Assembly: GCF_037078405.1 (NCBI RefSeq)
Contig: NZ_JAYMGZ010000001.1
Location: forward strand, 806,001-870,000
Reading direction: 5' to 3'
Length of the DNA stretch: 64,000 bases
Source: Haloarcula sp. DT43
GTDB lineage: Archaea; Halobacteriota; Halobacteria; Halobacteriales; Haloarculaceae
The position numbers and the translations under genes were made by a program. Below are positions 1 through 64,000 of this stretch, one piece after another. The notes beneath the pieces were generated by a model, which saw nothing but the letters and a program-made list of their open reading frames with translations, was not told where the DNA came from and made no database searches. How positions within the stretch are numbered: position 1 is the stretch's first letter; every line of letters starts with the position of its first letter.

Positions 1-134
1 GCCTCGACAGCGACACCCGGTTCAACGTCCCCGGCACGGCGACCGGGAACTGGCAGTGGCGGGTGACCGAGGCGGCCCTCGACGAGGAGGTCGCCGAGCG
101 GCTCCGCCGGGTCACCGACAGGACAATCCGCTGA
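1..134 (+). CDS. malQ: 4-alpha-glucanotransferase, C-terminal end (partial)
   Basis: Only the last 43 residues are in the window; the gene starts to the left. The frame begins at base 3 and stops with TGA at 132-134. The stretch NVPGT-x4-NWxWR matches the conserved C-terminal signature of family GH77 4-alpha-glucanotransferases, which transfer alpha-1,4-glucan segments during glycogen and maltodextrin metabolism in the cytoplasm. It converges with the minus-strand gene ending at 141, leaving six bases between them. The family call rests on this short signature alone. Confidence 0.75.
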   Translation, partial: LDSDTRFNVPGTATGNWQWRVTEAALDEEVAERLRRVTDRTIR

Positions 135-140
135 GCGCGG

Positions 141-992
141 TCAGAACTGCAGGATGCCGTCTTCGGTGACGACCGTATCGAGCAGGCGGGTCGGCGTCTC
201 GTCGTAGCCTGGGTTCCCGATGTCGAACCCCTCGGGCGGTTCGAGCATCACGTCCGACCCGGACCGGAACGTGTTCGTGAAGGTGAAGCCGCTGCCGATG
301 AACTTCGAGGACGACCCGACGACGGTCACGGGCACGTCGAGTTCGTTCGCCGTGGCGGCCAGGGGCAGCGTCCCGACGCGGTTGTACACCGTGTCGTCGA
401 TGAGGCAGTTCATCCCGACGAACACGCGGTCGGCCTCGGAGAGGTAGTGGCCCGCCGCGCCGTCGACGATGAGCGTCACGTCGGCCCCGTCCCGGTCGGC
501 CAACTGGCGGGCGGTGCGACGGCCCAGGAAGTGGGGCCGCGACTCCCTGGCGTAGAGGTGAAACTCCTTGCCGGCGTCGAGCGCCGCGTTGAACGTCGCC
601 ATCACCGTCGAGGAGTTCTCGTGTGTCATCAGCACGTCGCCGTCGTCGATGAGCGTCGCCGCCCGCTCGGCCGCGCGGTCCTTGCTGGTCTCTATCTCCG
701 TGACGACCGCCTCGATTGCCTCGAGCAGTCGCTCCTTGGCCTCCGGGACGGAGTCGGGGTCGGCCTCTCGCAGGTCCGTGACGATGCGCTGCTGTGTCGT
801 GTACAGCGGCGCATGCGAGCGGTTCGCCCGCTGGAGCGCGCTGCTGTTTTGCTCGACCACGCGGAGGAAGTCCTCGACCGTGTGGCACTCGCGGTCTGTC
901 AGTTCACGGAGCGCCTCGGCGGCCTTCACGGCGGCAATCGAGGAACTCTGTGTGTCCATCTCCTCTATCTGCCGCACGGTCTCGTTTATCAT
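141..992 (-). CDS. eIF2B alpha/beta/delta-like family protein
   Basis: This 283-aa cytoplasmic protein belongs to the eIF2B alpha/beta/delta - ribose-1,5-bisphosphate isomerase superfamily. A helical N-terminal region (residues about 1-120) is followed by a Rossmann-like C-terminal domain with the runs VLMTHENSSTV and VGSSSKF, typical of the sugar-phosphate site. Archaeal members include regulatory 2B-type proteins and the isomerase of the AMP pathway; I cannot tell which this is. I chose the ATG at 990-992 because the longer frame upstream (to 1187) reads Arg/Ser-rich shadow sequence. The gene lies 58 bases downstream of the GlpA-like gene on the same strand and may be co-transcribed with it. 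Confidence 0.8.
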   Translation of the reverse strand: MINETVRQIEEMDTQSSSIAAVKAAEALRELTDRECHTVEDFLRVVEQNSSALQRANRSHAPLYTTQQRIVTDLREADPDSVPEAKERLLEAIEAVVTEIETSKDRAAERAATLIDDGDVLMTHENSSTVMATFNAALDAGKEFHLYARESRPHFLGRRTARQLADRDGADVTLIVDGAAGHYLSEADRVFVGMNCLIDDTVYNRVGTLPLAATANELDVPVTVVGSSSKFIGSGFTFTNTFRSGSDVMLEPPEGFDIGNPGYDETPTRLLDTVVTEDGILQF

Positions 993-1050
993 GCCTCTAC
1001 CTGTGGCTGCCACCCATATAACGGTACAGCCGTCACCCGGTCTCTCGGCC

Positions 1051-2268
1051 CTACCCGACCACGTCTTCGTCAGTCGGTCCCTGGCCGTCGAACTCCGCCA
1101 CGAGTTCGTCCACCCGTTCCGGATCCTCGGCGGCCGGGAGCCGCCGCTCGGCGGTCCGGCAGTCGGCGTCGACGCCCAGTGCCGCACAGACCCGGTCGGC
1201 CGTCGCCGCGGCCATCTGCCGGTAGGTGGTCAGTTTGCCGCCGACGATGCTCGCCGCGTTGTCGACGCCGTCGTCGGCGTGGTCCAGCAGGAAGAACCCG
1301 CGCGAGATGCCGCGGCCGCAGCGCTCGTCCTCGTCTGGCGCGTACAGCGGCCGGACGCCCCACCAGGTCCGGACCTCGGGCGCGTCCGCGACTGGGGGGA
1401 GCATCGCCGCGCACTCCTCGATGCTCTTCTCGACTTCCCACTGCTCGGTCTCGTACTCGTCCGGGTCGCGGACGGGCACGCTCGTCGTCCCGAGGACGAC
1501 CTCGCGCTCGTGTGGGACGACGATGTCGCCGTCGTCGGGGTCCCGACAGCGGTTGAGCACCGGCCCGAGGGCGTCGTACTCGACGGAGACCATCACGCCC
1601 CGCGTCGGCCGCATCTCCACGTCGAGGCTGGCCATCGCGGCGAACTCGCCGGCCCAGGCCCCGGTCGCGTTGACGACGTAGTCGGCCGCGACGGTGTTGT
1701 CGACCGCCCCGCCGACCCGAACGCCGGTCACTCGCCCGCCGTCGACGAGCACGTCCTCGACGGGTGCGTGCGGGTGTATCGCCGCACCGTGGTCGCGGGC
1801 GTCGGCGGCGTTCGCAGCGACGAGCCGCGACGGGTAGATGACGGCGTCCGGGACTTCGAACGCGCGCTCGACGTCCTCGGCGAGGTCGGGGACTCGCTCG
1901 CGGGCCGCGTCGCCGTCCAGCGTCTCGACGGGGATGCCGATTTCCTCGCAGGCCGCCCGCTTGGCCTCGAAGTGGTCGGGGTCGTCCTCGGCGAGCTGGA
2001 CGAACAGCCCGCCGGTGTCGCGGATACAGGCCCCGGCGATGTCCTTGAGTATCCGGTTTTCCGCGATGCACTCCTCGGCACCGACCCGGTCCGCCTCGGC
2101 GTAGCGGGCACCGCTGTGGAGCAGTCCGTGCGAGCGCCCCGAGGTCCCGCTCGTCAGCCCGTTACGCTCGACGAGCGCCACGTCGACGCCGCGGAGCGCG
2201 AGGTCGCGAGCGACGCCAGCACCGGTCGCGCCGCCACCGACGACGAGAGCGTCCGTGTGAATCGTCAT
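1051..2268 (-). CDS. GlpA-like FAD-dependent glycerol-3-phosphate dehydrogenase, short form
   Basis: The protein is 405 aa. Its N-terminus has the dinucleotide-binding motif VVGGGATGAG (residues about 9-18) of the DAO/GlpA flavoprotein superfamily, followed by TSGRSHGLLHSGARY, the FAD-proximal motif of glycerol-3-phosphate dehydrogenases, and a late GGKLTTYRQMA block. The expected activity is oxidation of sn-glycerol-3-phosphate to dihydroxyacetone phosphate at the membrane. Full haloarchaeal GlpA proteins also carry a C-terminal iron-sulfur (BFD-like) domain and are followed by glpB and glpC. Here the protein ends after the FAD domain and no glpB or glpC is present, so this may be a paralogue with another electron acceptor. 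It diverges from the secretion operon. Confidence 0.75.
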   Translation of the reverse strand: MTIHTDALVVGGGATGAGVARDLALRGVDVALVERNGLTSGTSGRSHGLLHSGARYAEADRVGAEECIAENRILKDIAGACIRDTGGLFVQLAEDDPDHFEAKRAACEEIGIPVETLDGDAARERVPDLAEDVERAFEVPDAVIYPSRLVAANAADARDHGAAIHPHAPVEDVLVDGGRVTGVRVGGAVDNTVAADYVVNATGAWAGEFAAMASLDVEMRPTRGVMVSVEYDALGPVLNRCRDPDDGDIVVPHEREVVLGTTSVPVRDPDEYETEQWEVEKSIEECAAMLPPVADAPEVRTWWGVRPLYAPDEDERCGRGISRGFFLLDHADDGVDNAASIVGGKLTTYRQMAAATADRVCAALGVDADCRTAERRLPAAEDPERVDELVAEFDGQGPTDEDVVG

Positions 2269-2442
2269 GTCTACGAGTAGGACAGCTGACGTAAGATTCT
2301 ACCGACGGCGGCGTCCTCGGCGACCGTGTGTCCGTTCCGGTTGCGGACAACCCGGCGAGTCCTCGGCTGTGTCGACGGTCGTTTGCATCCGGAGAGGACC
2401 GAACGGACCGTTATAAGCATACTGCACTGGTATAGGTTCAAG

Positions 2443-2450
2443 TATAAATT
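2443..2450 (+). promoter_or_regulatory. TATA box for the secretion operon
   Basis: TATAAATT stands in an A+T-rich stretch of a G+C-rich intergenic region, 53 bases before the ATG at 2503. Transcription would begin near 2472 and leave a leader of about 30 bases containing AAGGAG (2482-2487), a plausible Shine-Dalgarno. Most other genes here look leaderless. Inferred from sequence only. Confidence 0.45.
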
Positions 2451-2502
2451 TCGGAAAAGCAAGTCTACAACTTTAAGTGAAAAGGAGAATCTAAACCCGC
2501 GT

Positions 2503-4740
2503 ATGACCGGACAGGCTGCCACGGAGGGTGCGCCGGCGGTCCCCGCACCGACGCCGCCGGATGCCGCCGACGCCTGGTACGCGCCGGACGTGCGCGAGCA
2601 GGACGAGGTGTATCCGGGCGTCGTCGTGACGGTTCGACGGGACCGGAGCGGGTTCCGGTACACGGTCCGCGAACCGGTGCTTTCGGTCGCGGAGGCCAAC
2701 GCGCTGTCGACCGTCGAGTCGCACTTCTCGGGGGCGAACATCGAGCGACCGCGGACGCGTGAGGGGGCGGTAGAGCGCATGGACGGGGGTTTCGACCCGA
2801 AACATCACCGGGTCATCGACCGGCTCATCGACGCGTCGCCGGCGAGCCGTCGCCGAATCGAGTACCACGCGCTCTCGTCGCTGGCGTGTTTCGACGAACT
2901 GACGCCGTACGCGCTGGACTCCCGCATCGACGTCGCCGACGTGACGGACGACGGCGTGGTCGTTCACACCGACGACTACGCCCCGGCCGAGACCGACCTG
3001 GGACCGGATCCGAGCTACCTCAACCGCTTCGCGAGCGAGCGCGTCGAGCAACACACCGTCCGGTTCCAGGGGTTCGAGATACCGGTCGTCGTCTACCGCG
3101 AGCACCTCCTCGGCGCGGACCCGTTCACGACGAAGTACGCGGTTCGGGAGCCGGACCTGCTCCCCGGCGACGAGCAACTCATCGACGTGTGCAAGGAGCG
3201 GGTCTGGGAGACCGGCGTCGACGGCGTCGTCCAGGACCGCGTCGAGTTCGTCCGGGAGCGCGCCCGGTCGCTCCTGGCCAGACAGCTCACCGTCCGCAAC
3301 ACCACCGAGTGGGTCGACACCGCCCGCTACCGGCTCCGGTCGGCGCTGGCCGAACTCGACCTCGCCGTGCCGCCGGTCGACCACCGCTTCGCCGACGACC
3401 GCCTCGACGACCTGCTGTACTACGTCCTCCGGGACCTAGTCGGCTACGGCAAGCTCACCGTCCCGATTCGGGACCACACGCTCGAAGACATCGAGGCCAA
3501 TCGGGTCGGCGAACGCGTGAAGGTCCTCCCGCGAGCCGACCTCGGCCACGACGGCCGGGTGCCGACCAACCTCGCCTTCGACTCAGAGGCGGCCTTCGTC
3601 AACGTCGTCACGCAACTGGCCGCCGACGACGGCGTCGAACTCAACGCCTCGAACCCGAGCGCGAAGGTCAACATCGACCCCGACGGCGACGGCCTCCACG
3701 ACGCCGACGACACCATCCGCTGTGCCGTCGCCCTGCCGACCATCAGCGAGGACGGCCCGCACATCTCCATCCGCAAGCAGTCGGCCGACGCGATGACCCC
3801 GGTGGACCTGGTCGAACGCGGCTCGCTGCCGACGGAACTGGTCGCGCTGCTGTGGCTCCTGTACGAGTCCCACGGCGTCGTTCTCTTTTCGGGCCCGACC
3901 GGGGCCGGCAAGACCACGCTCATGAACGCGCACATGCCGTTCATCCCGTACCGGGACCGACCAATCAGCATCGACGAAGGGTCCCGCGAGGTCCGGATAC
4001 CCCACGAGACCGGGGTCTCGCTCACCACGCGGGACCACGAGCGGGACCACCGCCGGGTCACGATGGCCGACCTGATGACGCAGTGCAACTATCTGAATCC
4101 GGACGTCGAAGTCATCGCCGAAATCAACACGGCCGCATCCTTCGAGACCTTCGCCGAGACGCTCAACACCGGCCACGGCGTCATCGGGACGACACACGCC
4201 GACGACATCGAGTCGCTCGTCAACCGCATCGTCGAAAAGGGGCTGCCGGCCTACCTGCTCGACGAAATCGATGTCGTCGTCTTCCCCCGGCACGTCGACG
4301 GGGAGCGCTACGTCGGCGACGTCGTCGAGTTCGTCGACGACCCGTCCGTCGTCGAGAGCGGGGGCGACCGGAGCGGGACGATACACAAGGACGGGACGAC
4401 AATCCACTGGAACAGCGTCTGCCGGCGGCGGCCCGACGGGAGCTTCGAGCTCGCCTACGACCACCCGCAGTTCGGAGACGACAGGCGACGGGTCGACACC
4501 GCTGTCCTCGACCGGCTCTCGGACCTCCGGGACGAGCCGGTGTCGGCCGTCGAGGACGCGTTCCACCGCCGCCACCGCTACGTCCAGTACCTCGTTCGAG
4601 AGGGGGTGACCGATTTCGACGACCTGTTCGACGTTCTGGCCGACCTGGAGACGAACGAGGCAGCGACCGTCGAGCGGCTGCGGCGGCAGGGCGGGGCCCC
4701 GGACGACCCTCATCTGGAGGTCGGTACCGGTGACGACTGA
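2503..4740 (+). CDS. type II/IV secretion (archaeal pilus) ATPase
   Basis: This 745-aa cytoplasmic ATPase is of the GspE/PilB/VirB11 superfamily and powers assembly of archaeal type IV pilus-like filaments. The Walker A motif GPTGAGKTT spans residues 464-472, and acidic Walker B and Asp-box residues follow around 534-545 (VIAEIN). A His-box stretch TGHGVIGTTHADD comes next. A long N-terminal domain (about 300 residues) precedes the motor. I took the ATG at 2503 because the frame upstream is basic and passes through promoter-like A+T-rich DNA. The stop overlaps the GTG of the next gene by 11 bases, so translation is probably coupled. It is the first gene of seven. Confidence 0.9.
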   Translation: MTGQAATEGAPAVPAPTPPDAADAWYAPDVREQDEVYPGVVVTVRRDRSGFRYTVREPVLSVAEANALSTVESHFSGANIERPRTREGAVERMDGGFDPKHHRVIDRLIDASPASRRRIEYHALSSLACFDELTPYALDSRIDVADVTDDGVVVHTDDYAPAETDLGPDPSYLNRFASERVEQHTVRFQGFEIPVVVYREHLLGADPFTTKYAVREPDLLPGDEQLIDVCKERVWETGVDGVVQDRVEFVRERARSLLARQLTVRNTTEWVDTARYRLRSALAELDLAVPPVDHRFADDRLDDLLYYVLRDLVGYGKLTVPIRDHTLEDIEANRVGERVKVLPRADLGHDGRVPTNLAFDSEAAFVNVVTQLAADDGVELNASNPSAKVNIDPDGDGLHDADDTIRCAVALPTISEDGPHISIRKQSADAMTPVDLVERGSLPTELVALLWLLYESHGVVLFSGPTGAGKTTLMNAHMPFIPYRDRPISIDEGSREVRIPHETGVSLTTRDHERDHRRVTMADLMTQCNYLNPDVEVIAEINTAASFETFAETLNTGHGVIGTTHADDIESLVNRIVEKGLPAYLLDEIDVVVFPRHVDGERYVGDVVEFVDDPSVVESGGDRSGTIHKDGTTIHWNSVCRRRPDGSFELAYDHPQFGDDRRRVDTAVLDRLSDLRDEPVSAVEDAFHRRHRYVQYLVREGVTDFDDLFDVLADLETNEAATVERLRRQGGAPDDPHLEVGTGDD

Positions 4741-6622
4741 GGCCGGCGGGACGCTCGGCTTGCTCGACCGGGGCCTGTACGCCCTGTTCGCACACCACGC
4801 CGAGGACGACCGCCACGCTGGCACGCGCGACCGCTATCGGGCGGCCTATCCGAGCGCCGGCTTCGGCGTCTACGTCGCCAGAGTGTACGGGCTCTCGTGG
4901 CTGGCGTTCTGTGTCGGGCTCGTCGGGACGGCGACGACGGCGCTGTTCGTGCCGCCGGGGACCTTCGACGCGTTCGTCGCGGTGCTCCAGCGAAGTCTCC
5001 CCGTCCTCAACCGGGTGGCGCTGCCGGTTGTCCCGCGATTCCTCGTGGCGACCGTCCTCGGAACCGTCGCCGGCCTCGCACTCAAGCGGAGCGTGTTCGT
5101 CGCCGGCAACCGGTATCTCTCGTGGGCCGCCAGCGCGCGGCGCGCCGACATCGCAGCCACGCTGCCCGGCGCGGTCAGGTACCTCAGAGTGCTCGCCTCG
5201 GGGACCCACGACCGGCGCGAGATGTTACGCGCGGTCGCCGAACAGGACGCCTACGGCGAGACGGCGGTCGCCTTCCGGCGCGCGCTCAATCAGGGTATCC
5301 TCACCGGCAGTCTCGACACCGGTATCGAGCGGGTCGCCAGCGAGACCCCTTCGCGGGACCTGCTGGCCCCGTTTCTGCTGAAGTTCCGAGAGCACGCGAA
5401 CCAGAGCGCCGAGGCGCTGGAGGGGTACCTGGAGATGGAGGGCCGCCTGCTCTCACACGAGCAGAGCCGGCAACACGAGCGGGCCACCGGCTACCTCGAA
5501 CTCCTCGCGGAGCTGTTCGTCGTGTTGCTGGTGTTGCCCGCCCTCGTCGTCCTCATCGTCACCGTGATGGGGATTCTCGCGCCCGGCCTCTCCGAGCCCG
5601 TCGCGACGCCGCTGGGCGAGACGACCGTCCGTGCAATCGTCGTCTACGGGAGTGCGGCGTTCGTGATGGCAACCGGCCTGCTGGCGGCCTTCGTCGTCGC
5701 CGCGCTCCGGCCGCGGAACACGGCCGCACCGAGCTACAGTCTGCCGGACGGCCCGGTCGCAGTGCTCGCGACCATCACTTCGAACCCCGCGAGCGCGCTC
5801 CTCGCCTGCGCGCCGCTGGGTGCAGTCGTCGCGGCCGGGCTCTGGTCGCTCGGCTACCGTCCGGTCAACGTCGCGCTCCTCTCGTATGCCACCGTCGGCG
5901 TTCCGGTCGGCGCGGTAACGGTCCGCCGGGCCAGAGCGGACGACGCGAAAGACCGGGAGATTCAGGACTTCGTCCACGCCGTCGCCGGTCACGTCGCGCT
6001 GGGCCGTCCGTTCCCCGAGGCGGTCCGGCGCGTCGCCGAAGACGTGGAACTCGGCGTCCTCGATAGCGACGTCCAGTCGCTTGCGTTCACGCTCTCGCTC
6101 GGCGACAGCCCAAGCGACTCCGCGGCCGACAGGCGGGCCGCGGCGCTGGACCAGTTCGTCGACCGCGTCGGGACGCCGATGGCCGAACAGACCATCGGGC
6201 TGGTCGTCGGCGCGCTGGATACGGGCAGCGACGCGGAGGACGTCTTCGAGACGCTCCAGACCGAAATCGGCCAGCTCTACCACCTCCGGAAGTCCATCCG
6301 TTCGGCACTCCTGGTCTACGTCGCCGTGGGCTGGACGACGGCGCTACTGGTCGTCGGTATCACCGTCGCCGTCAACGTCTACGTCCTCGATAGCTTCGCG
6401 CAACTGTCGTCGGTTTCGAGCGGTGCGAACATCGCCTTCGACCCGTCGGCAATCGACCCCGTTCGGGAGCGGTACCGGTTCTACGTCGTCACGCAGGCGA
6501 CGATGCTGGCCTGTGGCTGGTTCGCCGGCACGGCGAGCCGCGGCGTCTACGAAGCGCTGTTGCACTCCTCGGGGCTGGTGCTGGTCGCCTACGTCGTCTT
6601 CGCGGGGGTGGGCCTGATTTGA
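4730..6622 (+). CDS. type II secretion F / TadC-like membrane platform protein
   Basis: A 630-aa polytopic membrane protein and partner of the upstream ATPase in a pilus-type secretion machine. Two T2SF-type cytoplasmic domains (residues about 130-250 and 410-530) are each followed by hydrophobic helices. There are TM pairs near residues 43-66 and 103-122, a strong one at about 257-283, several in the middle and two at the C-terminus. The start is a GTG overlapping the ATPase stop; the stop TGA overlaps the TTG start of the next gene. Tight packing and domain content match haloarchaeal ArlJ/PilC-type proteins of pilus operons rather than the archaellum, since no archaellin genes accompany it. 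Confidence 0.85.
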   Translation: MTTEAGGTLGLLDRGLYALFAHHAEDDRHAGTRDRYRAAYPSAGFGVYVARVYGLSWLAFCVGLVGTATTALFVPPGTFDAFVAVLQRSLPVLNRVALPVVPRFLVATVLGTVAGLALKRSVFVAGNRYLSWAASARRADIAATLPGAVRYLRVLASGTHDRREMLRAVAEQDAYGETAVAFRRALNQGILTGSLDTGIERVASETPSRDLLAPFLLKFREHANQSAEALEGYLEMEGRLLSHEQSRQHERATGYLELLAELFVVLLVLPALVVLIVTVMGILAPGLSEPVATPLGETTVRAIVVYGSAAFVMATGLLAAFVVAALRPRNTAAPSYSLPDGPVAVLATITSNPASALLACAPLGAVVAAGLWSLGYRPVNVALLSYATVGVPVGAVTVRRARADDAKDREIQDFVHAVAGHVALGRPFPEAVRRVAEDVELGVLDSDVQSLAFTLSLGDSPSDSAADRRAAALDQFVDRVGTPMAEQTIGLVVGALDTGSDAEDVFETLQTEIGQLYHLRKSIRSALLVYVAVGWTTALLVVGITVAVNVYVLDSFAQLSSVSSGANIAFDPSAIDPVRERYRFYVVTQATMLACGWFAGTASRGVYEALLHSSGLVLVAYVVFAGVGLI

Positions 6623-7344
6623 CCCCCGACACCGACGCCCAGTCACACGTCGTCGGCGTCGTGCTGTTGCTGGGGCTGACGGTCGTCGCGCTCGGCGGAC
6701 TGACGGCCGTCGTCGGGAGCGTCGTCGACGGCCACACCGCGACCGCCGACGAGACCCGCGTGGCGAACACCTTCGAGACGGCGTTCCGGCCGGTCGAGCG
6801 GACGGGCCACCGAACCGTTCGCGTCCGGTTCACCGAGGGTCGACTGACAACCGTGGAGCGTGAACTGCGCGTGCTCAACGACTCCGCGGTCCAGCGAACG
6901 GTTCCAATAGACGCGATAGTGTACGACTCCGGCGACAAGCGCGTCCGGTTTCTCGGGGGCAGCGTCGTGCGCGGAACAGCAGGCAACGCGTGGCTCGAAA
7001 CCGACCCGCCGGTGACGGCGACCCGGGACGACACGGCAGTCATCGTCGGCGCACCGGTGGTCAACGCCAGCGGGGGCACGGTATCGGGGACGGGCGGCGT
7101 GTCCGCGGCCGTTCGCCGGAACGTCAGCCACGAACGCGAGCGGCTACCGGCCGGCAACTACAGCGTGGCCATCGAGACGGCGACGCCTCGGCCGTTCGCC
7201 GCGTACTTCCGGCGGGTCGGTGCGACCACGCGAGTCGATGATATCGACGGCGACGGCGTCCGGAGCGTCGTGGCGACGTTCCCCGGCCGCCGGACGCTGT
7301 ACCTGGTCCGCCACGACATGCGGACGGAGGTGATGCATGGATAA
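6619..7344 (+). CDS. pilin-like protein, SHVVGV type
   Basis: A 241-aa protein with one N-terminal hydrophobic helix (residues about 9-33) that starts with QSHVVGVVLLLG, resembling the SPVIGV start of archaeal type IV pilins. The rest looks like a beta-rich extracellular domain. The TTG start overlaps the stop of the platform gene, and its own end overlaps the next gene by 8 bases. A positive residue just before the predicted prepilin-peptidase site is missing, so processing by PibD is uncertain. Probable role: major or minor subunit of the filament built by the upstream ATPase and platform. Confidence 0.7.
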   Translation: MTPDTDAQSHVVGVVLLLGLTVVALGGLTAVVGSVVDGHTATADETRVANTFETAFRPVERTGHRTVRVRFTEGRLTTVERELRVLNDSAVQRTVPIDAIVYDSGDKRVRFLGGSVVRGTAGNAWLETDPPVTATRDDTAVIVGAPVVNASGGTVSGTGGVSAAVRRNVSHERERLPAGNYSVAIETATPRPFAAYFRRVGATTRVDDIDGDGVRSVVATFPGRRTLYLVRHDMRTEVMHG

Positions 7345-7783
7345 CCGCGCGCTCAGTACGGTCGTCGAGAAACTGCTGAGCATGGGACTGGTACTGCTGT
7401 ACATCGGCCTCGTGACGACCACGCTGTACGGCGGGACGGTCCCGGCGTACCAGGCCGCCGTCGGTGCGGAACTCGGCGACCGGACGCTCGCTGAAGCGGC
7501 AGCCCGCATCGAACAGGCCGTCCCGCCGGATGCCAGGGCCGTCTCGGCTACCGTCCGCGTGTCTCTCCCCGACACTATCGACGGCACTGGATACAGCATC
7601 CGGACCGACGGCGACGACCTGGTGCTCGACCACCCCGACTCCGAAATCAGCGGCCGGACGCGGCCGCTGTTGCCCGATAGAGTCGATACCTTCGAGGGCG
7701 AATGGAAGAGCGGCAGCCGGACGGTGGTCGTCGTCTCCGGAACACGGGGGAGCGTGACAGTTCGCCTGGGAGAGAACCGATGA
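7337..7783 (+). CDS. pilin-like protein, RALSTVVEK type
   Basis: A 148-aa protein beginning with DNRALSTVVEKLL, followed by a hydrophobic stretch (residues about 13-32). RALS plus a Glu a few residues into the helix is like a class III (prepilin) signal, where the conserved Glu helps docking into the filament. The soluble part is short, with no known catalytic motif. It overlaps the genes on both sides (8 and 4 bases), so it is translationally coupled in the secretion operon. Probably a minor pilin or assembly factor. Confidence 0.7.
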   Translation: MDNRALSTVVEKLLSMGLVLLYIGLVTTTLYGGTVPAYQAAVGAELGDRTLAEAAARIEQAVPPDARAVSATVRVSLPDTIDGTGYSIRTDGDDLVLDHPDSEISGRTRPLLPDRVDTFEGEWKSGSRTVVVVSGTRGSVTVRLGENR

Positions 7784-8484
7784 CACGGGCGAGTCGGCTC
7801 ACGGAGACAGCCGCGCGCGCACAGACGTCGCTCCCGGCGCTCGGCGTCGCGCTCGTGTTGCTGACCGTCGTCACCGGCCTGAGCGTCGCGATGGCCGACG
7901 CCGCGATTATCGGTGCGGAACGGACGCCCGACGAGCGGCGAATCGCCGCCGCTGTCGCGGACAGGCTCGTCGCGGCCGATGGCCCGCTCGCGGCTCGCAG
8001 CAACGTCCTCAACCGCTCCCGGGTCAGGGCGTTCGACCGGGCTGCCCTCGAACGGACCGCACCGCCGGCCGCCGAGTCCGAAGTCACGGTCGAGTTGGCT
8101 GGCGACACGGTTGCGAGCACCGGGCCGGTTCGCGGCGGGACCCGAATCAGCCGGCTCGTCCTCGTCGAGGCCCGCGAGTCGCGGACGCTCAGGCCGGACC
8201 TGACGACGACTGACGCGGTGACGCTCCCTCGCCGGAGCGCACGCGCCACGGTCACTATCGACCCGCCGCCCGGCACGACCGTCTGGACCGTTCGTGCTAA
8301 CGACCGCGTCGTCCTCCACAACCGGAGCGGGCTGGACGGTAGCTACGAGGTCCCGCTGGTGCCCTACGAGACGACGGCGCTGCGCTTCCAGCGGGCCGGC
8401 CGGCTCGAACCCGGGAACGTGACTATCGACTACGCCGCCCCGCGGTCCACGAAGGAAACCCTGGTGGTGACCGTCGATGCGTAG
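7780..8484 (+). CDS. pilin-like secretion operon protein
   Basis: A 234-aa protein with an N-terminal RAQTSLPALGVALVLLTVV segment, i.e. a prepilin-like basic residue plus Gln followed by a single helix (residues about 13-38), then a beta-rich exterior domain. I used the ATG at 7780, which forms the classical four-base ATGA overlap with the previous stop; a longer in-frame start at 7702 would overlap that gene by 82 bases. The end overlaps the next start by 8 bases. No enzymatic motif is visible; the function is inferred from position and the N-terminal signal. Confidence 0.7.
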   Translation: MTRASRLTETAARAQTSLPALGVALVLLTVVTGLSVAMADAAIIGAERTPDERRIAAAVADRLVAADGPLAARSNVLNRSRVRAFDRAALERTAPPAAESEVTVELAGDTVASTGPVRGGTRISRLVLVEARESRTLRPDLTTTDAVTLPRRSARATVTIDPPPGTTVWTVRANDRVVLHNRSGLDGSYEVPLVPYETTALRFQRAGRLEPGNVTIDYAAPRSTKETLVVTVDA

Positions 8485-8881
8485 AGCCCAACTGCCGCTG
8501 TCGCTCGTCGAGGTCGCGCTCGGGACCGTCCTGATTCTCGGCGTCGCGCTCGGGTTCGCGCTGGGGACGCCAGCGCCGGACGGGCAGGAACCACAGCTCG
8601 ACGCCTACGCCTCGGACACGGCGACGCTCCTGGCGACCGACCCGCCGCGACACGGCGGCGCGACACGCCTCCAGGAGGTCGTGGCGAGTCAGGCGTCGTT
8701 CGACCGCGAACGGGACGCGCTCGCGAGCCGCGTCGCGCGTATCCTCCCCGAGAACGTCCTGTTCCGGGTCGAGACTCCCCACGGGGCGGTCGGCACGCCG
8801 ACGCCGCGGGGCGTCAGCATCGGCACGGCGGCGGTCCCGACGGGACACGGGGACGTCCGAATCGTCGTGTGGTACGCATGA
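8477..8881 (+). CDS. pilin-like secretion operon protein
   Basis: A 134-aa protein that begins MRRAQLPLSLVEVALGTVLIL. A basic start, Gln, and a Glu four residues into the hydrophobic helix resemble the bacterial and archaeal prepilin pattern with Glu at +5. A single TM helix (residues about 9-30) is followed by a roughly 100-residue exposed domain. It overlaps its neighbours by 8 and 4 bases. Likely a minor pilin; no further function is visible. Confidence 0.7.
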   Translation: MRRAQLPLSLVEVALGTVLILGVALGFALGTPAPDGQEPQLDAYASDTATLLATDPPRHGGATRLQEVVASQASFDRERDALASRVARILPENVLFRVETPHGAVGTPTPRGVSIGTAAVPTGHGDVRIVVWYA

Positions 8882-9411
8882 CCCGGCGCGGCCAGCTGGT
8901 CCTCGTGGCGGCCGCGGTCGTGGCAGTCGCGCTCGTCCCGATTCTCGTGGCGTCCCTGCAACTGGGGTATCACGACGACGTCCGCGCGACGGCCGACTAC
9001 GACGACGACCCGACCGCCGACGCGCTCCGGGTCCTCGAACGCGCTGTCGCGACCGAGAGCGCGTCCGTTCCGAAGCAGTACGCCTGGGCCGCGAGGGATT
9101 CAGCGACGGCGGCCGTTCGCGGGGGATTGCAACCGCGGCTCGACCGCCTCAGAACGTCGCGCGTCGAGGCCGGCGTCTATTACGATGTTTCCTACAACGG
9201 CACTGCGGCGCGAGAGTGGAGCGTCGCCGACTGTCCGTCCGGGCCGGACCGGCAGTTCGGGGACTGTGTCGCCACCCGTGGTATCGTCGTGCAGGACCGC
9301 GTCGGTCGCACACACGTCCTCGCCGTCGGTTTCGACGTGACGGCCACGACAGAACGCGGCGAAACCACCGTGACCGTCGTTGTCGAACCGAGCGGGCGGT
9401 CCTCGCGGTGA
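8878..9411 (+). CDS. pilin-like secretion operon protein, last gene
   Basis: A 177-aa protein starting MTRRGQLVLVAAAVVAVALV: a basic N-terminus, Gln and a single hydrophobic helix (residues about 6-26). The external part contains two Cys within CPSGPDRQFGDC that could form a disulfide, unusual for a haloarchaeal protein. The ATG at 8878 overlaps the previous stop in an ATGA arrangement. It is the last of the seven coupled genes, and 54 bases separate it from the converging Tat lipoprotein gene. Confidence 0.65.
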   Translation: MTRRGQLVLVAAAVVAVALVPILVASLQLGYHDDVRATADYDDDPTADALRVLERAVATESASVPKQYAWAARDSATAAVRGGLQPRLDRLRTSRVEAGVYYDVSYNGTAAREWSVADCPSGPDRQFGDCVATRGIVVQDRVGRTHVLAVGFDVTATTERGETTVTVVVEPSGRSSR

Positions 9412-9465
9412 GGTGGGGAGTCAAAAGCGGCACGCGAGCCGTGATTCGTCGACTCGGTCAGCGTG

Positions 9466-9978
9466 TCACTCCGTCCCGCCCGGCGTCTGGGTTCGGACCT
9501 GGGACCGTATCTGCTCGAACGTCGCTCGCGGGAAGAGACCGGTGACGCTGTCGACCGAGAGTGCCTCGACGAGTCCGGCCGGCGGACCAGTGACCAGCAG
9601 CGCACCCGCCTCGGAGACGGAATCGTCGACGGTGAGTCCGAGGTCGGCCGTCGCGCGCTCCTCGAAGCCGGTCATCGCCTCCTCGATGAGGCTCTCCTGT
9701 GCGGTGCGGTACTCCGCCTGGGCCTCGCTTTGGGTGAGATTGCCCGCCTGCAGTTCGGACTGTATCTCCTGTTGGCGTTCCCGGAGCTGTTCCTGGTCGG
9801 GTTCGACGCCGACCGTCACCGTGGCGGGCTCCGCGGTCGCGGTCTGGCTCTGGGGTCCCGTCCCCGACTCGGTTCCGTCGCTGGTGTCTCCCTGGAGGGC
9901 GTTGCAGCCGGCGAGCGATACCGTCGCACTCGTTCCGGCGAGTTGCATGAAGCGGCGGCGCGTGGACTCGAATTCCAT
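9466..9978 (-). CDS. Tat-exported lipoprotein, unknown function
   Basis: A 170-aa secreted lipoprotein. The N-terminus has a twin-arginine motif (RRRFMQL, residues 7-13) and a lipobox LAGC with Cys at 25, so it should be exported folded by Tat and lipid-anchored outside the cytoplasmic membrane, as is common in haloarchaea. A Thr/Gln-rich linker and a mixed-charge domain with a probable helix (residues about 60-110, rich in Gln and Glu) follow. I recognise no family. It converges with the secretion operon. Confidence 0.75.
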   Translation of the reverse strand: MEFESTRRRFMQLAGTSATVSLAGCNALQGDTSDGTESGTGPQSQTATAEPATVTVGVEPDQEQLRERQQEIQSELQAGNLTQSEAQAEYRTAQESLIEEAMTGFEERATADLGLTVDDSVSEAGALLVTGPPAGLVEALSVDSVTGLFPRATFEQIRSQVRTQTPGGTE

Positions 9979-10124
9979 TGTCGGCTAGCACGGGTCCCGA
10001 GGGGTAACCCTTCTGATACGACTGCGGACCTCGTTGTCCCGACCGTCGGGGCTCCTGGTTCGGATATCGCCTCGACAGCCGAAAGACAGTGGTAGCTGTG
10101 GGCCAACTGTGAGTGAATAACGGC

Positions 10125-11722
10125 ATGCCGAGACTGGAGCCGGGGGACACGCCGGAGCGGGACGCGATTCCGACGCTCGACAGCGACCGGTCGGGGACGG
10201 TCGTCTGGCACCGTGAGCACCTGCGGGTGCGCGACCAGGCCGCGGTCGCCAGGGCCGCGGCGGCCGAGTACGTCCTCCCCGCTGTTCGTGTTCGATCCGG
10301 CGTTCTACGGCGCGGACGGGCTGGCCTGTGACAGCCGTATCCGGTTCCTGCACGACTGCCTGGCCGACCTCTCGGACCAGTACCACACCGCGACCGGTCG
10401 CGGGCTCACCTACGCCCATGGGGACCCGCTGGACGTGCTGGCGCGGTTCCGCGAGGCCGGCTGGGATATCGTGACGATGGCCGTGCCGACGGGACGGTAC
10501 GGCCGCGAGCGGGACCGACGCGCGCGGGAACAGTGTGACGTGACGTTCGTCGACGGCGACGGGCTGGTCCGGGACCGAACCGACACCCGCGAGGGGTGGC
10601 AGGACGACGTCGCTGCGTGGTTCGACGCCGACACACATGACTGGGACCCGACGACGGTCACCTCCCGGAGCTTCGACACCGGCGTCGACGTTGAGGCGGT
10701 CGAGGAGCGATACGACATCTCGCCGTCGAAAGCCGACGTGCCACGCGGCGGGACCGGCCCCGCGCACGACCAGCTGTCGGCGTTCGTCGAGCGAATCGAC
10801 GACTACCCGGGGAACATCTCAGCGCCGACGGACGCACGGGACGGGACCAGCGAACTCTCGCCGTATCTCGCCTTCGGCTGTCTCTCCGTCCGGCAGGCCT
10901 TCCAGTACGTCGACGAGCACGCGCCCGACGGCCGCGGGAAGGAGATGTTCGTCTCGCGGCTGTACTGGAACAAACACTACGAGCAGAAGCTCGAAGACTG
11001 GCCCGGCTGGCTCGACACGGCGGTGAACCCGGTGTTCGAGGGATTCAACGCAGCCCGATACGACCCCGACCTGGTGGCCGCCTGGAAGCAGGGACGGACC
11101 GGGTTCCCGATGGTCGACGCGTCGATGCGGTGTCTCAGGGAGACGGGCTGGCTCAACTTTCGGATGCGGGCGCTCTGTGCGTCCGTGTACTTCCACCTCC
11201 TCCAGCAGCCCTGGCGAATCGGCGCGGACTGGTTCTATCACCATCTCGTCGACGCTTCGGCGGCCATCAACTACACCCAGTGGCAGTATCAGTGCGGGCT
11301 GGTCGGCAAGCCGACCCTCCGGCTGTACAACCCTCGCAAACAGGTCCGCGACCAGGACCCGGACGGCGAGTTCGTCCGGCGATGGGTGCCCGAACTCGAC
11401 GCGCTGCCCGACGAATACCTCGACCGGCCCGAGGGGACGCCGGTCCACGTGCAGGCGTCCTGTGGCGTCGACATCGGCGAGGACTACCCACGTCCAGTCG
11501 TCGACTACGACGCGGCCCGGCAGGCGTTCCGCCGGCGCTACGAGCGGGTCCGCGCCGACGCGGCCGACGCCCTGGCGGGACCCGGCCGTCGCGCGCCGCG
11601 TCTCCTTCTCCGGCGGCCGCGAGGCCGCGGCACGCATCGCCGCCGAGCACGGGACCGGGGCGTCGAACGACGCGGCGGACGGCGGGACCCAGACCAGCCT
11701 CGACTCGTTCGGCGACGAGTAG
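10125..11722 (+). pseudogene. phr: deoxyribodipyrimidine photolyase, reading frame broken twice
   Basis: The region encodes a class I photolyase/cryptochrome-family protein, the flavoenzyme that reverses cyclobutane pyrimidine dimers with light. The frame breaks at the CCCC run 10,277-10,280 (EYVLP continues as LFVFDPAFYG one base later) and at GGG 11,577-11,579 (ADALA continues as DPAVARRVSFSGG). Removing one base at each run gives a continuous 531-aa protein with the N-terminal antenna domain, the FAD-domain blocks FPMVDASMRCL and WQYQCGLVGKP, and an intact TSLDSFGDE end. The ATG at 10,125 fits the shifted frame. Both changes are single-base gains in homopolymers, so sequencing error and a recent true mutation are both possible. 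As written, no full-length enzyme is made. Confidence 0.85.
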
Positions 11723-11792
11723 GCCGCGAAGACTCGGGCAGTGTTCCCAGTCGCCAAAGAGGCTAAGACGGTCGCACACCGATACGTGTGCA

Positions 11793-12608
11793 ATGACGGC
11801 GGGTACGGACGACGCCGCGTTCGAGGATTGCCGGTTCCTCACCGGGTCACCCCAGCGGTTCGCGGTGCTGGCCCAGCTCCGGGAGCGTCCGGCACGGCCC
11901 ACCGACCTGTGTGATACGGTGGACGCGACGCGGACTACGATTCAGCGGATACTCGCGGGCTTCTCCGAGCGACAATGGGTCGTCAAACGGGACGGGGAGT
12001 ACCAGCTCACGGTGACCGGACGGCGGGTGTTCGACCAGTACAGGGCGCTCGTCGAGGAGGTCGAGCGGGCGCGGGCGGCCGGACCGCTAGCCGCACACCT
12101 CGGCGCAATCGCTGGCGAGCTTCCGGCGGACCTGCTGGACCCGGCCTGTCTCACGACGACCTCCGAGCAGAACCCCCTGGCCGCTATCAACCGGTTCACG
12201 GGCTGGCTGGACGAGGTCGAGGGCGACGTCCGGGCCATCTCGCCCATCGTGACCTCGGTGTTCAACGATGTCGCCGTGGGGCTGCTCGAAACGGGGACAC
12301 ACATCGAGTTCATCATCGACCACAGCGTGCTCGAACGGTCCGCGTCCGACTTCTCGGACGCGCTGGAGCGAAGCGTCGAACACGAGAACATCGACACGTA
12401 CGTCCACGAGAGCCCGCTCGACATCGGTCTCGCGCTGGACCGCTCGCGGGTCTGCCTGGCTGCCTACGACGACCGGAACAACATCCGGGCGATAGCCGAG
12501 TCCGACGCCGAGCCGGTGTATCGGTGGGCCGAATCGGTCTTCGACGGGTACAAGGCGCGGTCACAGCCGCTCGCGGCGGTTCTGTCGATGGGCGAGAACA
12601 ACCGATAA
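11793..12608 (+). CDS. winged-helix transcriptional regulator with FilR1-like C-terminal domain
   Basis: A 271-aa regulator common in haloarchaea. Residues about 15-80 form an ArsR/MarR-like winged helix (FLTGSPQRFAVLAQL, RTTIQRILAGF). The remaining 180 residues resemble the effector domain of the archaeal FilR1/DUF1724 group, ending in the usual sequence around WAESVFDGYK. The ATG at 11,793 lies just after GATACGTGTGCA, with little leader. It follows the photolyase gene by 70 bases but has its own start region. The ligand and targets cannot be read from sequence. Confidence 0.8.
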   Translation: MTAGTDDAAFEDCRFLTGSPQRFAVLAQLRERPARPTDLCDTVDATRTTIQRILAGFSERQWVVKRDGEYQLTVTGRRVFDQYRALVEEVERARAAGPLAAHLGAIAGELPADLLDPACLTTTSEQNPLAAINRFTGWLDEVEGDVRAISPIVTSVFNDVAVGLLETGTHIEFIIDHSVLERSASDFSDALERSVEHENIDTYVHESPLDIGLALDRSRVCLAAYDDRNNIRAIAESDAEPVYRWAESVFDGYKARSQPLAAVLSMGENNR

Positions 12609-12726
12609 CCGAAGTCTGGTATGGAAGGGCCGAAGGGAGCACTGGTCGGCGCTCCAGCACTCACTGGAGGGCGGGATGGTATATCCCCGGGCTACCGTAT
12701 CACTGGCTGATGCCTATACTTATTCA

Positions 12727-12772
12727 CTGTAACTGTTCGCGGAGCCGGAACATGTTACAGGGGTTGTAACAG
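12727..12772. promoter_or_regulatory. three alternating GTTACAG/CTGTAAC half-sites, possible operator or terminator
   Basis: The half-site CTGTAAC at 12,727-12,733 is mirrored by TGTTACAG at 12,753-12,760, which is in turn mirrored by TTGTAACAG at 12,764-12,772. Including the flanking GTTC/GAAC, the first pair forms a nearly perfect inverted repeat. The block lies in the 290-base gap between the regulator ending at 12,608 and the small HTH gene at 12,899. It could be a binding site for either regulator or a transcription end; there is no T-run after it. Confidence 0.4.
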
Positions 12773-12866
12773 CTGCCGGGTCCTGCCCTCCGGCGTTCAC
12801 CACCGTTCGACTACGCCGCCGGACGGCCTGTCTGAACCGTCATCTGGACTGAAATACTAGCCGACA

Positions 12867-12872
12867 GTATAA
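12867..12872 (+). promoter_or_regulatory. TATA box of the small HTH gene
   Basis: AGTATAAG lies about 29 bases before the ATG at 12,899. This spacing puts the predicted transcription start at or within a few bases of the start codon, as in the leaderless transcripts that dominate in haloarchaea. It supports 12,899 over the upstream in-frame GTG at 12,875. Confidence 0.5.
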
Positions 12873-12898
12873 GTGTGTGGCATTCGTTACCAGAACGT

Positions 12899-13132
12899 AT
12901 GTCTCCGCCCGGACGGGAGGTCCAGTACACCGAATCGGACGTCATCGAGGTGTTCAAACACCGAAACGATTACGCGGAGCCGCTCACAGCGTCGGAGGTG
13001 GCGGACAGGCTCGGCTGTTCACGCCGGACCGCGCTGAACAAGCTCCACGACCTCGAATCCGAGACCGACATCACGAGCAAGAAAGTCGGGGGACGGTCGC
13101 GGGTGTGGTGGATACCCGTGCGAACGGACTGA
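12899..13132 (+). CDS. small HTH DNA-binding protein
   Basis: A 77-aa single-domain protein. The segment PLTASEVADRLGCSRRTALNKLHDL (read here in two halves around residues 27-51) has the two helices and turn of a winged helix, and a basic wing (SKKVGGRSRVWW) follows. Such mini winged-helix proteins are abundant in haloarchaea and their viruses. A TATA box 29 bases upstream indicates a leaderless mRNA. It converges with the minus-strand MinD pair, with 92 bases between. Target unknown. Confidence 0.75.
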   Translation: MSPPGREVQYTESDVIEVFKHRNDYAEPLTASEVADRLGCSRRTALNKLHDLESETDITSKKVGGRSRVWWIPVRTD

Positions 13133-13224
13133 GCCGTCGCAGCGGTTGCTTCGGGCGTCGGGACGCTCCTGTAGCAGAGCGCACCGGCAGCGTGGGGGTC
13201 GTATCGCGCGAGCGATCACCGGCC

Positions 13225-13779
13225 CTAGAAGTCCCACTGCTGGGCGCGCTCGCGGGCCTCCGAGCGCGCCTGCTGTTTGATGGCCTCGATTTTCTCCGCA
13301 TCGTCGAGGAACGCCTCGACGGCGCTCTGTTCCGTTGGTCCGTCCTCGTCCGCCGGCGCGTCGTCGGTCGCCGCCGCCAGTCGTTCGTCGGGGGCTGCCC
13401 GCCGCGTGCTGTCGGCCAGCGCCGGGTCGCCGCCCAGCCGCTCGGCCGGCATCCCGGGCGGGACTCGCAGGTCGTCCGCGTCGTGGGCCGGTTCGAGGTC
13501 GGCAGGGTCGAGCGCGTACAGCGAGACGTGGTACGGGCCGGGAACCGCGAGGTCCGCGAGCGCCGGCGGGCCGCCACGGTCCGTGCCGGTGTGGTAGGCC
13601 AGCACGGGCACGCCCTCGGCGAAGGTGACGACGCCCCGCCCCTCGCCGTCGAGCAAGAGCGTCTCCTGGGACTCGAAGACGGCGTAGCCGGTCAGCTCGC
13701 GGTCGAGGGCGTCGGCCAGCGCGTCCCGCGGGTCCGTGACGACCCGCGACTTGTCGAGTCGGCCACGGGGGAGCTTCAT
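13225..13779 (-). CDS. haloarchaeal MinD-associated protein, unknown function
   Basis: A 184-aa protein coupled to the MinD-like ATPase: its ATG overlaps that gene's stop in a four-base ATGA arrangement. The N-terminal half (residues about 1-90) is a compact alpha/beta region (LTGYAVFESQETLLLDGEGRG). The C-terminal half is Ala/Asp-rich and ends in a charged helix (DDAEKIEAIKQQARSEARER). I recognise no named domain. The coupling suggests a partner or cargo for the ATPase, but this is inference. Confidence 0.65.
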   Translation of the reverse strand: MKLPRGRLDKSRVVTDPRDALADALDRELTGYAVFESQETLLLDGEGRGVVTFAEGVPVLAYHTGTDRGGPPALADLAVPGPYHVSLYALDPADLEPAHDADDLRVPPGMPAERLGGDPALADSTRRAAPDERLAAATDDAPADEDGPTEQSAVEAFLDDAEKIEAIKQQARSEARERAQQWDF

Positions 13780-14543
13780 AGCGACTCGGGGATGACGGCA
13801 CTTCGGAACCGGTCGGCGGCGTCGGCGGCCGGCCCGTCCCGGACCGTGAGCGCGTCGGCGGCATCCCGGTACGCCGTCGCCGCCGCACACTCGGGTGCGT
13901 GGGCCAGCAGCGGCCGGCCAGCACGGCGCGCCTCGCGGGCGCGCTCGCTCTCGGGCACCGCGGCCAGCGTCGGCCCGTCGAAGTACCGCTCGGTCTTCCC
14001 GGAGACCGACTCGATGGACTCGGACTCCCGGACCTTGTTGAACAGGAGGCCGGCCACGCCGGTGTCGTAGGTCGTCGCGTACTCCTGGACCTTCAGCCCG
14101 TCCGAGATGGCGGGAATCGTCGGCTGGAGGACGACCACGACCCGGTCGGCCAGCACGACCGGGAGGACGGCGGTACGGCTGTCCAGCGCCGGCGGCGAAT
14201 CGAGGAGGATGATATCCGTGTCCGCCGCGAGCGCCGCGACCACGTCCCGGAGCCGGTCGGGGTCGGCGTCCCTGAAGCCGTCGAGGCTCGTCCCGCAGGG
14301 GACGACCGTCAGCCCGAAGCGGTCGTACGCGGCCGCCTCGACGGGTGCGTCGTCGGCCAGCACGTCGTGCAGCGTCGTCTCGGCGTCCGAGAGGCCGGCG
14401 TGAAAGAGGAGGTTCGCCATCCCCGTGTCGGCGTCGACCACCGTCACGTCGTAGCGGTCGGCGAGCGCCATCCCCAGGGCGACTGTGCTCGTCGTCTTGC
14501 CAGTCCCGCCCTTCCCGCTGGCGACTGCGAACACTTCGACCAT
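13776..14543 (-). CDS. MinD/ParA-family P-loop ATPase
   Basis: A 255-aa ATPase with the deviant Walker A motif GKGGTGKTT (residues about 10-18), switch I (VVDADTGMANL, about 38-48) and switch II (LLDSPPALDSR). The signature Lys near the start of the P-loop permits dimerisation around ATP, as in MinD and ParA. Archaeal MinD-like proteins position membrane and surface structures; the cargo here is unknown. A TATA box 27 bases upstream predicts a leaderless mRNA. It is followed by a coupled gene that may encode its partner. Confidence 0.85.
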   Translation of the reverse strand: MVEVFAVASGKGGTGKTTSTVALGMALADRYDVTVVDADTGMANLLFHAGLSDAETTLHDVLADDAPVEAAAYDRFGLTVVPCGTSLDGFRDADPDRLRDVVAALAADTDIILLDSPPALDSRTAVLPVVLADRVVVVLQPTIPAISDGLKVQEYATTYDTGVAGLLFNKVRESESIESVSGKTERYFDGPTLAAVPESERAREARRAGRPLLAHAPECAAATAYRDAADALTVRDGPAADAADRFRSAVIPESL

Positions 14544-14566
14544 TGGCGAATATTGCGTGCTATCCG

Positions 14567-14574
14567 TATATAAA
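14567..14574 (-). promoter_or_regulatory. TATA box of the MinD-like gene
   Basis: Read on the minus strand, TTTATATA is centred 27 bases before the ATG at 14,543, the spacing expected for a leaderless haloarchaeal transcript. The surrounding A+T-rich stretch contrasts with the G+C-rich genes on both sides. Confidence 0.55.
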
Positions 14575-14607
14575 TTTCTTGCATAACGTCGAGTACGAAA
14601 CCCGAGC

Positions 14608-16080
14608 TCAGGGTAGTCCGAGCAAGTCGAGGTCGAGGTGGTCAGCGACGAGCGCGGCGGCGCGGTCGTACGGGTCGTCCTCGTCGCGCTCCGCTGCCGG
14701 CGGCGGGTCGATGCCGGCCGAATCGAACGTGTTTCGCACGAAGGTAACTCTGGCAGTGTCGTTCACGAAGAGGTCGTGGAGGTAGGTCCCGAGCACCCCG
14801 TCAGTCGCCGCCCCGTCGCCGTCGAACGGGCGGGCCGCGTCCCCGGTCAGCGTCGAGTCGCCCATGTGGATTTCGTAGCCCTCGACGGTCCCGCTCGCGC
14901 CGGCCAGCGGCCCGACGCCGCGCAGGTCGCGCTCGACGTGCTCGACGGTCTTGGACGCCGAGAAGGCGGTCGCCACGGGCAGGAGGCCGAGTCCCTCGAC
15001 GCGGTCCGCGTCGCCGGTCCCCTCCACTGCGGCGTTGGTGATTTCCTCGCCCAGCATCTGGTAGCCCCCACAGAGACCGACGACCGGCCCCTCGAACGCA
15101 CGGAGGCGGTCGCCGAAGCCCGCGTCCGTGAGCGCCAGTAGGTCGTCGACGGTGTTCTTGCTCCCCGGCAGGACCACCGCGTCGGCGTCGTCGAGCGTCG
15201 CCTCGGGCGGGACGTACGCGACCCTGACGCCGGGTTCGCGGGCGAGCGGTTCGAGGTCCGTGAAGTTCGAGATGCGGGGGAGCCGCGGGACCGCGACGGT
15301 GACGCTTTCGCTGTCAGGCATGCCGTCGTCGGCCCCGACCACCGCGCGCTCCCCGACCGCCGGGAGCGAGACGCTGTCCTCCTCGGGGAGCCCGGGGTCG
15401 TCGTAGGGAAGCACACCGAGGACGGGCACGCCGGTCCGGGCTTCGAACTCCTCGATGCCAGGGTCGAGCAGCGAGCGGTCGCCGCGGAACTTCGTCACGA
15501 CCGCGCCGACCACTCGCTCGCGCACGTCGTCGGGCAGGAGTTCGAGCGTCCCCACGAGCGAGGCGAACACGCCGCCGCGTTCGATGTCGGCGACCAGCAA
15601 CACGTCGGCGTCGGCGAAGCGGGCGGTCTCGACGTTCGCGAGGTCGCGGTCGTGGAGGTTGATTTCGGCAATTGAGCCGGCCCCCTCGGCCACGACCACG
15701 TCGTGGTCCCGAACGAGGCGGTCGTGAGCCGCGCGGGCGGTCTCCAGCGCGTCCGTCCAGTGGTCGTCGTAGTACCCCCGGGCCTCGAAGTGGCCGACCG
15801 CTTCGCCGTCCAGCACGAGCTGTGACTCGCCGTCGCCGCGAGGTTTCAGCAGGACCGGGTTGTGGTCGGTCGACGGCGCGACGCCGGCCGCGCGGGCCTG
15901 CACGTACTGCGAGACGCCGATTTCCCCGCCGGGCGTCGCCCGGGCGTTGTTGCTCATGTTCTGGGCCTTGAACGGCGCGACGGAGACGCCGCGGTCGGCG
16001 AGGTACCGGCAGAGCCCGGCCGCGACGGTCGACTTGCCGACGTGGCTCGCGGTGCCCGCGACGAGCAGGGTTTCGGCCAT
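14608..16080 (-). CDS. cbiP: cobyric acid synthase
   Basis: A 490-aa enzyme that amidates adenosylcobyrinic acid a,c-diamide at positions b, d, e and g using glutamine and ATP. The N-terminal dethiobiotin-synthetase-like ATPase domain contains [17 protein letters not shown] (residues about 8-24) and [10 protein letters not shown]. The C-terminal class I glutamine amidotransferase domain has the nucleophile block [12 protein letters not shown] and the His block GTYLHDLF. Length is normal for the family. The ATG at 16,078-16,080 was chosen because the motif starts immediately after it. The gene lies 91 bases downstream of the adenosyltransferase on the same strand. Confidence 0.93.
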
Positions 16081-16171
16081 CACTCCGTCTGCGCACCGAA
16101 CGCACTGGTGTCTTTCGCTCGAATCGCTCGCGCTGGATTCGGGTGTTCGACCCACGTTCGACGGACGGCGT

Positions 16172-16822
16172 TCAGAACTCTGTCCCCTTGCGCGCGCCCT
16201 GCCCGGCGTCGATGGGGTGTTTCTCCTTTTTGACCTGGGTCACGAGGTCGGCGTGGTCGAGCAGGTACTCGGGGGCCTCGTGGCCGCCGGTGAGGACCAG
16301 TTCGAGGTCGTCGGGCTTCGATTCGACCAGCGAAATCACGTCTTCCGGGTCGACGAGGCCGCGGTTCGCGGCGTACAGAATTTCGTCGAGCACGAGCATG
16401 TGTAGGCCGTCCTCCGGCGGGCCATCGGGGTCGAGCGGCGCGGCGAGGTCGGCGTCCGCGCTGGCGTCGACCAGGTCCCTGGCGCGGTCGAGCGCACCCC
16501 TCGCACGGGCCTCGTGCTCGTCGTCGGCACTCCCGTCCATGAAGCCGTGCCAGCCGTAGTGTCCAGCGTTCTCGTAGGAGAAGCCCGGCAGCGCCGCGAT
16601 GGCGTTGTACTCGCCGCGGACGTCCTCGACGGTGCCGGTGCCGCCCTTCATGAACTGCAGCAGGTGGACGCGGTAGCCGTGGCCGACGGCGCGGGTCGCC
16701 ATCCCCAGCGCCGCCGTCGTCTTGCCTTTCCCGTCGCCCCACCAGACCTGCACCAGTCCGAACTCGTCGGGCGCGCTCGGCTCGATTGGTTCGGCGGTCG
16801 GGCCGGCCGTGTTGTCGGTCAT
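16172..16822 (-). CDS. cobA: cob(I)yrinic acid a,c-diamide adenosyltransferase (CobA/CobO type)
   Basis: A 216-aa enzyme that attaches the adenosyl group of ATP to the cobalt of corrinoids. The P-loop [16 protein letters not shown] (residues about 28-43) is the characteristic CobA/CobO motif, followed by LLQFMKGG and the late [14 protein letters not shown] block. The ATG at 16,822 begins a Pro/Glu-rich N-terminal tail that is acidic in halophile style. Its end is 91 bases before cbiP and its start is 10 bases from the end of cbiZ, so it sits centrally in the cobalamin run. Confidence 0.92.
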
Positions 16823-16832
16823 ACCCGCTCGT

Positions 16833-17540
16833 TCACGGCTGGAACACATCGGTCTGCCGGTCGGTGACCACGCCGTGGGCGGCCCCCTCGACAGTCGGAA
16901 CGGCTTCCGCGTCGTAGCGCGCGGCCAGGCTCGCCTGGACAGCGTCGCGGACGCACGCCCGTGCCGCCGCGCCGACCTCGGTCGCGCTCCCGGAGAACGG
17001 CGCGCGCTCGGTGCCCGGGACGCAGCCGACGATGGCCGCGTCCGACGTGGTCCCGGGGACGCCCGCCGCGTCGAGCAGCGTCGCGGCCTTCGCCTCGACG
17101 GCGGTCGCGAGCAGCGTCGCCAGCGCCCCGTCATCGAGCGCCCGGTCGACGCCGACGACGACGTTGACCGTCCCGGGTCGCCAGTCCTCAGTCGCCTCGT
17201 CGGCTTCCGTTTCGGGTCCGCTCGCCACCCGTCCGTCCATCGGCAGCGCCGCCGGGTTCGAGAGCCCGGCCGTCGCCAGCGCCGTCACGGGGCCGCTCCG
17301 GGCGCAGCGCGCGTGGGCCATGTCCACGCCGGTCAGCAGCGTCGGACCGACCGGGAAGCCGGCGTCGGCGAGCCGTTCCTCGCGGTAGGCGTCGAGGTCG
17401 GTCCGCTCGAACCCCGTCGGGACCGTGACGTTGTAGACGGCGTCGCGCTTCCGGTAGCCGCCGTCCCACGCTGTCGAGAGCCAGCGTGCCCCCTCTCGGT
17501 GGGCCTGACAGACGCCCGCTCGGACCGCCGTCTCAAACAT
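16833..17540 (-). CDS. cbiZ: adenosylcobinamide amidohydrolase
   Basis: A 235-aa enzyme of the CbiZ family, which removes the aminopropanol side chain from adenosylcobinamide to give adenosylcobyric acid so that imported precursors can re-enter the pathway. The conserved runs AVYNVTVPTGFERTDL and GTVNVVVGVDRALDDGAL, and the late TTSDAAIVGCVPG, fit the archaeal family. The ATG at 17,540 overlaps the upstream cobD-like gene by 8 bases. Presence of both cbiZ and cbiP means salvage and de novo steps meet here. Confidence 0.88.
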   Translation of the reverse strand: MFETAVRAGVCQAHREGARWLSTAWDGGYRKRDAVYNVTVPTGFERTDLDAYREERLADAGFPVGPTLLTGVDMAHARCARSGPVTALATAGLSNPAALPMDGRVASGPETEADEATEDWRPGTVNVVVGVDRALDDGALATLLATAVEAKAATLLDAAGVPGTTSDAAIVGCVPGTERAPFSGSATEVGAAARACVRDAVQASLAARYDAEAVPTVEGAAHGVVTDRQTDVFQP

Positions 17541-18591
17541 CCAGCGCCTCCAGCAGGCGGTCGTTCTCCGCGGGCGTCCTGACGGCGACGCGGATGTGCG
17601 AGTCGAGCCCGCGGAAGGTGCGGGCGTCCCGGAGGGCGACGCCGGCCTCGCGGGCCGACGCCAGCACCTCGTCGACGGTGGCCCCGCTCCCCTCGACCGA
17701 GAACAGCAGGAACGGCGCGTCGGAGGGTGACACGTCGAATCGGTCACCGAGGCGCTCGCGTTCGCGCTCGCGTTCGCGCTCGACGCGGGCTTTCGTCTCC
17801 GCGACGAACTTCTCCTGGCGGTAGCAGTGCGCGCCGACCGCGGCCGCGGGGGCGCTCATCGACCAGGCGCGCCGGGCCGTCGCGAGGCGGTCGCGCTCCC
17901 GTCCGGTCCCGACGGCGTAGCCCATCCGAATCCCCGGCAGGCCGAACAGCTTCGTCAGCGACCGGGCGACGACGACACCGTCGGTCCCCGCGAGCGACGG
18001 CTCGTCGGTGAACCCGAGGAACGCCTCGTCGACGAGCAGCGTCGTCCCGGCCGCGCGACAGCGGCTGGCGAAGGCCCGGAGTGTCGCCGAGTCCGCTGCT
18101 TCGCCGGTCGGATTGTTCGGATTGCAGACGACGGCGAGCGCGTGGCCCGTCGGATCGGCGTCGAGCAGTTCGTCGTGGGGGACGAACTCGGGTGTCGCGC
18201 CCTGCAAGCGCACCTCGCGGGCGTACTCGCCGAAGCTCGGATACGGGAGGAGGACGCTGTCTCCCGTCCGGACTGTCGTCTGCATGGCGAGGCGGATGGC
18301 TTCGAGGCCGCCGGCCGTGGGTATCACCTGCGCCGGCTCACAGCCGACGAACGCCGCCGCGGCCTCGCGGAACTCGGGGTAGTCGTCGGCCGGGTACGAG
18401 CGGGCCGTCCCGAACGCCGCCCGGTAGGTCGCTTCGGCCGCCGGCGGGACGTGGGGGTTCGTGTTCGCGCTGAAATCCAGCAGGGCCGGGTCGTCGCTGC
18501 TGCCGTGTGGCACGCGCCCGTCGGGGCCGATAGCGTCCGCGGCCCCGTCGCCGCCACTCGCCCGCAAGCCCTCCACCGAGTCAGGGTCCAT
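17533..18591 (-). CDS. cobD: PLP-dependent aminotransferase-fold protein, L-threonine-O-3-phosphate decarboxylase type
   Basis: A 352-aa fold-type I PLP enzyme of the histidinol-phosphate aminotransferase superfamily. The Schiff-base Lys lies in RSLTKLFGLPGIRMGY and the phosphate-binding Arg near the C-terminal HIRVAVRT. Its place in a cobalamin operon, coupled by 8 bases to cbiZ, identifies it as the CobD/CobC enzyme that makes (R)-1-amino-2-propanol phosphate for the nucleotide loop. The linker near residues 271-281 is an alternating Glu-Arg run encoded by an imperfect 12-base tandem repeat (about 17,750-17,785). An alternative role in histidine synthesis is unlikely in this setting. Confidence 0.85.
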   Translation of the reverse strand: MDPDSVEGLRASGGDGAADAIGPDGRVPHGSSDDPALLDFSANTNPHVPPAAEATYRAAFGTARSYPADDYPEFREAAAAFVGCEPAQVIPTAGGLEAIRLAMQTTVRTGDSVLLPYPSFGEYAREVRLQGATPEFVPHDELLDADPTGHALAVVCNPNNPTGEAADSATLRAFASRCRAAGTTLLVDEAFLGFTDEPSLAGTDGVVVARSLTKLFGLPGIRMGYAVGTGRERDRLATARRAWSMSAPAAAVGAHCYRQEKFVAETKARVERERERERERLGDRFDVSPSDAPFLLFSVEGSGATVDEVLASAREAGVALRDARTFRGLDSHIRVAVRTPAENDRLLEALDV

Positions 18592-18632
18592 GGACAGGGG
18601 CTACGGCCGGCGGTGTGGAGAAAGTTTCGCGG

Positions 18633-21308
18633 TCAGTCCGGGCCGTCGACGCCGCGGAACTCGAACCGTGCGCCCCCGCTGGCGCTCTCGGTCACGGTAA
18701 TTTCCCAGCCGTGCGCCTCGGCGATTTCCCGGACGATGGCGAGGCCGAACCCGGTCCCGCTCTCGGAGGTCGAATAGCCGCTCCGGAACACCTTCCCCCG
18801 CTCGTCGTCGGGGATGCCGGCCCCGTCGTCCTCGACGTAGAACCCCGTCCCGTCGTCGAGCGCCCCGACCGTCACGGTGATGCCGCGCGCGTCGGCTCGG
18901 GGGCCGCCGGAGGCGACCGACCCGTCCGAGTCCGGCGTCACGTCGCCGTTTCCCGGCTCTGGCGGTGGGGCCGTCGACCCGCGTTCGACATCGTCGTCTG
19001 CCGCCGGCCGACTGCTCGTGGAGCCGTGCTCCACGCTGTTCCGGATGAGGTTCTCGAACAGTTGCTGGAGGCGGGTCGGGTCAGCCATGACCGTCCCCTC
19101 GATGTCGGTTTCGAGCGTCGCCGCACCGGTCCGGACGCTCCGCCAGGCCTGCTCGACCGCGTTCTCGACGGTGACCGGCCGGACGTCGGTGACCGCCTCG
19201 CCCTGCCGGGCCAGCGCCAGGAGGTCGTCAATGAGTTCCTGCATGCGGTCAAGCGACCGCTCGATGGCCGCCAGGTGTTCCGCCGACGGGTCTGACTCCG
19301 CCAGGCGCAGCCGCCCCCGCGCCACGTCGAGCGGGTTCCGGAGGTCGTGGGAGACGATGCTGGCGAACTCGTCGAGGCGCTCCTTCTGGCGCTCGACGTT
19401 GGCCTTGTACTCGGCGCGTTCGGTGATGTCGGTGGCGACGCCACAGATGCCGGCGACAGCCCCCTCGGCGTCGTATATCGGGTTCTTGAGCGTGAGGAAG
19501 GTCCGCGGCCCGTGGGGTGTCGGGATCTCCTCCTCCCGCTCGATGGATTCGCCGGTCTCGATTACCTGCCGGTCGTCGGCGCGTATCCGCTCGGCGATTT
19601 CGTCCGGAAACAGTTCCGCGTCGGTCTTCCCGACCACGTCCATCGGCCCGTCGATGAGCACCGCACGGAACCGCTCGTTTATCCGTTGGTACCGGCCGTC
19701 GCTGTCTTTCAGGAACACGAGCGCGGTCGTGGTTTCCAGAATCGTCTGGAGCTGGCGGTTCGTCCTGGCAAGCGCCTCCTCGCGCTCCTTGCGGGCCGAG
19801 ATGTCGCGGCCGATGGCGGCCGTCCGTCGCTCCCCTTCGGGCGTTTCGACCCGGTCGAAGACGAACTCGTAGGGGACCGGCTCCCCGTCGTGGGCCACCA
19901 GCGGTAGCTCCGTCGTGGTGTCGCCCGCCCGGCACGCCTCCCTGACGGTCTCGCGGTCCTCGGGTCGGAAGAACGCGACGCCGTCCATCGAGGACAGGTC
20001 GTCGCCGTCGTAGCCGGTCACCCGTTCGAGCGACTCGTTCCAGCGCCGGACCCGGCCGCGCTCGTCCAGCAGGAAGAACACGTCGTCGACGGCGTCGAAG
20101 ATGTCGTCGGTGAACTCCTTGTACTGACTGAGCGTTCGCTCCCGTTCCCTGAGCGCCTGCGTCGTCTGCTTCTGCTCGGTGACGTCCAGCGTCGCCCCGC
20201 GGATGACGTCCGCCCGGTCGTCGGGCCGTTCCGAAATGACGCGGAGCCAGCGCTCGTTGCCCTCCCCGGTCACGATGCGGTACTCCTGTGTGAGGCCCTC
20301 GCCCGCCTCGATGAGCTGTTCCGTCTCGGCGGCGACGCGGTCGTGGTCGTCCGGGTGGACGAAGCTGAGCACCTCGTCCGGCGTCATCGCGTCCTGGGGC
20401 GGTATCCCGAATATCTCGAAGAGCTGGTCGGTCCACGTCGCCTCGTAGGGCGGCTCCGCGATGTCGAGTTCCCACCCGCCCACGTCCGCGATTTGCTGGG
20501 CATGTCGGAGCAGGTCCGTCTTCCGCTCGAGCTTCTCGGCACGTTCCCGTTTCCCCGTCACCTCGTGGCCCGACGCGACGAGCGAGACGATGTCGCCGTC
20601 GTCGTCTCTGACCGGCCGGATGTAGCCGTGGTAGCTGAACTGTGCCGGCCCGGCGGTGGTGTGGTCGATGTCGACTTCGACGTACTCGCCGTCGGCGGCG
20701 CGCTCGACCCACTCCTCGACCTCGGCCGAGTGGCCCTCGGGCCACCACGACAGCTCCCAGAAGGGCTCTCCGACGACCGCCTCGCGCGGTGCGTCGACCG
20801 CCTCCAGCGCCGTCTGGTTCGCCTTGCGGACCGTCCCGTCGGGGTTGAGGACGCCGACCAGCGTCTGCGGGTCCTCGAAGACCGCCTCGAACCGCCGTTC
20901 GCTCCGCTCGCGCTCCAGGCGGGCGCGCCGTCGGTCGACGGCGTTCCGGACGCGGTTGGCCAGAATCGTGTACTGGTCCGTGCCCCGGTCTTTCTGCAGG
21001 TAGTCCGTGACCCCCGCCGTGATGGCCTCGCTGGCGACGGCCTCGTTCCCCTTCCCGGTGAAGAGAATGAACGGGAGGTCGGGGTAGCGGTCCCGGACGG
21101 CGTCGAAAAGCTCCAGGCCGTTCCGCTCGGGCATCTCGTAGTCGCTGACGACGCAGTCGATACTGTCGTCGAGTCGGGCCAGGCCGTCGTCGGGGCTCGT
21201 CGCCGTCACGACCGTCAGGTCGTCGGCGACCCGTTCGAGATACTCGGCCGTCATCTCGGCGAACCCCTGTGCGTCGTCGACGTGGAGCACACGGATGTGG
21301 TCGGCCAT
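18633..21308 (-). CDS. hybrid response-regulator / multi-PAS sensor histidine kinase
   Basis: An 891-aa cytoplasmic sensor with no TM helix. The order is: receiver domain (residues about 5-118, phospho-acceptor Asp-56 in SDYEMP), four PAS/PAC modules (about 135-260, 275-390, 405-520, 525-640), a HisKA dimerisation domain with His-654 in VSHDLRNPLD, and an HATPase domain with N-box NLIRNSVEH (about 754-762) and G-box DDGAGIPDD. A roughly 45-residue Ser/Pro/Asp-rich insert (about 760-808) separates the N and G1 boxes, longer than usual. I used the ATG at 21,308, four codons into a slightly longer frame. It interrupts the cobalamin genes, but nothing in the sequence shows that it regulates them. 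Confidence 0.9.
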   Translation of the reverse strand: MADHIRVLHVDDAQGFAEMTAEYLERVADDLTVVTATSPDDGLARLDDSIDCVVSDYEMPERNGLELFDAVRDRYPDLPFILFTGKGNEAVASEAITAGVTDYLQKDRGTDQYTILANRVRNAVDRRRARLERERSERRFEAVFEDPQTLVGVLNPDGTVRKANQTALEAVDAPREAVVGEPFWELSWWPEGHSAEVEEWVERAADGEYVEVDIDHTTAGPAQFSYHGYIRPVRDDDGDIVSLVASGHEVTGKRERAEKLERKTDLLRHAQQIADVGGWELDIAEPPYEATWTDQLFEIFGIPPQDAMTPDEVLSFVHPDDHDRVAAETEQLIEAGEGLTQEYRIVTGEGNERWLRVISERPDDRADVIRGATLDVTEQKQTTQALRERERTLSQYKEFTDDIFDAVDDVFFLLDERGRVRRWNESLERVTGYDGDDLSSMDGVAFFRPEDRETVREACRAGDTTTELPLVAHDGEPVPYEFVFDRVETPEGERRTAAIGRDISARKEREEALARTNRQLQTILETTTALVFLKDSDGRYQRINERFRAVLIDGPMDVVGKTDAELFPDEIAERIRADDRQVIETGESIEREEEIPTPHGPRTFLTLKNPIYDAEGAVAGICGVATDITERAEYKANVERQKERLDEFASIVSHDLRNPLDVARGRLRLAESDPSAEHLAAIERSLDRMQELIDDLLALARQGEAVTDVRPVTVENAVEQAWRSVRTGAATLETDIEGTVMADPTRLQQLFENLIRNSVEHGSTSSRPAADDDVERGSTAPPPEPGNGDVTPDSDGSVASGGPRADARGITVTVGALDDGTGFYVEDDGAGIPDDERGKVFRSGYSTSESGTGFGLAIVREIAEAHGWEITVTESASGGARFEFRGVDGPD

Positions 21309-21397
21309 TACCACACACAATGTTCTGCGTCGTCATATTTGCTTGCCAACACGATACCGCGGCCGACCGCGCTGCGAGCGGGCCGTCCCGCCGTCGG

Positions 21398-21952
21398 TCA
21401 CAGCCACTGTTCCGCGACGCGGGCGTCGGCGAGCGTGTTGACGTTGACCGCGACGCGCCGGTCCCGCGTGAGCCAGGCGTCGTCGGGACCCTCGCCGACG
21501 ACGTTGACGCCCGTCGGCGCGACTTCCCGGCCGCCGTCTTCGAAGGTCGTGTCGTCGCTCACGCCGAGCCCGCGTTTCAGCGAGGCCGGCACCAGGACCG
21601 TCAGCGACCCCTCACCGTGGGCGTCGAGCACGCGGTCGACCGTCTCGCCGTCGAGCAACGGCAGGTCTGCGGCGACGGTCAGGACCGGCCGCGAGAGCCG
21701 GTCGTCGGCCAGCGCCCTGTCGAGGTCCGCGACGTACCCCTCGCCCGGCGTCTCGACGCAGGGCACGTCGAGGTGGGCCCGCGTGGCCGGCGCGTTCGGC
21801 GACGTCGCGGCGACGATTCGGTCGACGGCGCTGTCCCGAAGTGCGCCGACCACCCGGTCGACCATCGGGACGCCGCCGACGCGGAAGAGCGGCTTCTCGG
21901 CGTCGGTGGCCAGCCGCGTCCCGCGGCCGCCACACATCACGAGAGCGTCCAC
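21398..21952 (-). CDS. cobY: GTP:adenosylcobinamide-phosphate guanylyltransferase, archaeal CobY
   Basis: A 184-aa nucleotidyltransferase that transfers GMP from GTP to adenosylcobinamide phosphate, the archaeal replacement for bacterial CobU. The start VDALVMCGGRGTRL with a following KPL is the nucleotidyltransferase signature, and DLPLL in the middle supplies metal-binding Asp residues. I chose the GTG at 21,950-21,952, which places that motif at the very N-terminus and gives a 16-base overlap with cobS; an ATG 45 bases further up would overlap more. Confidence 0.85.
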   Translation of the reverse strand: MDALVMCGGRGTRLATDAEKPLFRVGGVPMVDRVVGALRDSAVDRIVAATSPNAPATRAHLDVPCVETPGEGYVADLDRALADDRLSRPVLTVAADLPLLDGETVDRVLDAHGEGSLTVLVPASLKRGLGVSDDTTFEDGGREVAPTGVNVVGEGPDDAWLTRDRRVAVNVNTLADARVAEQWL

Positions 21953-22728
21953 GCCAACACCTCCCAGCCGCGAAGCGGCGTTCCGAACAGCGACCACGCG
22001 GCGACGCCGGCGTGGAGGGCGACGGCGCGCGTGAGTTCGTTAGCCGCGCCGAAGGCGTCGCCGCCGACGCCGCCCAGCCGACGGTCGGCCCACCTTGAGA
22101 GGCCAAGCGCCAGCAGCGGCCCGGTGAGAACTGCGACCGCAGTCGCCGGAACGGCGACGACGGCGGCCGGCAGCCCGACGGCGAGCGAGCCGGCGAGCTG
22201 GCGCGGGCCGTTCCCGTCGATGACCGTCGACCCGAACCCCTCGTGGCTCGGCCGGCCGACGCAGGCCAGCGTCGCCATGGCGAGCTTGGCCCCCACTTCG
22301 GCGGCGAGGACCAGCGCGACCGCGACCAGCGGCGGGAGCCCGGCGACTGCCAGCGCGGCCAGCGCCAGCGCGACGAGGACCGTCCCCAGCGCGAGGACGG
22401 CCCCGACGCCGACGGTCGTGTCACGCATCACGTCGCGGCGCTCGGCGGGGTCGCCGTGGACGACGGCGGCGTCTCCCAGGTCCGCCAGCCCGTCGGCGTG
22501 GTTGACGCCGGTGACGAGGACGACCGCACCGAGGTACGCCGCGGCGACCACCGGGGCCGGGAGGCGGCCGGCGGCGAGGAAGGGGACGGCGACGAGGCCG
22601 CCGACGACGTAGCCGGCCAGCGGGAACGCCGCCGGGGTCCCGACGAAGGCGTCCCAGGCTCGCTCGCTGTGCCCGACTGGAAGCCGCGAGAGGAATCCCA
22701 GCGCCCCCCGGACCGCGGTCAGAACCAC
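21937..22728 (-). CDS. cobS: adenosylcobinamide-GDP ribazoletransferase (cobalamin-5'-phosphate synthase)
   Basis: A 263-aa polytopic membrane enzyme that joins activated cobinamide and alpha-ribazole (or its phosphate). Conserved blocks are GFLSRLPV near the start and the metal-binding NHADGLADLGDA, followed by ERRDVMRDTTVGVGA. The GTG start at 22,726-22,728 overlaps the end of cbiB by 10 bases. About six hydrophobic segments are visible. Together with cobY and cbiB it forms the membrane nucleotide-loop assembly group. Confidence 0.9.
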   Translation of the reverse strand: MVLTAVRGALGFLSRLPVGHSERAWDAFVGTPAAFPLAGYVVGGLVAVPFLAAGRLPAPVVAAAYLGAVVLVTGVNHADGLADLGDAAVVHGDPAERRDVMRDTTVGVGAVLALGTVLVALALAALAVAGLPPLVAVALVLAAEVGAKLAMATLACVGRPSHEGFGSTVIDGNGPRQLAGSLAVGLPAAVVAVPATAVAVLTGPLLALGLSRWADRRLGGVGGDAFGAANELTRAVALHAGVAAWSLFGTPLRGWEVLAWTLS

Positions 22729-23642
22729 GCGTACGCCCCCAGTCCGGCCAATAGGTACGCCGCTATCCCGGCGACGCCGACCCGGGTCACACTGCGCCGG
22801 GCCGTCGCCCCGTCGGGGAGCTTCCCCGCGGGATTCAGCACGTACACGCCCGGCTTTTCGAGTCGAACGTCCAGCGCCGCGGCGGCCGTCCCCATCGGCC
22901 AGCCGGAGTTCGGCGAGGGGACGCCGTCCAGCCAGGCTCGGGCGCGGGCCACCGACCGAGGCGAGGCGAACGCGACGGCCAGCAGGAGCGCGCTCAGCCG
23001 CGCCGGGAGCCACATCACGGCGTCGTCAAGGCGCGCTGCGGGCGTCCCGACGTGTTTCGAGCGGTAGCCGAGCATCGAGTCCATCGTGTTGACGGCCTTG
23101 ACCCACGCCGCCGCGCCGGCGGCGACGGGCAGCGCCGGCAGACCGAGGCCCGCGGCGACGAGGCCGCCCAGAACGAACGCGGTCAGCGACGCGACGAGCC
23201 CGTCTGCGAGGTTCTCGGACGCGCTCTCGACGGCGGCGCTGCGGACCTCGCCCGCGGTGAGGTCCGTCGCGTCGCGGCCGGCGAGTGCGAGCAGTCCCTC
23301 CCGAGCGGCTGGGAGGTCGGCTTCGCTGTCGGCGACGACCCCTCGCGCGGTCGAGAGGAGGTTCCGGAGGCTCGTGGTCAGAAACAGTGTGAGGCCGGCG
23401 AACGCGACGGCGGCCAGCGGCCCGAAGCTCGCGGCGAGTGCGACGGCAGCACCGACGGCCGCGGCGGCTCCGAGCGGCAACAGCATTGCGGCCAGCCCCC
23501 CGACCGCGAGCGGGTGGTTCCACTCGCGGTCGACGGTCCCGACGAGCCGCCCGAACCACGCGACGGGGTGGACCCGGGTCGGCGGCTCGCCGACGGTGAG
23601 TTCCAGCCCGCCGGCGACGGCCACGGCCAGCGCGCTCAGCAC
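22719..23642 (-). CDS. cbiB: adenosylcobinamide-phosphate synthase
   Basis: A 307-aa integral membrane enzyme that attaches (R)-1-amino-2-propanol phosphate to adenosylcobyric acid. Family signatures are GEPPTRVHPVAWFG (residues about 17-30), the SASENLADG block and KAVNTMDSMLGYR, with a late DGVPSPNSGWPMG. The GTG start overlaps the upstream HAD gene by 7 bases and its stop overlaps cobS by 10 bases, so all four genes of this group are translationally coupled. Confidence 0.92.
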   Translation of the reverse strand: MLSALAVAVAGGLELTVGEPPTRVHPVAWFGRLVGTVDREWNHPLAVGGLAAMLLPLGAAAAVGAAVALAASFGPLAAVAFAGLTLFLTTSLRNLLSTARGVVADSEADLPAAREGLLALAGRDATDLTAGEVRSAAVESASENLADGLVASLTAFVLGGLVAAGLGLPALPVAAGAAAWVKAVNTMDSMLGYRSKHVGTPAARLDDAVMWLPARLSALLLAVAFASPRSVARARAWLDGVPSPNSGWPMGTAAAALDVRLEKPGVYVLNPAGKLPDGATARRSVTRVGVAGIAAYLLAGLGAYAWF

Positions 23643-24274
23643 AGCTCTCCCTCCCGGAGTTGCTCGGCTATCGTCGGCAGCGAGCGGTCCGCCAGCAGTA
23701 TCGACTCCGCGCCCGCACGGCCCGCGCCGCCGTCCGTCCGGGCGTCGTCGCCGACGTGGACGAGGTCCGCGAGCGCCACGCCGACCGCGTCGGCGGTCGA
23801 TTCGAAACTGTTCGGGTGCGGTTTCCGCCAGCCACAGCCGACGCTGGTGACGACTGCGTCGAACGAGCGGCCGCTCCGCCGTTCGATGTCCGCTCGCGCG
23901 AGCGTTCGCTCGACCAGCCCCGGGACGCTGCAGTTCGAACAGACGGCGACCGGCCCCCGCTGCGCCGCGGCGGCTACCGCCTCCGTTGCCCCGTCACGGA
24001 CCGTCACCGGGCTGTCGAACGCGTCGAGGACGGCCGCCGTCGCCGTCTCCGCGGCGACCTCGACACCGCGGCTGGCGAGCGCGAGGCGGACGTGCTCGTC
24101 CAGCGGCGCTTCCCGGCCGCGGTCGTACTCGCGGTGGGCCGAGCGGTAGGCCGCCTCCCAGTCGTCCGGGACCCGAACCGACCGGGCGGAAAGCGCCGCT
24201 GCGACGGCGTCCCACGGTTCCGAGGGTCGGTCTGCCCTGACGAGCGTCCCGAACAGGTCGAACGAGAGTGCCAC
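23636..24274 (-). CDS. HAD-superfamily hydrolase leading the nucleotide-loop operon
   Basis: A 212-aa HAD protein. Motif I is FDLFGTL (Asp-6 as nucleophile), motif II is the Ser in VCSNCS, motif III is WRKPHP and motif IV is VGDDARTD. The second Asp of the phosphatase form DxDxT is replaced by Phe, as in haloacid dehalogenases and a subset of uncharacterised HADs. It begins with GTG at 24,272-24,274 and overlaps cbiB by 7 bases. The operon position suggests a role in cobalamin assembly, possibly dephosphorylating a phosphorylated intermediate, but the missing acid/base Asp argues for caution. Confidence 0.75.
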   Translation of the reverse strand: MALSFDLFGTLVRADRPSEPWDAVAAALSARSVRVPDDWEAAYRSAHREYDRGREAPLDEHVRLALASRGVEVAAETATAAVLDAFDSPVTVRDGATEAVAAAAQRGPVAVCSNCSVPGLVERTLARADIERRSGRSFDAVVTSVGCGWRKPHPNSFESTADAVGVALADLVHVGDDARTDGGAGRAGAESILLADRSLPTIAEQLREGELC

Positions 24275-24421
24275 ACCCGTGTGGTTAGTGCAAGCTCACT
24301 TGAACTGTTGGGGTGGCTTCGGAGCCGTCGGGGCGTTGGAGACGTGAGATCGCGCCGCTCCAGCCGACGCCGGCAACGGCGCGGCGGTTGGGACGAACCC
24401 GGCTTGCGCCATTCCAAACCG

Positions 24422-24429
24422 TTTATACC
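24422..24429 (+). promoter_or_regulatory. TATA box of the eIF5A gene
   Basis: TTTATACC, preceded by CCAAACCG as a possible B recognition element, is centred about 27 bases before the ATG at 24,452, the spacing of a leaderless haloarchaeal promoter. It would drive eIF5A and the agmatinase-like gene two bases downstream as one unit. Confidence 0.6.
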
Positions 24430-24451
24430 GAAACAGGGGTAATCCGGCGGT

Positions 24452-24832
24452 ATGGCAAGAGAGCAGACTGAAGTTCGAGAGCTCGACGAGGGAAGCTACG
24501 TCATGATCGAGGACACGCCGTGTAAGATTAACTCCTACAGCACGGCCAAGCCGGGCAAGCACGGCAGCGCCAAGGCCCGAATCGACGCCAAGGGCGTCTT
24601 CGACGAGAAGAAGCGCTCGCTGTCCCAGCCGGTCGACGCGAAGGTCTGGGTCCCGATAATCAACCGGAAGCAGGGCCAGGTCGTCTCGACCGACGGCAAC
24701 GACGCGCAGGTCATGGACCTCGACACCTACGACACGTTCACGATGCGCGTTCCCGAGGACATCGACCTCCAGCCCGACGACGAAATCGAGTACCTCCAGT
24801 ACGAAGAGCAGCGCAAGATCACGCGCTCGTAA
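24452..24832 (+). CDS. eif5A: translation initiation/elongation factor aIF5A
   Basis: A 126-aa factor that relieves ribosome stalling, notably at proline stretches. The SH3-like N-terminal domain carries the modification loop [12 protein letters not shown], with Lys-36 as the residue converted to (deoxy)hypusine; the C-terminal OB domain ends normally. Length is typical. The next gene, two bases downstream, is agmatinase-like, and deoxyhypusine synthase lies 6 kb away, so the protein and its modification enzymes cluster in this window. Confidence 0.96.
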
Positions 24833-24834
24833 CG

Positions 24835-25638
24835 ATGTTCCCCGGTGCGGGGGCCGAGCGCGAGGCGGCCGACTACGCGGTCGTGGGTGCGCCCCTCGAC
24901 GCCTCGACCTCGTTTCGCCCCGGCGCGCGGTTCGGCCCGCGCCGCGTGCGCCAGTTCGCCCAGGGCTTCGACGACTTCGACCGCCGCACCGACCAGCACT
25001 TCACCGACTGTGCCGTCCACGACCACGGCGACATCGGCCCCACGGCCGACACCGCCGAGTACCTCACCTACCTCGAGGGTACCCTCTCGGATTTCGACGG
25101 CGAGGGGGCCGTGCCGCTCCTCGTCGGCGGCGAACACACCGTCTCGGTCGCCGGCGTCCGCGCCCTCGACCCGGACGTGTTCGTCTGTCTCGACGCCCAC
25201 CTCGACCTGCGGGAGTCCTACGCCGGCGACGAGTACTCCCACGCGACGGTGGCCCGCCACGCGCTCTCGGTGGCCGACGAGGCCGTCGTCGTCGGCGCGC
25301 GCACCGGCTCGGAGGCCGAGTGGGACCGCGCGAGCGAGGGCGACGTGACCGTCGTCCCGCCGGAGGACGTGGCCGACTGGACGCCCGACTTCGACGACGA
25401 CCGGGTGTACCTCTCGGTCGACATCGACGCGGCCGACCCCGGCTTCGCGCCCGGCACCGGGACGCCGGAGCCGTTCGGCCTCGCACCGCGGGAGCTACGC
25501 GACGTGGTCCGGGCCGTCGCCCCTCAGTGCGTCGGTTTCGACGTGGTCGAGGTCAACGACCGCGACGACGGCCAGGCTGCGACGCTGGCCGCGAAGCTCC
25601 TCCGAGAGTTCGTGTTCGCCCACGCCGCCGGCGAGTGA
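24835..25638 (+). CDS. speB: agmatinase/arginase-family ureohydrolase
   Basis: A 267-aa manganese-dependent ureohydrolase. Metal-site motifs are GGEHT (residues 98-102), DAHLDLR (120-126) and SVDIDAADP, and the start VVGAPLDASTSFRPGARFGP is typical of agmatinases. Agmatinases release urea from agmatine to give putrescine. In the haloarchaeon Haloferax volcanii an agmatinase has been linked to eIF5A modification starting from agmatine. The two-base gap after eIF5A strongly supports that connection here. The Glu in place of Asp in GGEH is common in archaeal members. Confidence 0.9.
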   Translation: MFPGAGAEREAADYAVVGAPLDASTSFRPGARFGPRRVRQFAQGFDDFDRRTDQHFTDCAVHDHGDIGPTADTAEYLTYLEGTLSDFDGEGAVPLLVGGEHTVSVAGVRALDPDVFVCLDAHLDLRESYAGDEYSHATVARHALSVADEAVVVGARTGSEAEWDRASEGDVTVVPPEDVADWTPDFDDDRVYLSVDIDAADPGFAPGTGTPEPFGLAPRELRDVVRAVAPQCVGFDVVEVNDRDDGQAATLAAKLLREFVFAHAAGE

Positions 25639-25692
25639 CGCCACACGACGGACCGCGGTATACTGATACGTCCGGGACCGGACAGTCCACGT

Positions 25693-26664
25693 ATGAGCAG
25701 TGGTACCACAGTACCCCGGGACCGCGCGCTGTCGCCCGACGACTGGTCCCGTCCGGCGGAGCGACGTTACGCGGACGCCCAGGCCCAACTCGCCGACCGC
25801 TACGACCTCGCCGTCGAGTCCAGAGTGACAGCGACCGACGCCGCGGGCCGGGTCCACTATCTCGTCGGCGGGGACCCTGACGGCGACGCCGTCCTCCTCC
25901 TGCACGGGGTCGGGACGCCGGCGGCGGCGTGGCTCCCCCTGTTCCCCCACCTCGCCGACGAGTACCGCGTGTACGCGCCCGACCGGCCGGGGCTCGGGCT
26001 CTCGGCCGCGCCGAGCTACCGGGACCGGGACCTCCGGTCGTTCCTGGTGACGTACTTGCTGGACCTGCTCGACGACCTCGCTGTCGAACGTCCCCACGTG
26101 GTCGGCAACTCCCACGGCGGCCTCCAGGCGTTCCTGCTGGCTATCGACCACGGCCGGGTGGACCGACTGCAACTGGTCGGCGCGCCGGGCGGCGTCTCGC
26201 GGGACCTCCCCCTTTTGTTTCGGCTGCTGACGGTTCGGGGTCTCAACCGCGCCCTGTTCTGGCTCATGAGCCGCGGCGACCCGGTCGAGAACGCCAGGCA
26301 GTCTATGGCGCGGGTCAACGTCGTCGACGCGTCCGCCATCCCGGACGCGTTCTACGAACTGCTCGCCGCCGGGCAGGACCTGCCCGGCCGGCGGGAGAGC
26401 CAGCGGTCGCTGGCGACCGCACAGGGCTCGTTCGGCCGCGCCCACCCGCTGTTCGACGTTCGGCCCGAAATCGTGCGCATCGACCGCCCGACGCAGTTCG
26501 TGTGGGGGACAGCGGACACCTTCTGGCCGCCCGCCGTGGGTCGCCCCGTCGCGGAGAAGATGCCCGACGCCGAGTTCCACGAGCTCCCGGCCCACGGCCA
26601 CACGCCGTGGCTGGAACCGGGCGACGCTGCCGCCGAACTGGTCCGTGGGTTCCTCGACGGCTGA
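25693..26664 (+). CDS. alpha/beta hydrolase
   Basis: A 323-aa alpha/beta-hydrolase fold enzyme. The oxyanion region LLLHGVGTP (residues about 68-76) is followed by the nucleophile elbow GNSHGG (Ser-140), an acid in WGTADTFWPP and the catalytic His in AHGHTPW near the C-terminus. A helical lid region lies around residues 165-250. The substrate cannot be deduced. The ATG at 25,693 is 55 bases after the agmatinase gene; it could be a separate unit. Confidence 0.85.
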   Translation: MSSGTTVPRDRALSPDDWSRPAERRYADAQAQLADRYDLAVESRVTATDAAGRVHYLVGGDPDGDAVLLLHGVGTPAAAWLPLFPHLADEYRVYAPDRPGLGLSAAPSYRDRDLRSFLVTYLLDLLDDLAVERPHVVGNSHGGLQAFLLAIDHGRVDRLQLVGAPGGVSRDLPLLFRLLTVRGLNRALFWLMSRGDPVENARQSMARVNVVDASAIPDAFYELLAAGQDLPGRRESQRSLATAQGSFGRAHPLFDVRPEIVRIDRPTQFVWGTADTFWPPAVGRPVAEKMPDAEFHELPAHGHTPWLEPGDAAAELVRGFLDG

Positions 26665-26776
26665 CACGTATCCAATGTAGTACAGAGCAAACACATTGCC
26701 GGCTCGTCGGCCCGGTGGGGCGTCGCTCGGCGGGGCCAGGTAGTCTTTTAGTGACCGGGCCGTCTCCCTTCCGGGT

Positions 26777-27490
26777 ATGGACCAGCTATCCTCGTGTTAC
26801 TTCTGCGGCGGTGCCCTCGACGCCTCGCTCTCCGAGTATCCGATTATCCCGAAGTCACTGGACCCTGCAGCCGAAAACCAGGGAACGGTCGTCCTCTGTT
26901 CGACCTGTCGGGAGAAGCTCGCGACCATCGTCGAACCGGCCGTCGAGGCGGCGAGAGCGGACGCCCGCGAGGCGGTGGCGGCTTCCGACCCCAGCCCCGC
27001 CGAGTCGTCGGGGCCGTCGGGCGACTCGGACACATCGACTGACGGCGAACGGGCCGTCGACGGCGTCATCGAGCCGGCCGAGGACGGCTCACTTCTGGGT
27101 GACGATGGCGCGAGCGTCGCGGAGCGGAGCCGGCGGCCAGCGAAGACGGATTCGACACCGGAGTCAGACCCGGCGGAGACGGCTTCGGCCGACGCACCGG
27201 ACGAGCGTGCAGCGGCATCGGCCGAAGCGAATGCCGAGGGGAGCGACGGCGATGCCGGCGAGAACGCCGACGGTGCCGCCGATTCGCCCTCGCTCACGAA
27301 ACTGGAGTACAACAAGGTGATGCGTCTGCTCCAGAACCGGGAGATGCCGGTCGACCGCGCGGAGATACGCGAGGTGGCGGTCAACGCCTACGACATCGAC
27401 GGCGAGCAGTTCGACGCCATCATCGACGCCGCGGTGGACCGGGACCTCATCGGGCAGGCCAACGGGCAACTGGTCGAGTCCGACGGGTAG
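26777..27490 (+). CDS. zinc-finger protein with acidic linker
   Basis: A 237-aa protein in three parts: an N-terminal zinc site with CYFCGG (residues 7-12) and CSTCR (about 41-45); a long Ala/Asp/Ser/Glu-rich, probably disordered linker (about 60-165); and a C-terminal helical domain (about 170-232, LTKLEYNKVMRLLQNREMP) that looks like a small winged-helix or HTH-like fold. It may bind nucleic acid, but no family name is certain. It precedes the Nif3 gene by 37 bases. Confidence 0.7.
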   Translation: MDQLSSCYFCGGALDASLSEYPIIPKSLDPAAENQGTVVLCSTCREKLATIVEPAVEAARADAREAVAASDPSPAESSGPSGDSDTSTDGERAVDGVIEPAEDGSLLGDDGASVAERSRRPAKTDSTPESDPAETASADAPDERAAASAEANAEGSDGDAGENADGAADSPSLTKLEYNKVMRLLQNREMPVDRAEIREVAVNAYDIDGEQFDAIIDAAVDRDLIGQANGQLVESDG

Positions 27491-27527
27491 AGAAAAGCAT
27501 ACCAGCGCCCCTCTCGAAGCCCGCGGC

Positions 27528-28295
27528 ATGAACGCAGGAGACATCGCGAGCCGTCTCGACGACCGTCTCGACATCGAGGCCTACGCCGACATCGACGCCA
27601 GCCCGAACGGCCTGCAGGTCGGGCCGGCGAGCCAGCCGGTCGAACACGTCGCCTTCGCCGTCGACGCGGCCGTCGAGACCATCGACCGTGCCGCCGAAGC
27701 GGGTGCTGACCTTCTCGTGACCCACCACGGTATCGTCTGGGGCGGGATGGAGCGCGTGACCGGGACTCACTACCGCCGGGTCGCGCCGCTCGTCGACGAC
27801 GACCTCGCGCTGTACGTCGCGCACCTCCCGCTGGACGGTCACCAGACGCTGGGCAACGCCGCCGGCGTCGCGGACCTGCTGGGGCTCGACAACCGCGCGC
27901 CCTTCGGGTCGATAGGCGGCGAACACATCGGTCAGCGCGGGACCCTCGCGGAGCCGCAGACGGTCGCCGAACTCGCAGATACCCTCGGAGGAAACTTCGA
28001 CACTGGCGGGCAGTCCGTCCAGGTGCTGGACTTCGGTCCGTCAACAGTCGAGGACGTGGCAATCGTCACGGGCAGCGGCGTCGACTGGCTGGAGGAGGCG
28101 GCAGAGACGGGCGCAGACGTGCTCGTCACCGGCGAGGGGAAACAGCAGGCCTTCCACGAGGCCCGCGAGCAGGGGATACACGTGGTCCTCGCCGGCCACT
28201 ACGCGACCGAGACGTTCGGCGTCCAGTCGCTCCAGGCCGTCGCGGAGGACTGGGGACTGGAGACGACCTACATCGACTGCCCGACCGGGCTCTGA
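27528..28295 (+). CDS. Nif3-like dinuclear metal centre protein
   Basis: A 255-aa member of the NIF3/YbgI (DUF34) family. The metal ligands are visible in VTHHGIVWGG (residues about 64-73), ALYVAHLPLDGH, and the C-terminal VLAGHYATETFG. The family forms toroidal hexamers with two metals per subunit. Its biochemical role is unsettled; some members were annotated as GTP cyclohydrolase I type 2. The length of about 250 residues fits the short archaeal form without an insert domain. Confidence 0.9.
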   Translation: MNAGDIASRLDDRLDIEAYADIDASPNGLQVGPASQPVEHVAFAVDAAVETIDRAAEAGADLLVTHHGIVWGGMERVTGTHYRRVAPLVDDDLALYVAHLPLDGHQTLGNAAGVADLLGLDNRAPFGSIGGEHIGQRGTLAEPQTVAELADTLGGNFDTGGQSVQVLDFGPSTVEDVAIVTGSGVDWLEEAAETGADVLVTGEGKQQAFHEAREQGIHVVLAGHYATETFGVQSLQAVAEDWGLETTYIDCPTGL

Positions 28296-28304
28296 GCCAC
28301 CTCG

Positions 28305-28862
28305 ATGGTAGTTTCCTACGGAGGTATCGATTCCGACGCGGACCTGATAGCGTGGTCACGCGAGTACTGCCGCACAGTCCGCCGCGAGCGCGGCGTCTCG
28401 GTCCGGTTCGACCTTGTCGACTGGGAGGTGTCCCACCGCGCCAAGCGCCGGGCCGCCGCGGTCAAGCGGCCGAAACTCGACGGCGCGACCGTCGGCGAGC
28501 CCTACGACTGGGACGCTCTCGACGGGAGCGACGGCCGGCCGCTCCCCTGTACCGTCTCGCTGACGCGGGCGGCCTTCGAGTCGTTCGACCGGGCCGAGTG
28601 GGCGGCGACGCTGCGCCACGAACTCGTCCACGTCGAGCAGTACCAGCGCGACGGGACGACCGACCACGGGGCCGCCTTCCGGGCGCGGGCCGACGGGCTC
28701 GACACCGACGTGCACTGTCCGGCCTTCGCAGAGCCGAAGCACGTCCTCACCTGCAGCGACTGCGGCGACCGCGTCGCCCGCCGCTACCGGGACTGCAAGC
28801 TCGTCGAGCAACGCGAGCGGTACCGGTCGAACTGCTGTGGCGCGGCGCTCGAACTCGCCTGA
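28305..28862 (+). CDS. SprT-like zinc metallopeptidase
   Basis: A 185-aa SprT-like protein. The gluzincin motif HELVHVEQY spans residues 105-113 with the third ligand likely the His of TTDHGAAF. Residues about 146-180 form a C-terminal zinc ribbon (CSDCG ... CCG), as in Spartan-related proteases. Eukaryotic Spartan cleaves DNA-protein crosslinks; archaeal SprT-like proteins are less studied. The ATG at 28,305 is 10 bases after the Nif3 gene, suggesting co-transcription. Confidence 0.85.
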   Translation: MVVSYGGIDSDADLIAWSREYCRTVRRERGVSVRFDLVDWEVSHRAKRRAAAVKRPKLDGATVGEPYDWDALDGSDGRPLPCTVSLTRAAFESFDRAEWAATLRHELVHVEQYQRDGTTDHGAAFRARADGLDTDVHCPAFAEPKHVLTCSDCGDRVARRYRDCKLVEQRERYRSNCCGAALELA

Positions 28863-28875
28863 CCGACGGCGCGGC

Positions 28876-29205
28876 TCAGAACAGGAGTCGGACGGCCCAG
28901 AGGACGCCCATCCCCGTCGCCATCGTCGCGAACACGTCCTCGGTCTTCCAGGCCACGCCCGCCGCGAGCGCTCCCGCGATGAACTTGTCGGGGGCGAAGG
29001 CCGCGGCGTCGAGCGTCACGAACGACGGAAGCACGAGCGCGGCGAGGACGGCCGCGGGGACGAAGCGCAGCAGGCGCTCGACGCCGGGCGGAATCTCGTC
29101 GAGGCGGCCGAACAGCGCGATGAAGGAGAGCCGGCAGGCGTAGGTCAGGATCCCGATGAGCGCGACGGCGGCGGCGAGCGCAACGGGGTCGTAGCTAGTC
29201 GCCAT
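28876..29205 (-). CDS. azlD: AzlD-family branched-chain amino acid exporter subunit
   Basis: A 109-aa protein with four hydrophobic segments and the AzlD pattern (LTYACRLSFIALFGR, then VPAAVLAALVLPSF). AzlD is the small partner of AzlC in branched-chain amino acid export. The ATG at 29,205 overlaps the end of azlC by 11 bases, so the pair is coupled. A longer in-frame start inside azlC was rejected because it reads basic, non-membrane sequence. Confidence 0.85.
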   Translation of the reverse strand: MATSYDPVALAAAVALIGILTYACRLSFIALFGRLDEIPPGVERLLRFVPAAVLAALVLPSFVTLDAAAFAPDKFIAGALAAGVAWKTEDVFATMATGMGVLWAVRLLF

Positions 29206-29887
29206 CGGAGCCCTCCGGGAACCGCTCGGTGACCACGCCGGCGGCGATGCCGACCGCCGAGCCGACGAGGAGGCCGAGGTTGAGCGGAAGGCCCGCGCCG
29301 AGGACGGCCAGTGCGCCCCCGACGACGGCCGCGACCGCTGACGCCCGGTCCTCAATGGCCGGGACCAGGATGGCGAGGAAGACCAGCGGGATGGCGAACT
29401 CCAGTCCCCACGCGTCGGGGACCCCGGTTCCGAGCAGCGCGCCGGCGACGGTGGTGACCTGCCACACCGCCCAGAGCGTGACCGCCGCGCCGAGGTAGTA
29501 CCACTTGCGGTCGACGGGGCGATCGGACCGGTAGCTGGCCACGGAGAGGGCGTAGGCTTGGTCGGTGAGGACGTACGCGAGGGCGGCCTTCCACCTGGCG
29601 GTGAACTCCCGGAAGTACGGCGCGATGGAGGCCGAGTACATCAGGTAGCGGAGGTTGATGACGACCGCCGTCGCCACGACGACGGAGAGCGGGGTGTCCT
29701 GCCTGAGCAGTTCGAGGGCGGCGATCTGCGACGCGCCGGCGAAGACGACCACGGACAGCCCGACCGCCGTCGGGAGTCCGAATCCGGCGTTGACGGCGGC
29801 GATACCGGCGACGAGGCCGAAGGGAACGATGCCGAGCAACAGCGGCACCGCGTCTCGGGCACCGCGGCGGAACGCGGAAGTGTCCAT
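29195..29887 (-). CDS. azlC: AzlC-family branched-chain amino acid exporter
   Basis: A 230-aa polytopic membrane protein of the AzlC family. The start ARDAVPLLLGIVPFGLVAG and the run VVINLRYLMYSASIAPY are typical. About six TM helices are visible. Together with AzlD it would export branched-chain amino acids or analogues. It is the first gene of the pair and starts 168 bases from the divergent A+T-rich lipoprotein gene. Confidence 0.87.
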   Translation of the reverse strand: MDTSAFRRGARDAVPLLLGIVPFGLVAGIAAVNAGFGLPTAVGLSVVVFAGASQIAALELLRQDTPLSVVVATAVVINLRYLMYSASIAPYFREFTARWKAALAYVLTDQAYALSVASYRSDRPVDRKWYYLGAAVTLWAVWQVTTVAGALLGTGVPDAWGLEFAIPLVFLAILVPAIEDRASAVAAVVGGALAVLGAGLPLNLGLLVGSAVGIAAGVVTERFPEGSDGD

Positions 29888-30055
29888 AGCTGTAGGTCCG
29901 CATCGGGCACGCTAAGGCCTCCGCTTTGACTGCCGTGTGATAGGTCGGGACGGACCACGCAAGTATCAGGCGTTGTGCGTACGGTTTCGTTATCCACTCC
30001 GGGGAATATGTTTGAGAATGTACTTATGGCAGGAATAATATATATATATAGAATG

Positions 30056-30469
30056 ATGCTCCGAAGGAATTTCCTCGTACTCTCGTCCTCCACCTGTGTT
30101 TATTTGGCAGGCTGTTCTTCTACATCAGACAATACAAGCTCACCGTCAGACACGACTGATGAGTCCCAAAAATCCCAAAACCAGTATCTTGAAATCCGAA
30201 ATCTAACGGAAAATGAAGTGAACTTATCCCTCAAAGTAGAAGGCTCAGATTCAGTTATATTGCAGGAAGACTCTGAGGTGGGAATTGGCCAAACCGTAAC
30301 ATTCCCACTTCAAATCACTGAAGAAGGCAAATACGACTTAACAGTTTCTCGCTCAGGCGGAAACGAAGTTTCGCAGACGTTGGTAATCGGAGACTATGAC
30401 TTAGAACATGCCCCAAATGTCATTATCGAGGTCCGAGACGAAAAGATAGAAATAGTTGAGTTAGAGTGA
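30056..30469 (+). CDS. Tat-type lipoprotein in an A+T-rich island
   Basis: A 137-aa predicted lipoprotein. The signal has a twin-arginine core (RRNFL, residues 3-7) and lipobox LAGC with Cys-20, then a Ser/Thr-rich linker and a beta-rich domain (YLEIRNLTENEVNLSLKV). The codons are strongly A+T-rich (a sampled 60-base line at 30,181 has 22 G+C), unlike all chromosomal neighbours, which suggests recent transfer. It is preceded by an (AT)-rich run at 30,034-30,050. The start could also be the ATG three bases upstream. No family recognised. Confidence 0.7.
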   Translation: MLRRNFLVLSSSTCVYLAGCSSTSDNTSSPSDTTDESQKSQNQYLEIRNLTENEVNLSLKVEGSDSVILQEDSEVGIGQTVTFPLQITEEGKYDLTVSRSGGNEVSQTLVIGDYDLEHAPNVIIEVRDEKIEIVELE

Positions 30470-30690
30470 GCCAATACGACTCGTCCGATGTACTGACCGC
30501 TACGGCTGTGAATAATTCGCTGTATTCACAACAACTGTTATCGTCCCAATTGAAACGATTTCACACTGATCACGCTGCTATCGTGTGGTCGGACGTGCGT
30601 GATTTTCGATGGCTATTATCGGTCGACAGGCCGCTCAGCGGACGCCGCGAACCGCGACGTTGAAACATCGGCGCACCCGACTGGCGTCCA

Positions 30691-31698
30691 ATGAGTGACC
30701 ACACCGACGAGCGGGAGACGTTCCACCACGACCCTATCGGCCACGCGGAAGCCCGGGCCGGCATGACGGTCGGCGAACTGGCTGACAGCTACGGCGAGGC
30801 CGGCATCGGCGCGAGCGACATCCACGAGGCCGTCGATGTCTACAGCGAGATGCTGGACGACGACGTGACGACCTTCTTCGGACTCGCCGGCGCGATGGTT
30901 CCGACGGGGATGCGGGCTATCGTGAGCGAACTCGTCCGCGACGGCCACATCGACGTGCTCGTCACCACCGGCGCGAACTGCACCCACGACACCATCGAGG
31001 CCATCGGCGGCAAGCACCACCACGGCGATGTCACGCCGGAGGGGCGAACGGAGCGCGAACACGACGAGACGCTCCGGGACGAGGGCGTCGACCGCATCTA
31101 CAACGTCTACCTGCCACAGGAACACTTCGCGCTGTTCGAGGACCACCTCCGCGAGGAGGTGTTCGGCCCGCTCGAAGGCGAGAGTCCGGTCTCCATCCAG
31201 CGTCTGACCGAAGAGCTCGGTCGGGCCAACAGCGAGGTCAACGAGCGCGAGGACGTGTCCGAGGACGCCGGCGTGCTCGCGGCGGCCTACGAGAACGACG
31301 TCCCCGTCTACTGCCCGGCGTTCCAGGACTCCGTCCTGGGCCTGCAGGCGTGGATGTACTCACAGACCAGCGAGTTCACCGTCGACGCGCTCGCCGACAT
31401 GACCTCGATTACGGACATCGCCTACGAGGCCGACAGCGCCGGCGCGATGCTCGTCGGCGGCGGCGTCCCGAAGAACTACGTCCTCCAGACGATGCTCGTC
31501 TCGCCCGACGCCTACGACTACGCTGTCCAGCTGACGATGGACTCCTCGAACACCGGCGGCCTCTCGGGTGCGACCCTGGAGGAGGCCCGCTCCTGGGGCA
31601 AACTCGAAAAGGACGCCCGGAACGTCTCGGTGTACGCCGACGCGACCATCACGCTCCCGCTGGTCGTGGCGGCGGCCCGCGAACGGGCCGGCGAGTAA
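30691..31698 (+). CDS. dys: deoxyhypusine synthase family protein
   Basis: A 335-aa protein of the deoxyhypusine synthase family, which uses NAD to transfer an aminobutyl (or, in haloarchaea, apparently an agmatine-derived) group to the eIF5A lysine. Signature blocks are FFGLAGAMVPTGMR, VTTGANCTHDTIEA, the NAD-binding GGGVPKNY, and the catalytic-lysine motif SWGKL with Lys-304. Length is normal. Its substrate protein eIF5A and an agmatinase are encoded 6 kb upstream on the same strand. Confidence 0.9.
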   Translation: MSDHTDERETFHHDPIGHAEARAGMTVGELADSYGEAGIGASDIHEAVDVYSEMLDDDVTTFFGLAGAMVPTGMRAIVSELVRDGHIDVLVTTGANCTHDTIEAIGGKHHHGDVTPEGRTEREHDETLRDEGVDRIYNVYLPQEHFALFEDHLREEVFGPLEGESPVSIQRLTEELGRANSEVNEREDVSEDAGVLAAAYENDVPVYCPAFQDSVLGLQAWMYSQTSEFTVDALADMTSITDIAYEADSAGAMLVGGGVPKNYVLQTMLVSPDAYDYAVQLTMDSSNTGGLSGATLEEARSWGKLEKDARNVSVYADATITLPLVVAAARERAGE

Positions 31699-31781
31699 GC
31701 CATGCACGGCCGCCGCCCTCGCCTTCCTCGGTCACGGCTACTGCGACGGTTCGGGACTCGGGCGACACCGGGGACGAGGCG

Positions 31782-32633
31782 ATGACCGACCGGGCGACGC
31801 TGATAGCCCACCGCGGGTTCGCGGGCGTCTACCCGGAGAACACGGAACTGGCCGTCGAGGCCGCCTCGTCCGGCGGGCCGGGGACGGACACCGTTCACCG
31901 CCGGGCCGACATGGTAGAGGTCGACGTGGTCCCGACCGCCGATGGCACGCTCGTGGCGTTCCACGACGACGGGCTGGCCGAACGCGACGGCGGCGAGCGC
32001 GGCCTGACCGACGCCGAGGGGCTCGTCTTCGAGACCGACACCGACACCGTGACCGGCGCGACCGTCCTCGGGACCGGGGAGACGGTCCCGACGCTCGAAA
32101 CGGTCTTCGAGGCGGTTCCGCCGGACGTCGGCGTCAATCTGGAGCTGAAAAACCCCGGCAGCGATGACCTCCGCCCTGCCGAACCGCTGTCGCAGCAGAC
32201 GTTGTCGGCCCAGCGAGCGCTGTGGCGGCCCTACACCGAACGCGTGCTCGACCTCGCCAGCGAGTACGACAACGAGATTCTCGTCTCGTCGTTCTACGAG
32301 GCCGCGCTGGCGGCCGTCCGCGACTACGACGACTCGGTCCCGGTCGCCTTCCTCTTTCGAGACAGCATCGAGGCGGGGCTGGAAGTCACCCGCCGGTACG
32401 ACTGCGAGGCGATGCACGTCCCCCGGAACATGGTTCGGGGAACCCCCTTCTTCGGCGACGACTACGTCGACGCCGACCTGCGCGACATCGACCTCGCGGC
32501 GGTCGCCGCCGACGAGGGCCGGGCGCTGAACGTCTGGACGGTCTCCACATGGTACCAGGCCCGGGAACTGGTCAGGGCGGGCGTCGACGGGCTCATCTCG
32601 GATTACCCCACGGTGCTGTCGTTCCAGGACTGA
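31782..32633 (+). CDS. glycerophosphodiester phosphodiesterase
   Basis: A 283-aa GDPD-family enzyme that hydrolyses glycerophosphodiesters to glycerol-3-phosphate and an alcohol. The catalytic HRG (AHRGFAGVYPEN, residues about 9-20), the metal-binding Glu-Val-Asp (MVEVDVV) and FHDD are present, as is the C-terminal NVWTVSTW block. The ATG at 31,782 follows an 83-base gap. The protein looks cytoplasmic, with no signal peptide. Its product would feed a glycerol-3-phosphate dehydrogenase. Confidence 0.88.
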   Translation: MTDRATLIAHRGFAGVYPENTELAVEAASSGGPGTDTVHRRADMVEVDVVPTADGTLVAFHDDGLAERDGGERGLTDAEGLVFETDTDTVTGATVLGTGETVPTLETVFEAVPPDVGVNLELKNPGSDDLRPAEPLSQQTLSAQRALWRPYTERVLDLASEYDNEILVSSFYEAALAAVRDYDDSVPVAFLFRDSIEAGLEVTRRYDCEAMHVPRNMVRGTPFFGDDYVDADLRDIDLAAVAADEGRALNVWTVSTWYQARELVRAGVDGLISDYPTVLSFQD

Positions 32634-32681
32634 GAGCCTCGATGCCGAATGTTGAAGGGCCGACCGGCCGACGACGCTAGT

Positions 32682-33152
32682 ATGGAAGCACCGACCGGTG
32701 ATGCAGGAATCTACGCCCGCGAGTCGTCGTATCTGGACCGGTACGTCCAGCTGGGGGAGGCCGGCGACCGGATAATCTCGCTGTCGTTCCCGTCCCAGCC
32801 CGAGGCCGACGCCGGCGAGGACCACCCCCTGCTGGACCGCATCGAGGAGTACCTCCAGGGTGTCGAGGACGACTTCGCCGACGTCACCGTCGGCCTCACG
32901 GTCCCGACCGACCAGCGGGCGGTGCTGGAGGCGGTCCGCGAGATTCCCTACGGCGAGGACGCGTCCGTCGCACAGGTCGCGCGGATGACGGCGGACTTGG
33001 ACGCCGACGACGAGGACGACCAGATACAGGTCCGAGAGGCCCTGGCCGCCAACCCGGTGCCGCTGTTGATTCCCGACCACCGCGTGCGCGACGGCCCGAG
33101 TGCCGCGCCGCCGCCCGTCGAGCAGAAGCTCCGGGCCGTCGAGGGCCTCTAG
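32682..33152 (+). CDS. MGMT/alkyltransferase-like protein without the acceptor cysteine
   Basis: A 156-aa protein whose second half matches the DNA-binding domain of O6-alkylguanine-DNA alkyltransferases: IPYGEDASVAQVARM, then NPVPLLIPDHRV. The canonical acceptor motif PCHRV reads PDHRV here, so the alkyl-accepting Cys is an Asp and suicide transfer is not possible. Alkyltransferase-like (ATL) proteins with Trp or Ala at this place bind damaged bases and recruit excision repair; an Asp form could do likewise. The ATG at 32,682 was chosen by family length. Confidence 0.7.
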   Translation: MEAPTGDAGIYARESSYLDRYVQLGEAGDRIISLSFPSQPEADAGEDHPLLDRIEEYLQGVEDDFADVTVGLTVPTDQRAVLEAVREIPYGEDASVAQVARMTADLDADDEDDQIQVREALAANPVPLLIPDHRVRDGPSAAPPPVEQKLRAVEGL

Positions 33153-33970
33153 GCCCAGAGCCGGCCGACGCCCAGCCCCTCGTGGACGAGCAGTTCGAGG
33201 GCGTTGACAAGGTAGTGGGCGACGACGACGGCCAGCAGGCTGTCCGTGAGGACGAACAGCCCCGCGAGCGCCAGCCCCAGCGTCCCGGTGACGACGATGC
33301 CCGCCCGGCCCTGTGCGCCGTGGCCCAGCGCGAAGGCGACGGAGGCGACGACGGCCATTCCCGCCGCCGGCGCGCCCAGCCCCGCGACGGGGACGCCGAT
33401 AGCCGCCGCCCGGAAGAGCAGTTCCTCGACGACCGCGATGACCGGTAGGACGACGCCCAGCAGGACGACCCAGCCGCCGGCCGAGTCCGGGGCCAGCAGT
33501 TCCCGCAGGGACTCGTCGAAGGTGACGCCGAAGCCGTCGGCCAGCGCGGCGGCGGCCTCGTTCCCGAGCCAGAAGCCGATGCCCGCGCCGACGCCGACGG
33601 CCACTGCCGGCAGCCCGGTCGAGAGCGCGTCGGCGGTGACGCCGAACGCGCCCGCCGGAATCTCGAAGTAGAACGCGCCGGCCACCAGCAGGACGCCGAA
33701 CAGCCCCTGCGTGAACGCGACGTTGGCGAGCAGAGCGCCCGTCGACACGTCCGCCGGTGCGAGTCGCTCGGTCAGTCGCTCTCGCTCGGCCGCCGCCTGG
33801 CGCGTCTCGAAACGCGGGATGGTCATGTCTCCGTCGGGCACGGCGACGCCGTCGACCGCCGACGAGACGCCGCCGTCGGGCCGCACGGCTCCCTGTGAGA
33901 GACGTGCGAGAGCGAGTAGCGCTGTTAAAAGGAATCCCGTCAGGCCGACGAACGCGGCCCACTCGGGCAT
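33149..33970 (-). CDS. CPBP-family intramembrane metalloprotease
   Basis: A 273-aa polytopic protein of the CPBP (CAAX protease and bacteriocin-processing) family. The motifs EELLFRAA, FALGHGAQG and HYLVNALE supply the Glu and His residues of the membrane-embedded active site. About seven TM helices are visible. It overlaps the convergent MGMT-like gene by four bases and its start is adjacent to the end of lonB. Substrates are unknown; in archaea such proteins are candidates for protein-sorting steps. Confidence 0.85.
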   Translation of the reverse strand: MPEWAAFVGLTGFLLTALLALARLSQGAVRPDGGVSSAVDGVAVPDGDMTIPRFETRQAAAERERLTERLAPADVSTGALLANVAFTQGLFGVLLVAGAFYFEIPAGAFGVTADALSTGLPAVAVGVGAGIGFWLGNEAAAALADGFGVTFDESLRELLAPDSAGGWVVLLGVVLPVIAVVEELLFRAAAIGVPVAGLGAPAAGMAVVASVAFALGHGAQGRAGIVVTGTLGLALAGLFVLTDSLLAVVVAHYLVNALELLVHEGLGVGRLWA

Positions 33971-36085
33971 CTATTGGGGGCTCGGACTGCCGCCGCTCTG
34001 CCGGCCGACCTCGTGTTCGAGGGCCTTGCCCGTGATGGACTTGAGGCGGTCGACCAGCGAGTCCTTCTCGGCCTCGCCGGCCAGCGCGACCTCCAGTACC
34101 TCGGAGATGTGCGAGACGGGGATTATCTCTATCATGTCCTCGTACTCGTCCTCTATCATCACGTCCTGGGTGTTCGCTTCGGGGATGATGACCGTGTCGA
34201 GGCCGGACTTCGCGGCCGCCTCGATTTTGTGGGTCACGCCGCCGACCGGCAGCACGTCGCCCCGGACCGACAGCGAGCCGGTCATGGCGAGGTTCTGCTT
34301 GACGGGGACGTTCTCCAGCGCGGAGATGACCGCGGTGGCGACGGTGATGGAGGCGGAGTCGCCGTCGACGCCGCCCTCACCGGCCTGGACGAACTGGATG
34401 TGGACGTCCTTCTCGGAGATGTCCTCGTCGGAGAACTTCTTGATGATGGCCGAGACGTTCTGGACGGCCTCCTCGGCCATCTCCTGGAGCTGCCCGGTGG
34501 CGATGACCTGGCCGGGACCCTGTGACGGGCTGACCTCGGCCATGACGGGGAGGACGATACCGCTGTCCTCGCCCATGACCGCGAGGCCGTTGACACGGCC
34601 GACCACGTCGCCCTGGTTGACGGTGAGCTCGTAGTCTTTCCGGCGCTCGATGTAGTTGTCCGCGAGCTGTTGCTCGATGGAGCGGGAGCGCCGCTTCGCC
34701 TGCAGCACGTCCGCGCGTTCGGTGCGCTCGCGGTCCTCGGCGCGGGCGATGTCGCCGGCGACGCGGACCAGGCCGCCGAGGTCGCGGAACTTCAGGCTGA
34801 GGTGGCCTTTGCGGCCCGCGCGGCGGCGGGCTTCGAGGATGAGCTCCTCGACGGCCTCCTCGGTGAAATGCGGGAGCCGCCCGTCGTTTTCGACCTCCTG
34901 GGCGACGAACCGGGCGTACTTGCGGCGCATCTCGGGGTCGTCCTCGATGGTGTCGTCCATGTACACCTCGTAGCCGTACCCCTTGATACGGGAGCGCAGC
35001 GCGGGGTGCATGTTCTCCATCGCGTCGAGGTTCCCCGCGGCGATCATGATGAAGTCACAGGGGACGGGCTCGGTCTGGACCATCGCGCCCGAGGAGCGCT
35101 CGGACTGGCCCGTAATCGAGAACTCGCCCTCCTGGATAGCCGTCATCAGCTTCTGCTGGCTGCGGATGTCGAGCGTGTTTATCTCGTCGACGAACAGCAC
35201 GCCCTTGTTGGCCTGGTGGATGGCGCCGGGCTCGACGCGGTCGTGGCTCGGCGTCTCCATCCCGCCGGACTGGAACGGGTCGTGGCGGACGTCGCCCAGC
35301 AGCGCGCCGGCGTGAGCGCCCGTGGCGTCCTCGAACGGCGCGGTCTTCTGGTTGGCGTTGTTGACCAGCAGGTTCGGAATCATCGCGTCGCTACCGCGCG
35401 AGCCGTAGCGGAACGCGAGATAGATGACACCGGCCGCGAGGATACCCAGCAGGATTTGCTGGACGAGAATCAGCGCGTAGCCGATGACGATGGCGATGAT
35501 TATCCACATCAGGAAGGTCCGCATCTGGTTTCGCTTGCGGGCCTCCTCCTTGTGGGCCTCGACTATCTGTTCCCCTTTGCCGCCGGGGACCGTGCGCACT
35601 TTCGGTTCGTTGCCGTCGTCGGGGTTGTGGTAGACGAGAACGTCCTGCAGTTCCTCCCGCGGAAGCAGTTGGGACATCGCCTTCGCCAGCATCGACTTCC
35701 CCGTCCCGGGGGAGCCTATCATCATCACGTGGCGGCGCTGCTTGGCCGCCTTCTTGATCACGTCACGGGCGTGGTCCTGTCCGATGACCTGGTCGACGAG
35801 TCGGTCCGGGACTTCGATGTCGGCGGTCGAATCGATGTCGAGACCGCCCAGAAGGTTCTCCTCGTCTCCGTCCAGTTCGGACTCGCCGTCGACTTGGACA
35901 TCGCTTCCGAGTGTCGTTTCGGACGTTTCTCCCTCGCCGGCCCATCGGTCCTCGGATGGCTCGTCGGCCGAGGGCTCGGAGGCAGGTTCGTCGGGGTCGG
36001 CCCCGCCGTTCGACGCCTCCTCCCCGGCGTCGGTTGCCTCCCGGTCAGGGTCGGGAGTCGCGTCGGTGTCGGTGTTGTCGCTCAT
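33971..36085 (-). CDS. lonB: membrane-anchored archaeal Lon protease
   Basis: A 704-aa ATP-dependent protease. An acidic N-terminal tail (about 85 residues) is followed by the AAA+ domain with Walker A GSPGTGKS, interrupted by two TM helices (WIIIAIVIGYALILV and ILAAGVIYLAF) that mark the archaeal LonB class. The C-terminal protease domain has the Ser-Lys dyad in GGVDGDSASIT and GGVTHKIEAA. In Haloferax, LonB is essential and controls membrane lipid-related enzymes. A TATA-like TATATC-type box lies at about 36,125-36,134 on the minus strand, giving a short leader. The start ATG at 36,085 begins MSDNTD, typical of haloarchaeal LonB. Confidence 0.95.
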   Translation of the reverse strand: MSDNTDTDATPDPDREATDAGEEASNGGADPDEPASEPSADEPSEDRWAGEGETSETTLGSDVQVDGESELDGDEENLLGGLDIDSTADIEVPDRLVDQVIGQDHARDVIKKAAKQRRHVMMIGSPGTGKSMLAKAMSQLLPREELQDVLVYHNPDDGNEPKVRTVPGGKGEQIVEAHKEEARKRNQMRTFLMWIIIAIVIGYALILVQQILLGILAAGVIYLAFRYGSRGSDAMIPNLLVNNANQKTAPFEDATGAHAGALLGDVRHDPFQSGGMETPSHDRVEPGAIHQANKGVLFVDEINTLDIRSQQKLMTAIQEGEFSITGQSERSSGAMVQTEPVPCDFIMIAAGNLDAMENMHPALRSRIKGYGYEVYMDDTIEDDPEMRRKYARFVAQEVENDGRLPHFTEEAVEELILEARRRAGRKGHLSLKFRDLGGLVRVAGDIARAEDRERTERADVLQAKRRSRSIEQQLADNYIERRKDYELTVNQGDVVGRVNGLAVMGEDSGIVLPVMAEVSPSQGPGQVIATGQLQEMAEEAVQNVSAIIKKFSDEDISEKDVHIQFVQAGEGGVDGDSASITVATAVISALENVPVKQNLAMTGSLSVRGDVLPVGGVTHKIEAAAKSGLDTVIIPEANTQDVMIEDEYEDMIEIIPVSHISEVLEVALAGEAEKDSLVDRLKSITGKALEHEVGRQSGGSPSPQ

Positions 36086-36254
36086 ACAAACGTTGCTAAC
36101 ATCATCATCGAAGGCCTGTCGACTGATATACTTTCTCCCCGTGTCCGTCGTTGTTACACCCCAAAAACCGCCGTACAGCGGTCGAATACCGCGATGAGAG
36201 TGCCGGCGGTATCGCGTCGTCGGGTTTATCAAACCACCACACCCACTGAGGAGT

Positions 36255-36821
36255 ATGCGTGGGTTCTACATCGGTCGCTTCCAGCCCTACCACAACGGCC
36301 ACCACTCGATGGTCGAGCGCATCTCGGAGGAGGTCGACGAACTCGTCCTCGGCATCGGGAGCGCCGACGATTCACACACCACACACGACCCTTTTACCGC
36401 CGGTGAGCGGATTATGATGATAACGAAGGCCGTCGCGGAGTACGACCTGACGACGTACGTCGTCCCCCTCGAAGACATCAACCGCAACGCAGTCTGGGTG
36501 AGTCACGTCGAGAGCATGTGTCCGGACTTCGACGTGGCCTACTCGAACAACCCGCTGGTCGTCCGCCTGTTCGAGGAGGCCGGCATCGAGGTCCGCCAGT
36601 CGCCGATGTTCGACCGCGACCGGCTGGAGGGCAGCGAAATCCGCCAGCGCATGATAGACGACGAGTCCTGGCGCGACCGCGTCCCGCCGTCGGTCGTCGA
36701 GGTCATCGAGGAGATTCACGGCATCAAGCGCCTGCAGCACGTCTCCGACAGCGACTCGCTCGAACGGTACGCCGCCGCCGACGAGTCGGTCGAGAAGTCC
36801 ATCGAAGACCTCGACGACTGA
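36255..36821 (+). CDS. nadM: nicotinamide-nucleotide adenylyltransferase, archaeal type
   Basis: A 188-aa enzyme that makes NAD from nicotinamide mononucleotide and ATP. The nucleotidyltransferase motif GRFQPYHNGH (residues 7-16) and the late EGSEIRQRM block are diagnostic of archaeal NadM. The first residues MRGFYIGRFQPYH fix the start at 36,255; GAGGAG ends two bases before it, too close to work as a Shine-Dalgarno, and TTTATC near 36,225 suggests a leaderless promoter. Its stop overlaps the next ATG by one base. Confidence 0.95.
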   Translation: MRGFYIGRFQPYHNGHHSMVERISEEVDELVLGIGSADDSHTTHDPFTAGERIMMITKAVAEYDLTTYVVPLEDINRNAVWVSHVESMCPDFDVAYSNNPLVVRLFEEAGIEVRQSPMFDRDRLEGSEIRQRMIDDESWRDRVPPSVVEVIEEIHGIKRLQHVSDSDSLERYAAADESVEKSIEDLDD

Positions 36822-37597
36822 TGATTACGCTGAGCTCGGACTTCGGGTCGCCGTACCCCGCGGCGATGAAAGGCGTCATCTGCCGGGCGACGGACGCACG
36901 CATCGAAGACGTGGCCCACGATTTCCCGCGACAGGACGTGCGTGTGGCGGCGTTCTGGCTCACGCAGACGCTCCCGTACTTCCCGCCGGCGGTCCACTGC
37001 GTCGTCGTCGACCCTGGGGTCGGGACCGACAGAGGCGCTATCGTCGTCCGCGCGGGCGAGCACGCGCTCGTGGGACCGGACAACGGCGTCCTGCTGCCGG
37101 TCGCCCGCGAACTGGCCGCGGCTGACGGCGACGCTGCGGACGCGTTCGAGGCGTTCACGTGGGCCTACGACGACCCCGCGAGCACGACGTTCCACGGGCG
37201 GGACGTGTTCGCGCCCGCCGCGGCGGCCGTCCACGACACCGGCGTCGAGCGCGTCGAGGAGCGGCCGGAGACGACACCCGTCGAGGAGTACGTCGACCTC
37301 CGGTTCCCCGAGCCGTCGGTCGACACCGACGGGGCGACCGGTGAAATCCTCGTCGTCGACGACTTCGGCAACGCCATCACGAACGTCCCCGGCGACGTGC
37401 TCGACGGCCGGTTCGGCGGAACGGTCACAGTCGACGGTGTCGAGGCTCCGGTTCGCCGGGCCTACGCCGCGGTCGACGCCGGTCAGCGACTCGTCACGGT
37501 CGGCAGCCACGGCAACGTCGAACTCGCGGTCAATCAGGGCCGGGGCGAGGACGCGTTCGGCGTCGGCACCGGGGACGAGGTGACGCTGGCGCTGTGA
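36821..37597 (+). CDS. S-adenosyl-L-methionine hydroxide adenosyltransferase family protein
   Basis: A 258-aa protein of the DUF62/SAM hydroxide adenosyltransferase family, which hydrolyses SAM to adenosine and methionine and is related to fluorinases. The start ITLSSDFG, the block VVDPGVGT, GPDNGVL and a C-terminal domain with FGNAITNV are characteristic. The gene overlaps nadM by one base (TGATG), so the two are coupled; the link may be adenosine and NAD metabolism. The role in archaea is unproven. Confidence 0.9.
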   Translation: MITLSSDFGSPYPAAMKGVICRATDARIEDVAHDFPRQDVRVAAFWLTQTLPYFPPAVHCVVVDPGVGTDRGAIVVRAGEHALVGPDNGVLLPVARELAAADGDAADAFEAFTWAYDDPASTTFHGRDVFAPAAAAVHDTGVERVEERPETTPVEEYVDLRFPEPSVDTDGATGEILVVDDFGNAITNVPGDVLDGRFGGTVTVDGVEAPVRRAYAAVDAGQRLVTVGSHGNVELAVNQGRGEDAFGVGTGDEVTLAL

Positions 37598-37618
37598 GGC
37601 CTCCCGACCTGCCCAATA

Positions 37619-37634
37619 TTTAGGGCAGCCAAAA
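37619..37634. promoter_or_regulatory. degenerate DtxR-like box, upstream copy
   Basis: TTTAGG-GCAG-CCAAAA: an interrupted palindrome with one mismatch in the six-base arms, matching the perfect box centred 35 bases downstream. Part of a two-site operator layout before the gene at 37,677. Confidence 0.55.
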
Positions 37635-37654
37635 CATCGGAGCAGTTAAGTGTT

Positions 37655-37668
37655 TTAGGTCTGCCTAA
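37655..37668. promoter_or_regulatory. DtxR-like palindromic operator
   Basis: TTAGG-TCTG-CCTAA is a perfect inverted repeat eight bases before the ATG at 37,677. The TTAGG...CCTAA arms resemble binding sites of DtxR/IdeR-family metal repressors, to which the haloarchaeal iron regulators Idr and SirR belong. The position would cover the transcription start of a leaderless gene, consistent with repression when metal is plentiful. The regulator is not in the window. Confidence 0.65.
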
Positions 37669-37676
37669 TCCACTGT

Positions 37677-40139
37677 ATGCCACAGAGACGCGACCTGCTG
37701 AAGACGGTGGGGATAGCTGCGACCGGACTGCTGGCCGGGTGTCCGGCGGACGGGTCTTCGGGTCCGAACACGGCGGCGGACACCGACACGGTGGGGCGGG
37801 CGGCAACCGCGGAGACGGACGGCGGTGGCGAAAGCGGCGCGGCGGTCGGCCCGATGACCGCCGTCGCGGCCGAGTGGAACGTCTACCGTGCGCGCATGTT
37901 CGACGCCGTCGCGCTGGGGCGGGCCGGCGCGCCGAGCGCGGGGGCCAGCGTCGCACAGTCCATCTTCGCTCGCTTCGAGGGTGCCTCCGGCGAGTACGGC
38001 ACACACGAGCGCCTGGAATCCGTCTCCGAGTCCGTCTACGAGGGCTTCGAAGCGGCGCTCGGGGAACTCCAGTCGGCGCTCTCCGAGGGCGACGTGGGGG
38101 CCGCGGCCGACGCCGCGAGCGAGGCGTCCGGGAACCTGCAGACGGCCCAGCAGTCCGCCGCCGGGCAGGAAGCGGCGCGGGCCTTCGACCTGCTTCTGCT
38201 CGGAAGCCGCGCGAGCAATGCGGTCGTCGCCGCCAAACTCGGCTCCTTCGAGGGGGCCGCGACGGTGGCCGAGGAAGCGACGGTCGCGTTCGAGGATGGC
38301 CTCGTCTACAGCGCCGTGGAATCGGCCGACACCGAGGCCTACGAGGCCTTCGAGAGCGCGCTCGCCGGCATCGGCGACGCGGCGAGCAGCGAGGACGCAG
38401 CCGCCGTCGCCGAGCAGGCCCGTGCCGCGCTCGACGCGGCCGTCCAGGGGGCTTACGCCATCGCGCCGACCGACTCGGTCGCCGGTGCGGGCCACCTCTC
38501 GGCGATGCAGGCCCGCGGCTGGGACGCGGCCGCGCTCGCCTCGGGCGGCGGCGTCGGGGCGGACTACGCCCACGCGACGACGCTGAACACGTACCGAGCC
38601 CGCGTTCACGACGCCGCGTGGCTGGCCCGCGCCGGCGAGACGGCTACCGCGGCGACGATGGTCGAGGACGTGTTCGCCCACTTCGAGCGCGCGGCCGCCC
38701 ACGACGCCCTCGAAGAAGCGGACGGCGAGGCTTACGAGGGATTTGAGGCCGGCCTGTCGGACCTCTCGTCGGCCATCGAGAACGGAGACACCGAGGGCAT
38801 CGCATCGGCCGTCGAGACGGTCGAAACCAACCTCGTCGCCGGTATCGGGGCGCTGGCCGGCGGGAACGCGCCGGTCCTCCAGTCGGGCTTCTTCAGGGCC
38901 CGCTTCGCCGACGCGCGCGAACTGTACCGCCAGGGCAATGCGGGGCGTGCGGCGACGCTCGTCCCGGACCTCTTCGCCCGGTTCGAGGAGAACCAGCTCG
39001 ACTTCCACGAGACGCTTGAGGAGACCAGCGAGGACCTCTATCACTGCTTCGAGGAGGAGCACCTGGCGGGGCTCCAGTCGGCCTACGAGAACGGCGACGA
39101 CGACGCGGTCGGGACCCACCACGACGGCGTCCTCGCGGCCCTGCTGGAGTTCGAGTCGACCCACAGCGCCGCCGTCGCCAGCGGGTCCGGCGCGACGTAC
39201 ATGGTCGGCCTCGCCTTCGACGCCGCGGCGACGAGCGCGCTCGGGAACCCCGACCGCGTGGCCTCGACCGCTCAAAGTGCGCTGGCGTTCTTTGAATCCG
39301 GGGCCGCCGGCTACCACGAAGCACTGGAGGAGGTGAACGAGGACCTCTACCACCGCTTCGAGGACGAAGCGCTCGGTGGCGTCATCTCTGCTGCGAATGA
39401 CGGCGGCGACGTCAACGCGGCCGCGAAGACGTTCGCCGACGCGGCCATCGACTCAGTGACGGCCGTCGTCGGGTCGAGCGGCGGCGAGACCGGAGCCAGT
39501 GCCGCGAGCATCGTCAGCGACGTGTTCGCCGTCTTCGAGAACGCCGCGGTCCACGACGAACTGGAGAACGCAGACGCCGAGGCGTACGAGGCCTACGAGG
39601 CCGCGCTGAACGACTACGTCACCTCGCTGGAGAGCGGGTCGACTGACGGCGTGACCGCGTTCGCGGACGCCGCCCGGACCGCGGCCTTCGCCGTCGTCGG
39701 CGCTGTCGATAGCGCCCCGAGCGGGTCTGGCGGCCACGGCGGCGAGTCCGAGGCGACCGAGACGTCGCTGTCCGGCGGTCCGAACGTCGTCGAGGGTGTC
39801 CCCGACGACGCGGACCACGTCGTCGACATGGAGGCAGTCGCGTACGCGCCGGAGGAACTCACCGTCAGCGTCGGTGACACGGTCGCCTGGGAGCACGTCG
39901 GCGGCGAACCGCACTCGGTCACCGCGGTCGAGAGCGACCTTCCGGAGGGGGCGACGTACTGGGCCTCCGGCGGCTTCGAGAGCGACTCGGCCGCGCGCGA
40001 GGAGTGGGAGAACGGCGAAGGCGCGGTCCAGTCCGGCCAGAGCTACGTCCACACGTTCGAGACGGCCGGCGAGCACGCCTACGTCTGCATCCCGCACGAG
40101 GCCGCGGGGATGGTCGGCACCGTCGTCGTCGAAGAGTAG
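37677..40139 (+). CDS. repeat-containing Tat lipoprotein with C-terminal halocyanin (cupredoxin) domain
   Basis: An 820-aa exported lipoprotein: twin-arginine signal (QRRDLLK) and lipobox LAGC with Cys-22. Residues about 60-690 hold six degenerate alpha-helical units of about 75-100 residues, each with a core like DVFAHFE plus EAYEGFEAAL (the kind of protein annotated DUF5059, from memory). Residues about 720-820 form a type I copper domain with likely ligands His in GEPHSV, and Cys, His and Met in YVCIPHEAAGM. It would sit on the outer membrane face and could pass electrons or handle metal. The DtxR-like boxes before it indicate control by iron or manganese. Start ATG at 37,677 is fixed by the signal peptide. 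Confidence 0.85.
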   Translation: MPQRRDLLKTVGIAATGLLAGCPADGSSGPNTAADTDTVGRAATAETDGGGESGAAVGPMTAVAAEWNVYRARMFDAVALGRAGAPSAGASVAQSIFARFEGASGEYGTHERLESVSESVYEGFEAALGELQSALSEGDVGAAADAASEASGNLQTAQQSAAGQEAARAFDLLLLGSRASNAVVAAKLGSFEGAATVAEEATVAFEDGLVYSAVESADTEAYEAFESALAGIGDAASSEDAAAVAEQARAALDAAVQGAYAIAPTDSVAGAGHLSAMQARGWDAAALASGGGVGADYAHATTLNTYRARVHDAAWLARAGETATAATMVEDVFAHFERAAAHDALEEADGEAYEGFEAGLSDLSSAIENGDTEGIASAVETVETNLVAGIGALAGGNAPVLQSGFFRARFADARELYRQGNAGRAATLVPDLFARFEENQLDFHETLEETSEDLYHCFEEEHLAGLQSAYENGDDDAVGTHHDGVLAALLEFESTHSAAVASGSGATYMVGLAFDAAATSALGNPDRVASTAQSALAFFESGAAGYHEALEEVNEDLYHRFEDEALGGVISAANDGGDVNAAAKTFADAAIDSVTAVVGSSGGETGASAASIVSDVFAVFENAAVHDELENADAEAYEAYEAALNDYVTSLESGSTDGVTAFADAARTAAFAVVGAVDSAPSGSGGHGGESEATETSLSGGPNVVEGVPDDADHVVDMEAVAYAPEELTVSVGDTVAWEHVGGEPHSVTAVESDLPEGATYWASGGFESDSAAREEWENGEGAVQSGQSYVHTFETAGEHAYVCIPHEAAGMVGTVVVEE

Positions 40140-40146
40140 TGCCATC

Positions 40147-40164
40147 TTTTCGGCTGGCCTAAAA
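40147..40164. promoter_or_regulatory. degenerate DtxR-like box, second locus
   Basis: TTTTCGG-CTGG-CCTAAAA, seven-base arms with one mismatch, centred 35 bases before the perfect box at 40,183-40,198. It begins eight bases after the stop of the cupredoxin gene. The two-box spacing is the same as before 37,677. Confidence 0.5.
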
Positions 40165-40182
40165 ACCGATGCCTTTTTGTGC

Positions 40183-40198
40183 TTTAGGGTAGCCTAAA
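40183..40198. promoter_or_regulatory. DtxR-like palindromic operator, second locus
   Basis: TTTAGG-GTAG-CCTAAA is a perfect palindrome seven bases before the ATG at 40,206. Sequence, spacing to the start codon and the accompanying degenerate box all copy the arrangement before 37,677, so both loci should answer to the same metal-dependent repressor. Confidence 0.65.
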
Positions 40199-40205
40199 CA
40201 AGTGT

Positions 40206-40334
40206 ATGCCGGACGAACAGGCCACGTCGAGGCGGACCGTCCGTCGCCGTAGCGAGTCGGGTACTGCCGTCCCTGTCGTCCGCGCAAACGCCGCCCGACG
40301 GGAGGTGAGCACCCAGGCCGTGCCCGCTGGCTGA
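40206..40334 (+). pseudogene. short reading frame behind the second metal box, probable remnant of a Tat-exported protein
   Basis: Only 42 codons follow the well-formed operator-promoter: MPDEQATSRRTVRRR and so on, then TGA. SRRT followed by further basic residues looks like a twin-arginine signal that has lost its hydrophobic core, as if the frame had been altered after the first residues. No recognisable protein continues in any frame up to the endonuclease gene at 40,662. I read this as the 5' end of a decayed metal-regulated gene; it could also be a genuine small protein. Confidence 0.35.
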
Positions 40335-40661
40335 CCTGTCAGTCTCGACCATCTTGAGCGGCGACGACCACCGTGGGCATAGCCCGTCGCCGCGCGCCAC
40401 GAGTTTTTCGTGTCTGTCCCGTGGGCGTCTCGCCCCAAGGACGCCCCGTTTCAGGTCCTTCGCCGCGGACCACGCCGGAGCCGCCGATTCCCGCCAGCGA
40501 CCGGTGTCCCGAGAGTACGTCTAATCTCAGCCCGACCGACTCGGGGGCGGCGGCGTAGACCGGCCATCCGCAAGAGAGTGCTGCCGGCATTTGCTGGGGC
40601 CCACAGAACGGCCGTGCGATTCGGGACAGGCGTTTTGTCGGTCCCAGCCCTGACACCGGGT
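40335..40661. other. 327 bases without a convincing gene
   Basis: The stretch between the short frame and the endonuclease III gene is G+C-rich, and its open frames read Arg/Pro-rich sequence typical of shadows. It may hold the decayed remainder of the gene that began at 40,206. I see no repeat or RNA gene in it. Confidence 0.4.
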
Positions 40662-41237
40662 ATGAGCGACGAGGAACCAGCGGAGAACATCAGCGGTGGG
40701 GCCGCTGGCGGCGGTCAGTCGGCCACGTTCGACCCCGAGACGGCGGGCACGCGGGCCGAAGCCGTCGTGGACCGCCTCGGCGACCTGTACTGGCAGAAGA
40801 CCTACGGGGGCCGGGACGCCTTCGAGTGCCTGGTCCGGACGGTTCTCAGCCAGAACACCTCCGACAAGGCGAGCCAGCCCGCCCACGACGAACTGATGGC
40901 GCGGTACGGAGACGAGTCGGGGGACGGGGACCTCGCCCGCGCGCTGGCCGACGCCGACCAGCCCGAACTCGCCGAGACCATCTCCTCGGCAGGGCTCTAC
41001 AACCAGAAGTCCGAGCGCATCGTCGCCCTCGCCCAGCGTATCTGCGAGGAGTACGGCGGCGAGGCGGGCTTCGACGAGTTCGTCAGGGAGGGCGACCCCG
41101 AGGCGGTGCGGTCGACGCTGCTGGACATGAACGGCGTCGGCCCGAAGACCGCCGACTGCGTCCTGCTGTTCGCCGGCGGCCGCGGTGGCGTCTTCCCAGT
41201 CTACACCGTAGGGGCTGCTAACATTACGATAACATAA
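40662..41237 (+). pseudogene. nth: endonuclease III, truncated by the mobile element
   Basis: A DNA glycosylase/AP lyase for oxidised pyrimidines, cut short. Residues 1-182 are normal Nth: the helix-hairpin-helix motif with catalytic Lys (LDMNGVGPKTADC) is intact. The frame then reads GVFPVYTVGAANITIT and stops. Family members continue PVDTHV with the catalytic Asp, followed by about 80 residues including the four-Cys iron-sulfur cluster. Homology ends with acc at 41,205-41,207, and the Asp codon reads tac (Tyr). The product would be inactive. The 3' part of the gene should lie beyond the right edge of the window, on the far side of the inserted element. Confidence 0.9.
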
Positions 41238-41268
41238 TTTATATGGGGTTGACTCGTGCGTCTTGTCG

Positions 41269-41823
41269 ATGACCGACGACGAGACCGAGAAGAAACAGAT
41301 AGCGGTTCGGCTGACGCCTGAGAAGAAGGCGAAGTGGAATCAGTATCAAGAGGACTTGGGATTGGGAAGTCGGGAGACGATGATTCGGAAGGCGGTCGAA
41401 CATTATCACTCTGTCAAAGTTGGCGACGGAGGAGATGAGCAATTGACGCAACTATCGAGGCAGATGGACGACGTGTTGGATGCAATTGAGCGTGTGAAGC
41501 TCGACGTTGCCGATGTCCGGCGTGGCCAGATTACTCGTGACGATATTCCCGATATTGCCGAGGAAGTCTCGTTCGTCATGGCGTCTAACTTTACACTCTC
41601 TGTTGACGAACTCATAGAGAGGCACGTAGACCCGGATATAGACCTTGATGACGAGATGGAGCAAGTAGCTGTGGAGCAGTATCTAACTGGCTTCGCAAAG
41701 GCTGTATCTGCTATTTCTGACGAAAGCGAACGGGAGCGGATGATGGGGATTCTGGAGGCGCAAACCGAGGAGATGTGGGATGTCGATATATCCTCACTTT
41801 TAGACTCAGCAGACGACTCATAA
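41269..41823 (+). CDS. ribbon-helix-helix regulator next to the attachment site
   Basis: A 184-aa protein with an N-terminal CopG/Arc-like ribbon-helix-helix (KKQIAVRLTPEKKAKWNQY, residues about 7-25, then a helix with GSRETMIRKAVEHY). The rest is acidic and helical, perhaps for oligomerisation or partner binding. It is the first gene inside the left end of the element and is preceded by an A+T-rich TATA-like stretch (41,231-41,245), 25-30 bases before the ATG. It may control integration or copy number of the element. Confidence 0.7.
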   Translation: MTDDETEKKQIAVRLTPEKKAKWNQYQEDLGLGSRETMIRKAVEHYHSVKVGDGGDEQLTQLSRQMDDVLDAIERVKLDVADVRRGQITRDDIPDIAEEVSFVMASNFTLSVDELIERHVDPDIDLDDEMEQVAVEQYLTGFAKAVSAISDESERERMMGILEAQTEEMWDVDISSLLDSADDS

Positions 41824-41951
41824 ACCAAAGAACATCTCTTGAGTGATACCACCAGATGCTGGCGATATACCACTGGTACGTTATTCACTTATCTTGTTTA
41901 GATAGGTGAAATCCACCATAACTCTCCTGAATAGAACTGCCCCCGCAAGGT

Positions 41952-43478
41952 CTATTCAGTATCACTGGAAGACATCTCTGTTTCAAGTTGACTGACTGCC
42001 TCGATGAACTCCTCCTGCCCCTCAAAAGTGTATCTGATGAAATTGAGTACCCACGGTGCAGTTATCGGTATTAGGTCATCATCATTCACTTCGGCGGGTG
42101 TTTGAAGTTCGGAGAGAGCTTGCTGAACCGCTGATTGGCCGCAATCATTCGTGGACCTGATTTCGCTAAGTCCAGAGGTGATTTGCATTCTGGTCCGCTG
42201 GTTATCCTCAAATCCGAAACCCGCCTCAATCACCATCTTAGTGAGTCTTTGTGCTAGATAGTCATTCTGGACTTCAGCCGCAGATACCGCTACATTCGAG
42301 AGTTCCTGTAACAACTCTTGTTGGAGTCTGAACATCCCTGCGGCAGGAATCTGTAGGTCAGCGTTATGGGAGACGATGATTCTCGACGTAATCTCAAAGT
42401 TCCGTTCGAAGAACCTGTACCACAGGAATTCAGGAACCGTATCTACTCGGTCTCCCTCCGTGATGTGTTCCCCGTGGTTTGCGACTAAGGTACTCCACCC
42501 TTTCAAAAAGCCGGATAGCAAAATACGTGATATTGTCAACTTTCGCCCACCGAGTTCGTCACTATTCTCAACTGTAATATCGATTAGATTACTTACAGAT
42601 GTTGTGCCTACATGCAGAGTGTCTTCGAGTCCATCTCTTGCGGCTGATTCCAGAATATCTTCCCAAATTAGCCACGCTGGTTTCACTAAGCGGTCTCTCT
42701 CGATAACCCCCTCACTAATCTCGGAACACAACTGAATCCCACGTGCGGCAATTGTGTCTTGTCCATCCTCAATTGATGCTTCAATTGTCGAGGCCAGATT
42801 TTGGATGAGATAGCCAGTTAGTCCGTCGTACCCCTGTTCAATTGTTTCAGTCGCTAACGACTTCTCCTCCCTGAGAAGTTGGATGAGGCCGGTCTCCTGT
42901 TTATCGGGTAACGTCTCCTCCGCATCGTACACTTCGTTGAACAATTGCGACGTGGATTCGCACAGGGCAGTTACCAATTGATTCGCCGCATCCTTGTCCT
43001 CCTCTTGGATGGCCGAACGCCCGGCTTCGAAGAAGCTATAGAACGGAATAGTCGTTTCATCATCCCCGACTGCGCTTTCAAAAGCATCTTTGCTAATCCC
43101 ACTACGGATGGCTTCAGCGACCGACGGCGCTTCAGTAGTAGACAATAGCTCGTCTCTGAGATAGAATAGCGACCCAAAGGTCAGGGTTATTCCCAGCACG
43201 GCCAGTGACAGGAGGACCCAATTTAGCCACACGGGTGAGACGGGATAGATTAGAAGTGCGAATACGTCCAGAAAGATAGAAGCAGTAAATAGCAGAATCG
43301 TTCGTCTATAGGCTGAATTCTCTGTTACTGACGAGATGATACGAGTGGTAAATCTATCTGCGGCAATTTGAGTACTGAGTGCGTAGATTGCGATTATAAT
43401 ACTCAGAACAGTAGTCTGAATTATAGCGAGCGTTTGGAAAAATGGCTGTAGTGACAACGATGTGGCCTCGGGAATCAC
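41952..43478 (-). CDS. membrane protein with large cytoplasmic domain, unknown
   Basis: A 508-aa protein. Three hydrophobic segments lie in the first 110 residues (about 13-33, 59-78, 85-107), the first of which (TTVLSIIIAIYALSTQIAADRFTTR) resembles the start of DUF2254-type proteins. The remaining 400 residues are helical and probably cytoplasmic. It diverges from the membrane protein at 43,567 (88 bases apart), so the two may form a system. No enzymatic motif seen. Confidence 0.65.
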   Translation of the reverse strand: MIPEATSLSLQPFFQTLAIIQTTVLSIIIAIYALSTQIAADRFTTRIISSVTENSAYRRTILLFTASIFLDVFALLIYPVSPVWLNWVLLSLAVLGITLTFGSLFYLRDELLSTTEAPSVAEAIRSGISKDAFESAVGDDETTIPFYSFFEAGRSAIQEEDKDAANQLVTALCESTSQLFNEVYDAEETLPDKQETGLIQLLREEKSLATETIEQGYDGLTGYLIQNLASTIEASIEDGQDTIAARGIQLCSEISEGVIERDRLVKPAWLIWEDILESAARDGLEDTLHVGTTSVSNLIDITVENSDELGGRKLTISRILLSGFLKGWSTLVANHGEHITEGDRVDTVPEFLWYRFFERNFEITSRIIVSHNADLQIPAAGMFRLQQELLQELSNVAVSAAEVQNDYLAQRLTKMVIEAGFGFEDNQRTRMQITSGLSEIRSTNDCGQSAVQQALSELQTPAEVNDDDLIPITAPWVLNFIRYTFEGQEEFIEAVSQLETEMSSSDTE

Positions 43479-43566
43479 GATAGCATCTTTTCATGCCCCT
43501 CTCTTTATTCTCCCCCATCATCCCGGAATTGGTCCTATCAGGCCAAATTTATCCGACGAAGATGTG

Positions 43567-44496
43567 ATGACCTCTTTGATGACTCATATCTCGCTGGAGG
43601 AACTTCTCGAAATCGATAGAGAGGCCGCCATCGACTACGAAATCACGTTCGCCGCCCTGCTTGCGACGGCTCTGCTCACCATACCGGATGTAAGCCCCAT
43701 TCTGCACCCTGTCGTAGTGGCCTCCGCATTTCTCCTTTTGGCGGTCACTTTGATTCGGCGTATGGCTTTTCTCAACCCATATTCTAAAGACCTGCTCAAA
43801 AGGACGACGCCGCCACTGGTGATTTCGACAGCATTCGGACTTCTGTATATCGGCCTCGTCTTCGGTACCTTCACTCAATCGCACATCCCGATTATCGAAC
43901 CTCGTGCCTCTACGCTCGGATTGCTCTACACGGTCGTATTCGTCCTCGGTTCGGTTCTCCTGTACGAAGCGATATTTCGAGATTTTTTCCTTCTGATTGC
44001 GGCGTTTGCGTACAACATTCACCTTGACCATCGGGGGACACTATTGGGTCGCCTCGCTCTCCGGTTGTCACAGAAGTCCCTCGCTACGTCTTTGCTACCT
44101 GAGCATGAATGGCCGGTGGAAGTACAGGAGATACCGTCTGTGAACCGTCATTCTCCATCAGATGTTAGCTTACGAGACCGTGTTGTCAACGTAATTGGAA
44201 CATTTCTTGGAGCGATGGGAATGACTCTTATTTTCGGATTGGCCTTTGCTGGGTTTTATATTTTGGCGTCGATGGTGGCCAGTCAAAGCCTGCTATCGGT
44301 CATCATCGATGGAATGCTCCTTGCAATCGCCGTGAACTTCCTTATCGTCTCAATACGGTTCCTGTATGGCCGATACGGGCAAACACCCTATGTCAAAATT
44401 GCACCGCCGAAACGCTACATCTACTATTCGTTGATTCTCTATGTCCTATACTTCGTCCACGTGGGATTCGAACTGGGTCTCTCACTCTCTTTATAG
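43567..44496 (+). CDS. multi-pass membrane protein, unknown
   Basis: A 309-aa protein with about eight hydrophobic segments, two near the start, two near residues 105-150 and two paired ones after residue 210. I took the ATG at 43,567; a longer frame to 43,462 overlaps the divergent gene. A central soluble loop (about residues 160-205) is polar. No family recognised. Neighbouring genes suggest an accessory, possibly defence-related, cassette. Confidence 0.6.
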   Translation: MTSLMTHISLEELLEIDREAAIDYEITFAALLATALLTIPDVSPILHPVVVASAFLLLAVTLIRRMAFLNPYSKDLLKRTTPPLVISTAFGLLYIGLVFGTFTQSHIPIIEPRASTLGLLYTVVFVLGSVLLYEAIFRDFFLLIAAFAYNIHLDHRGTLLGRLALRLSQKSLATSLLPEHEWPVEVQEIPSVNRHSPSDVSLRDRVVNVIGTFLGAMGMTLIFGLAFAGFYILASMVASQSLLSVIIDGMLLAIAVNFLIVSIRFLYGRYGQTPYVKIAPPKRYIYYSLILYVLYFVHVGFELGLSLSL

Positions 44497-44565
44497 AGTG
44501 ATTTCGGCTCTGTCTTTGGCAAACAATTTCACATCCCCCAATTAAGCACACATATAACTCCGAAG

Positions 44566-45681
44566 ATGACGGACACAGAGGACTACAAAGTCACGGCAAT
44601 CAACTCGTTCCGTCTGGCGGTCGAATTGTTCAATCGACCTACCGAGCGAGGTCGTATTGTTGGGGTTCTGAAGTTCCTGAACCATTCCTTCGAGATGCTA
44701 TTAAAGGCCTCCATATTGGAGAATGGGGGCGACATCAGAGGTGAGGATGGTGAAGGGAACACAATCTCGTTTGAGAAGTGCGTCAACTACTGTCGGGATG
44801 GTGATAGGGGGAATCATGACCTAAAGGTTCTTTCTGGGTCACAAGCCGCCGCTCTCCTTGCCATCAATAATCAACGAGACTACGCTGAACACGAACAGGT
44901 ACAGATACAGGAGGAGCAGTTGTACCTCCAATCTCGACAAGCTGTGGAGATATTCGCAGAATTACTGAAGGAGGTCTTCGACGAGGACCTATCTGACCAC
45001 CTCCCTGAGCGTATCCTTCCACTCGCTACGATGATGCCGGTCGATATGGTAAACCTCATTCAAGCCGAGATTTCGGAAATTCGTCACCTACTGAATGATG
45101 GAGAAGTTGATGAAGCAAGAAGGCGAGTGAAGTCACTTGATTCGCTCGAACGGGGATTAGATGATGAAGGAGGAACACCTTCGAAGGCACAGCTAAACGA
45201 AATTCTAGACTCGCTGGAAGAGGGGGAAAACCTTGAAGCGGTCTTCCCGAATGTATTCGCCTCCCTAACAGGCGATGTGAAGGCCGGAGAAGGGAGACGT
45301 ATCCAGTTAGGGAACGACGATGGTATCCCCGCTAGTTACGTGCCATACGAGGAGATTGACGAGGATTCAGATGTTCACTTGTTTACTGAAAAAAACCTCC
45401 ACGACAGGTTCCCCTTGGACCCCCATCCAGTCCGTGATGCTGTGCGGGAGGAACTGGGAACGGACATTTCATGGCAGAAAACGAAAGCTGTCATCAAAGA
45501 GCTAGGACTACTTGACGATAGGGAATACTATCGGGAGGGCATTTCACTGGGCGAAGGTGGCTCACGAGATGGCTACCACAAGGACGTGATACCGAAGGTG
45601 TGCGAGGCGGTTGAATCGGGAGCAGTAGACCCTGAAGAGGCGTGGGACGAACACAAATCCGAACTCTGGGGGTATGATTGA
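44566..45681 (+). CDS. DUF3644-like (HEPN-type) protein, putative defence RNase
   Basis: A 371-aa protein. The first 130 residues match the pattern of DUF3644 proteins: AINSFRLAVELFNRPTERGR, FLNHSFEMLLKASILE, then NNQRDYAEHE. That region is thought to be a HEPN-like helical domain, often found in defence or toxin loci where it acts on RNA; NQRDYAEH could provide polar catalytic residues. The C-terminal 120 residues look like a separate domain with HTH-like helices (GTDISWQKTKAVIKELGLL). The call is from pattern memory and not from a search. Confidence 0.5.
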   Translation: MTDTEDYKVTAINSFRLAVELFNRPTERGRIVGVLKFLNHSFEMLLKASILENGGDIRGEDGEGNTISFEKCVNYCRDGDRGNHDLKVLSGSQAAALLAINNQRDYAEHEQVQIQEEQLYLQSRQAVEIFAELLKEVFDEDLSDHLPERILPLATMMPVDMVNLIQAEISEIRHLLNDGEVDEARRRVKSLDSLERGLDDEGGTPSKAQLNEILDSLEEGENLEAVFPNVFASLTGDVKAGEGRRIQLGNDDGIPASYVPYEEIDEDSDVHLFTEKNLHDRFPLDPHPVRDAVREELGTDISWQKTKAVIKELGLLDDREYYREGISLGEGGSRDGYHKDVIPKVCEAVESGAVDPEEAWDEHKSELWGYD

Positions 45682-45798
45682 ATAACGAGATATGTTCTGT
45701 ACTTGCTTCAAGTCGCCTCTGAATACGAATTCATCACTGGTTTAAGAGGGTATTCATAAAACATGATAACCTTGTGAATCCATCTCGTATCAAGACCG

Positions 45799-46563
45799 AT
45801 GCACTCTGAAGAGCGTTTCCACGAAATCGAACAAAAACTCCTCGAAGAGTCTGAGGAATACGACAATTCACATCCCAACGGTCAGCTTGGGCGTACGCTC
45901 TTGACGACCGCTGAGGTTCTAGCCCGTGTTCAACAAAAGGTTCACCGGAACATCTACGACGAAATTGACGAACAACACCAATATCAGGACATTTTCTTTT
46001 CGAAGGGAGTGAATGCACTATTTGCTCTCTATCGATTGGTGAAGCACAACCAATACGATGCCGCATACCGTGAAGTTCGATATTTGTTTGAGAGCTATCT
46101 TGTCATCAAGGGTCTCAATCGAGACAAAAACGAAGCCGCCCGGATACTTAAGCGTCAAAAGGAGGAAATACAGAATATAGACGCTGATAAGGGACAAGTG
46201 GAGAGAGTTCTCCACGAATATGAGTCGGTAGATGACCTCCACGACATCCTTTCCGATGAGAAATCGAAATTGAAGGATATGGACCCTACGTATGGGAAAA
46301 TATACAACTTCCTCAGCAATCGAAGTACTCACCCAGTCAGAATTGAGGGTGCAAGTCTTGATGGTGACCGAAGTGATGTCGAGGAGACTCAACTACTGAA
46401 ATGGGGTATCCTCCTCGGTTTCGGACTGGCTCAGCAGTTCCTCGTAACGTACTACGAAACCTCGGCCAAGGACCTGATTATGAAAGAGACGGAGCCCACT
46501 ATTGAGCATATTGAAGCAGTGATACCGGAAGGTGTACCGACGTTTCTCACGGATTCTTACTAA
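45799..46563 (+). CDS. helical protein, unknown
   Basis: A 254-aa all-helical, charged protein. The region ALYRLVKHNQYDAAYREVRYLFESYLVIKGLNRDK and the later YNFLSNRSTHP resemble the helical core of DUF5677/HEPN-like proteins, but the Rx4-6H motif of active HEPN RNases is not evident. It lies between the DUF3644-like and pentapeptide genes. Function unknown. Confidence 0.6.
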   Translation: MHSEERFHEIEQKLLEESEEYDNSHPNGQLGRTLLTTAEVLARVQQKVHRNIYDEIDEQHQYQDIFFSKGVNALFALYRLVKHNQYDAAYREVRYLFESYLVIKGLNRDKNEAARILKRQKEEIQNIDADKGQVERVLHEYESVDDLHDILSDEKSKLKDMDPTYGKIYNFLSNRSTHPVRIEGASLDGDRSDVEETQLLKWGILLGFGLAQQFLVTYYETSAKDLIMKETEPTIEHIEAVIPEGVPTFLTDSY

Positions 46564-46647
46564 CCAGCGACGGACTGAACGAGTTCATGTGCCATCGGAG
46601 GAGACACCCTTATTAAAGTACATTCTCCAGATTGGAGCAGAAGAACT

Positions 46648-48210
46648 GTGTCTGATAACGATGATGAGGACGAACCACCACAGTGCGAGTATGTCTTTGA
46701 CCCAGACGAGAGCGATGTGCCGGAAGTCGCACAATCATCTATAACTGAGGAGTGGCGTTGTCCTCACTACGCTGAAGATAACTTCGAAGGAGAGCACCTG
46801 TGCCTCTTCCATCTACCCACTTCGGAAAAGGACGCCAACGAGGTTCACCGTCATTTCGTTGATTGCGTAAGTGCCGATGGTGCGTTGGTGAAACGATTCG
46901 TAGGAGGAAAATTCGAGAGGCTCGCCATCCTTAACTTCGTACTCGGGTCAAATGACAACAACCCAATCGACCTTCGATATGCTTCCTTCGAAAACAGGCT
47001 TGACTTCAGTGGTTCAACTATCACCCAGCCCCTTTTTCTAACTGGAGCCGACATCGGCGGGGAGTTCCGACTTCCGGCAACGGTACTTCAGGGCCGACTA
47101 TTTGCTCAGCACGTGGATGTCGAAGATGGAATATTGAGTAACGAAGCGAGGTTCTACGATAGCGTTAATTTCAGAAACTCAACCTTCAACGGCTTCGCAA
47201 AGTTTCGAGAGTGCCAGTTTGACGGAGAGACGAGCTTCTACGGTTGCGAGTTCAACGTAGACCCAGAACTGCCGCAACAGGGAATGGAAATAGCAAATCA
47301 CCGGCCTACCTTAGTCACTTTCACGGAGTCCACCTTCTCTCAAGGAATCAATCTGAATAGTGCGATTTTCAACGATGTACTTGATTTTGAAAGGGTGACA
47401 TCAAGCGGGACGGTTCACTTGGATAGTGTCGAACTCAACGAGAAGCTCCACACCTACTTCTACATAGTACCAGAGTCAGATACCGTCCCAGAAGAAAAGC
47501 CGACTGGACACTACATCGCAGAAATAAGTGGGGACATCGCTAGATTGCAGGTTTCGATTGAGAGCACTGCTGAGGAGCCCTGCATCATTTCGTTGCAAGA
47601 TGCGGATATTGAGTCAGGCAGTCTTAGCCAGCCGGAAGCGAGTTTTGTTCATTTTGACTTTAGTGGGGCGACCTTGGGTGACATCAAGTTCAAGGACATG
47701 AACTCACAAAATGATTGGCGACATCTGATTTTCAACCAAACAGACTTTGATGATGTTAATTTCATCAACTATCGGTCGGCACTAGATGAATGTGGCTACG
47801 ATTTATGTAGTGTCCACGACCCTCACGGCCTCTTCGAGGAGTTGGACTTGGCCGAGAAGGAAACCACATATCTTAGAGCCAGAATCGGTGCTGAGAAGAT
47901 TCGAGACCATAAATCATCTTCTGAGTTCCATATTCGAGAACTGGATAACCGGCGTTCTCGACTTTGGAAGCAGAGGGACTGGCTATCTTTTGCGGCCTAT
48001 CTTCTGTACGGCTTCACGAGCCGCTATGGGGAGAAACCCGGTCGAGTGCTCGCTGTGTTCACTCCAATATTGCTTATCAGCTATTGGTTATCCAACTCAC
48101 AGCAAGTACCAGTACTTCTCTCGGATGCTCTTGGCTTGCTCTTTGCCGTACTTCCACCGATATTCAGTGGTCTGTTGGTCCTTGCTTCGTATCGATATAT
48201 CGGCAATTGA
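46648..48210 (+). CDS. pentapeptide-repeat protein with C-terminal membrane helices
   Basis: A 520-aa protein with a GTG start. An N-terminal Cys-rich segment (CEYVFDP ... CPHYAEDNFEGEHLCLFH) could bind zinc. Residues about 85-400 contain many A(D/N)FxxxxF-like pentapeptide units (RYASFENRLDFSG, FYDSVNFRNSTFNGFAKFRECQF), forming a right-handed quadrilateral helix. After a helical linker with AEKIRDHKSSSEFHIRELDNRR come two TM helices (about 455-475, 490-512). This architecture recurs in archaea and bacteria and is sometimes compared to ion channels; the role is unknown. Confidence 0.8.
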   Translation: MSDNDDEDEPPQCEYVFDPDESDVPEVAQSSITEEWRCPHYAEDNFEGEHLCLFHLPTSEKDANEVHRHFVDCVSADGALVKRFVGGKFERLAILNFVLGSNDNNPIDLRYASFENRLDFSGSTITQPLFLTGADIGGEFRLPATVLQGRLFAQHVDVEDGILSNEARFYDSVNFRNSTFNGFAKFRECQFDGETSFYGCEFNVDPELPQQGMEIANHRPTLVTFTESTFSQGINLNSAIFNDVLDFERVTSSGTVHLDSVELNEKLHTYFYIVPESDTVPEEKPTGHYIAEISGDIARLQVSIESTAEEPCIISLQDADIESGSLSQPEASFVHFDFSGATLGDIKFKDMNSQNDWRHLIFNQTDFDDVNFINYRSALDECGYDLCSVHDPHGLFEELDLAEKETTYLRARIGAEKIRDHKSSSEFHIRELDNRRSRLWKQRDWLSFAAYLLYGFTSRYGEKPGRVLAVFTPILLISYWLSNSQQVPVLLSDALGLLFAVLPPIFSGLLVLASYRYIGN

Positions 48211-48246
48211 TTAAGAACAGATGCTTCTAATCAAAGTTGATTCACG

Positions 48247-49062
48247 ATGACGGACGAGAAAAGTGAGTTCGAATTGTCCTGTTTTCTGGAGGAGCAGTCC
48301 AAACTCTTCACACTGCTTGGTGTTTTTGGAGGTGTCTCCCTTTATCTGGCCCAGTTCCCCGTCGAGGCGAATGACCGCTGGCTCAACGTAGGAATCGTTT
48401 CGAGTCTAATTATTTTCATCTTAGCCGCTTTCTCTATCCGACACCGGTTGCGGGAAGAATTTGACAGTAGCTTGTTCGACTTTATAATCAAGCCCCGAAG
48501 AGAGAGCTTTCGAGTTCTCACTTTCGTCGTGCCGTTCTACCTGCTAATTATCTCCGTACTGAGTGTCGTATTCCAATATCCAGCCGCTGGGTCGCTTATC
48601 GGTCAGGCATTTCTCGTCTTTGTGGGGATTAGCACTGTTCTCTGGACGATAGTGACTGGAGAGTCGCTTGTAGGATTTGACGACAACCTCGGTGAAGTTG
48701 GACGAGACGAGAGCGTGGTACGGTTTGCGCAGTATATCCTTGTTCTCTCTTTATTTGGAGTCACTTTTGCAATCCTCGGGATATTCCATACTGGAAACAA
48801 GTATGGATATGGATTCGAGAAACTCCGACAGTTTCGTCCCGGCCCCGGATTTGTACCGTTCATCACCAGTTATCTCGCCGGTATTCTCCTTGGTTCCTTA
48901 TTGTACGTCGTTCTCTCGGTCTTTCTCTTCTTGCTCCATCTGATAGTGCAATATATCGACAGAATGGAAAATAAAGAGCAGTTTTTACAGGCATATCAAG
49001 TGATGTTTGGAGAGGAACAAAGAATAGAACAGACGAAACTCAACGAGTTTGAAGACGAATAG
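48247..49062 (+). CDS. multi-pass membrane protein, unknown
   Basis: A 271-aa protein with about six hydrophobic segments (near residues 18-35, 48-64, 88-108, 118-135, 160-180, 207-235) and a charged C-terminal tail. It begins 36 bases after the pentapeptide gene and may function with it. No motif or family is recognised. Confidence 0.6.
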   Translation: MTDEKSEFELSCFLEEQSKLFTLLGVFGGVSLYLAQFPVEANDRWLNVGIVSSLIIFILAAFSIRHRLREEFDSSLFDFIIKPRRESFRVLTFVVPFYLLIISVLSVVFQYPAAGSLIGQAFLVFVGISTVLWTIVTGESLVGFDDNLGEVGRDESVVRFAQYILVLSLFGVTFAILGIFHTGNKYGYGFEKLRQFRPGPGFVPFITSYLAGILLGSLLYVVLSVFLFLLHLIVQYIDRMENKEQFLQAYQVMFGEEQRIEQTKLNEFEDE

Positions 49063-50341
49063 ATAAATTGGAAACTTCTCAGACCGCACATATTGGGCTT
49101 CAAACTAACTAAATCCCTTCACGAGCTAATTGTACTAACCTTAACGAGAGACCGCTTAATCGGAGTTCCCTAATTAAATGGCGAATATATCCCTAAGATG
49201 GGTTAATCTCAATCCCCCGAACCCTTTATACGAGGGGACCCGTCGTAGAACGCCGAAAAGTCCCCTGTCTCAATTGACCCAAGAATTGGGGGCAACGCAC
49301 CCCTTGCCCCGAGGAACACGCAGGAGCGAATCTATCTATGATTACCCGGGATGAATTCTCTCTCAGAAACCTCGCCCCTACCTCTCTCAAAAGGCCGACT
49401 CCGAGGTCTCGATTTGCAGTCATGAAATTACAGACTCTTTGAAGACCAGACACGATTCACGCCGAATCCTCGACTCCGACGAGAGCGAAGTTGGAGGCAT
49501 CCCTCTGCTCCACTCTGGACTCCATCCCGAGTTCCACGAGAAACCTAGGGGTTCAACGACGACGTGGACGTTGACGCCCGACCTATACAATCCAACAGAC
49601 GACGCCCCCCTTCAGCTTGAAGCAGGATTTCCACGATGCTGTTCACCGAGTCAGCTTCTCCTGCCTGTTCCGATACGTGACGAGGGCGTTGCCCTTGGGA
49701 CAGACAGTAGGGAGAGTGACCATCAACGACGAGGACGGGTCAGGGTCTCTCTGATGCGCACGAGGTGGACGCCGAGATGAATCGGTAGACTGGAGACGTA
49801 GAGCAAGCGTGGGTGACGGGCACTCTCCGTGAGGAGTGGGATTCAGGTGTTCACGATGACGTTGGGTGGCGAGAACGTAGTGAGGAATGAAGGCTACGTG
49901 CTGACGGCGACGACGTAGAGGGCGAGGTCTCCCCAAGACGATGAATGGAGGAGTGGGTAGAGCGTAGTAAGGAGTGGAGGTGAGGTTGTTCTAGAAGAGA
50001 TGAGGGGCAAGTATCTCGATGCGAATGCGAGGCGATGACTCTGTGAGTAGTGTGGCCTCGACCCGGCAGGGTGGGACGACTCCACGTCTCCCCTGTGTGG
50101 CCCGCAAGGAGAGTGGGCGTCTTTGTGTACGATGAAGGAGGGGCGTCAAGTATCTCTCTGAGGAGGGGTGGACCCGTTGCGTCTCGGGGGAAACCAATCC
50201 CCGAACCCACGGGATTCTTGTCACCCCCCTATCCCCCTCAAGGGGGGACTCAGAGCCTTCCAATCAGGCGATTCGGTAGGGCTGGGCGGAATACTTGTCT
50301 GTCGGGGAACACTTATGGGTACAAACTTCGTACCCATATAT
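49063..50341. other. about 1.28 kb without a convincing protein gene, possible structured RNA or origin
   Basis: Open frames here read Ser/Pro/Arg/His-rich sequence unlike the acidic proteins around them, so I call no gene. CCCTTTATACG at about 49,222-49,232 resembles an archaeal promoter. Downstream, GGGGCAA (49,289-49,295) and TTGCCCC (49,304-49,310) form a perfect seven-base hairpin with an eight-base loop. C- and G-runs at 50,224-50,247 form another (CCCCC TCAA GGGGG). The stretch could be a long non-coding RNA, a replication origin or decayed coding DNA; nothing in sequence alone decides between these. Confidence 0.4.
50309..50329 (+). promoter_or_regulatory. shared 21-bp element motif, copy 1
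   Basis: ACACTTATGGGTACAAACTTC, 12 bases before the ATG at 50,342. It matches copies 2 and 3 (51,236 and 52,406) at 16 or more of 21 positions and stands at a similar distance from a start codon. Here it also contains an inverted repeat with the following sequence (GGGTAC...GTACCC). Confidence 0.6.
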
Positions 50342-50434
50342 ATGAACTACCAGACCCTCGGTGTGACTGTGACGACGACTGTCTTCGGTGGACTGTTCGT
50401 TGCGTCGTATCTCGTCATCACCACGATTGCGTGA
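50342..50434 (+). CDS. 30-residue transmembrane microprotein
   Basis: MNYQTLGVTVTTTVFGGLFV and ten more residues make one TM helix with almost no soluble part. Support comes from position: the shared 21-bp motif lies at the same distance as before two clear surface-protein genes. It is too short for most gene callers. It may be an accessory membrane peptide of the surface module; no homologue known to me. Confidence 0.5.
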   Translation: MNYQTLGVTVTTTVFGGLFVASYLVITTIA

Positions 50435-50590
50435 ACTCAACGCTGGCCGTCTCGCTCCCTAAGCATAGCTTCCTCCGAATTATTCTCAGTCGAGAGCCGT
50501 GCCGGTCGCTGAACAATTAGCAGGGGTTCACGACCAGAACCTACAATTTACCTAATACATATGGGAACTGACATTTTATCCATCAGTACG

Positions 50591-51208
50591 ATGACCGAGA
50601 ATCTTTCCCGCAAGAACCTAACGAAGGTCTGCACTCTCGACCGAGACGAGATGACGCCCGACGAGAAGCACATAGCGTTCCTCGCCGCTCTCTACGAGAA
50701 CCGAGACCACGAACCGCTCACGACTACGGATATCCGCCGTGCGACCGGCTTGTCGAACAAGGACGTGCAGTACGAGCGAGAGAAGTTCGTCGAGCTTGGT
50801 TACATCGAGGTGACTCGGCCCGATGAATCCGACGAGAGTGGCCGCCCTGCTTCCTACCAGTACTGGCTCGAAAGCGATGGGAAGAAGTCACTCGTCAAGT
50901 ACGAGTATGGAGACCCTGCCGACATCCGGCAGGAAACTCCGTATGACCTTGCCCAGAACGCCCTCGATGGCGTGAAGCAGGCAGAGAATCGTCTCAGGCT
51001 CGAACTCGCCTCTAACAAGCGAGTGTCTGAACTCGAAGACGAACTCGACGACCTCCAGAATCAGATTGCGACGCTTGAAGAGTCGATGAGTCAACAATCG
51101 AAATTCCGGCGAGCGATGTACAGTCGGGTAGAAACGCTCACTCGACTGTTCGAGCAACAGGGAATAGATTTCGAGGCAGAACTAGAGAAGACTCAAAACG
51201 AGAACTAA
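50591..51208 (+). CDS. winged-helix protein with coiled coil
   Basis: A 205-aa likely DNA-binding protein. Residues about 20-85 form a winged helix (PLTTTDIRRATGLSNKDVQYEREKFVELGYIEV), and residues about 125-190 a coiled coil (NKRVSELEDELDDLQNQIATLEES) that would mediate dimerisation. Such proteins are frequent in haloarchaeal plasmids and viruses. I used the ATG at 50,591; an in-frame start at 50,561 is possible. It lies between two genes carrying the shared promoter motif and is a candidate for their regulator. Confidence 0.7.
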   Translation: MTENLSRKNLTKVCTLDRDEMTPDEKHIAFLAALYENRDHEPLTTTDIRRATGLSNKDVQYEREKFVELGYIEVTRPDESDESGRPASYQYWLESDGKKSLVKYEYGDPADIRQETPYDLAQNALDGVKQAENRLRLELASNKRVSELEDELDDLQNQIATLEESMSQQSKFRRAMYSRVETLTRLFEQQGIDFEAELEKTQNEN

Positions 51209-51235
51209 CAGTTGGATATACATGTTTGCAGGCAT

Positions 51236-51256
51236 ACACTTATGCGTACAAAGTTC
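51236..51256 (+). promoter_or_regulatory. shared 21-bp element motif, copy 2
   Basis: ACACTTATGCGTACAAAGTTC, 14 bases before the ATG at 51,271. It is the best-matching central copy of the family. TTATG at its left would stand near the TATA position of a leaderless gene; the conserved GTACAAA to the right is not part of a normal archaeal promoter and looks like an operator. Confidence 0.65.
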
Positions 51257-51270
51257 ATATCAACTAGTTG

Positions 51271-52248
51271 ATGAGTTTAAAGTCTCAAGTGTTCCTTGCG
51301 AACACCCCTGAATATGGAGTATCGCCTGTCGTAGGAGTCATTCTGATGGTTGCCGTGACAGTCGTTATAAGTGCCATCATCGGTGCATTCGTCTTCGACT
51401 TAGGAGACAGCGTTAGCGATTCGTCGGCGTCTTCTAACCTCGGTGTTCGAATCAGCGAGAATGCCGGAGATGTTGAAGTCCTCGTAACCACGGGGACAAC
51501 TGACCGGCTCGACCTCCTCGTCGATTCGACTGTTGAAGACTCGAAGAACGACGTATCGCCGGGAGACACGCTTATGGCCTCGGGCGTTGCCACCGATGCA
51601 AAGCTGACTGTGCGTGCGCTGAACGACGGAAAGCAGACAGTTGTCGCCAGCGAGACTGTTCAGGACGGTACTAGCAGTAGTATTTCGTCGAATACTCTCG
51701 TCGTCGCCAAAGACGGCTCGGAAGATTACACGTCCATCGACCATGCTGTCAGTAATTCATCCGATGATGATGCCATCATTCTGACAGGGGACACATATTC
51801 TCCTGACGACGTTCTTATCGAGAACAACGTAACAATTCGTGCCGAAGACGGTGCTAACGTCGTCCTCGATGGGTCCTCGTTCGGGAGTGGGTCTCAGGCG
51901 TTCGAAATCGGCCCGTACTCGAACGTGGTCATCGACGACCTCACGATTCAGTACTACGACACGGCCATCAAAGCCGATTATACTGAAGGTACGTGGACGG
52001 TCAAGAACGCTACGTTGACCGACAACGGCTACGGTGTTCAAGCACCGTACACGTCTGGTGCATGGGCAGTCAAGAACTCGACCATTATGAACAACGCCAA
52101 TTACGGAATTGACGCATATATGGCGAGTACGCAAGGTGATGCGACCGAGAACTGGTGGGGTGACACCAACCCAGACGACCAAGTGAACGGAAACGTCTCC
52201 ACTTCGCCGTACTGTGACGACTCGTCGTGCAGTTCGACCAGCCCGTAA
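51271..52248 (+). CDS. pilin N-terminus fused to a parallel beta-helix domain
   Basis: A 325-aa surface protein. Residues about 16-45 (YGVSPVVGVILMVAVTVV and on) are the hydrophobic N-terminal domain of archaeal type IV pilins. Residues about 145-305 form a right-handed parallel beta-helix, with repeated strands such as NNVTIRAEDGANVVLDG and a late ENWWGD motif typical of NosD-like and pectate-lyase-like beta-helices. The Lys/Arg usually before the prepilin cleavage site is absent. The protein may polymerise or be anchored with the beta-helix displayed outside, as an adhesin, glycan-binding or viral spike-like structure. Confidence 0.75.
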   Translation: MSLKSQVFLANTPEYGVSPVVGVILMVAVTVVISAIIGAFVFDLGDSVSDSSASSNLGVRISENAGDVEVLVTTGTTDRLDLLVDSTVEDSKNDVSPGDTLMASGVATDAKLTVRALNDGKQTVVASETVQDGTSSSISSNTLVVAKDGSEDYTSIDHAVSNSSDDDAIILTGDTYSPDDVLIENNVTIRAEDGANVVLDGSSFGSGSQAFEIGPYSNVVIDDLTIQYYDTAIKADYTEGTWTVKNATLTDNGYGVQAPYTSGAWAVKNSTIMNNANYGIDAYMASTQGDATENWWGDTNPDDQVNGNVSTSPYCDDSSCSSTSP

Positions 52249-52405
52249 TCGGAAACTCCGGTAAAGCGATAATCCCTGTTCCACGAACCTTATCAAGATT
52301 ATCGGAACGTCTTGGTAGGATATGTTGATAAGGTCGCCTCAGTCAGTCGATTTCCTCTGTCTTGTTGCGTAAACGTATCGAATTCCCTTAAGTATCATCG
52401 GAGAT

Positions 52406-52426
52406 ACACTAATGCGTACATAATTC
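52406..52426 (+). promoter_or_regulatory. shared 21-bp element motif, copy 3
   Basis: ACACTAATGCGTACATAATTC, 16 bases before the ATG at 52,443. Its presence supports translation starting at 52,443, even though that frame is broken further on. Confidence 0.6.
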
Positions 52427-52442
52427 CCATCAATAATTATAT

Positions 52443-53800
52443 ATGAGTGACGAACTCCGACCTCGCCCAGAACAGGGAAGGATGACGGAGAACAGAACAA
52501 CCGAGGCCGTCGTCTCGGTCTCATCATAGGAGCAATCGTACTGCTGTTGCTCGTGGCGATGGTTGGAGGAGGAGGAATTCCGTTTGGAGATTCGTCCTCA
52601 GATGTGGTCGTCGAGGAGCAAACGACTCCTGACGAGCCGTGCGGGATGGACCCGTGTGGTGAGGATGATGAACAGGAGTACAACGTCTCGACTCCCACAG
52701 AGAACAACTCCACCAACGATAGCGTCTCAGGCTCGGAGAACTCTGATATATCTGAGCCGGATGAAGAGCCTGCTGTATCTAAGCCGACCGCAGAGCCGTC
52801 CATCAGTTTCAGCGACGGACGAGTCATCAACGTTGACCAAGATACGGCATACGACGATATTCAGCCTGCTGTGAACGATGCGAATCCCGGTGACACACTC
52901 CGAGCGGATACTGGGACGTACGAAGGTCAGCACGAATACGAAGGATACGGAGCAGTCGCCATCATCAACAAGAGCATCACTCTCATCGCAGAGGACGGCG
53001 CTGTTCTCAAAGGGACGGGGACACAGTACTGGGCGAATAATCCGACCTCTGCTGGCTTCGTTGTCACCGCAGACGACGTGACCATCCGAGGATTCGATGG
53101 GACGAACCACAATACGGGCATCGCCCTCTATGACTCGGACAATACCGTCATCGAGGCAACCTCGTTCGACAACGGTAATATCTGGGCCACGGGCTCGGAT
53201 GGGGCTTCTTTCATCGGCAACGATGTGACGAGGTTGAGTTTCTGTCGCTCGTCCGATGTTACTGTGCGAGGTAATACCGTCGAGAATCAGTTGGCCGTCA
53301 ACAACGGTGCAGACGGGGCTTACGTCGTACAGAATGACATCGGATGGCTGTTCGTCGGCAACGGGGCGAACGTCGAAGTCGATGAGAACTCGATAACCCG
53401 AGTGCAGGTTCAGAAAGCCACCCTTGACGCCCACGATAACACCATCACAGGGAGCAACGAGTACGGCGTCGAGATTATGCACTCGACCGCTACGCTCACG
53501 AATAACGTCATTACAGGGAACAACGGGGGCGTCATGGTGACGATGCTGAACGACAACTTCCCGACCTCGGACGTGACCCTCCGCTACAACCAACTCTATG
53601 ACAACAACGTCCAGTCGAGCGTCAACCTCGGGGACGTGGCATTAGACGATGGGCGAACGACAATCGACGCCCGGCAGAACTACTGGGGGCAATCCGGCGG
53701 GCCGAACAACTACCAGCTTAAGCGGGCGACGCACTCGTACCCAGAGAAAATCGACGTGTCGGACCACTGTACCAAACAGGGGTGTTCCGATAAGAAGTAA
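52443..53800 (+). pseudogene. membrane-anchored parallel beta-helix protein with a frame break near its start
   Basis: From the ATG at 52,443 the frame reads MSDELRPRPEQG and then runs to a stop at 52,529. In a shifted frame the sequence continues KDDGEQNNRGRRLGLIIGAI into a TM helix and a roughly 410-residue protein ending at 53,800. Adding one A in the AA at about 52,478 restores a single frame of some 450 residues: a short cytoplasmic tail, one TM helix, an acidic Ser/Glu/Pro linker, and a beta-helix (about 130-420) ending with a YWGQSGGPNN motif. No ATG or GTG precedes the TM helix in the second frame. Either a sequencing slip, a true mutation, or recoding. Confidence 0.7.
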
Positions 53801-53869
53801 CGCTTCTTGAAGCACAAGAAATAGAATATAGTTTCGTATAGACATCATACGCTTATCTGGAATCTTATA

Positions 53870-53881
53870 TTATACGTACAA
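53870..53881 (+). promoter_or_regulatory. partial copy of the shared motif
   Basis: TTATACGTACAA matches the core TTATGCGTACAA of the shared motif at 11 of 12 positions. It lies 37 bases before the ATG at 53,919, further away than in the other copies, so its relevance is less certain. Confidence 0.35.
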
Positions 53882-53918
53882 CCAAGCTACCCACAGACTT
53901 AAGCAAACAAATATCGTA

Positions 53919-54218
53919 ATGTCATTTATGAATCAATTCGTTAACTCTGATGCAGAGTCCCGGTTCGATGAATTCGAGCCGGATAACCTACTCCTGTCGG
54001 AACTGCATTACGAGGTCCTCAAGCTCTGGGCAACCACGGGCCTCTCGCACGAAGAGATAGCCAACCAACTCGACGCATCCGAAGATACCGTCCACAAGTA
54101 CCTCACTCGCCGGTATTCAAAGTATGAGGACGCCCGAGAGAAGGCCGAGAAAGCCGAGCGGACCGCAGAATTCCTGCTCATCATCGACCCGAATATCCCC
54201 GACCACCTCGACGACTGA
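53919..54218 (+). CDS. small HTH protein
   Basis: A 99-aa protein. The region HYEVLKLWATTGLSHEEIANQL and DASEDTVHKYLTRRYSKY (residues about 30-70) has a sigma-region-4/LuxR-like helix-turn-helix. A Lys/Glu-rich helix follows. It may be one of the local regulators of the surface module. No known homologue is named. Confidence 0.65.
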   Translation: MSFMNQFVNSDAESRFDEFEPDNLLLSELHYEVLKLWATTGLSHEEIANQLDASEDTVHKYLTRRYSKYEDAREKAEKAERTAEFLLIIDPNIPDHLDD

Positions 54219-54301
54219 TTCTCTCTTCTCTCCAGACCTACTTCTGAGGGAGTCGTACTGCCCGGCGAACTGCTTTGCACTCTCACTTCGCATCAATTAA
54301 T

Positions 54302-54694
54302 ATGCAAGACTCTTCCCCAGTAACACTCCTCCACGAGTTCGAGGCTCCTGAGTCCGGCTACATCGCTCTTGATACGTTCAAACCTATCCACGTCTCCCGA
54401 GACGATGCCCCAGCAATTCGTCTTGACGGGCGAGGTCTTCACACAGATGATGTGTTCATCATCTCGATGTACAAGGAAACGGAGACTGTCACTCGGGAGA
54501 TGCTTGCCCGCTTGGATGTCGAACCGCACAAAGAACAGACGGGGCAAGATATGGACGGTGAGGAGGCGACTGTCTTCTGGGTTCGAGCCGATTACGACGA
54601 CCTCGTGCCCCCGCTTGTTGAGACCGGACTTACGGTCGGTGTTCACGTGGACTTGCTTCGATTACTCGCCTCGCAGGAAGCGACGTTTCTCTGA
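54302..54694 (+). CDS. small acidic protein, first of a paralogous pair
   Basis: A 130-aa protein with beta-rich pattern and acidic surface. Its C-terminal block (ATVFWVRADYDDLVPPLVETGLTVGV) is similar in layout to that of the next gene (TSYWVQDDLDSIVAGLKPVG), which indicates tandem duplication and divergence. I used the ATG at 54,302; a longer in-frame start exists at 54,275. Function unknown. Confidence 0.6.
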   Translation: MQDSSPVTLLHEFEAPESGYIALDTFKPIHVSRDDAPAIRLDGRGLHTDDVFIISMYKETETVTREMLARLDVEPHKEQTGQDMDGEEATVFWVRADYDDLVPPLVETGLTVGVHVDLLRLLASQEATFL

Positions 54695-54702
54695 GTGAGC
54701 GA

Positions 54703-54723
54703 GTACCTTTGTGGACAAACATC
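54703..54723 (+). promoter_or_regulatory. degenerate copy of the shared motif
   Basis: GTACCTTTGTGGACAAACATC keeps CTT, GG-ACAAAC and the terminal TC of the 21-bp motif and lies 12 bases before the ATG at 54,736, the same distance as copy 1. Treated as a weak match. Confidence 0.35.
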
Positions 54724-54735
54724 GTACTCATTAGT

Positions 54736-55062
54736 ATGTCTTCACGTGCTTACCAAGGGGTCACTGTCTCGACCATTCGGAGTGACTACCTCGTGCTTGT
54801 GTCCCTCGGGGGAAGTCTCGTTGGCGAGAGCCGTCCGTCCATCCGAATTGAAGGAGTAACTGAAGATGGGGTGTACTGCGTCGTTGCTGTTGAATGCGAT
54901 GTCTCCGAGTACTTCGCTGTAGAGCCTGAAGCATCGGGCGCAGGTAAAGACGGGGACTGCAGACAAGTGACCAGTTACTGGGTGCAGGATGACCTCGACT
55001 CCATCGTCGCTGGTCTAAAACCGGTGGGCGAACCAATTGGAATCCGTCTGGGCGTAGTATAG
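54736..55062 (+). CDS. small acidic protein, second of a paralogous pair
   Basis: A 108-aa protein with two hydrophobic strands near the start (YLVLVSLGGSLVG) and a C-terminal block resembling the preceding gene. The ATG at 54,736 is preferred over an in-frame start at 54,709 because a degenerate shared promoter motif ends 12 bases upstream. Function unknown. Confidence 0.6.
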   Translation: MSSRAYQGVTVSTIRSDYLVLVSLGGSLVGESRPSIRIEGVTEDGVYCVVAVECDVSEYFAVEPEASGAGKDGDCRQVTSYWVQDDLDSIVAGLKPVGEPIGIRLGVV

Positions 55063-55247
55063 TGAGGGGCGACTCATGAGAACGGTCTCCGAGGGCGAAG
55101 GAATCGCCGGTCGGAGGGGCAGGTCGCTGGCTCTGGTCGAGCTGTGGAAGGCTTACTTGTCCTGCAAGTACAGATACGCAACGCAGTACTATTATTCACC
55201 TGTCATAACCGAAAAACCGTCCATTCAATCCGAATGTAATGGTCCGG

Positions 55248-55254
55248 TATATAC
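55248..55254 (+). promoter_or_regulatory. TATA box of the restriction endonuclease gene
   Basis: TATATAC is centred 25 bases before the ATG at 55,276, flanked by GGTCCG and CGGTCCG as imperfect repeats. The spacing predicts a leaderless mRNA. Confidence 0.5.
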
Positions 55255-55275
55255 ACGGTCCGTCATCATGCCATT

Positions 55276-56184
55276 ATGCCGATTCGCCAACACCGTCCGC
55301 CCACGGACGAGTTCGTTGAAGAATTTCAGGATACTATTGTGCCGTCTGCGATTCCTTCGGATGAGTTCATCAATTGGGACGGAATCGAATCTGACATCGA
55401 GAATTACGAGGCTCAGATTGAAGCTATCCTTGACTTAGAGGATGTTTCTGAGTCTGAGTTCGTTGAGGGCCTCACTGATGCCCTGATGGATGCTGATGAT
55501 ACTCGGAAATGGATTGATTTCTATTTCGAGCTATTGGGGGAGCGGGGAAACAAATACTCCGCATACGAAGGGGTCTGGAAGTTCTACGATGTCCAGCGGG
55601 CGATTGATAGGGGAGACCGGGAGTCGGCTCGGAGTCTGGCCGACATCCTGCAGGAAATTGGCCTACAGTACGTTGTGGACGAGGCTGATGTCAGGGACCA
55701 CTATCGTGGGATGCTCGTAGGGATGGAGTCACACGCTCGGAAGAATAGGCAGGGCTTCTGCTTCGAGAATTTGGTCGAGGAACGGGTTGAGCATATTGCG
55801 AACCAACTTCGAGAGAATGGTCACTCGGTCGAAACGGATGATGAGTACACGACAGAGTATAACGACGAATCGGGCCAGAAGAAGACCGTAGATTTTGCTA
55901 TGTTCGAGGATGGCGAGCTTAGCCTTGTCGTTGAGGCCAACGCCTACAAGGTCGGTGGGTCGAAGCCCTCGGAGATTCGCCGGTCGTACAACCATGTCGC
56001 TCAACGGATGCGAAACGACGACATCGCCTTTGTCTGGATTACGGATGGGCAGGGTTGGGAAAAATCACTCGCAAACGTGTTGCGGCAGAGTTACGATGAT
56101 ATTGTAGACCTTTACAATCTGGAGCAGGCAGAAACTCACCTGCCCCGTGATGTGGTGAATTTCTTCGAAACCGGCGAAGTCTAA
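55276..56184 (+). CDS. type II restriction endonuclease, DpnII/MboI-like
   Basis: A 302-aa nuclease. The run GMESHARKNRQGFCFENLVEE (residues about 149-168) matches the conserved SNARKNRGG-type motif of the DpnII/MboI family, which cuts at GATC. A PD-(D/E)xK-like core follows: VDFAMF (Asp-206), then LSLVVEANAYK (Glu-220, Lys-225) and FVWITDGQGW. It converges with the modification genes on the other strand, abutting paralogue A. An amino-methyltransferase of the Dam type lies 0.7 kb away, completing the system. The recognition sequence is inferred from family and from the absence of GATC in the element. Confidence 0.8.
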   Translation: MPIRQHRPPTDEFVEEFQDTIVPSAIPSDEFINWDGIESDIENYEAQIEAILDLEDVSESEFVEGLTDALMDADDTRKWIDFYFELLGERGNKYSAYEGVWKFYDVQRAIDRGDRESARSLADILQEIGLQYVVDEADVRDHYRGMLVGMESHARKNRQGFCFENLVEERVEHIANQLRENGHSVETDDEYTTEYNDESGQKKTVDFAMFEDGELSLVVEANAYKVGGSKPSEIRRSYNHVAQRMRNDDIAFVWITDGQGWEKSLANVLRQSYDDIVDLYNLEQAETHLPRDVVNFFETGEV

Positions 56185-56835
56185 CTACTGATTTGGTATG
56201 GCCAGTGGGGTTTCGTGAATCGCACCGATGTCCTGCAGTTCCAAGCTAAGGTCCTCAAGTGGGACACCAGCACACAATTCTTCGACAAGTTCAATAGTCA
56301 TATTGCGGCCAGTATAATTCCAGTAGCGGATGTCCTGCTCGATGAACAACCAAGGGAGGGGTTTCAGTAGAGCCTCAGGAGTCCGCCCGACGGAGAAGTC
56401 AAGCTCCGAGTCGTATTCATCGAGAACGGCATGTGGGGAGGCTCCCTTGTGGATGTCGTTTACTGCTTGGCAAATTGCTTCGAACGCTGTTTCGCTATCG
56501 TGTTCACGTTTCCAGTACAGGTCGGAGTAGATTTCTTGGTGTGATGGAGCGGGGTTCGCACTCTCCTCCCAGCCCTCAACACAGACTTTGAAATCGTATC
56601 CTTTGTTGAGCCACGCAGGGCGGATGAGGAAGACGGGTGTGCCGTCCTCCAGTTCGTCTACGACGTAGCTAATGTACTGCTCGTTACGATGTTCGTTTAG
56701 CGAAAAGGTCAGCACTACCCCAACCCGGAGCTTGTTGAGCGGGTCGTCCCAGTCCACTTGTGAGAGCATCGCATCGACCTCGGGCGGATAGTCATCAAAG
56801 CCCAATACGTCCAGTTCTCTGACTATTTCGACCAC
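56185..56835 (-). CDS. R-M-associated protein A, unknown family
   Basis: A 216-aa acidic protein starting with GTG at 56,835, 58 bases downstream of the methyltransferase and probably in its operon. Residues 101-109 read EIYSDLYWK; the following 80 residues (AVNDIHKGA, FSVGRTPEALL, YWNYTGRNM) align with the protein encoded at 58,175-59,080. The N-terminal half has beta-strands and may be a binding domain. It belongs to no family I know. It may modulate restriction or modification. Confidence 0.65.
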   Translation of the reverse strand: MVEIVRELDVLGFDDYPPEVDAMLSQVDWDDPLNKLRVGVVLTFSLNEHRNEQYISYVVDELEDGTPVFLIRPAWLNKGYDFKVCVEGWEESANPAPSHQEIYSDLYWKREHDSETAFEAICQAVNDIHKGASPHAVLDEYDSELDFSVGRTPEALLKPLPWLFIEQDIRYWNYTGRNMTIELVEELCAGVPLEDLSLELQDIGAIHETPLAIPNQ

Positions 56836-56893
56836 ATCTGTCGCTCACCGGGACTAAAAATAACTATCCGTTACAGATGACTTGAACGGTATC

Positions 56894-57817
56894 TTACTCG
56901 AAGTTCCCGAGAGATACTTGTCCCCGTGACCCTCGCTCGCTTTCGGGGATGTTAGTGGCGATGATTTCGTCTACCTCATCTCGATTGTCGGCGTCACTAT
57001 TGATTGCACGAGTGGCCCCTTCCACCTCAACGTGGAAGCCTGCTTCATCGTACATCTCGTACATCACACCGCTATTGCTGAGGATTACGTAGACGCCTCG
57101 TTCATTCAGTTCTTGTGCGGTTTCCAGCAGTCGTTTCTGGTCCTCTTTCCCGAATCCCTCTGCAGAGTAGTCGTTGAAGTATGCCGTTGGACTCATCGGT
57201 TCGTAGGGCGGGTCGAAATACACGAGGTCGCCAGCTTCGGCCTCATCGAGGATGTAATCGAAGTCGTCGTTGAATATCGTGGTTTCCTCCAGCACTTGGC
57301 TCGCCTTTCGAATCTCGCTTTCTCGAACCCAATCTGGGTTGCTGTACCGCCCGATGGGGACGTTGAATCCACCGCTACTGTTCTCACGATATAGCCCGTT
57401 GTAGCACGTGCGGTTCAGGTACAGTAACAGAGCGGCCTCCTCCAATTTGTCGAATTCTTCATCATGTGGGCGGCGATTGAAAAGTTCTCGTTGCTGGTAG
57501 TAGTACTCATCAATATCCCGCCCCTTCCGGTTGCTTTCCGAGAATTCCCTTTCGGGGTCTGGGTCGTCTTCGGGGTGCTGAAACTCCCGGCACTTTTTGA
57601 TGAGTTCTTCGGGTCGGTCCCGCACCTGCTCGTAGAAATTCACCAGCCGAGAGTTCGTATCGTTAATAGTGCCGTTCTCTGGTTCGATGTCGAAGAAGAG
57701 TGCTCCTCCGCCAAAGAATGGCTCATGGAAGTGTTGATAGGACTCGGGGAACCGTTGATACAACTCATCTAACAACTGTCTCTTCCCGCCAGCCCACTTC
57801 AGAATCGGTGAGACCAT
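56894..57817 (-). CDS. DNA adenine methyltransferase, Dam/DpnM (D12) class
   Basis: A 307-aa N6-adenine methyltransferase. Motif X/I KWAGGKRQLL (residues 7-16) and FFGGGALFF (34-42) bind S-adenosylmethionine and DPPYEP (202-207) is the catalytic motif; the target-recognition region lies between. Family members methylate GATC. It protects DNA from the DpnII-like nuclease. It is divergent from a small HTH gene, and a 22-bp perfect palindrome sits in between. Confidence 0.9.
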   Translation of the reverse strand: MVSPILKWAGGKRQLLDELYQRFPESYQHFHEPFFGGGALFFDIEPENGTINDTNSRLVNFYEQVRDRPEELIKKCREFQHPEDDPDPEREFSESNRKGRDIDEYYYQQRELFNRRPHDEEFDKLEEAALLLYLNRTCYNGLYRENSSGGFNVPIGRYSNPDWVRESEIRKASQVLEETTIFNDDFDYILDEAEAGDLVYFDPPYEPMSPTAYFNDYSAEGFGKEDQKRLLETAQELNERGVYVILSNSGVMYEMYDEAGFHVEVEGATRAINSDADNRDEVDEIIATNIPESERGSRGQVSLGNFE

Positions 57818-57858
57818 TTATCGTTAGCAGTGTCTATTGGCTTTGGGGTTAAATCTAT

Positions 57859-57880
57859 CCGTTCAATATGTATTGAACGG
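57859..57880. promoter_or_regulatory. 22-bp perfect palindrome, putative R-M control operator
   Basis: CCGTTCAATA-TG-TATTGAACGG has ten-base arms with no mismatch. It lies 42 bases from the methyltransferase start and 39 bases from the HTH gene start in the divergent intergenic region, the classical place for a control (C) protein operator of an R-M system. The HTH protein is the obvious candidate to bind it. Confidence 0.65.
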
Positions 57881-57918
57881 TTGCTTTCCCTGTACGCTTA
57901 AGCGACATCAAGATTGAC

Positions 57919-58155
57919 GTGAATGCAACAGTGGTACAGGACAGAGACGAGGATTCGGGCAAGTTCACCGAGCAGTATCCCGAAGAGGCATTTCTGGAGG
58001 CCGTGGAACAACTTAAGACTGCGACGACGACCGAGATAGCGGAGGAAGTCGGTTGCTCCTATGATTTAGCCTACAGGCGGCTCAATACACTCGTAGACGA
58101 AGGGGAAGTCCAACGCAAGGAAATCGGCCCCTCATTCGTCTGGTCATCTGCATAA
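57919..58155 (+). CDS. small HTH protein, candidate R-M controller
   Basis: A 78-aa winged-helix protein (FLEAVEQLKTATTTEIAEEVGCSYDLAYRRLNTL, residues about 25-58, plus a short wing). Similar mini regulators are widespread in haloarchaea. Here it is divergent from the methyltransferase across a perfect palindrome, so it may time expression of the modification and restriction genes, as C proteins do in bacteria. That role is inferred from layout. Confidence 0.7.
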   Translation: MNATVVQDRDEDSGKFTEQYPEEAFLEAVEQLKTATTTEIAEEVGCSYDLAYRRLNTLVDEGEVQRKEIGPSFVWSSA

Positions 58156-58174
58156 GTGCCGACGACGGTTACCC

Positions 58175-59080
58175 CTATTGGATTGCGAATTTCGACTGAG
58201 TAATCGCCTCGACAGGGAGTAGCTCGCCCCGGTCATCGGGGTCGAAACCCTTCACGTCGTCATCAGTGATGATATTGAGGTACTCGGGGTAGTCGTGGAT
58301 ATTGACGGTATCGGGAAATGCAGATTCTGTCTGCGTGAACTCCGAGGTGCCAATATCGCAAATCCGGTTGATGACCGTGCGAGACATCCCTCGACCTTGG
58401 TACTTTGCGTAGTTGAAATCCTCTTGGATGGCAATCCAGAAGATGGAATGGAGAAGTACCTCGGGGGAATTACCCACGTTGAATTCGTTTAGATAGCCAT
58501 CCTTCTGAAGCACATCGGCTGGGTATTCACCTTCGTAGACCTCGTTCACTGCGTGCTTCATTTCCGACGCCAATCGCTGATTCCCTAGTTCAACTTTCGC
58601 TTCCTTAGTCTTCCAGTACAGGTCGGAGAAAATCTCGGCGTGACGTGGTGTTTGGCCGCCCCGAGTGTTAACCCAACTTTCTACGTTTACTGCGTAGTCA
58701 AGTTCGAACGGTCCCAAGTAGTGCCAGTCCTCGATGGACTTCTTGCCGGGGAATTCGAGATATATCCTGTCGCCAGTCGATAACTCCCCGACGTTGAGAC
58801 GAAAGCTCTTGACCAAGCTACGGTTTAGGACCGTCATCTGGTGCGACTTGCGTATCCTGAGAAGAGTCGCCAAGCAACCGAGCAATTGCCTCCTTCCCTG
58901 CTCGTGTTGCAGGTTGTTCGCCCTTCGTAGCACGTCTTCACCCTTCGCTTCAAGGAGGCTATCGAATTCGGACCGAAGAACATCGGTTGGGTCACCATCT
59001 TCCGCCCGCTTCAGTAGAGATTGAACGTCGTCGGGAAACTGCCCATATGAAAGTGAGTCGTATTTCTGCTGATAACCCAT
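58175..59080 (-). CDS. R-M-associated protein B, paralogue of A
   Basis: A 301-aa protein. Residues about 149-157 (EIFSDLYWK) and the next 90 residues (AVNEVYEGEYPADVL, FNVGNSPEVLL, YAKYQGRGM) match protein A. The N-terminal half differs in length. I used the ATG at 59,080 because a TATAG-type box at about 59,107-59,113 (minus strand) stands about 30 bases upstream; an in-frame start at 59,101 would be too close to it. Function unknown. Confidence 0.65.
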   Translation of the reverse strand: MGYQQKYDSLSYGQFPDDVQSLLKRAEDGDPTDVLRSEFDSLLEAKGEDVLRRANNLQHEQGRRQLLGCLATLLRIRKSHQMTVLNRSLVKSFRLNVGELSTGDRIYLEFPGKKSIEDWHYLGPFELDYAVNVESWVNTRGGQTPRHAEIFSDLYWKTKEAKVELGNQRLASEMKHAVNEVYEGEYPADVLQKDGYLNEFNVGNSPEVLLHSIFWIAIQEDFNYAKYQGRGMSRTVINRICDIGTSEFTQTESAFPDTVNIHDYPEYLNIITDDDVKGFDPDDRGELLPVEAITQSKFAIQ

Positions 59081-59195
59081 CGTCCCAGTGTATCCGAACA
59101 AATCACTATAAGTCCTTGCTACATATTTAACCGAGAATCCATTCTGTTGTGTGGACGAGGATTGTACCTGTGAGGAACACAGGTACTACGATTGG

Positions 59196-59651
59196 CTATT
59201 CACCGAGAGAGGACGGCACCCATCTGACCTCTCCGTCGAAATTCGTCTCCCGGGTCAATTTGACTCCGATTTGGTCTGCCGCCTCCTTTGACACTTCGAG
59301 CGTCACCGTCGCTTTGTTCATTTGCGTTGGTCCTTCCTCGAACTCCTCCTCATCGGTGGTGTATTTGACATCGACGAAGGGCCCGAGATTCTCCCGATTG
59401 AATACCGACGCTCGGCTCGCACCCACCTTCGAGAACGTGCGTTCTTCCCCAGCTATTATCGTCACCGTGCGTGAGACTCCACCCTTTCCTCCGTCGCTGA
59501 AGTATCCGACCCATCCATCCTGCTCAGCGTACCAGTACTTTCCCTCGTTATTGAATCGCATTTCGCTGATGGCTGGTGGTTCCGAATCCACCAAGAGTGC
59601 GAGCTTAGGATTCCCAACGAATGTGTATATTTTGGCATCTCGGATGTTCAT
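59196..59651 (-). CDS. hypothetical protein
   Basis: A 151-aa mostly beta protein (AKIYTFVGNPKLALLVDSEPP, TVTLEVSKEAADQIGVKL). No Cys or catalytic motif. It is the last of four small minus-strand genes (60,413 to 59,196) separated by 25 bases or less. Function unknown. Confidence 0.55.
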   Translation of the reverse strand: MNIRDAKIYTFVGNPKLALLVDSEPPAISEMRFNNEGKYWYAEQDGWVGYFSDGGKGGVSRTVTIIAGEERTFSKVGASRASVFNRENLGPFVDVKYTTDEEEFEEGPTQMNKATVTLEVSKEAADQIGVKLTRETNFDGEVRWVPSSLGE

Positions 59652-59676
59652 ACTCCTCTTTGCTCAGGAGAGTAAT

Positions 59677-59907
59677 TTAATCGGAGGGTCGGAGGTCTCG
59701 CCATCGAACGTCTATAACTTTTCCAGAATCGAGTGACACACGATATAGTACGCTATCTCGCTCGTCACCCGTCACTGAACCTGCATTATCCTCGATGATT
59801 TCTGCAACTTCGCCTCGTTTACCGTGAAGCTCGTCGAAGTCAGGGTCGGTGCTATCGGGTATATCCACTCGAATCCTATCTCCTACTTCGAACCGCCGTA
59901 CAGTCAT
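59677..59907 (-). CDS. small SH3-like haloarchaeal protein
   Basis: A 76-aa protein (FEVGDRIRVDIPDSTDPDFDE, later YRVSLDSGKVIDVRWRDLRP) of a type widespread in haloarchaeal genomes and plasmids and predicted to fold as a small SH3-like barrel. Role unknown. It starts three bases after the stop of the Cys-rich gene upstream. Confidence 0.65.
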   Translation of the reverse strand: MTVRRFEVGDRIRVDIPDSTDPDFDELHGKRGEVAEIIEDNAGSVTGDERDSVLYRVSLDSGKVIDVRWRDLRPSD

Positions 59908-59910
59908 CGG

Positions 59911-60177
59911 TTACTCTATACGAGTAACGTCCATCGAGCCGGGGGCCGATTCCCAGCACAGGATTCGCCCACATCGACATTCGACCTCGCCCGAACCTCC
60001 AGCGTCGTTCCAGTCGAAAAATCGGTCGAGGAACTGAAGCTCGGTCTCGTTTGCCCGCCGTTCGTGAGTCCAGCCTTGAACCACGCACTCCAGTAAGTGG
60101 TTCTCGTGCCCGCAGTCGGAACAGACTACCCGGTCATCGACTTCGATGCTCCGATGTCCACTTTGTACGATGCTCAT
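59911..60177 (-). CDS. zinc-binding small protein
   Basis: An 88-aa protein with CSDCGHEN (residues about 19-26) and CRCGRILC near residues 66-73, consistent with a zinc ribbon. Its ATG overlaps the end of the previous gene by four bases. It resembles in principle the zinc-ribbon microproteins at 61,587-62,141 but is longer and not clearly paralogous. Confidence 0.65.
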   Translation of the reverse strand: MSIVQSGHRSIEVDDRVVCSDCGHENHLLECVVQGWTHERRANETELQFLDRFFDWNDAGGSGEVECRCGRILCWESAPGSMDVTRIE

Positions 60178-60413
60178 GTCTTCCTCCTGAACTCGATGAT
60201 TTCGCCGTTCGGTTCGTATTCCATTTCACCAGCCTCCGAGATGGTCTCTCCCTTATCCAATTCTCCTTCAAAGCTCTCCAGAACCCACACTTGTAATTGG
60301 GCGTCGAACGGCTTTGGAAGGTCAGGCCGGTGTTCACTAGCTACGCCGAACGTTTCGATTCCCCCGTCCCCATCGGAATCGCAGGTCACTTCGATATTTA
60401 CCGTCCGAGTCAT
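60174..60413 (-). CDS. hypothetical small protein
   Basis: A 79-aa acidic protein (TVNIEVTCDSDGDGGIETFGV ...), first gene of the four-gene minus-strand run and coupled by four bases to the zinc protein. No motif is recognised. Confidence 0.5.
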   Translation of the reverse strand: MTRTVNIEVTCDSDGDGGIETFGVASEHRPDLPKPFDAQLQVWVLESFEGELDKGETISEAGEMEYEPNGEIIEFRRKT

Positions 60414-60509
60414 TAGCCGATACTCTTGCTGGCAACCTCTTAAAGCATCGTCACCTCGAAAGGGGAGTGTTGAGTAACTCCTATTGTTCTCTCCTCTGTG
60501 AATGATGAT

Positions 60510-60968
60510 ATGAAGCGACGGCGGGTACTCATGGGGGCCTGCGGAGTCGTTGCGACTGTGTTTGCAGGATGTTCCTCGGGGGACGAAGTATCAACCTCAA
60601 CGCCTACAAAGTCACCAACCTCGTCGCCAACGCCCACACCAGAACCAGAGCCGAAAATCACAGACGTACAAGTAACACAAGTCTCGCTCCCTCTCAAACC
60701 GAATCCACTTTCCTTCCAAATCTGGTACGCACATCTCAATTCGGAAAGGGGATACCGACTTCGAGCAACGACTGAGTTCAGTACTGGCCCGAAGTCGAAT
60801 TCCAAGTCAGTCAAAAAAGTACACGGCCACTATCCGGGGTTGGATGGATTCGGGTTGAGACCTCCTGAGGACGCATCAACTGAATCGGACTTCATCGAGT
60901 ATAGTGTCCAGTTGCTACACGATGGAGAAGTCTTTGACGAGGTGGAGGGCTCTTTGTCTTACGAGTGA
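60510..60968 (+). CDS. Tat-type lipoprotein, unknown function
   Basis: A 152-aa protein with twin-arginine signal (KRRRVLMG), lipobox FAGC with Cys-21, and a Ser/Thr/Pro linker (TPTKSPTSSPTPTPEPEP) typical of haloarchaeal lipoproteins. The mature domain is beta-rich. The start could be the GTG 12 bases upstream. It converges with the membrane gene that ends at 60,974. Confidence 0.7.
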   Translation: MKRRRVLMGACGVVATVFAGCSSGDEVSTSTPTKSPTSSPTPTPEPEPKITDVQVTQVSLPLKPNPLSFQIWYAHLNSERGYRLRATTEFSTGPKSNSKSVKKVHGHYPGLDGFGLRPPEDASTESDFIEYSVQLLHDGEVFDEVEGSLSYE

Positions 60969-60973
60969 GGCGT

Positions 60974-61594
60974 TCAAAAGAGTGGGATTCCCGCCACAGT
61001 AAGTAACTGGCGTGCTTCTTGCACAACCAAGTCGATAATACCGAAGTGGTCTGCCACTGGAAGCCCCAACAATAGGATGAGTGAAAGGAAGGTGAGTATG
61101 ATGCACCGATTGAATGCCCTGTACTTGGTCTCGTTTTGTTCCCTGTTTGAATCGACGGTCACTTCGTAATCGAGCAGATGTCGTTCCCGCTGTTCGTCAA
61201 CGTCGTCGAATGCTTGGTAGTCATGGAAATCAACGATGTCCTTCCCGGGCCGGTCGTAATCCCGGGAGCGAATCGTGTACAAACCGTAGCCAGCCGAGGC
61301 GAGTGCTGGAAGCAGGACCAGAAATAGGAGTAATGGATGAATTCCTTGGTTCACTAGTGCTCCGAAGGAGATGAATAGGGCATCCACGGTGACAACTGTG
61401 CTAATCTTATTCTCAACTGCTTCCCGACGGCCTTCTTCGTCATCGTACTTTCTACGAGCTTCTTCCAAGGTGAGTTCCAGCGTGGAGAAACCCTCGTGGA
61501 AGGCCTGTTCTGTCTCATCGGATGCAGTATCTGCTTCGGAGTCCGTCGAAGCTTCGGGAGTCACCTCTGCCTCTAACTCCCCACCATCAGTCAT
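60974..61594 (-). CDS. membrane protein following the zinc-ribbon array
   Basis: A 206-aa protein: an acidic N-terminal 45 residues, a charged helix (LELTLEEARRKYDDEEGRREAVENK in parts), two close TM helices (about 70-110), a charged middle and one or two TM helices at about 168-200. The layout resembles SLATT/S-4TM-like proteins, predicted membrane effectors in some prokaryotic defence systems; this is a weak similarity in shape only. The ATG at 61,594 overlaps the last zinc microprotein gene by 8 bases, which shows translational coupling to the array. Confidence 0.6.
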   Translation of the reverse strand: MTDGGELEAEVTPEASTDSEADTASDETEQAFHEGFSTLELTLEEARRKYDDEEGRREAVENKISTVVTVDALFISFGALVNQGIHPLLLFLVLLPALASAGYGLYTIRSRDYDRPGKDIVDFHDYQAFDDVDEQRERHLLDYEVTVDSNREQNETKYRAFNRCIILTFLSLILLLGLPVADHFGIIDLVVQEARQLLTVAGIPLF

Positions 61595-61706
61595 CGATAA
61601 GACTCGTTCCGCATCTACTACACTTTGAAGGGTCTTCCACAAGCCCCGTCATCTTTGCTACCTCCTCTTTATCGCTGTCTTCCTCACAGGTTTGGCAGAG
61701 TGGCAT
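61587..61706 (-). CDS. zinc-ribbon microprotein 5 of the array
   Basis: 39 residues: begins MPLCQTC and later has KCSRCG, so two CxxC pairs that can hold one zinc. Overlaps the stop of microprotein 4 by one base and the following membrane gene by eight bases. Confidence 0.7.
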   Translation of the reverse strand: MPLCQTCEEDSDKEEVAKMTGLVEDPSKCSRCGTSLIDD

Positions 61707-61816
61707 TATCCGATGGTTCTCCCACAACGGCTACATTTTTGGGAAGTATCGTCGCCTTTCGAATTCGCACGGTGCATGTACTCGGCGTCCTTCCGACATT
61801 TAGAGCAAAGTGGCAT
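61706..61816 (-). CDS. zinc-ribbon microprotein 4 of the array
   Basis: 36 residues: MPLCSKCRKDAEY at the start and QKCSRCGRTIG at the end. Two bases separate it from the stop of microprotein 3; its own stop overlaps the start of microprotein 5. Confidence 0.7.
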   Translation of the reverse strand: MPLCSKCRKDAEYMHRANSKGDDTSQKCSRCGRTIG

Positions 61817-61818
61817 AT

Positions 61819-61932
61819 TTAGGTGATAGGGTTCCCACAGCGACTACACTTGTCATCCGGTACATTCGACGTATCTCCCAGCGCATCTTGTGTTGTACTT
61901 GCTTCTCGTTTACAATCGTCACAGAGCGCCAT
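61819..61932 (-). CDS. zinc-ribbon microprotein 3 of the array
   Basis: 37 residues: MALCDDCKREAST at the start and DKCSRCGNPIT at the end. Its ATG directly abuts the stop of microprotein 2. Confidence 0.7.
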   Translation of the reverse strand: MALCDDCKREASTTQDALGDTSNVPDDKCSRCGNPIT

Positions 61933-62046
61933 TTACAATTCCCTCCCGCATCGGCTACAGGTCGGCTTCTGACCGCTTTGCTTTATCTTCCCACCCTGTA
62001 CAGTCACTGTTTCCGACTCACCTCGACACTTTGAGCAAAGGGGCAT
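61933..62046 (-). CDS. zinc-ribbon microprotein 2 of the array
   Basis: 37 residues: MPLCSKCRGESET at the start and TCSRCGREL at the end. Two bases separate it from microprotein 1. Confidence 0.7.
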   Translation of the reverse strand: MPLCSKCRGESETVTVQGGKIKQSGQKPTCSRCGREL

Positions 62047-62048
62047 CG

Positions 62049-62141
62049 TTAGAACTTCTTCCCACAACGACTACACTTCTGTTTGTTTTTCTGTTGCGTC
62101 GAAGACTGGGCTTCTTCACGACACTTCGGGCAGAGTGGCAT
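62049..62141 (-). CDS. zinc-ribbon microprotein 1 of the array
   Basis: 30 residues: MPLCPKCREEAQSS at the start and KCSRCGKKF at the end. First of five tandem paralogues. A longer in-frame reading to 62,327 is open, but the conserved MPLC start, shared by four of the five copies (MALC in the other), and a TATA box 27 bases upstream of 62,141 argue for this start. Confidence 0.7.
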   Translation of the reverse strand: MPLCPKCREEAQSSTQQKNKQKCSRCGKKF

Positions 62142-62164
62142 GGTCACACATTCCCGATAATTCC

Positions 62165-62172
62165 GGTTAAAC
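62165..62172 (-). promoter_or_regulatory. TATA box of the zinc-ribbon array
   Basis: On the minus strand GTTTAACC is centred about 27 bases before the ATG at 62,141, as for a leaderless transcript. It would drive all five microproteins and the membrane gene. Confidence 0.5.
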
Positions 62173-62427
62173 CCTCGGTAGCCGGGGTGGAAGTAAACAC
62201 GGTGGGAATAGCCTACCCAAGCAAGAAGGTCAGATTGTACATCACAATCTCGTTGGTCTTCGAAATTGACCAGCGTATCAAAAACGGCGAGCTCTCGGTA
62301 GCGAGCGAGTACACTGAATAGGAGCAATTGATGTTCGGGATTTGTCTAGTTGGGGAGTGCCGGTGTGTTTCACGATTTCTGGTGATTTGGGTATTTCAGG
62401 AACCCCGACTCTCGTAACAGGGGAGAG
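62173..62427. other. divergent intergenic region
   Basis: Together with the two flanking promoters this 320-base gap separates the zinc-ribbon array from the AbrB-like gene. No conserved gene or RNA is seen; one minus-strand frame stays open upstream of microprotein 1, but its residues are not repeated in the other copies. Confidence 0.4.
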
Positions 62428-62453
62428 TATATAAGATATTAGACCAAATATCT
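62428..62453 (+). promoter_or_regulatory. TATA box and palindrome before the AbrB-like gene
   Basis: TATATAAG at 62,428-62,435 lies about 34 bases before the ATG at 62,465. Overlapping it, AGATATT-AGACCA-AATATCT (62,434-62,453) is a perfect seven-base inverted repeat covering the start region. This is a likely operator, possibly for the AbrB-like product itself. Confidence 0.5.
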
Positions 62454-62464
62454 GGTATAATCGG

Positions 62465-62794
62465 ATGAGCCTCAAAACCACCGTTCAGAAAGGGTCGGAC
62501 GGACGGTTTCAGACCACCGTCCCAAAACGTCTCGGCACGAAGTACGACCTCGGCGGACAGCCAGTCGCATACCGAGTCGAATCCCGGGACAGAGTGAGCG
62601 TCCTCCTCGACCCGAGCGACGACGATAAGACAACCACCATCCACAAGACCTCGAACGACCAGTTCAAGCTCAACCTCCCCACGGGGCTGGCCGATGCGAT
62701 GCGCCTCAACGGAGCGACAATCAACTGGGACGAGACCGACTCGCTCACTCGAATCACCTTCAAAACCGTCCAGCGGCGTGATAACGATGAGTGA
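62465..62794 (+). CDS. AbrB-like protein with two swapped-hairpin repeats
   Basis: A 109-aa protein with two similar halves (TTVQKGSDGRFQTTVPKRL and TTIHKTSNDQFKLNLPTGL), each matching the AbrB/SpoVT/MazE swapped-hairpin fold that binds DNA as a dimer. Its stop overlaps the recombinase start by eight bases, so the two are coupled, and it probably regulates the recombinase operon. No toxin gene follows, which argues against an antitoxin role. Confidence 0.75.
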   Translation: MSLKTTVQKGSDGRFQTTVPKRLGTKYDLGGQPVAYRVESRDRVSVLLDPSDDDKTTTIHKTSNDQFKLNLPTGLADAMRLNGATINWDETDSLTRITFKTVQRRDNDE

Positions 62795-63512
62795 ACCAGA
62801 AGCCCGAACCGAGGCTCTGCGAGCGTACGGATACACCCGACTGTCCCAAGAGTCTCGTACCAGTATCGACGACCAGAAGGAGAGCATCACGGACTATGCC
62901 GCCGACAGAGAGGGACTGAACCTCGTCGAAGTCCTCGACGACGGCCAGCACCAGACGGGCTACGAGACCGAATCACGGGCCGAGTACCGTCGCCTCACCG
63001 ACCTCATACAGTCGGGTGACGTGGACGCTGTGGTCATTCGAGGGGTTGAGCGGCTCGGGCGAGATTTCGATGAACGGCAGATGTTCATCATCTGGTGTCG
63101 GCAGAATGGCGTCGAACTCCACGACACCGAGCGAGGTCGAATTCCCATCGAGGACGAATACACGGCAGGCGTCGAGGGAATCCACGCCGCCTCCGACCAC
63201 AAAGGCAAGGAGAAGGAAATCGAGCGAGCCCGCAAAGCGGTACAGAAGCGAGTGGACGACCCTGATTGCTTTCACGGCGAGCCGCCGAAGGGCCTCACCT
63301 ACGACGAGGCGAAGCGAGGTCTCGTCGTGGACGATGAACAGCGAGAGGCGTTCGAGGAGGCGATGGAGGTCATCCGGTTTCGGGAAGACGGGCGTACGTA
63401 CACGGAGATAGAGACTAAGACCGGCGTCAACCGTGCTCGCATCTCTCGCATCTTGAATAAGCAGGCGGACTGGTTCAAGCGAGCGAATCGGCTGAAGAAC
63501 GGTGATACGTGA
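62787..63512 (+). CDS. serine recombinase (resolvase/invertase family)
   Basis: A 241-aa recombinase. The N-terminal catalytic domain has YTRLS with the nucleophile Ser-20, then SIDDQ, and the Arg-bearing ERLGRDFDE. Residues about 195-225 carry the C-terminal HTH (TYTEIETKTGVNRARISRIL). It could integrate and excise the element or resolve dimers; small serine recombinases of this size more often act as resolvases or transposases. It is coupled to the AbrB-like gene before and the HNH gene after. Confidence 0.88.
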   Translation: MSEPEARTEALRAYGYTRLSQESRTSIDDQKESITDYAADREGLNLVEVLDDGQHQTGYETESRAEYRRLTDLIQSGDVDAVVIRGVERLGRDFDERQMFIIWCRQNGVELHDTERGRIPIEDEYTAGVEGIHAASDHKGKEKEIERARKAVQKRVDDPDCFHGEPPKGLTYDEAKRGLVVDDEQREAFEEAMEVIRFREDGRTYTEIETKTGVNRARISRILNKQADWFKRANRLKNGDT

Positions 63513-64000
63513 TGAGTCAGAATCGCAATCCGAAGGTTGTGGAGGAAGCCAAAGAGCGGGACGATTTCACTTGTCAGAAGTGCGGTCTCCAAGACCCATC
63601 AACCGTAGAGGGACACCACATCGAGCCGCTGTCGGTCGGCGGAATCGATGCCGTTGAGAACGTCTCCACCCTCTGTGACTACTGTCACGACTTCGCACCG
63701 ATGAACATCCAACCGACCGACTTTGAAGCTGTGTTCCAGATATACGTCTCGACGGGGCTAACTCCTGACCACGACCTGCTCCTCTTCGGGAGTATGCTCC
63801 ACTCGGATATGGATTCCCATCAACAGGTGGCAGAGTCGCTCCACTACCTCTACGATAACTCGTTGACGATGCCGAATGCGTCGTTGGATATGCGGTGGAT
63901 TCAGGCTTCAAGAAAGGTGGACTACAGAGGGATTCGAGAGTACTTCCCCAAGGGGAGTAAGTGCGGGGTTCACGGTATGGACACCGAACTATCACGCCAA
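63512..64000 (+). CDS. HNH endonuclease domain protein (cut off by the window edge)
   Basis: At least 163 residues, without a stop in the window. The HNH fold is visible: CQKCG (residues 21-25), GHHIEPLSVGG (34-44), then LCDYCHDF as the second zinc pair and the catalytic His pair. The start ATG overlaps the recombinase stop by one base. HNH proteins often sit beside recombinases and packaging genes in mobile elements. The C-terminal part (SDMDSHQQVAESLHYLYDN) is unrecognised. Confidence 0.8.
   Translation, partial: MSQNRNPKVVEEAKERDDFTCQKCGLQDPSTVEGHHIEPLSVGGIDAVENVSTLCDYCHDFAPMNIQPTDFEAVFQIYVSTGLTPDHDLLLFGSMLHSDMDSHQQVAESLHYLYDNSLTMPNASLDMRWIQASRKVDYRGIREYFPKGSKCGVHGMDTELSRQ

Follow-up and report, generated by a model that had tools for sequence, protein, structure and literature searches.

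Comparison of related genomes indicates that the second of two promoters with paired DtxR-type boxes heads a conserved structured RNA and not an ordinary gene. Both promoters (P1 and P2) lie in the window, i.e. the whole 64,000-nucleotide stretch of Haloarcula sp. DT43 DNA that was analysed. The hairpin loop of this RNA, ACCGUGGGCAU, is the exact reverse complement of AUGCCCACGGU, the start of a [2Fe-2S] ferredoxin gene. We consider it likely, at a probability of roughly 0.7, that P1 and P2 belong to an iron-starvation regulon in which the small RNA made from P2 pairs with the ferredoxin start, blocks translation and spares iron. That this is a DtxR-controlled archaeal iron-sparing RNA, with its loop over the ferredoxin start codon and perhaps also encoding a peptide, appears reasonably probable. 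The first-pass annotation had suggested an iron or manganese regulon with repressor dimers bound on nearly one face of the helix; an iron-type regulon was supported and the common face was not, and the structured RNA behind P2 had been missed.

Box pairs and the iron regulon

Two pairs of the palindrome TTAGG-N4-CCTAA are present in the window, at 37620-37668 and 40149-40197, both with the centre-to-centre spacing of 35 that had been described for them. In each pair 8 bases separate the perfect box from the ATG that follows (37677 for P1, 40206 for P2), in agreement with the 7-8 bases given earlier. The features of the two promoters and of the P1 gene are as follows.

37620..37633, + strand: P1 distal box, TTAGGGCAGCCAAA, 9 of 10 specified bases
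37646..37650, + strand: putative TATA-like element of P1, TTAAG, assigned by its position between the boxes
37655..37668, + strand: P1 proximal perfect box, TTAGGTCTGCCTAA, 10 of 10
37677..40139, + strand: gene for a protein with DUF5059 and a plastocyanin-type cupredoxin domain, 820 aa, lipobox-like N-terminus
40149..40162, + strand: P2 distal box, TTCGGCTGGCCTAA, 9 of 10
40172..40179, + strand: AT stretch of P2, putatively TATA-like, assigned by its position between the boxes
40184..40197, + strand: P2 proximal perfect box, TTAGGGTAGCCTAA, 10 of 10

In both promoters an AT stretch occupies the usual TATA position between the boxes, and the proximal box stands between this stretch and the ATG. 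The simplest reading of such a pair would be two repressor dimers flanking the TBP/TFB site. The nearly common helix face that had been proposed for the dimers is not supported, because 35 bp correspond to 3.33 turns at 10.5 bp per turn. Spacings of 33-37 and, among the matches listed, of 26-27 are nearer to half-integral turns.

Perfect boxes occur twice in the window and in none of 100 shuffles. Boxes with up to two mismatches were not enriched in the window (11 versus 7.25 expected, a count of 11 being reached by 12 of the 100 shuffles), so that single loose boxes carry little weight. Over the whole genome, 13 perfect sites were found against about 1.5 expected from the base composition of the window; one-mismatch sites showed no excess there (28, versus 33 for a reversed-pattern control). 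A genome-wide scan for pairs, defined as a perfect box with a partner carrying at most one mismatch, placed 8 of the 13 perfect sites in 7 pairs with spacings of 26, 35, 35, 35, 36, 36 and 37. Among 60 related genomes, 50 contain a perfect box with a partner 20-50 bases away, and none contains the reversed control. Two further arrangements were noted: among the matches listed, a second class of pairs is found repeatedly in the genus, with 26-27 bp spacing and a spacer that is itself conserved (e.g. G000:C4:313864-313903), and four perfect boxes form an array with spacings of 36, 35 and 33 at G029:C7:255043-255160.

The genes beside the other perfect boxes encode three Peripla_BP_2 proteins of the siderophore-binding type, a FecCD permease and an SBP_bac_8 solute-binding protein, together with a GMC oxidoreductase, an RGP-domain protein and a DUF7827 protein. 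The gene for a DUF7547 protein lies 119 nt from a perfect box, and a ferritin-like gene 105 nt from a box matching 9 of 10 positions. A tandem pair at C1:757848-757897 is located upstream of a DtxR-family gene, which is one of the four PF01325 matches above cut-off in this genome, i.e. one of four DtxR-family regulators. With the 13 perfect sites, boxes thus lie upstream of iron genes beyond chance, as in a DtxR-type operator regulon. HVO_1228, the DUF5059 gene of Haloferax volcanii, rises by 4.2 log2 with the siderophore cluster upon endA knock-down (PMC7714728); a table in PMC9051519, where iron genes with lowered values appear too, gives it a value of -2.92. The iron-gene neighbours of the boxes and the behaviour of HVO_1228 support the iron reading proposed earlier, and a role of manganese is possible as well. 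The box pairs appear to be an iron-regulon design common to the whole genus. As a separate observation, the DtxR-family gene behind the 36-bp pair (L191, G000:C1:757330-757897) is a 123-codon ORF ending in RRPRSYTRRT; a transposase-like ORF lies nearby and the gene may be broken.

Profile search assigned the P1 product to DUF5059 (PF16502, 925 bits versus a curated cut-off of 25, residues 62-681). Its cupredoxin part matched PF00127 at 55 bits, and plastocyanins were matched in the PDB. Foldseek returned no match to the fold of the DUF5059 protein at E ≤ 0.001, and the AlphaFold model has a mean pLDDT of 67, with the C-terminal residues 677-820 below 50. The P1 box pair is kept in all 22 full-length DUF5059 loci (L016-L037, the split match L038 and cupredoxin-only matches being set aside), with a spacing of 35 in 17, 34 in 3 and 36 in 2. 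The proximal box is perfect in 22/22, four of these loci coming from other families of the order. Over the window interval 37677-40440, the DUF5059 protein is closest to that of G004 (87%), and the RNA region is closer to G027 and others (94% versus 74%); these differing nearest relatives hint at recombination between the two.

The putative RNA behind promoter 2

The elements of the P2 unit downstream of the boxes are listed below.

40203..40420, + strand: proposed small RNA, ends tentatively placed, found with covariance model R1 in 31 of 32 genus genomes
40206..40334, + strand: optional ORF of 42 codons
40301..40309, + strand: conserved GGAGGTGAG segment, from alignments and sequences
40358..40393, + strand: seed hairpin, GCGGCGACG (40358-40366) pairing with CGTCGCCGC (40385-40393)
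40370..40380, + strand: antisense seed ACCGTGGGCAT, fully complementary to ATGCCCACGGT at the ferredoxin start
40398..40412, + strand: second hairpin, CACGA with TCGTG
40413..40420, + strand: 3′ tail TCTGTCCC, invariant in the alignment and present in 31/31 genus RNAs used

A DNA search with the P2 region gave matches in 27 of the 32 genus genomes, three of which (L070-L072) matched only through promoters of other proteins. In several genomes that lack a full-length match to DUF5059, the P2 unit lies directly behind a SAM-hydroxide adenosyltransferase gene, and it is therefore independent of the DUF5059 gene. R1, which describes the 3′ part of the RNA, gave a single strong match per genome in 31 of 32 Haloarcula-group genomes, among them all 28 whose completeness is 90% or more; the sole genome without a match, G011, is 71% complete. 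In 31/31 genomes a perfect box precedes the 3′ tail by 177-316 nt, and a distal box matching at least 8 of 10 positions lies 33-35 bp further up in 27 of the 31 RNA loci. The perfect box and the loop are likewise present in all 13 records retrieved with the tail pattern, including Haloarcula vallismortis, H. japonica, H. salina and Halomicroarcula rubra.

The seed hairpin shows changes on both sides in 4 of its 9 pairs. None of 500 shuffles scored as high, and slid versions of the helix were far lower. When the two helices were combined, 99.7% of cells were paired, in an alignment that had been fitted to the model and so favours the helix result. The full RNA was no more stable than its shuffles (z -0.14), and a covariance-model search of 40100-40700 gave no Rfam 15 family match up to E = 1. 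A 5′ stem in which the first 19 nt would pair with a segment further along was suggestive in many species, with z values of about -2, down to -3.9; it is absent in G022, G029 and G030 and is not claimed. A minus-strand ORF through the seed was also discarded, being only 13 codons long in this genome.

Two observations concern the surroundings of these elements. The GGAGGTGAG segment, which we take to be complementary to the 3′ end of 16S rRNA, is nearly invariant within the RNA (window 40301-40309 and relatives), and no conserved ORF follows it. Behind the RNA, an endonuclease III-like ORF (40662-41237) stops after 191 codons at AT-richer DNA carrying another ORF; the corresponding ORF in G019 (L048) has 306 codons, and the one here appears to have been truncated by an insertion of an element.

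The ferredoxin start codon as predicted target

Halophilic ferredoxins begin with MPTVEY, and this start was looked for in the genome. The sequence ATGCCCACGG occurs there at 10 sites, one of them within the RNA gene itself and another at the start codon at C1:356252 of a gene identified as a ferredoxin by a Fer2 match at C1:356369. None of the remaining sites starts a convincing gene by an ORF check in this genome. A second segment complementary to a start triplet, CTCGACCATCT, was dropped, its complement AGATGGTCGA occurring 63 times in the genome.

Each of the 31 RNAs was compared with the ferredoxin region of its own genome, from -40 to +50. The longest antisense match fell on the start codon region in 31/31, over 12 nt in ten genomes, 11 nt in sixteen, 10 nt in four and 9 nt in one. 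This match takes in the A of the ATG in 20 of the genomes and stops short of it in 11. In every genome compared the RNA is thus complementary in trans to an mRNA encoding an iron protein, as RyhB-type RNAs are, and in two of them this is accompanied by compensatory change. The ferredoxins of G013 and G017 begin with ATGCCAACCGT, where codons 2 and 3 have changed from CCC to CCA and from ACG to ACC, both silently. The RNA loops of the same genomes read ACGGTTGGCA, with precisely the two changes that match those of the ferredoxins, in RNAs that score just 39 bits versus 94-99 in the close clade. In a matrix of eight genomes, the G013 and G017 RNAs match their own ferredoxin start over 10 nt, whereas matches to the ferredoxin regions of the other genomes span 6-8 nt, with one stray match of 10 (G015); the six other RNAs match the G013 and G017 ferredoxins over 6-7 nt only. 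The compensated pair probably reflects one ancestral event, i.e. trans covariation from one lineage.

An 11-nt match at an ATG is not striking alone, since chance ATGs and some shuffled RNAs reach as much. In the window, an 11-nt antisense match was found at 1 of 1098 ATG triplets and a 10-nt match at 2. Among the 10 of 31 genomes tested with 300 shuffled RNAs each, the real match was equalled by 22 shuffles in G015, 7 in G013, 3 in G017 and 9 in G022. The weight of the ferredoxin target comes from the same place being matched in every genome, from the invariant loop bases and from the compensated pair. Elsewhere in the window, at 54776 on the minus strand, an 11-nt match to the segment GTCTCGACCAT of the RNA lies around an ATG.

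R1 was also run over the order, where 37 of 293 genomes matched at E ≤ 0.01, 17 of them genus members. Thirteen non-genus loci (L091-L103) were inspected, weaker non-genus matches without an assigned locus lying outside this set. The TCTGTCCC tail was found in none of the thirteen, and a box matching at least 9 of 10 positions within the 600 bases scanned only at L093 and L096; L093 appeared coding and was rejected as an RNA homologue. A second model, R2, gave matches in 26 of 38 non-genus genomes at E ≤ 0.5, and among the loci inspected box and loop occur together only in L096 (one follow-up match set was restricted to E ≤ 0.001). L096 belongs to G280, from another genus of the same family. 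Its R1 match is weak (24 bits), and its R2 score of 40.8 bits arises by construction because L096 was used in building R2. A perfect box lies about 200 nt upstream, and the loop matches the ferredoxin start of G280 itself over 11 nt. This candidate homologue suggests that the RNA may be older than the genus.

Mechanism, alternatives and known systems

The mechanism proposed here, for which we infer the identity of the repressor, the response to iron, that the RNA is transcribed and that the outcome is repression, would proceed as follows. A metal-loaded repressor of the DtxR family (Idr/SirR/TroR-like), bound to the boxes that flank the TATA region, would hold P1 and P2 off. The P1 product would be the DUF5059-plastocyanin surface protein and the P2 product the structured small RNA. 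Under iron shortage the repressor would dissociate, allowing the RNA to be made. Its hairpin loop would then form 9-12 nt of pairing around the start codon of the mRNA for the [2Fe-2S] ferredoxin, so that initiation of translation would be blocked and iron spared.

P2 could instead yield an mRNA for a small basic protein of 36-43 aa (MPDEQ...), whose 3′ UTR or terminator would be the structured part, the ferredoxin match being incidental. The ORF does remain open for 36-43 codons in 29 of the 31 genomes despite its diverging sequence. However, G015 keeps the RNA, the promoter and the loop with no ATG and hence no ORF, and in G017 the ORF runs to 85 codons. Variable sites of the close clade fall on codon positions 1, 2 and 3 in the numbers 10, 6 and 10, i.e. 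with no third-position excess. Moreover, the strongest conservation is located after the ORF, and the matched changes of G013 and G017 would be left unexplained. An ordinary gene behind P2 was rejected, with an ORF of only 42 codons, no Pfam match to it and its absence from G015. Comparison of the genomes indicates that the ORF is not the conserved element of the P2 unit, and an mRNA for a small protein seems to us unlikely; it is possible that the RNA also encodes a small peptide and has a dual function.

We give similarly little probability to an RNA that pairs with the ferredoxin mRNA and stabilises or activates it, or that has several targets of which ferredoxin is a secondary one. A precedent is archaeal sRNA154, which stabilises some targets and blocks another (PMC5867862), and the conserved segments GGAGGTGAG and TCTGTCCC may have targets of their own. 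Yet pairing at a start codon would be expected to block initiation, and low iron would presumably favour less ferredoxin. The view of the first-pass annotation, two iron-repressed promoters of protein genes with repressors bound cooperatively on one helix face, accounts for box pairs that are real and conserved, but the conservation behind P2 is of the structured-RNA type and the spacing is out of phase with the helix, which makes it very improbable. An iron-sparing RNA directed at the ferredoxin start is the reading that we retain.

If this reading is true, iron sparing by small RNAs arose in archaea too, under another family of repressors, and an RNA can act on the start codon in organisms whose mRNAs are often leaderless or nearly so. 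Since sequence alone yields a promoter, a structure, a target and a natural compensatory variant, the mechanism is testable in a genus with cultured species. A literature search, made mostly among papers open without subscription, found no archaeal small RNA that spares iron or targets ferredoxin, and the transcript may have been sighted earlier. Judging from the papers cited here, few archaeal small RNAs appear to have a known target.

Among regulators of iron genes in haloarchaea, Idr, SirR and TroR are comparable as DtxR-family proteins with iron-uptake targets, and the accessible part of PMC11349517 mentions no RNA target in their regulons. HVO_1228 (DUF5059/halocyanin) resembles the P1 gene in that a DUF5059 protein moves with siderophore genes in Haloferax, whereas regulation here is tied to the conserved box pair. 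The Methanosarcina sRNA154 and sRNA41 are likewise archaeal intergenic RNAs, and sRNA154 uses a loop to cover the ribosome binding site of a target mRNA; they serve nitrogen control and not iron, with a different target and structure (PMC5867862).

The closest functional parallels are bacterial. IsaR1 is an iron-sparing small RNA of this kind. RyhB and PrrF (PMC3516471 for the RyhB type) are small RNAs of an iron-repressor regulon, and they share with the RNA described here a start region pairing, predicted in our case, with the mRNA of an iron protein; FsrA, a further bacterial iron-sparing RNA, shows the same likeness. No sequence relation between these RNAs and the present one is known. Unlike its bacterial counterparts, the present RNA is archaeal and lies behind DtxR-type boxes, not Fur boxes, and its seed is held in a hairpin loop over the ferredoxin start codon. 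By analogy with the RyhB-type RNAs it should act alike, and what would be new is an archaeal RNA behind DtxR-type boxes whose hairpin-loop seed faces a start codon.

Follow-up and report, generated by a model that had tools for sequence, protein, structure and literature searches.

An integrative element splits a haloarchaeal endonuclease III-family gene at conserved codons also used by related elements

Results

A split nth-family gene

Our study examined a stretch of 64,000 nt (the window), which corresponds to contig 1:806001-870000 of a 3.75-Mb host genome. Reading frame P0001 (40662-41237) encodes a HhH-GPD/Nth protein that runs to ...GGRGGVFPV and then ends with YTVGAANITIT and a stop codon; the nth genes of relatives read on as ...GVFPVDTHVHR. 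The host part of this gene, including the core described below, occupies 40662-41194 on the forward strand, as delimited by homology, alignment to the relative G030 and the rejoined reading frame. The G+C content is 69% before the break point and 52% beyond it. When the genome was searched at the protein level, the missing 3' part was located at contig 1:877595-877879 (window-equivalent 71595), 30.4 kb downstream of the 5' part on the same contig and strand. An earlier reading of this DNA from its letters (the sequence-only reading) had proposed that an element cuts nth, that the DNA turns A+T-rich past the cut and that the rest of the gene would lie to the right of base 64,000. All three proposals were borne out: the G030 locus is uninterrupted and the downstream part begins ...VDTHVHR. 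The absence of any 3' part from the genome, which the same reading had named as evidence against itself, was not what was found.

The DNA flanking both halves aligned to one uninterrupted locus in G030, which marks the break as an insertion rather than an assembly join, and both junctions were inside a single 1.35-Mb contig. Joining the halves at GCGTCTT produced an unbroken 270-codon ORF that was identical to the intact G030 gene at 260/270 positions (96%), and this rejoining set the size of the insert at 30,408 bp. The rejoined gene and intact copies were similarly low in dN/dS, which suggests either that the insertion is recent or that the gene remains in use following excision.

The relatives of the target gene product in the PDB are endonuclease III enzymes, and its motifs comprise Lys162 in GPK, Asp181 in VDTHVHR and four cysteines; by motif, Lys162, Asp181 and Cys231/238/245/251 match the known catalytic and Fe-S residues. 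The best curated model for the intact G030 orthologue was endonuclease III, at 117 bits compared to a TIGR01083 cut-off of 211.7, whereas a separate intact gene on contig 4 of the host scored 231.8 bits, above this cut-off. The host keeps an intact canonical Nth on contig 4, and the target enzyme, judging from its sequence, is a divergent paralogue of the Nth family with probable Nth-like activity. The 5' part retains Lys162 (GPKTADC) and lacks both Asp181 and the Fe-S cysteines; the catalytic Asp181 and the four cysteines of the Fe-S loop sit in the distant 3' part, in agreement with the earlier observation that the iron-sulfur domain is missing from the window gene. As the insertion parts the lysine from the aspartate and the Fe-S cluster, both halves should be inactive. 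The sequence-only reading expected the host to be left without this enzyme unless a second copy existed; this does not hold for the enzyme class, which is retained in the contig 4 Nth. Some genomes (G058, G061, G082, G084 and others) had no close match to this nth gene and only relatives of about 35-42% identity, so that the gene is dispensable in nature.

Anatomy and cargo of the inserted element

The inserted element is 30,408 bp long with 52% G+C; its left 22.8 kb lie in the window (41195-64000) and it runs on to window-equivalent 71602. It has the features of a tyrosine-integrase element, with an integrase gene near one end, a direct repeat (albeit a short one) and an uninterrupted site in relatives. 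Neither a circular form of the element nor an empty site was seen in the assembly of this genome. The tyrosine integrase (344 aa; PF00589, 2.3e-23) is encoded beyond the window, on the reverse strand at the right end of the element (window-equivalent 70524-71558; L016:6524-7558), and its start is 37 bp from the right core. Residues R167, K192, K282/R285, H315 and Y324 were invariant in the integrase alignment, the His-II position being occupied by Lys.

At the left end, 31 bp past the stop codon of the truncated gene and in the same direction, lies a gene for a 184-aa protein (41269-41823, forward strand) which had no match in Pfam or NCBIfam. Its start appears to adopt an RHH-like fold and is accompanied by a coiled coil, and from its sequence and placement it is a probable helper or regulator of the integrase. 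Homologues occur in the elements of G418 (35% identity), G413 (41%) and G195 (33%), and the gene is thus conserved in all four elements at this site. A small gene of this type is directly upstream of the integrase in G413, G195, G012, G010, G202 and G434; in the window element (G000) and in G418, the small gene and the integrase would adjoin across attP in the circular form.

The cargo includes a DUF3644/PDC-S19 candidate defence protein (44566-45681, forward strand), a DpnII-type restriction endonuclease (55276-56184, forward strand; PF04556, 7.5e-43) and its partner, a Dam/D12-class adenine methyltransferase (56894-57817, reverse strand; PF02086, 2.1e-62; TIGR00571). It also includes a serine recombinase with a resolvase N-terminal domain (62694-63512, forward strand), homologues of which were found in the G418, G195 and G012 elements, and HNH nucleases, among them an HNH endonuclease gene that is cut by the window end (63509-64000, forward strand). 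Across 62694-64000 and L016:1-311, the intact serine resolvase is followed by the HNH gene and then by fragments resembling a second, decayed resolvase copy. Two secreted beta-helix proteins are encoded at 51271-53800, and the first of them carries an archaeal type IV pilin signal. L016:5079-5490 (window-equivalent 69079-69490) contains several imperfect palindromes of the form CACTTACAnnnnnTGTAAGTG; this region is upstream of a 242-aa coiled-coil ORF and possibly represents the replication origin or an operator region of the element. No Nth-like gene was found on the window element.

The exchange point

The only usable identical run common to both junctions was GCGTCTT, which is present as the attL core at 41188-41194 (forward strand; codons 176-178), the probable region of strand exchange, and as a right copy at L016:7596-7602 (window-equivalent 71596-71602). 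The left junction reads GGCGTCTTCCCAGTCTACACC and the right junction CAGCGTCTTTCCGGTGGACACG. The sequence-only reading had placed the cut exactly at the codon of the catalytic Asp, which is here TAC (Tyr; 41202-41204), and this placement had to be revised. Codon 181 encodes Asp in every relative, so the T in TAC can have come only from the element, and exchange at the Asp codon itself is ruled out. The TAC codon belongs to attP, which partly mimics the target (CCCAGTCTACAC vs TCCGGTGGACAC), and the apparent run-on of the gene to Val180, followed by Tyr-Thr, is attP sequence that resembles the target. We infer that the strands are exchanged within the codons for Val177 and Phe178, about 8 nt upstream of the one for the catalytic Asp. 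This point was derived from several elements jointly, because the repeat is only 7 bp here and G413 has no fully identical core.

The attP-derived tail fused to the truncated gene (41195-41237, forward strand) encodes ...PVYTVGAANITIT and a stop. Within it, TGCTAACAT (41216-41224, forward strand) matches TGTTAACAT to the left of the right core and is tentatively a possible arm-type repeat; repeats flanking the core as arm-type sites were clear in G418 and G195 and near chance level in the window element. When 24-bp windows of nth were ranked by DNA conservation across 41 haloarchaeal copies, the codons at this position (the Asp site) came within the top 5%. This is a simple explanation for why the site was chosen, much as for tRNA genes.

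Recurrence at the same codons

A search of 392 genomes of the order recovered only three integrase matches at E <= 1e-40 besides the query, with identities of 62% (G418), 55-58% (G413) and 42-47% (G195), each in another family. In all three of these genomes nth was split at the same codons as in the window (left/right junctions: G418, GGCGTCTTCCC/GCCGTCTTTCC; G195, GGCGTCTTTCC/AAGTCTTTCC; G413, GGCGTTTTCCC/TTGTCTTTCC). This confirmed the earlier suggestion of a defined attachment site, and elements at these codons were indeed found in other genomes, as that reading had proposed to look for. A TCTT(T/C)CC region was common to the insertions in G418, G195, G413 and G301, and in the last of these the insert, at CTTTCC, measures 1.8 kb and has no integrase. 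In G413 the two parts of nth fall on different contigs, the 5' part being decayed; in G045, from another genus of the family, nth is kept only from the Asp codon on, with A+T-rich DNA before it. Other haloarchaeal families harbour related elements and viruses that break nth at these very codons, which indicates an aimed rather than an accidental insertion.

No match was found when the integrase was used as a single query against a collection of genome contigs, and an integrase alignment returned no match from that collection beyond Natrarchaeobius chitinivorans AArcht7 (G413). A viral contig collection searched with the integrase likewise gave no match, the best phage and plasmid matches listed had an integrase identity of only about 21-29%, and no DNA similar to the window element was found in plasmid records.

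The G418 element (C1:69009-92600; L074, L083) encodes a pleolipovirus-type NTPase (31-32% identity to His2 and HHPV3/4) and a phrog_2231 protein that appears to be spike-like; no pleolipovirus spike or NTPase gene was found in the window element by tblastn of the G418 NTPase and family searches of the main window ORFs. Pleolipovirus-like proviruses lie in nth both in G418, at the Asp site, and in G434:C3 (L103, L104), at the second site described below, and an integration of a pleolipovirus in nth is not mentioned in the literature cited here. Very large methylase-type proteins, named by eye, are encoded by the G195 and G012 elements.

A second insertion point in the same gene

In G012, G010, G202 and G434, nth was split at codons 112-116 (LYNQK), with direct repeats of CTCTACAACCAGAAG in G012, TACAACCAGAAG in G010, TACAACCAGAA in G202 and CTCTACAACCAGAAAT in G434. 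Rejoining restored perfect ORFs in G012 (272 aa) and G010 (268 aa), and the G434 element carries an NTPase of the same pleolipovirus type as G418. The integrases of G010 and G202 are 99.7% identical while their hosts belong to different families and the host gene parts differ, which indicates recent transfer. A tree of 16 integrases placed the users of the Asp site in one clade (100/100) and those of the LYNQK site in another (94/95), the two clades being about 25-32% identical. Eight other integrases from the genus fell outside both clades, and seven of these eight came from genomes with an intact nth.

The elements of G010 (L059:18296-18976; 226 aa) and G202 (L090:741-1472) carry their own Nth-like gene, which ends about 30 bp before the right junction in the same direction as nth; its product is about 40% identical to the broken Nth over the core and has NF053634 as its best model. 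Nth-like genes about 37-38% identical to the broken gene are also present on Haloarcula and Halobaculum plasmids. Our guess is that the element-borne gene replaces the lost function.

Screening of 445 genomes, 30 of which were followed up, revealed insertions at either point in at least nine genomes, or at least ten with the G045 remnant, a count which is a lower bound; the insertions span genomes of four haloarchaeal families. Two-part nth matches in G002, G015, G018, G125, G137 and others were rejected as linker expansions near codons 84-100 within one open frame, those in G060, G123 and G134 as in-frame 40-50-codon insertions near codon 215 that are not interruptions, and those in G264 and G226 were set aside as contig-edge splits. 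In L062, L064 and L065 (G134, G060 and G123, respectively), the codon-215 insertion partly repeats VPAEKCGFG and a second, partial or decayed 3' copy is nearby, which represents a separate kind of event.

Discussion

Our data make it very probable that a 30.4-kb integrative element was inserted by conservative site-specific recombination into the gene of a haloarchaeal Nth-family glycosylase. In the mechanism that we propose, the tyrosine integrase of the element would recombine attP with an attB made of conserved Val-Phe-Pro-Val-Asp-Thr-His codons, probably aided by the RHH-like protein, and the strands would be exchanged in GTCTTTCC, about 8 nt upstream of the codon for the catalytic Asp. 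The outcome is a gene split into a 5' part with Lys162 and a stop supplied by attP and a 3' part with Asp181 and the Fe-S loop, and neither part is expected to function; on excision the exact gene would be regained, and the loss would be reversible in principle. As the elements carry different cargo, with pleolipovirus-type genes in G418 and G434, the cassette of integrase, RHH-like gene and attP seems to be common to viruses and non-viral elements.

The short core repeat and the single assembly of this genome could point to an artefactual join in the assembly, or to an insertion or deletion that is random and illegitimate, yet both junctions lie within one contig and related integrases cut the same codons in other families, which refutes such an event and leaves it with a negligible probability. 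It is likely that nth is simply a safe and stable dock, in which codons conserved in DNA across families and a redundant enzyme offer a target that is present everywhere at little cost, and its disruption has no regulatory role. This is consistent with the highly conserved DNA of the Asp-site codons, with the canonical Nth elsewhere in the host and with genomes that have no close match to this gene and retain only a relative of 38-44% identity; the same stability has been put forward to explain the choice of tRNA genes (PMC8371274). However, this one gene has been reached by two integrase clades, and in two elements an Nth-like gene lies by the junction, which hints that the loss matters.

The same two findings would suit a regulated switch, whereby the element excises under some growth or stress condition, the glycosylase is restored and the element later re-inserts. 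This would add a function to the main explanation, and we consider it unlikely, although the halves are precise, rejoinable and without decay, and SpyCI in mutL provides a precedent (PMC3430984). The canonical Nth of the host means that any phenotype may be small, the decayed remnants in G413 and G045 represent permanent loss, and low dN/dS is equally expected after a recent insertion. A broader proposal appears similarly doubtful, namely an element-controlled repair locus, in which two distant integrase clades, borne by viruses and by elements with defence genes, evolved to target core codons of the glycosylase, so that insertion turns the enzyme off and excision turns it on again, with some elements supplying a replacement enzyme beside the junction. 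Taken together, the reading of nth as a stable dock is more likely than that of a regulated switch. Elements that break the gene may also bring a substitute, and the control of repair and mutation rate by archaeal mobile elements becomes directly testable. Furthermore, our study yields a set of integrases with a defined attB in a protein gene.

Comparison with known systems

Among the closest known systems are the SpyCI phage-like chromosomal islands in streptococcal mutL, which occupy the 5' end of this mismatch-repair gene in many strains and for which growth-phase excision and a mutator phenotype have been shown (PMC3430984, PMC4689407). In both cases an element that encodes its integrase occupies a fixed position in a gene for DNA repair, which it interrupts and which excision restores (here in principle). 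Unlike SpyCI, the window element lies inside the catalytic core of an archaeal base-excision glycosylase, and its host has a second Nth.

Within haloarchaea, the window element resembles the SNJ2 type of pleolipovirus integrases (PMC8371274; PMC7547991), in which tyrosine integrases of viruses and other elements are adjoined by small helper genes. The SNJ2 helper genes encode one coiled-coil and one MarR-like protein (PMC8371274), which the 184-aa gene resembles by position and size. However, SNJ2 uses a tRNA-Met gene whereas the window element uses nth, and the SNJ2 family has been described with substituted Glu/Asp-I and His/Trp-III positions (PMC7547991), whereas the four Asp-site integrases retain GCRP(S/H)E and LGH/MGH and have Lys at His-II (KxLRH). 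There was no SNJ2-like protein among the best phage matches listed.

The elements also share with those of thaumarchaea (PMC6563490) an archaeal host and short att sites in conserved protein genes. The thaumarchaeal elements occupy the 3'-distal end of the gene, whereas in nth the cut falls two-thirds of the way along (about two-fifths for the second site), which presumably leaves the gene non-functional. The targets known in archaea are for the most part tRNA genes, intergenic regions and 3'-distal gene ends (PMC8371274, PMC6563490), and text searches of the open-access literature, subscription papers being outside this scope, yielded no account of an archaeal element that integrates into endonuclease III. 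Against this background of tRNA genes and expendable 3' ends, two separate integrase clades break one repair gene at two fixed codon positions. Site-specific integration that disrupts a gene and is reversible in principle was already known; what is new is the target gene.
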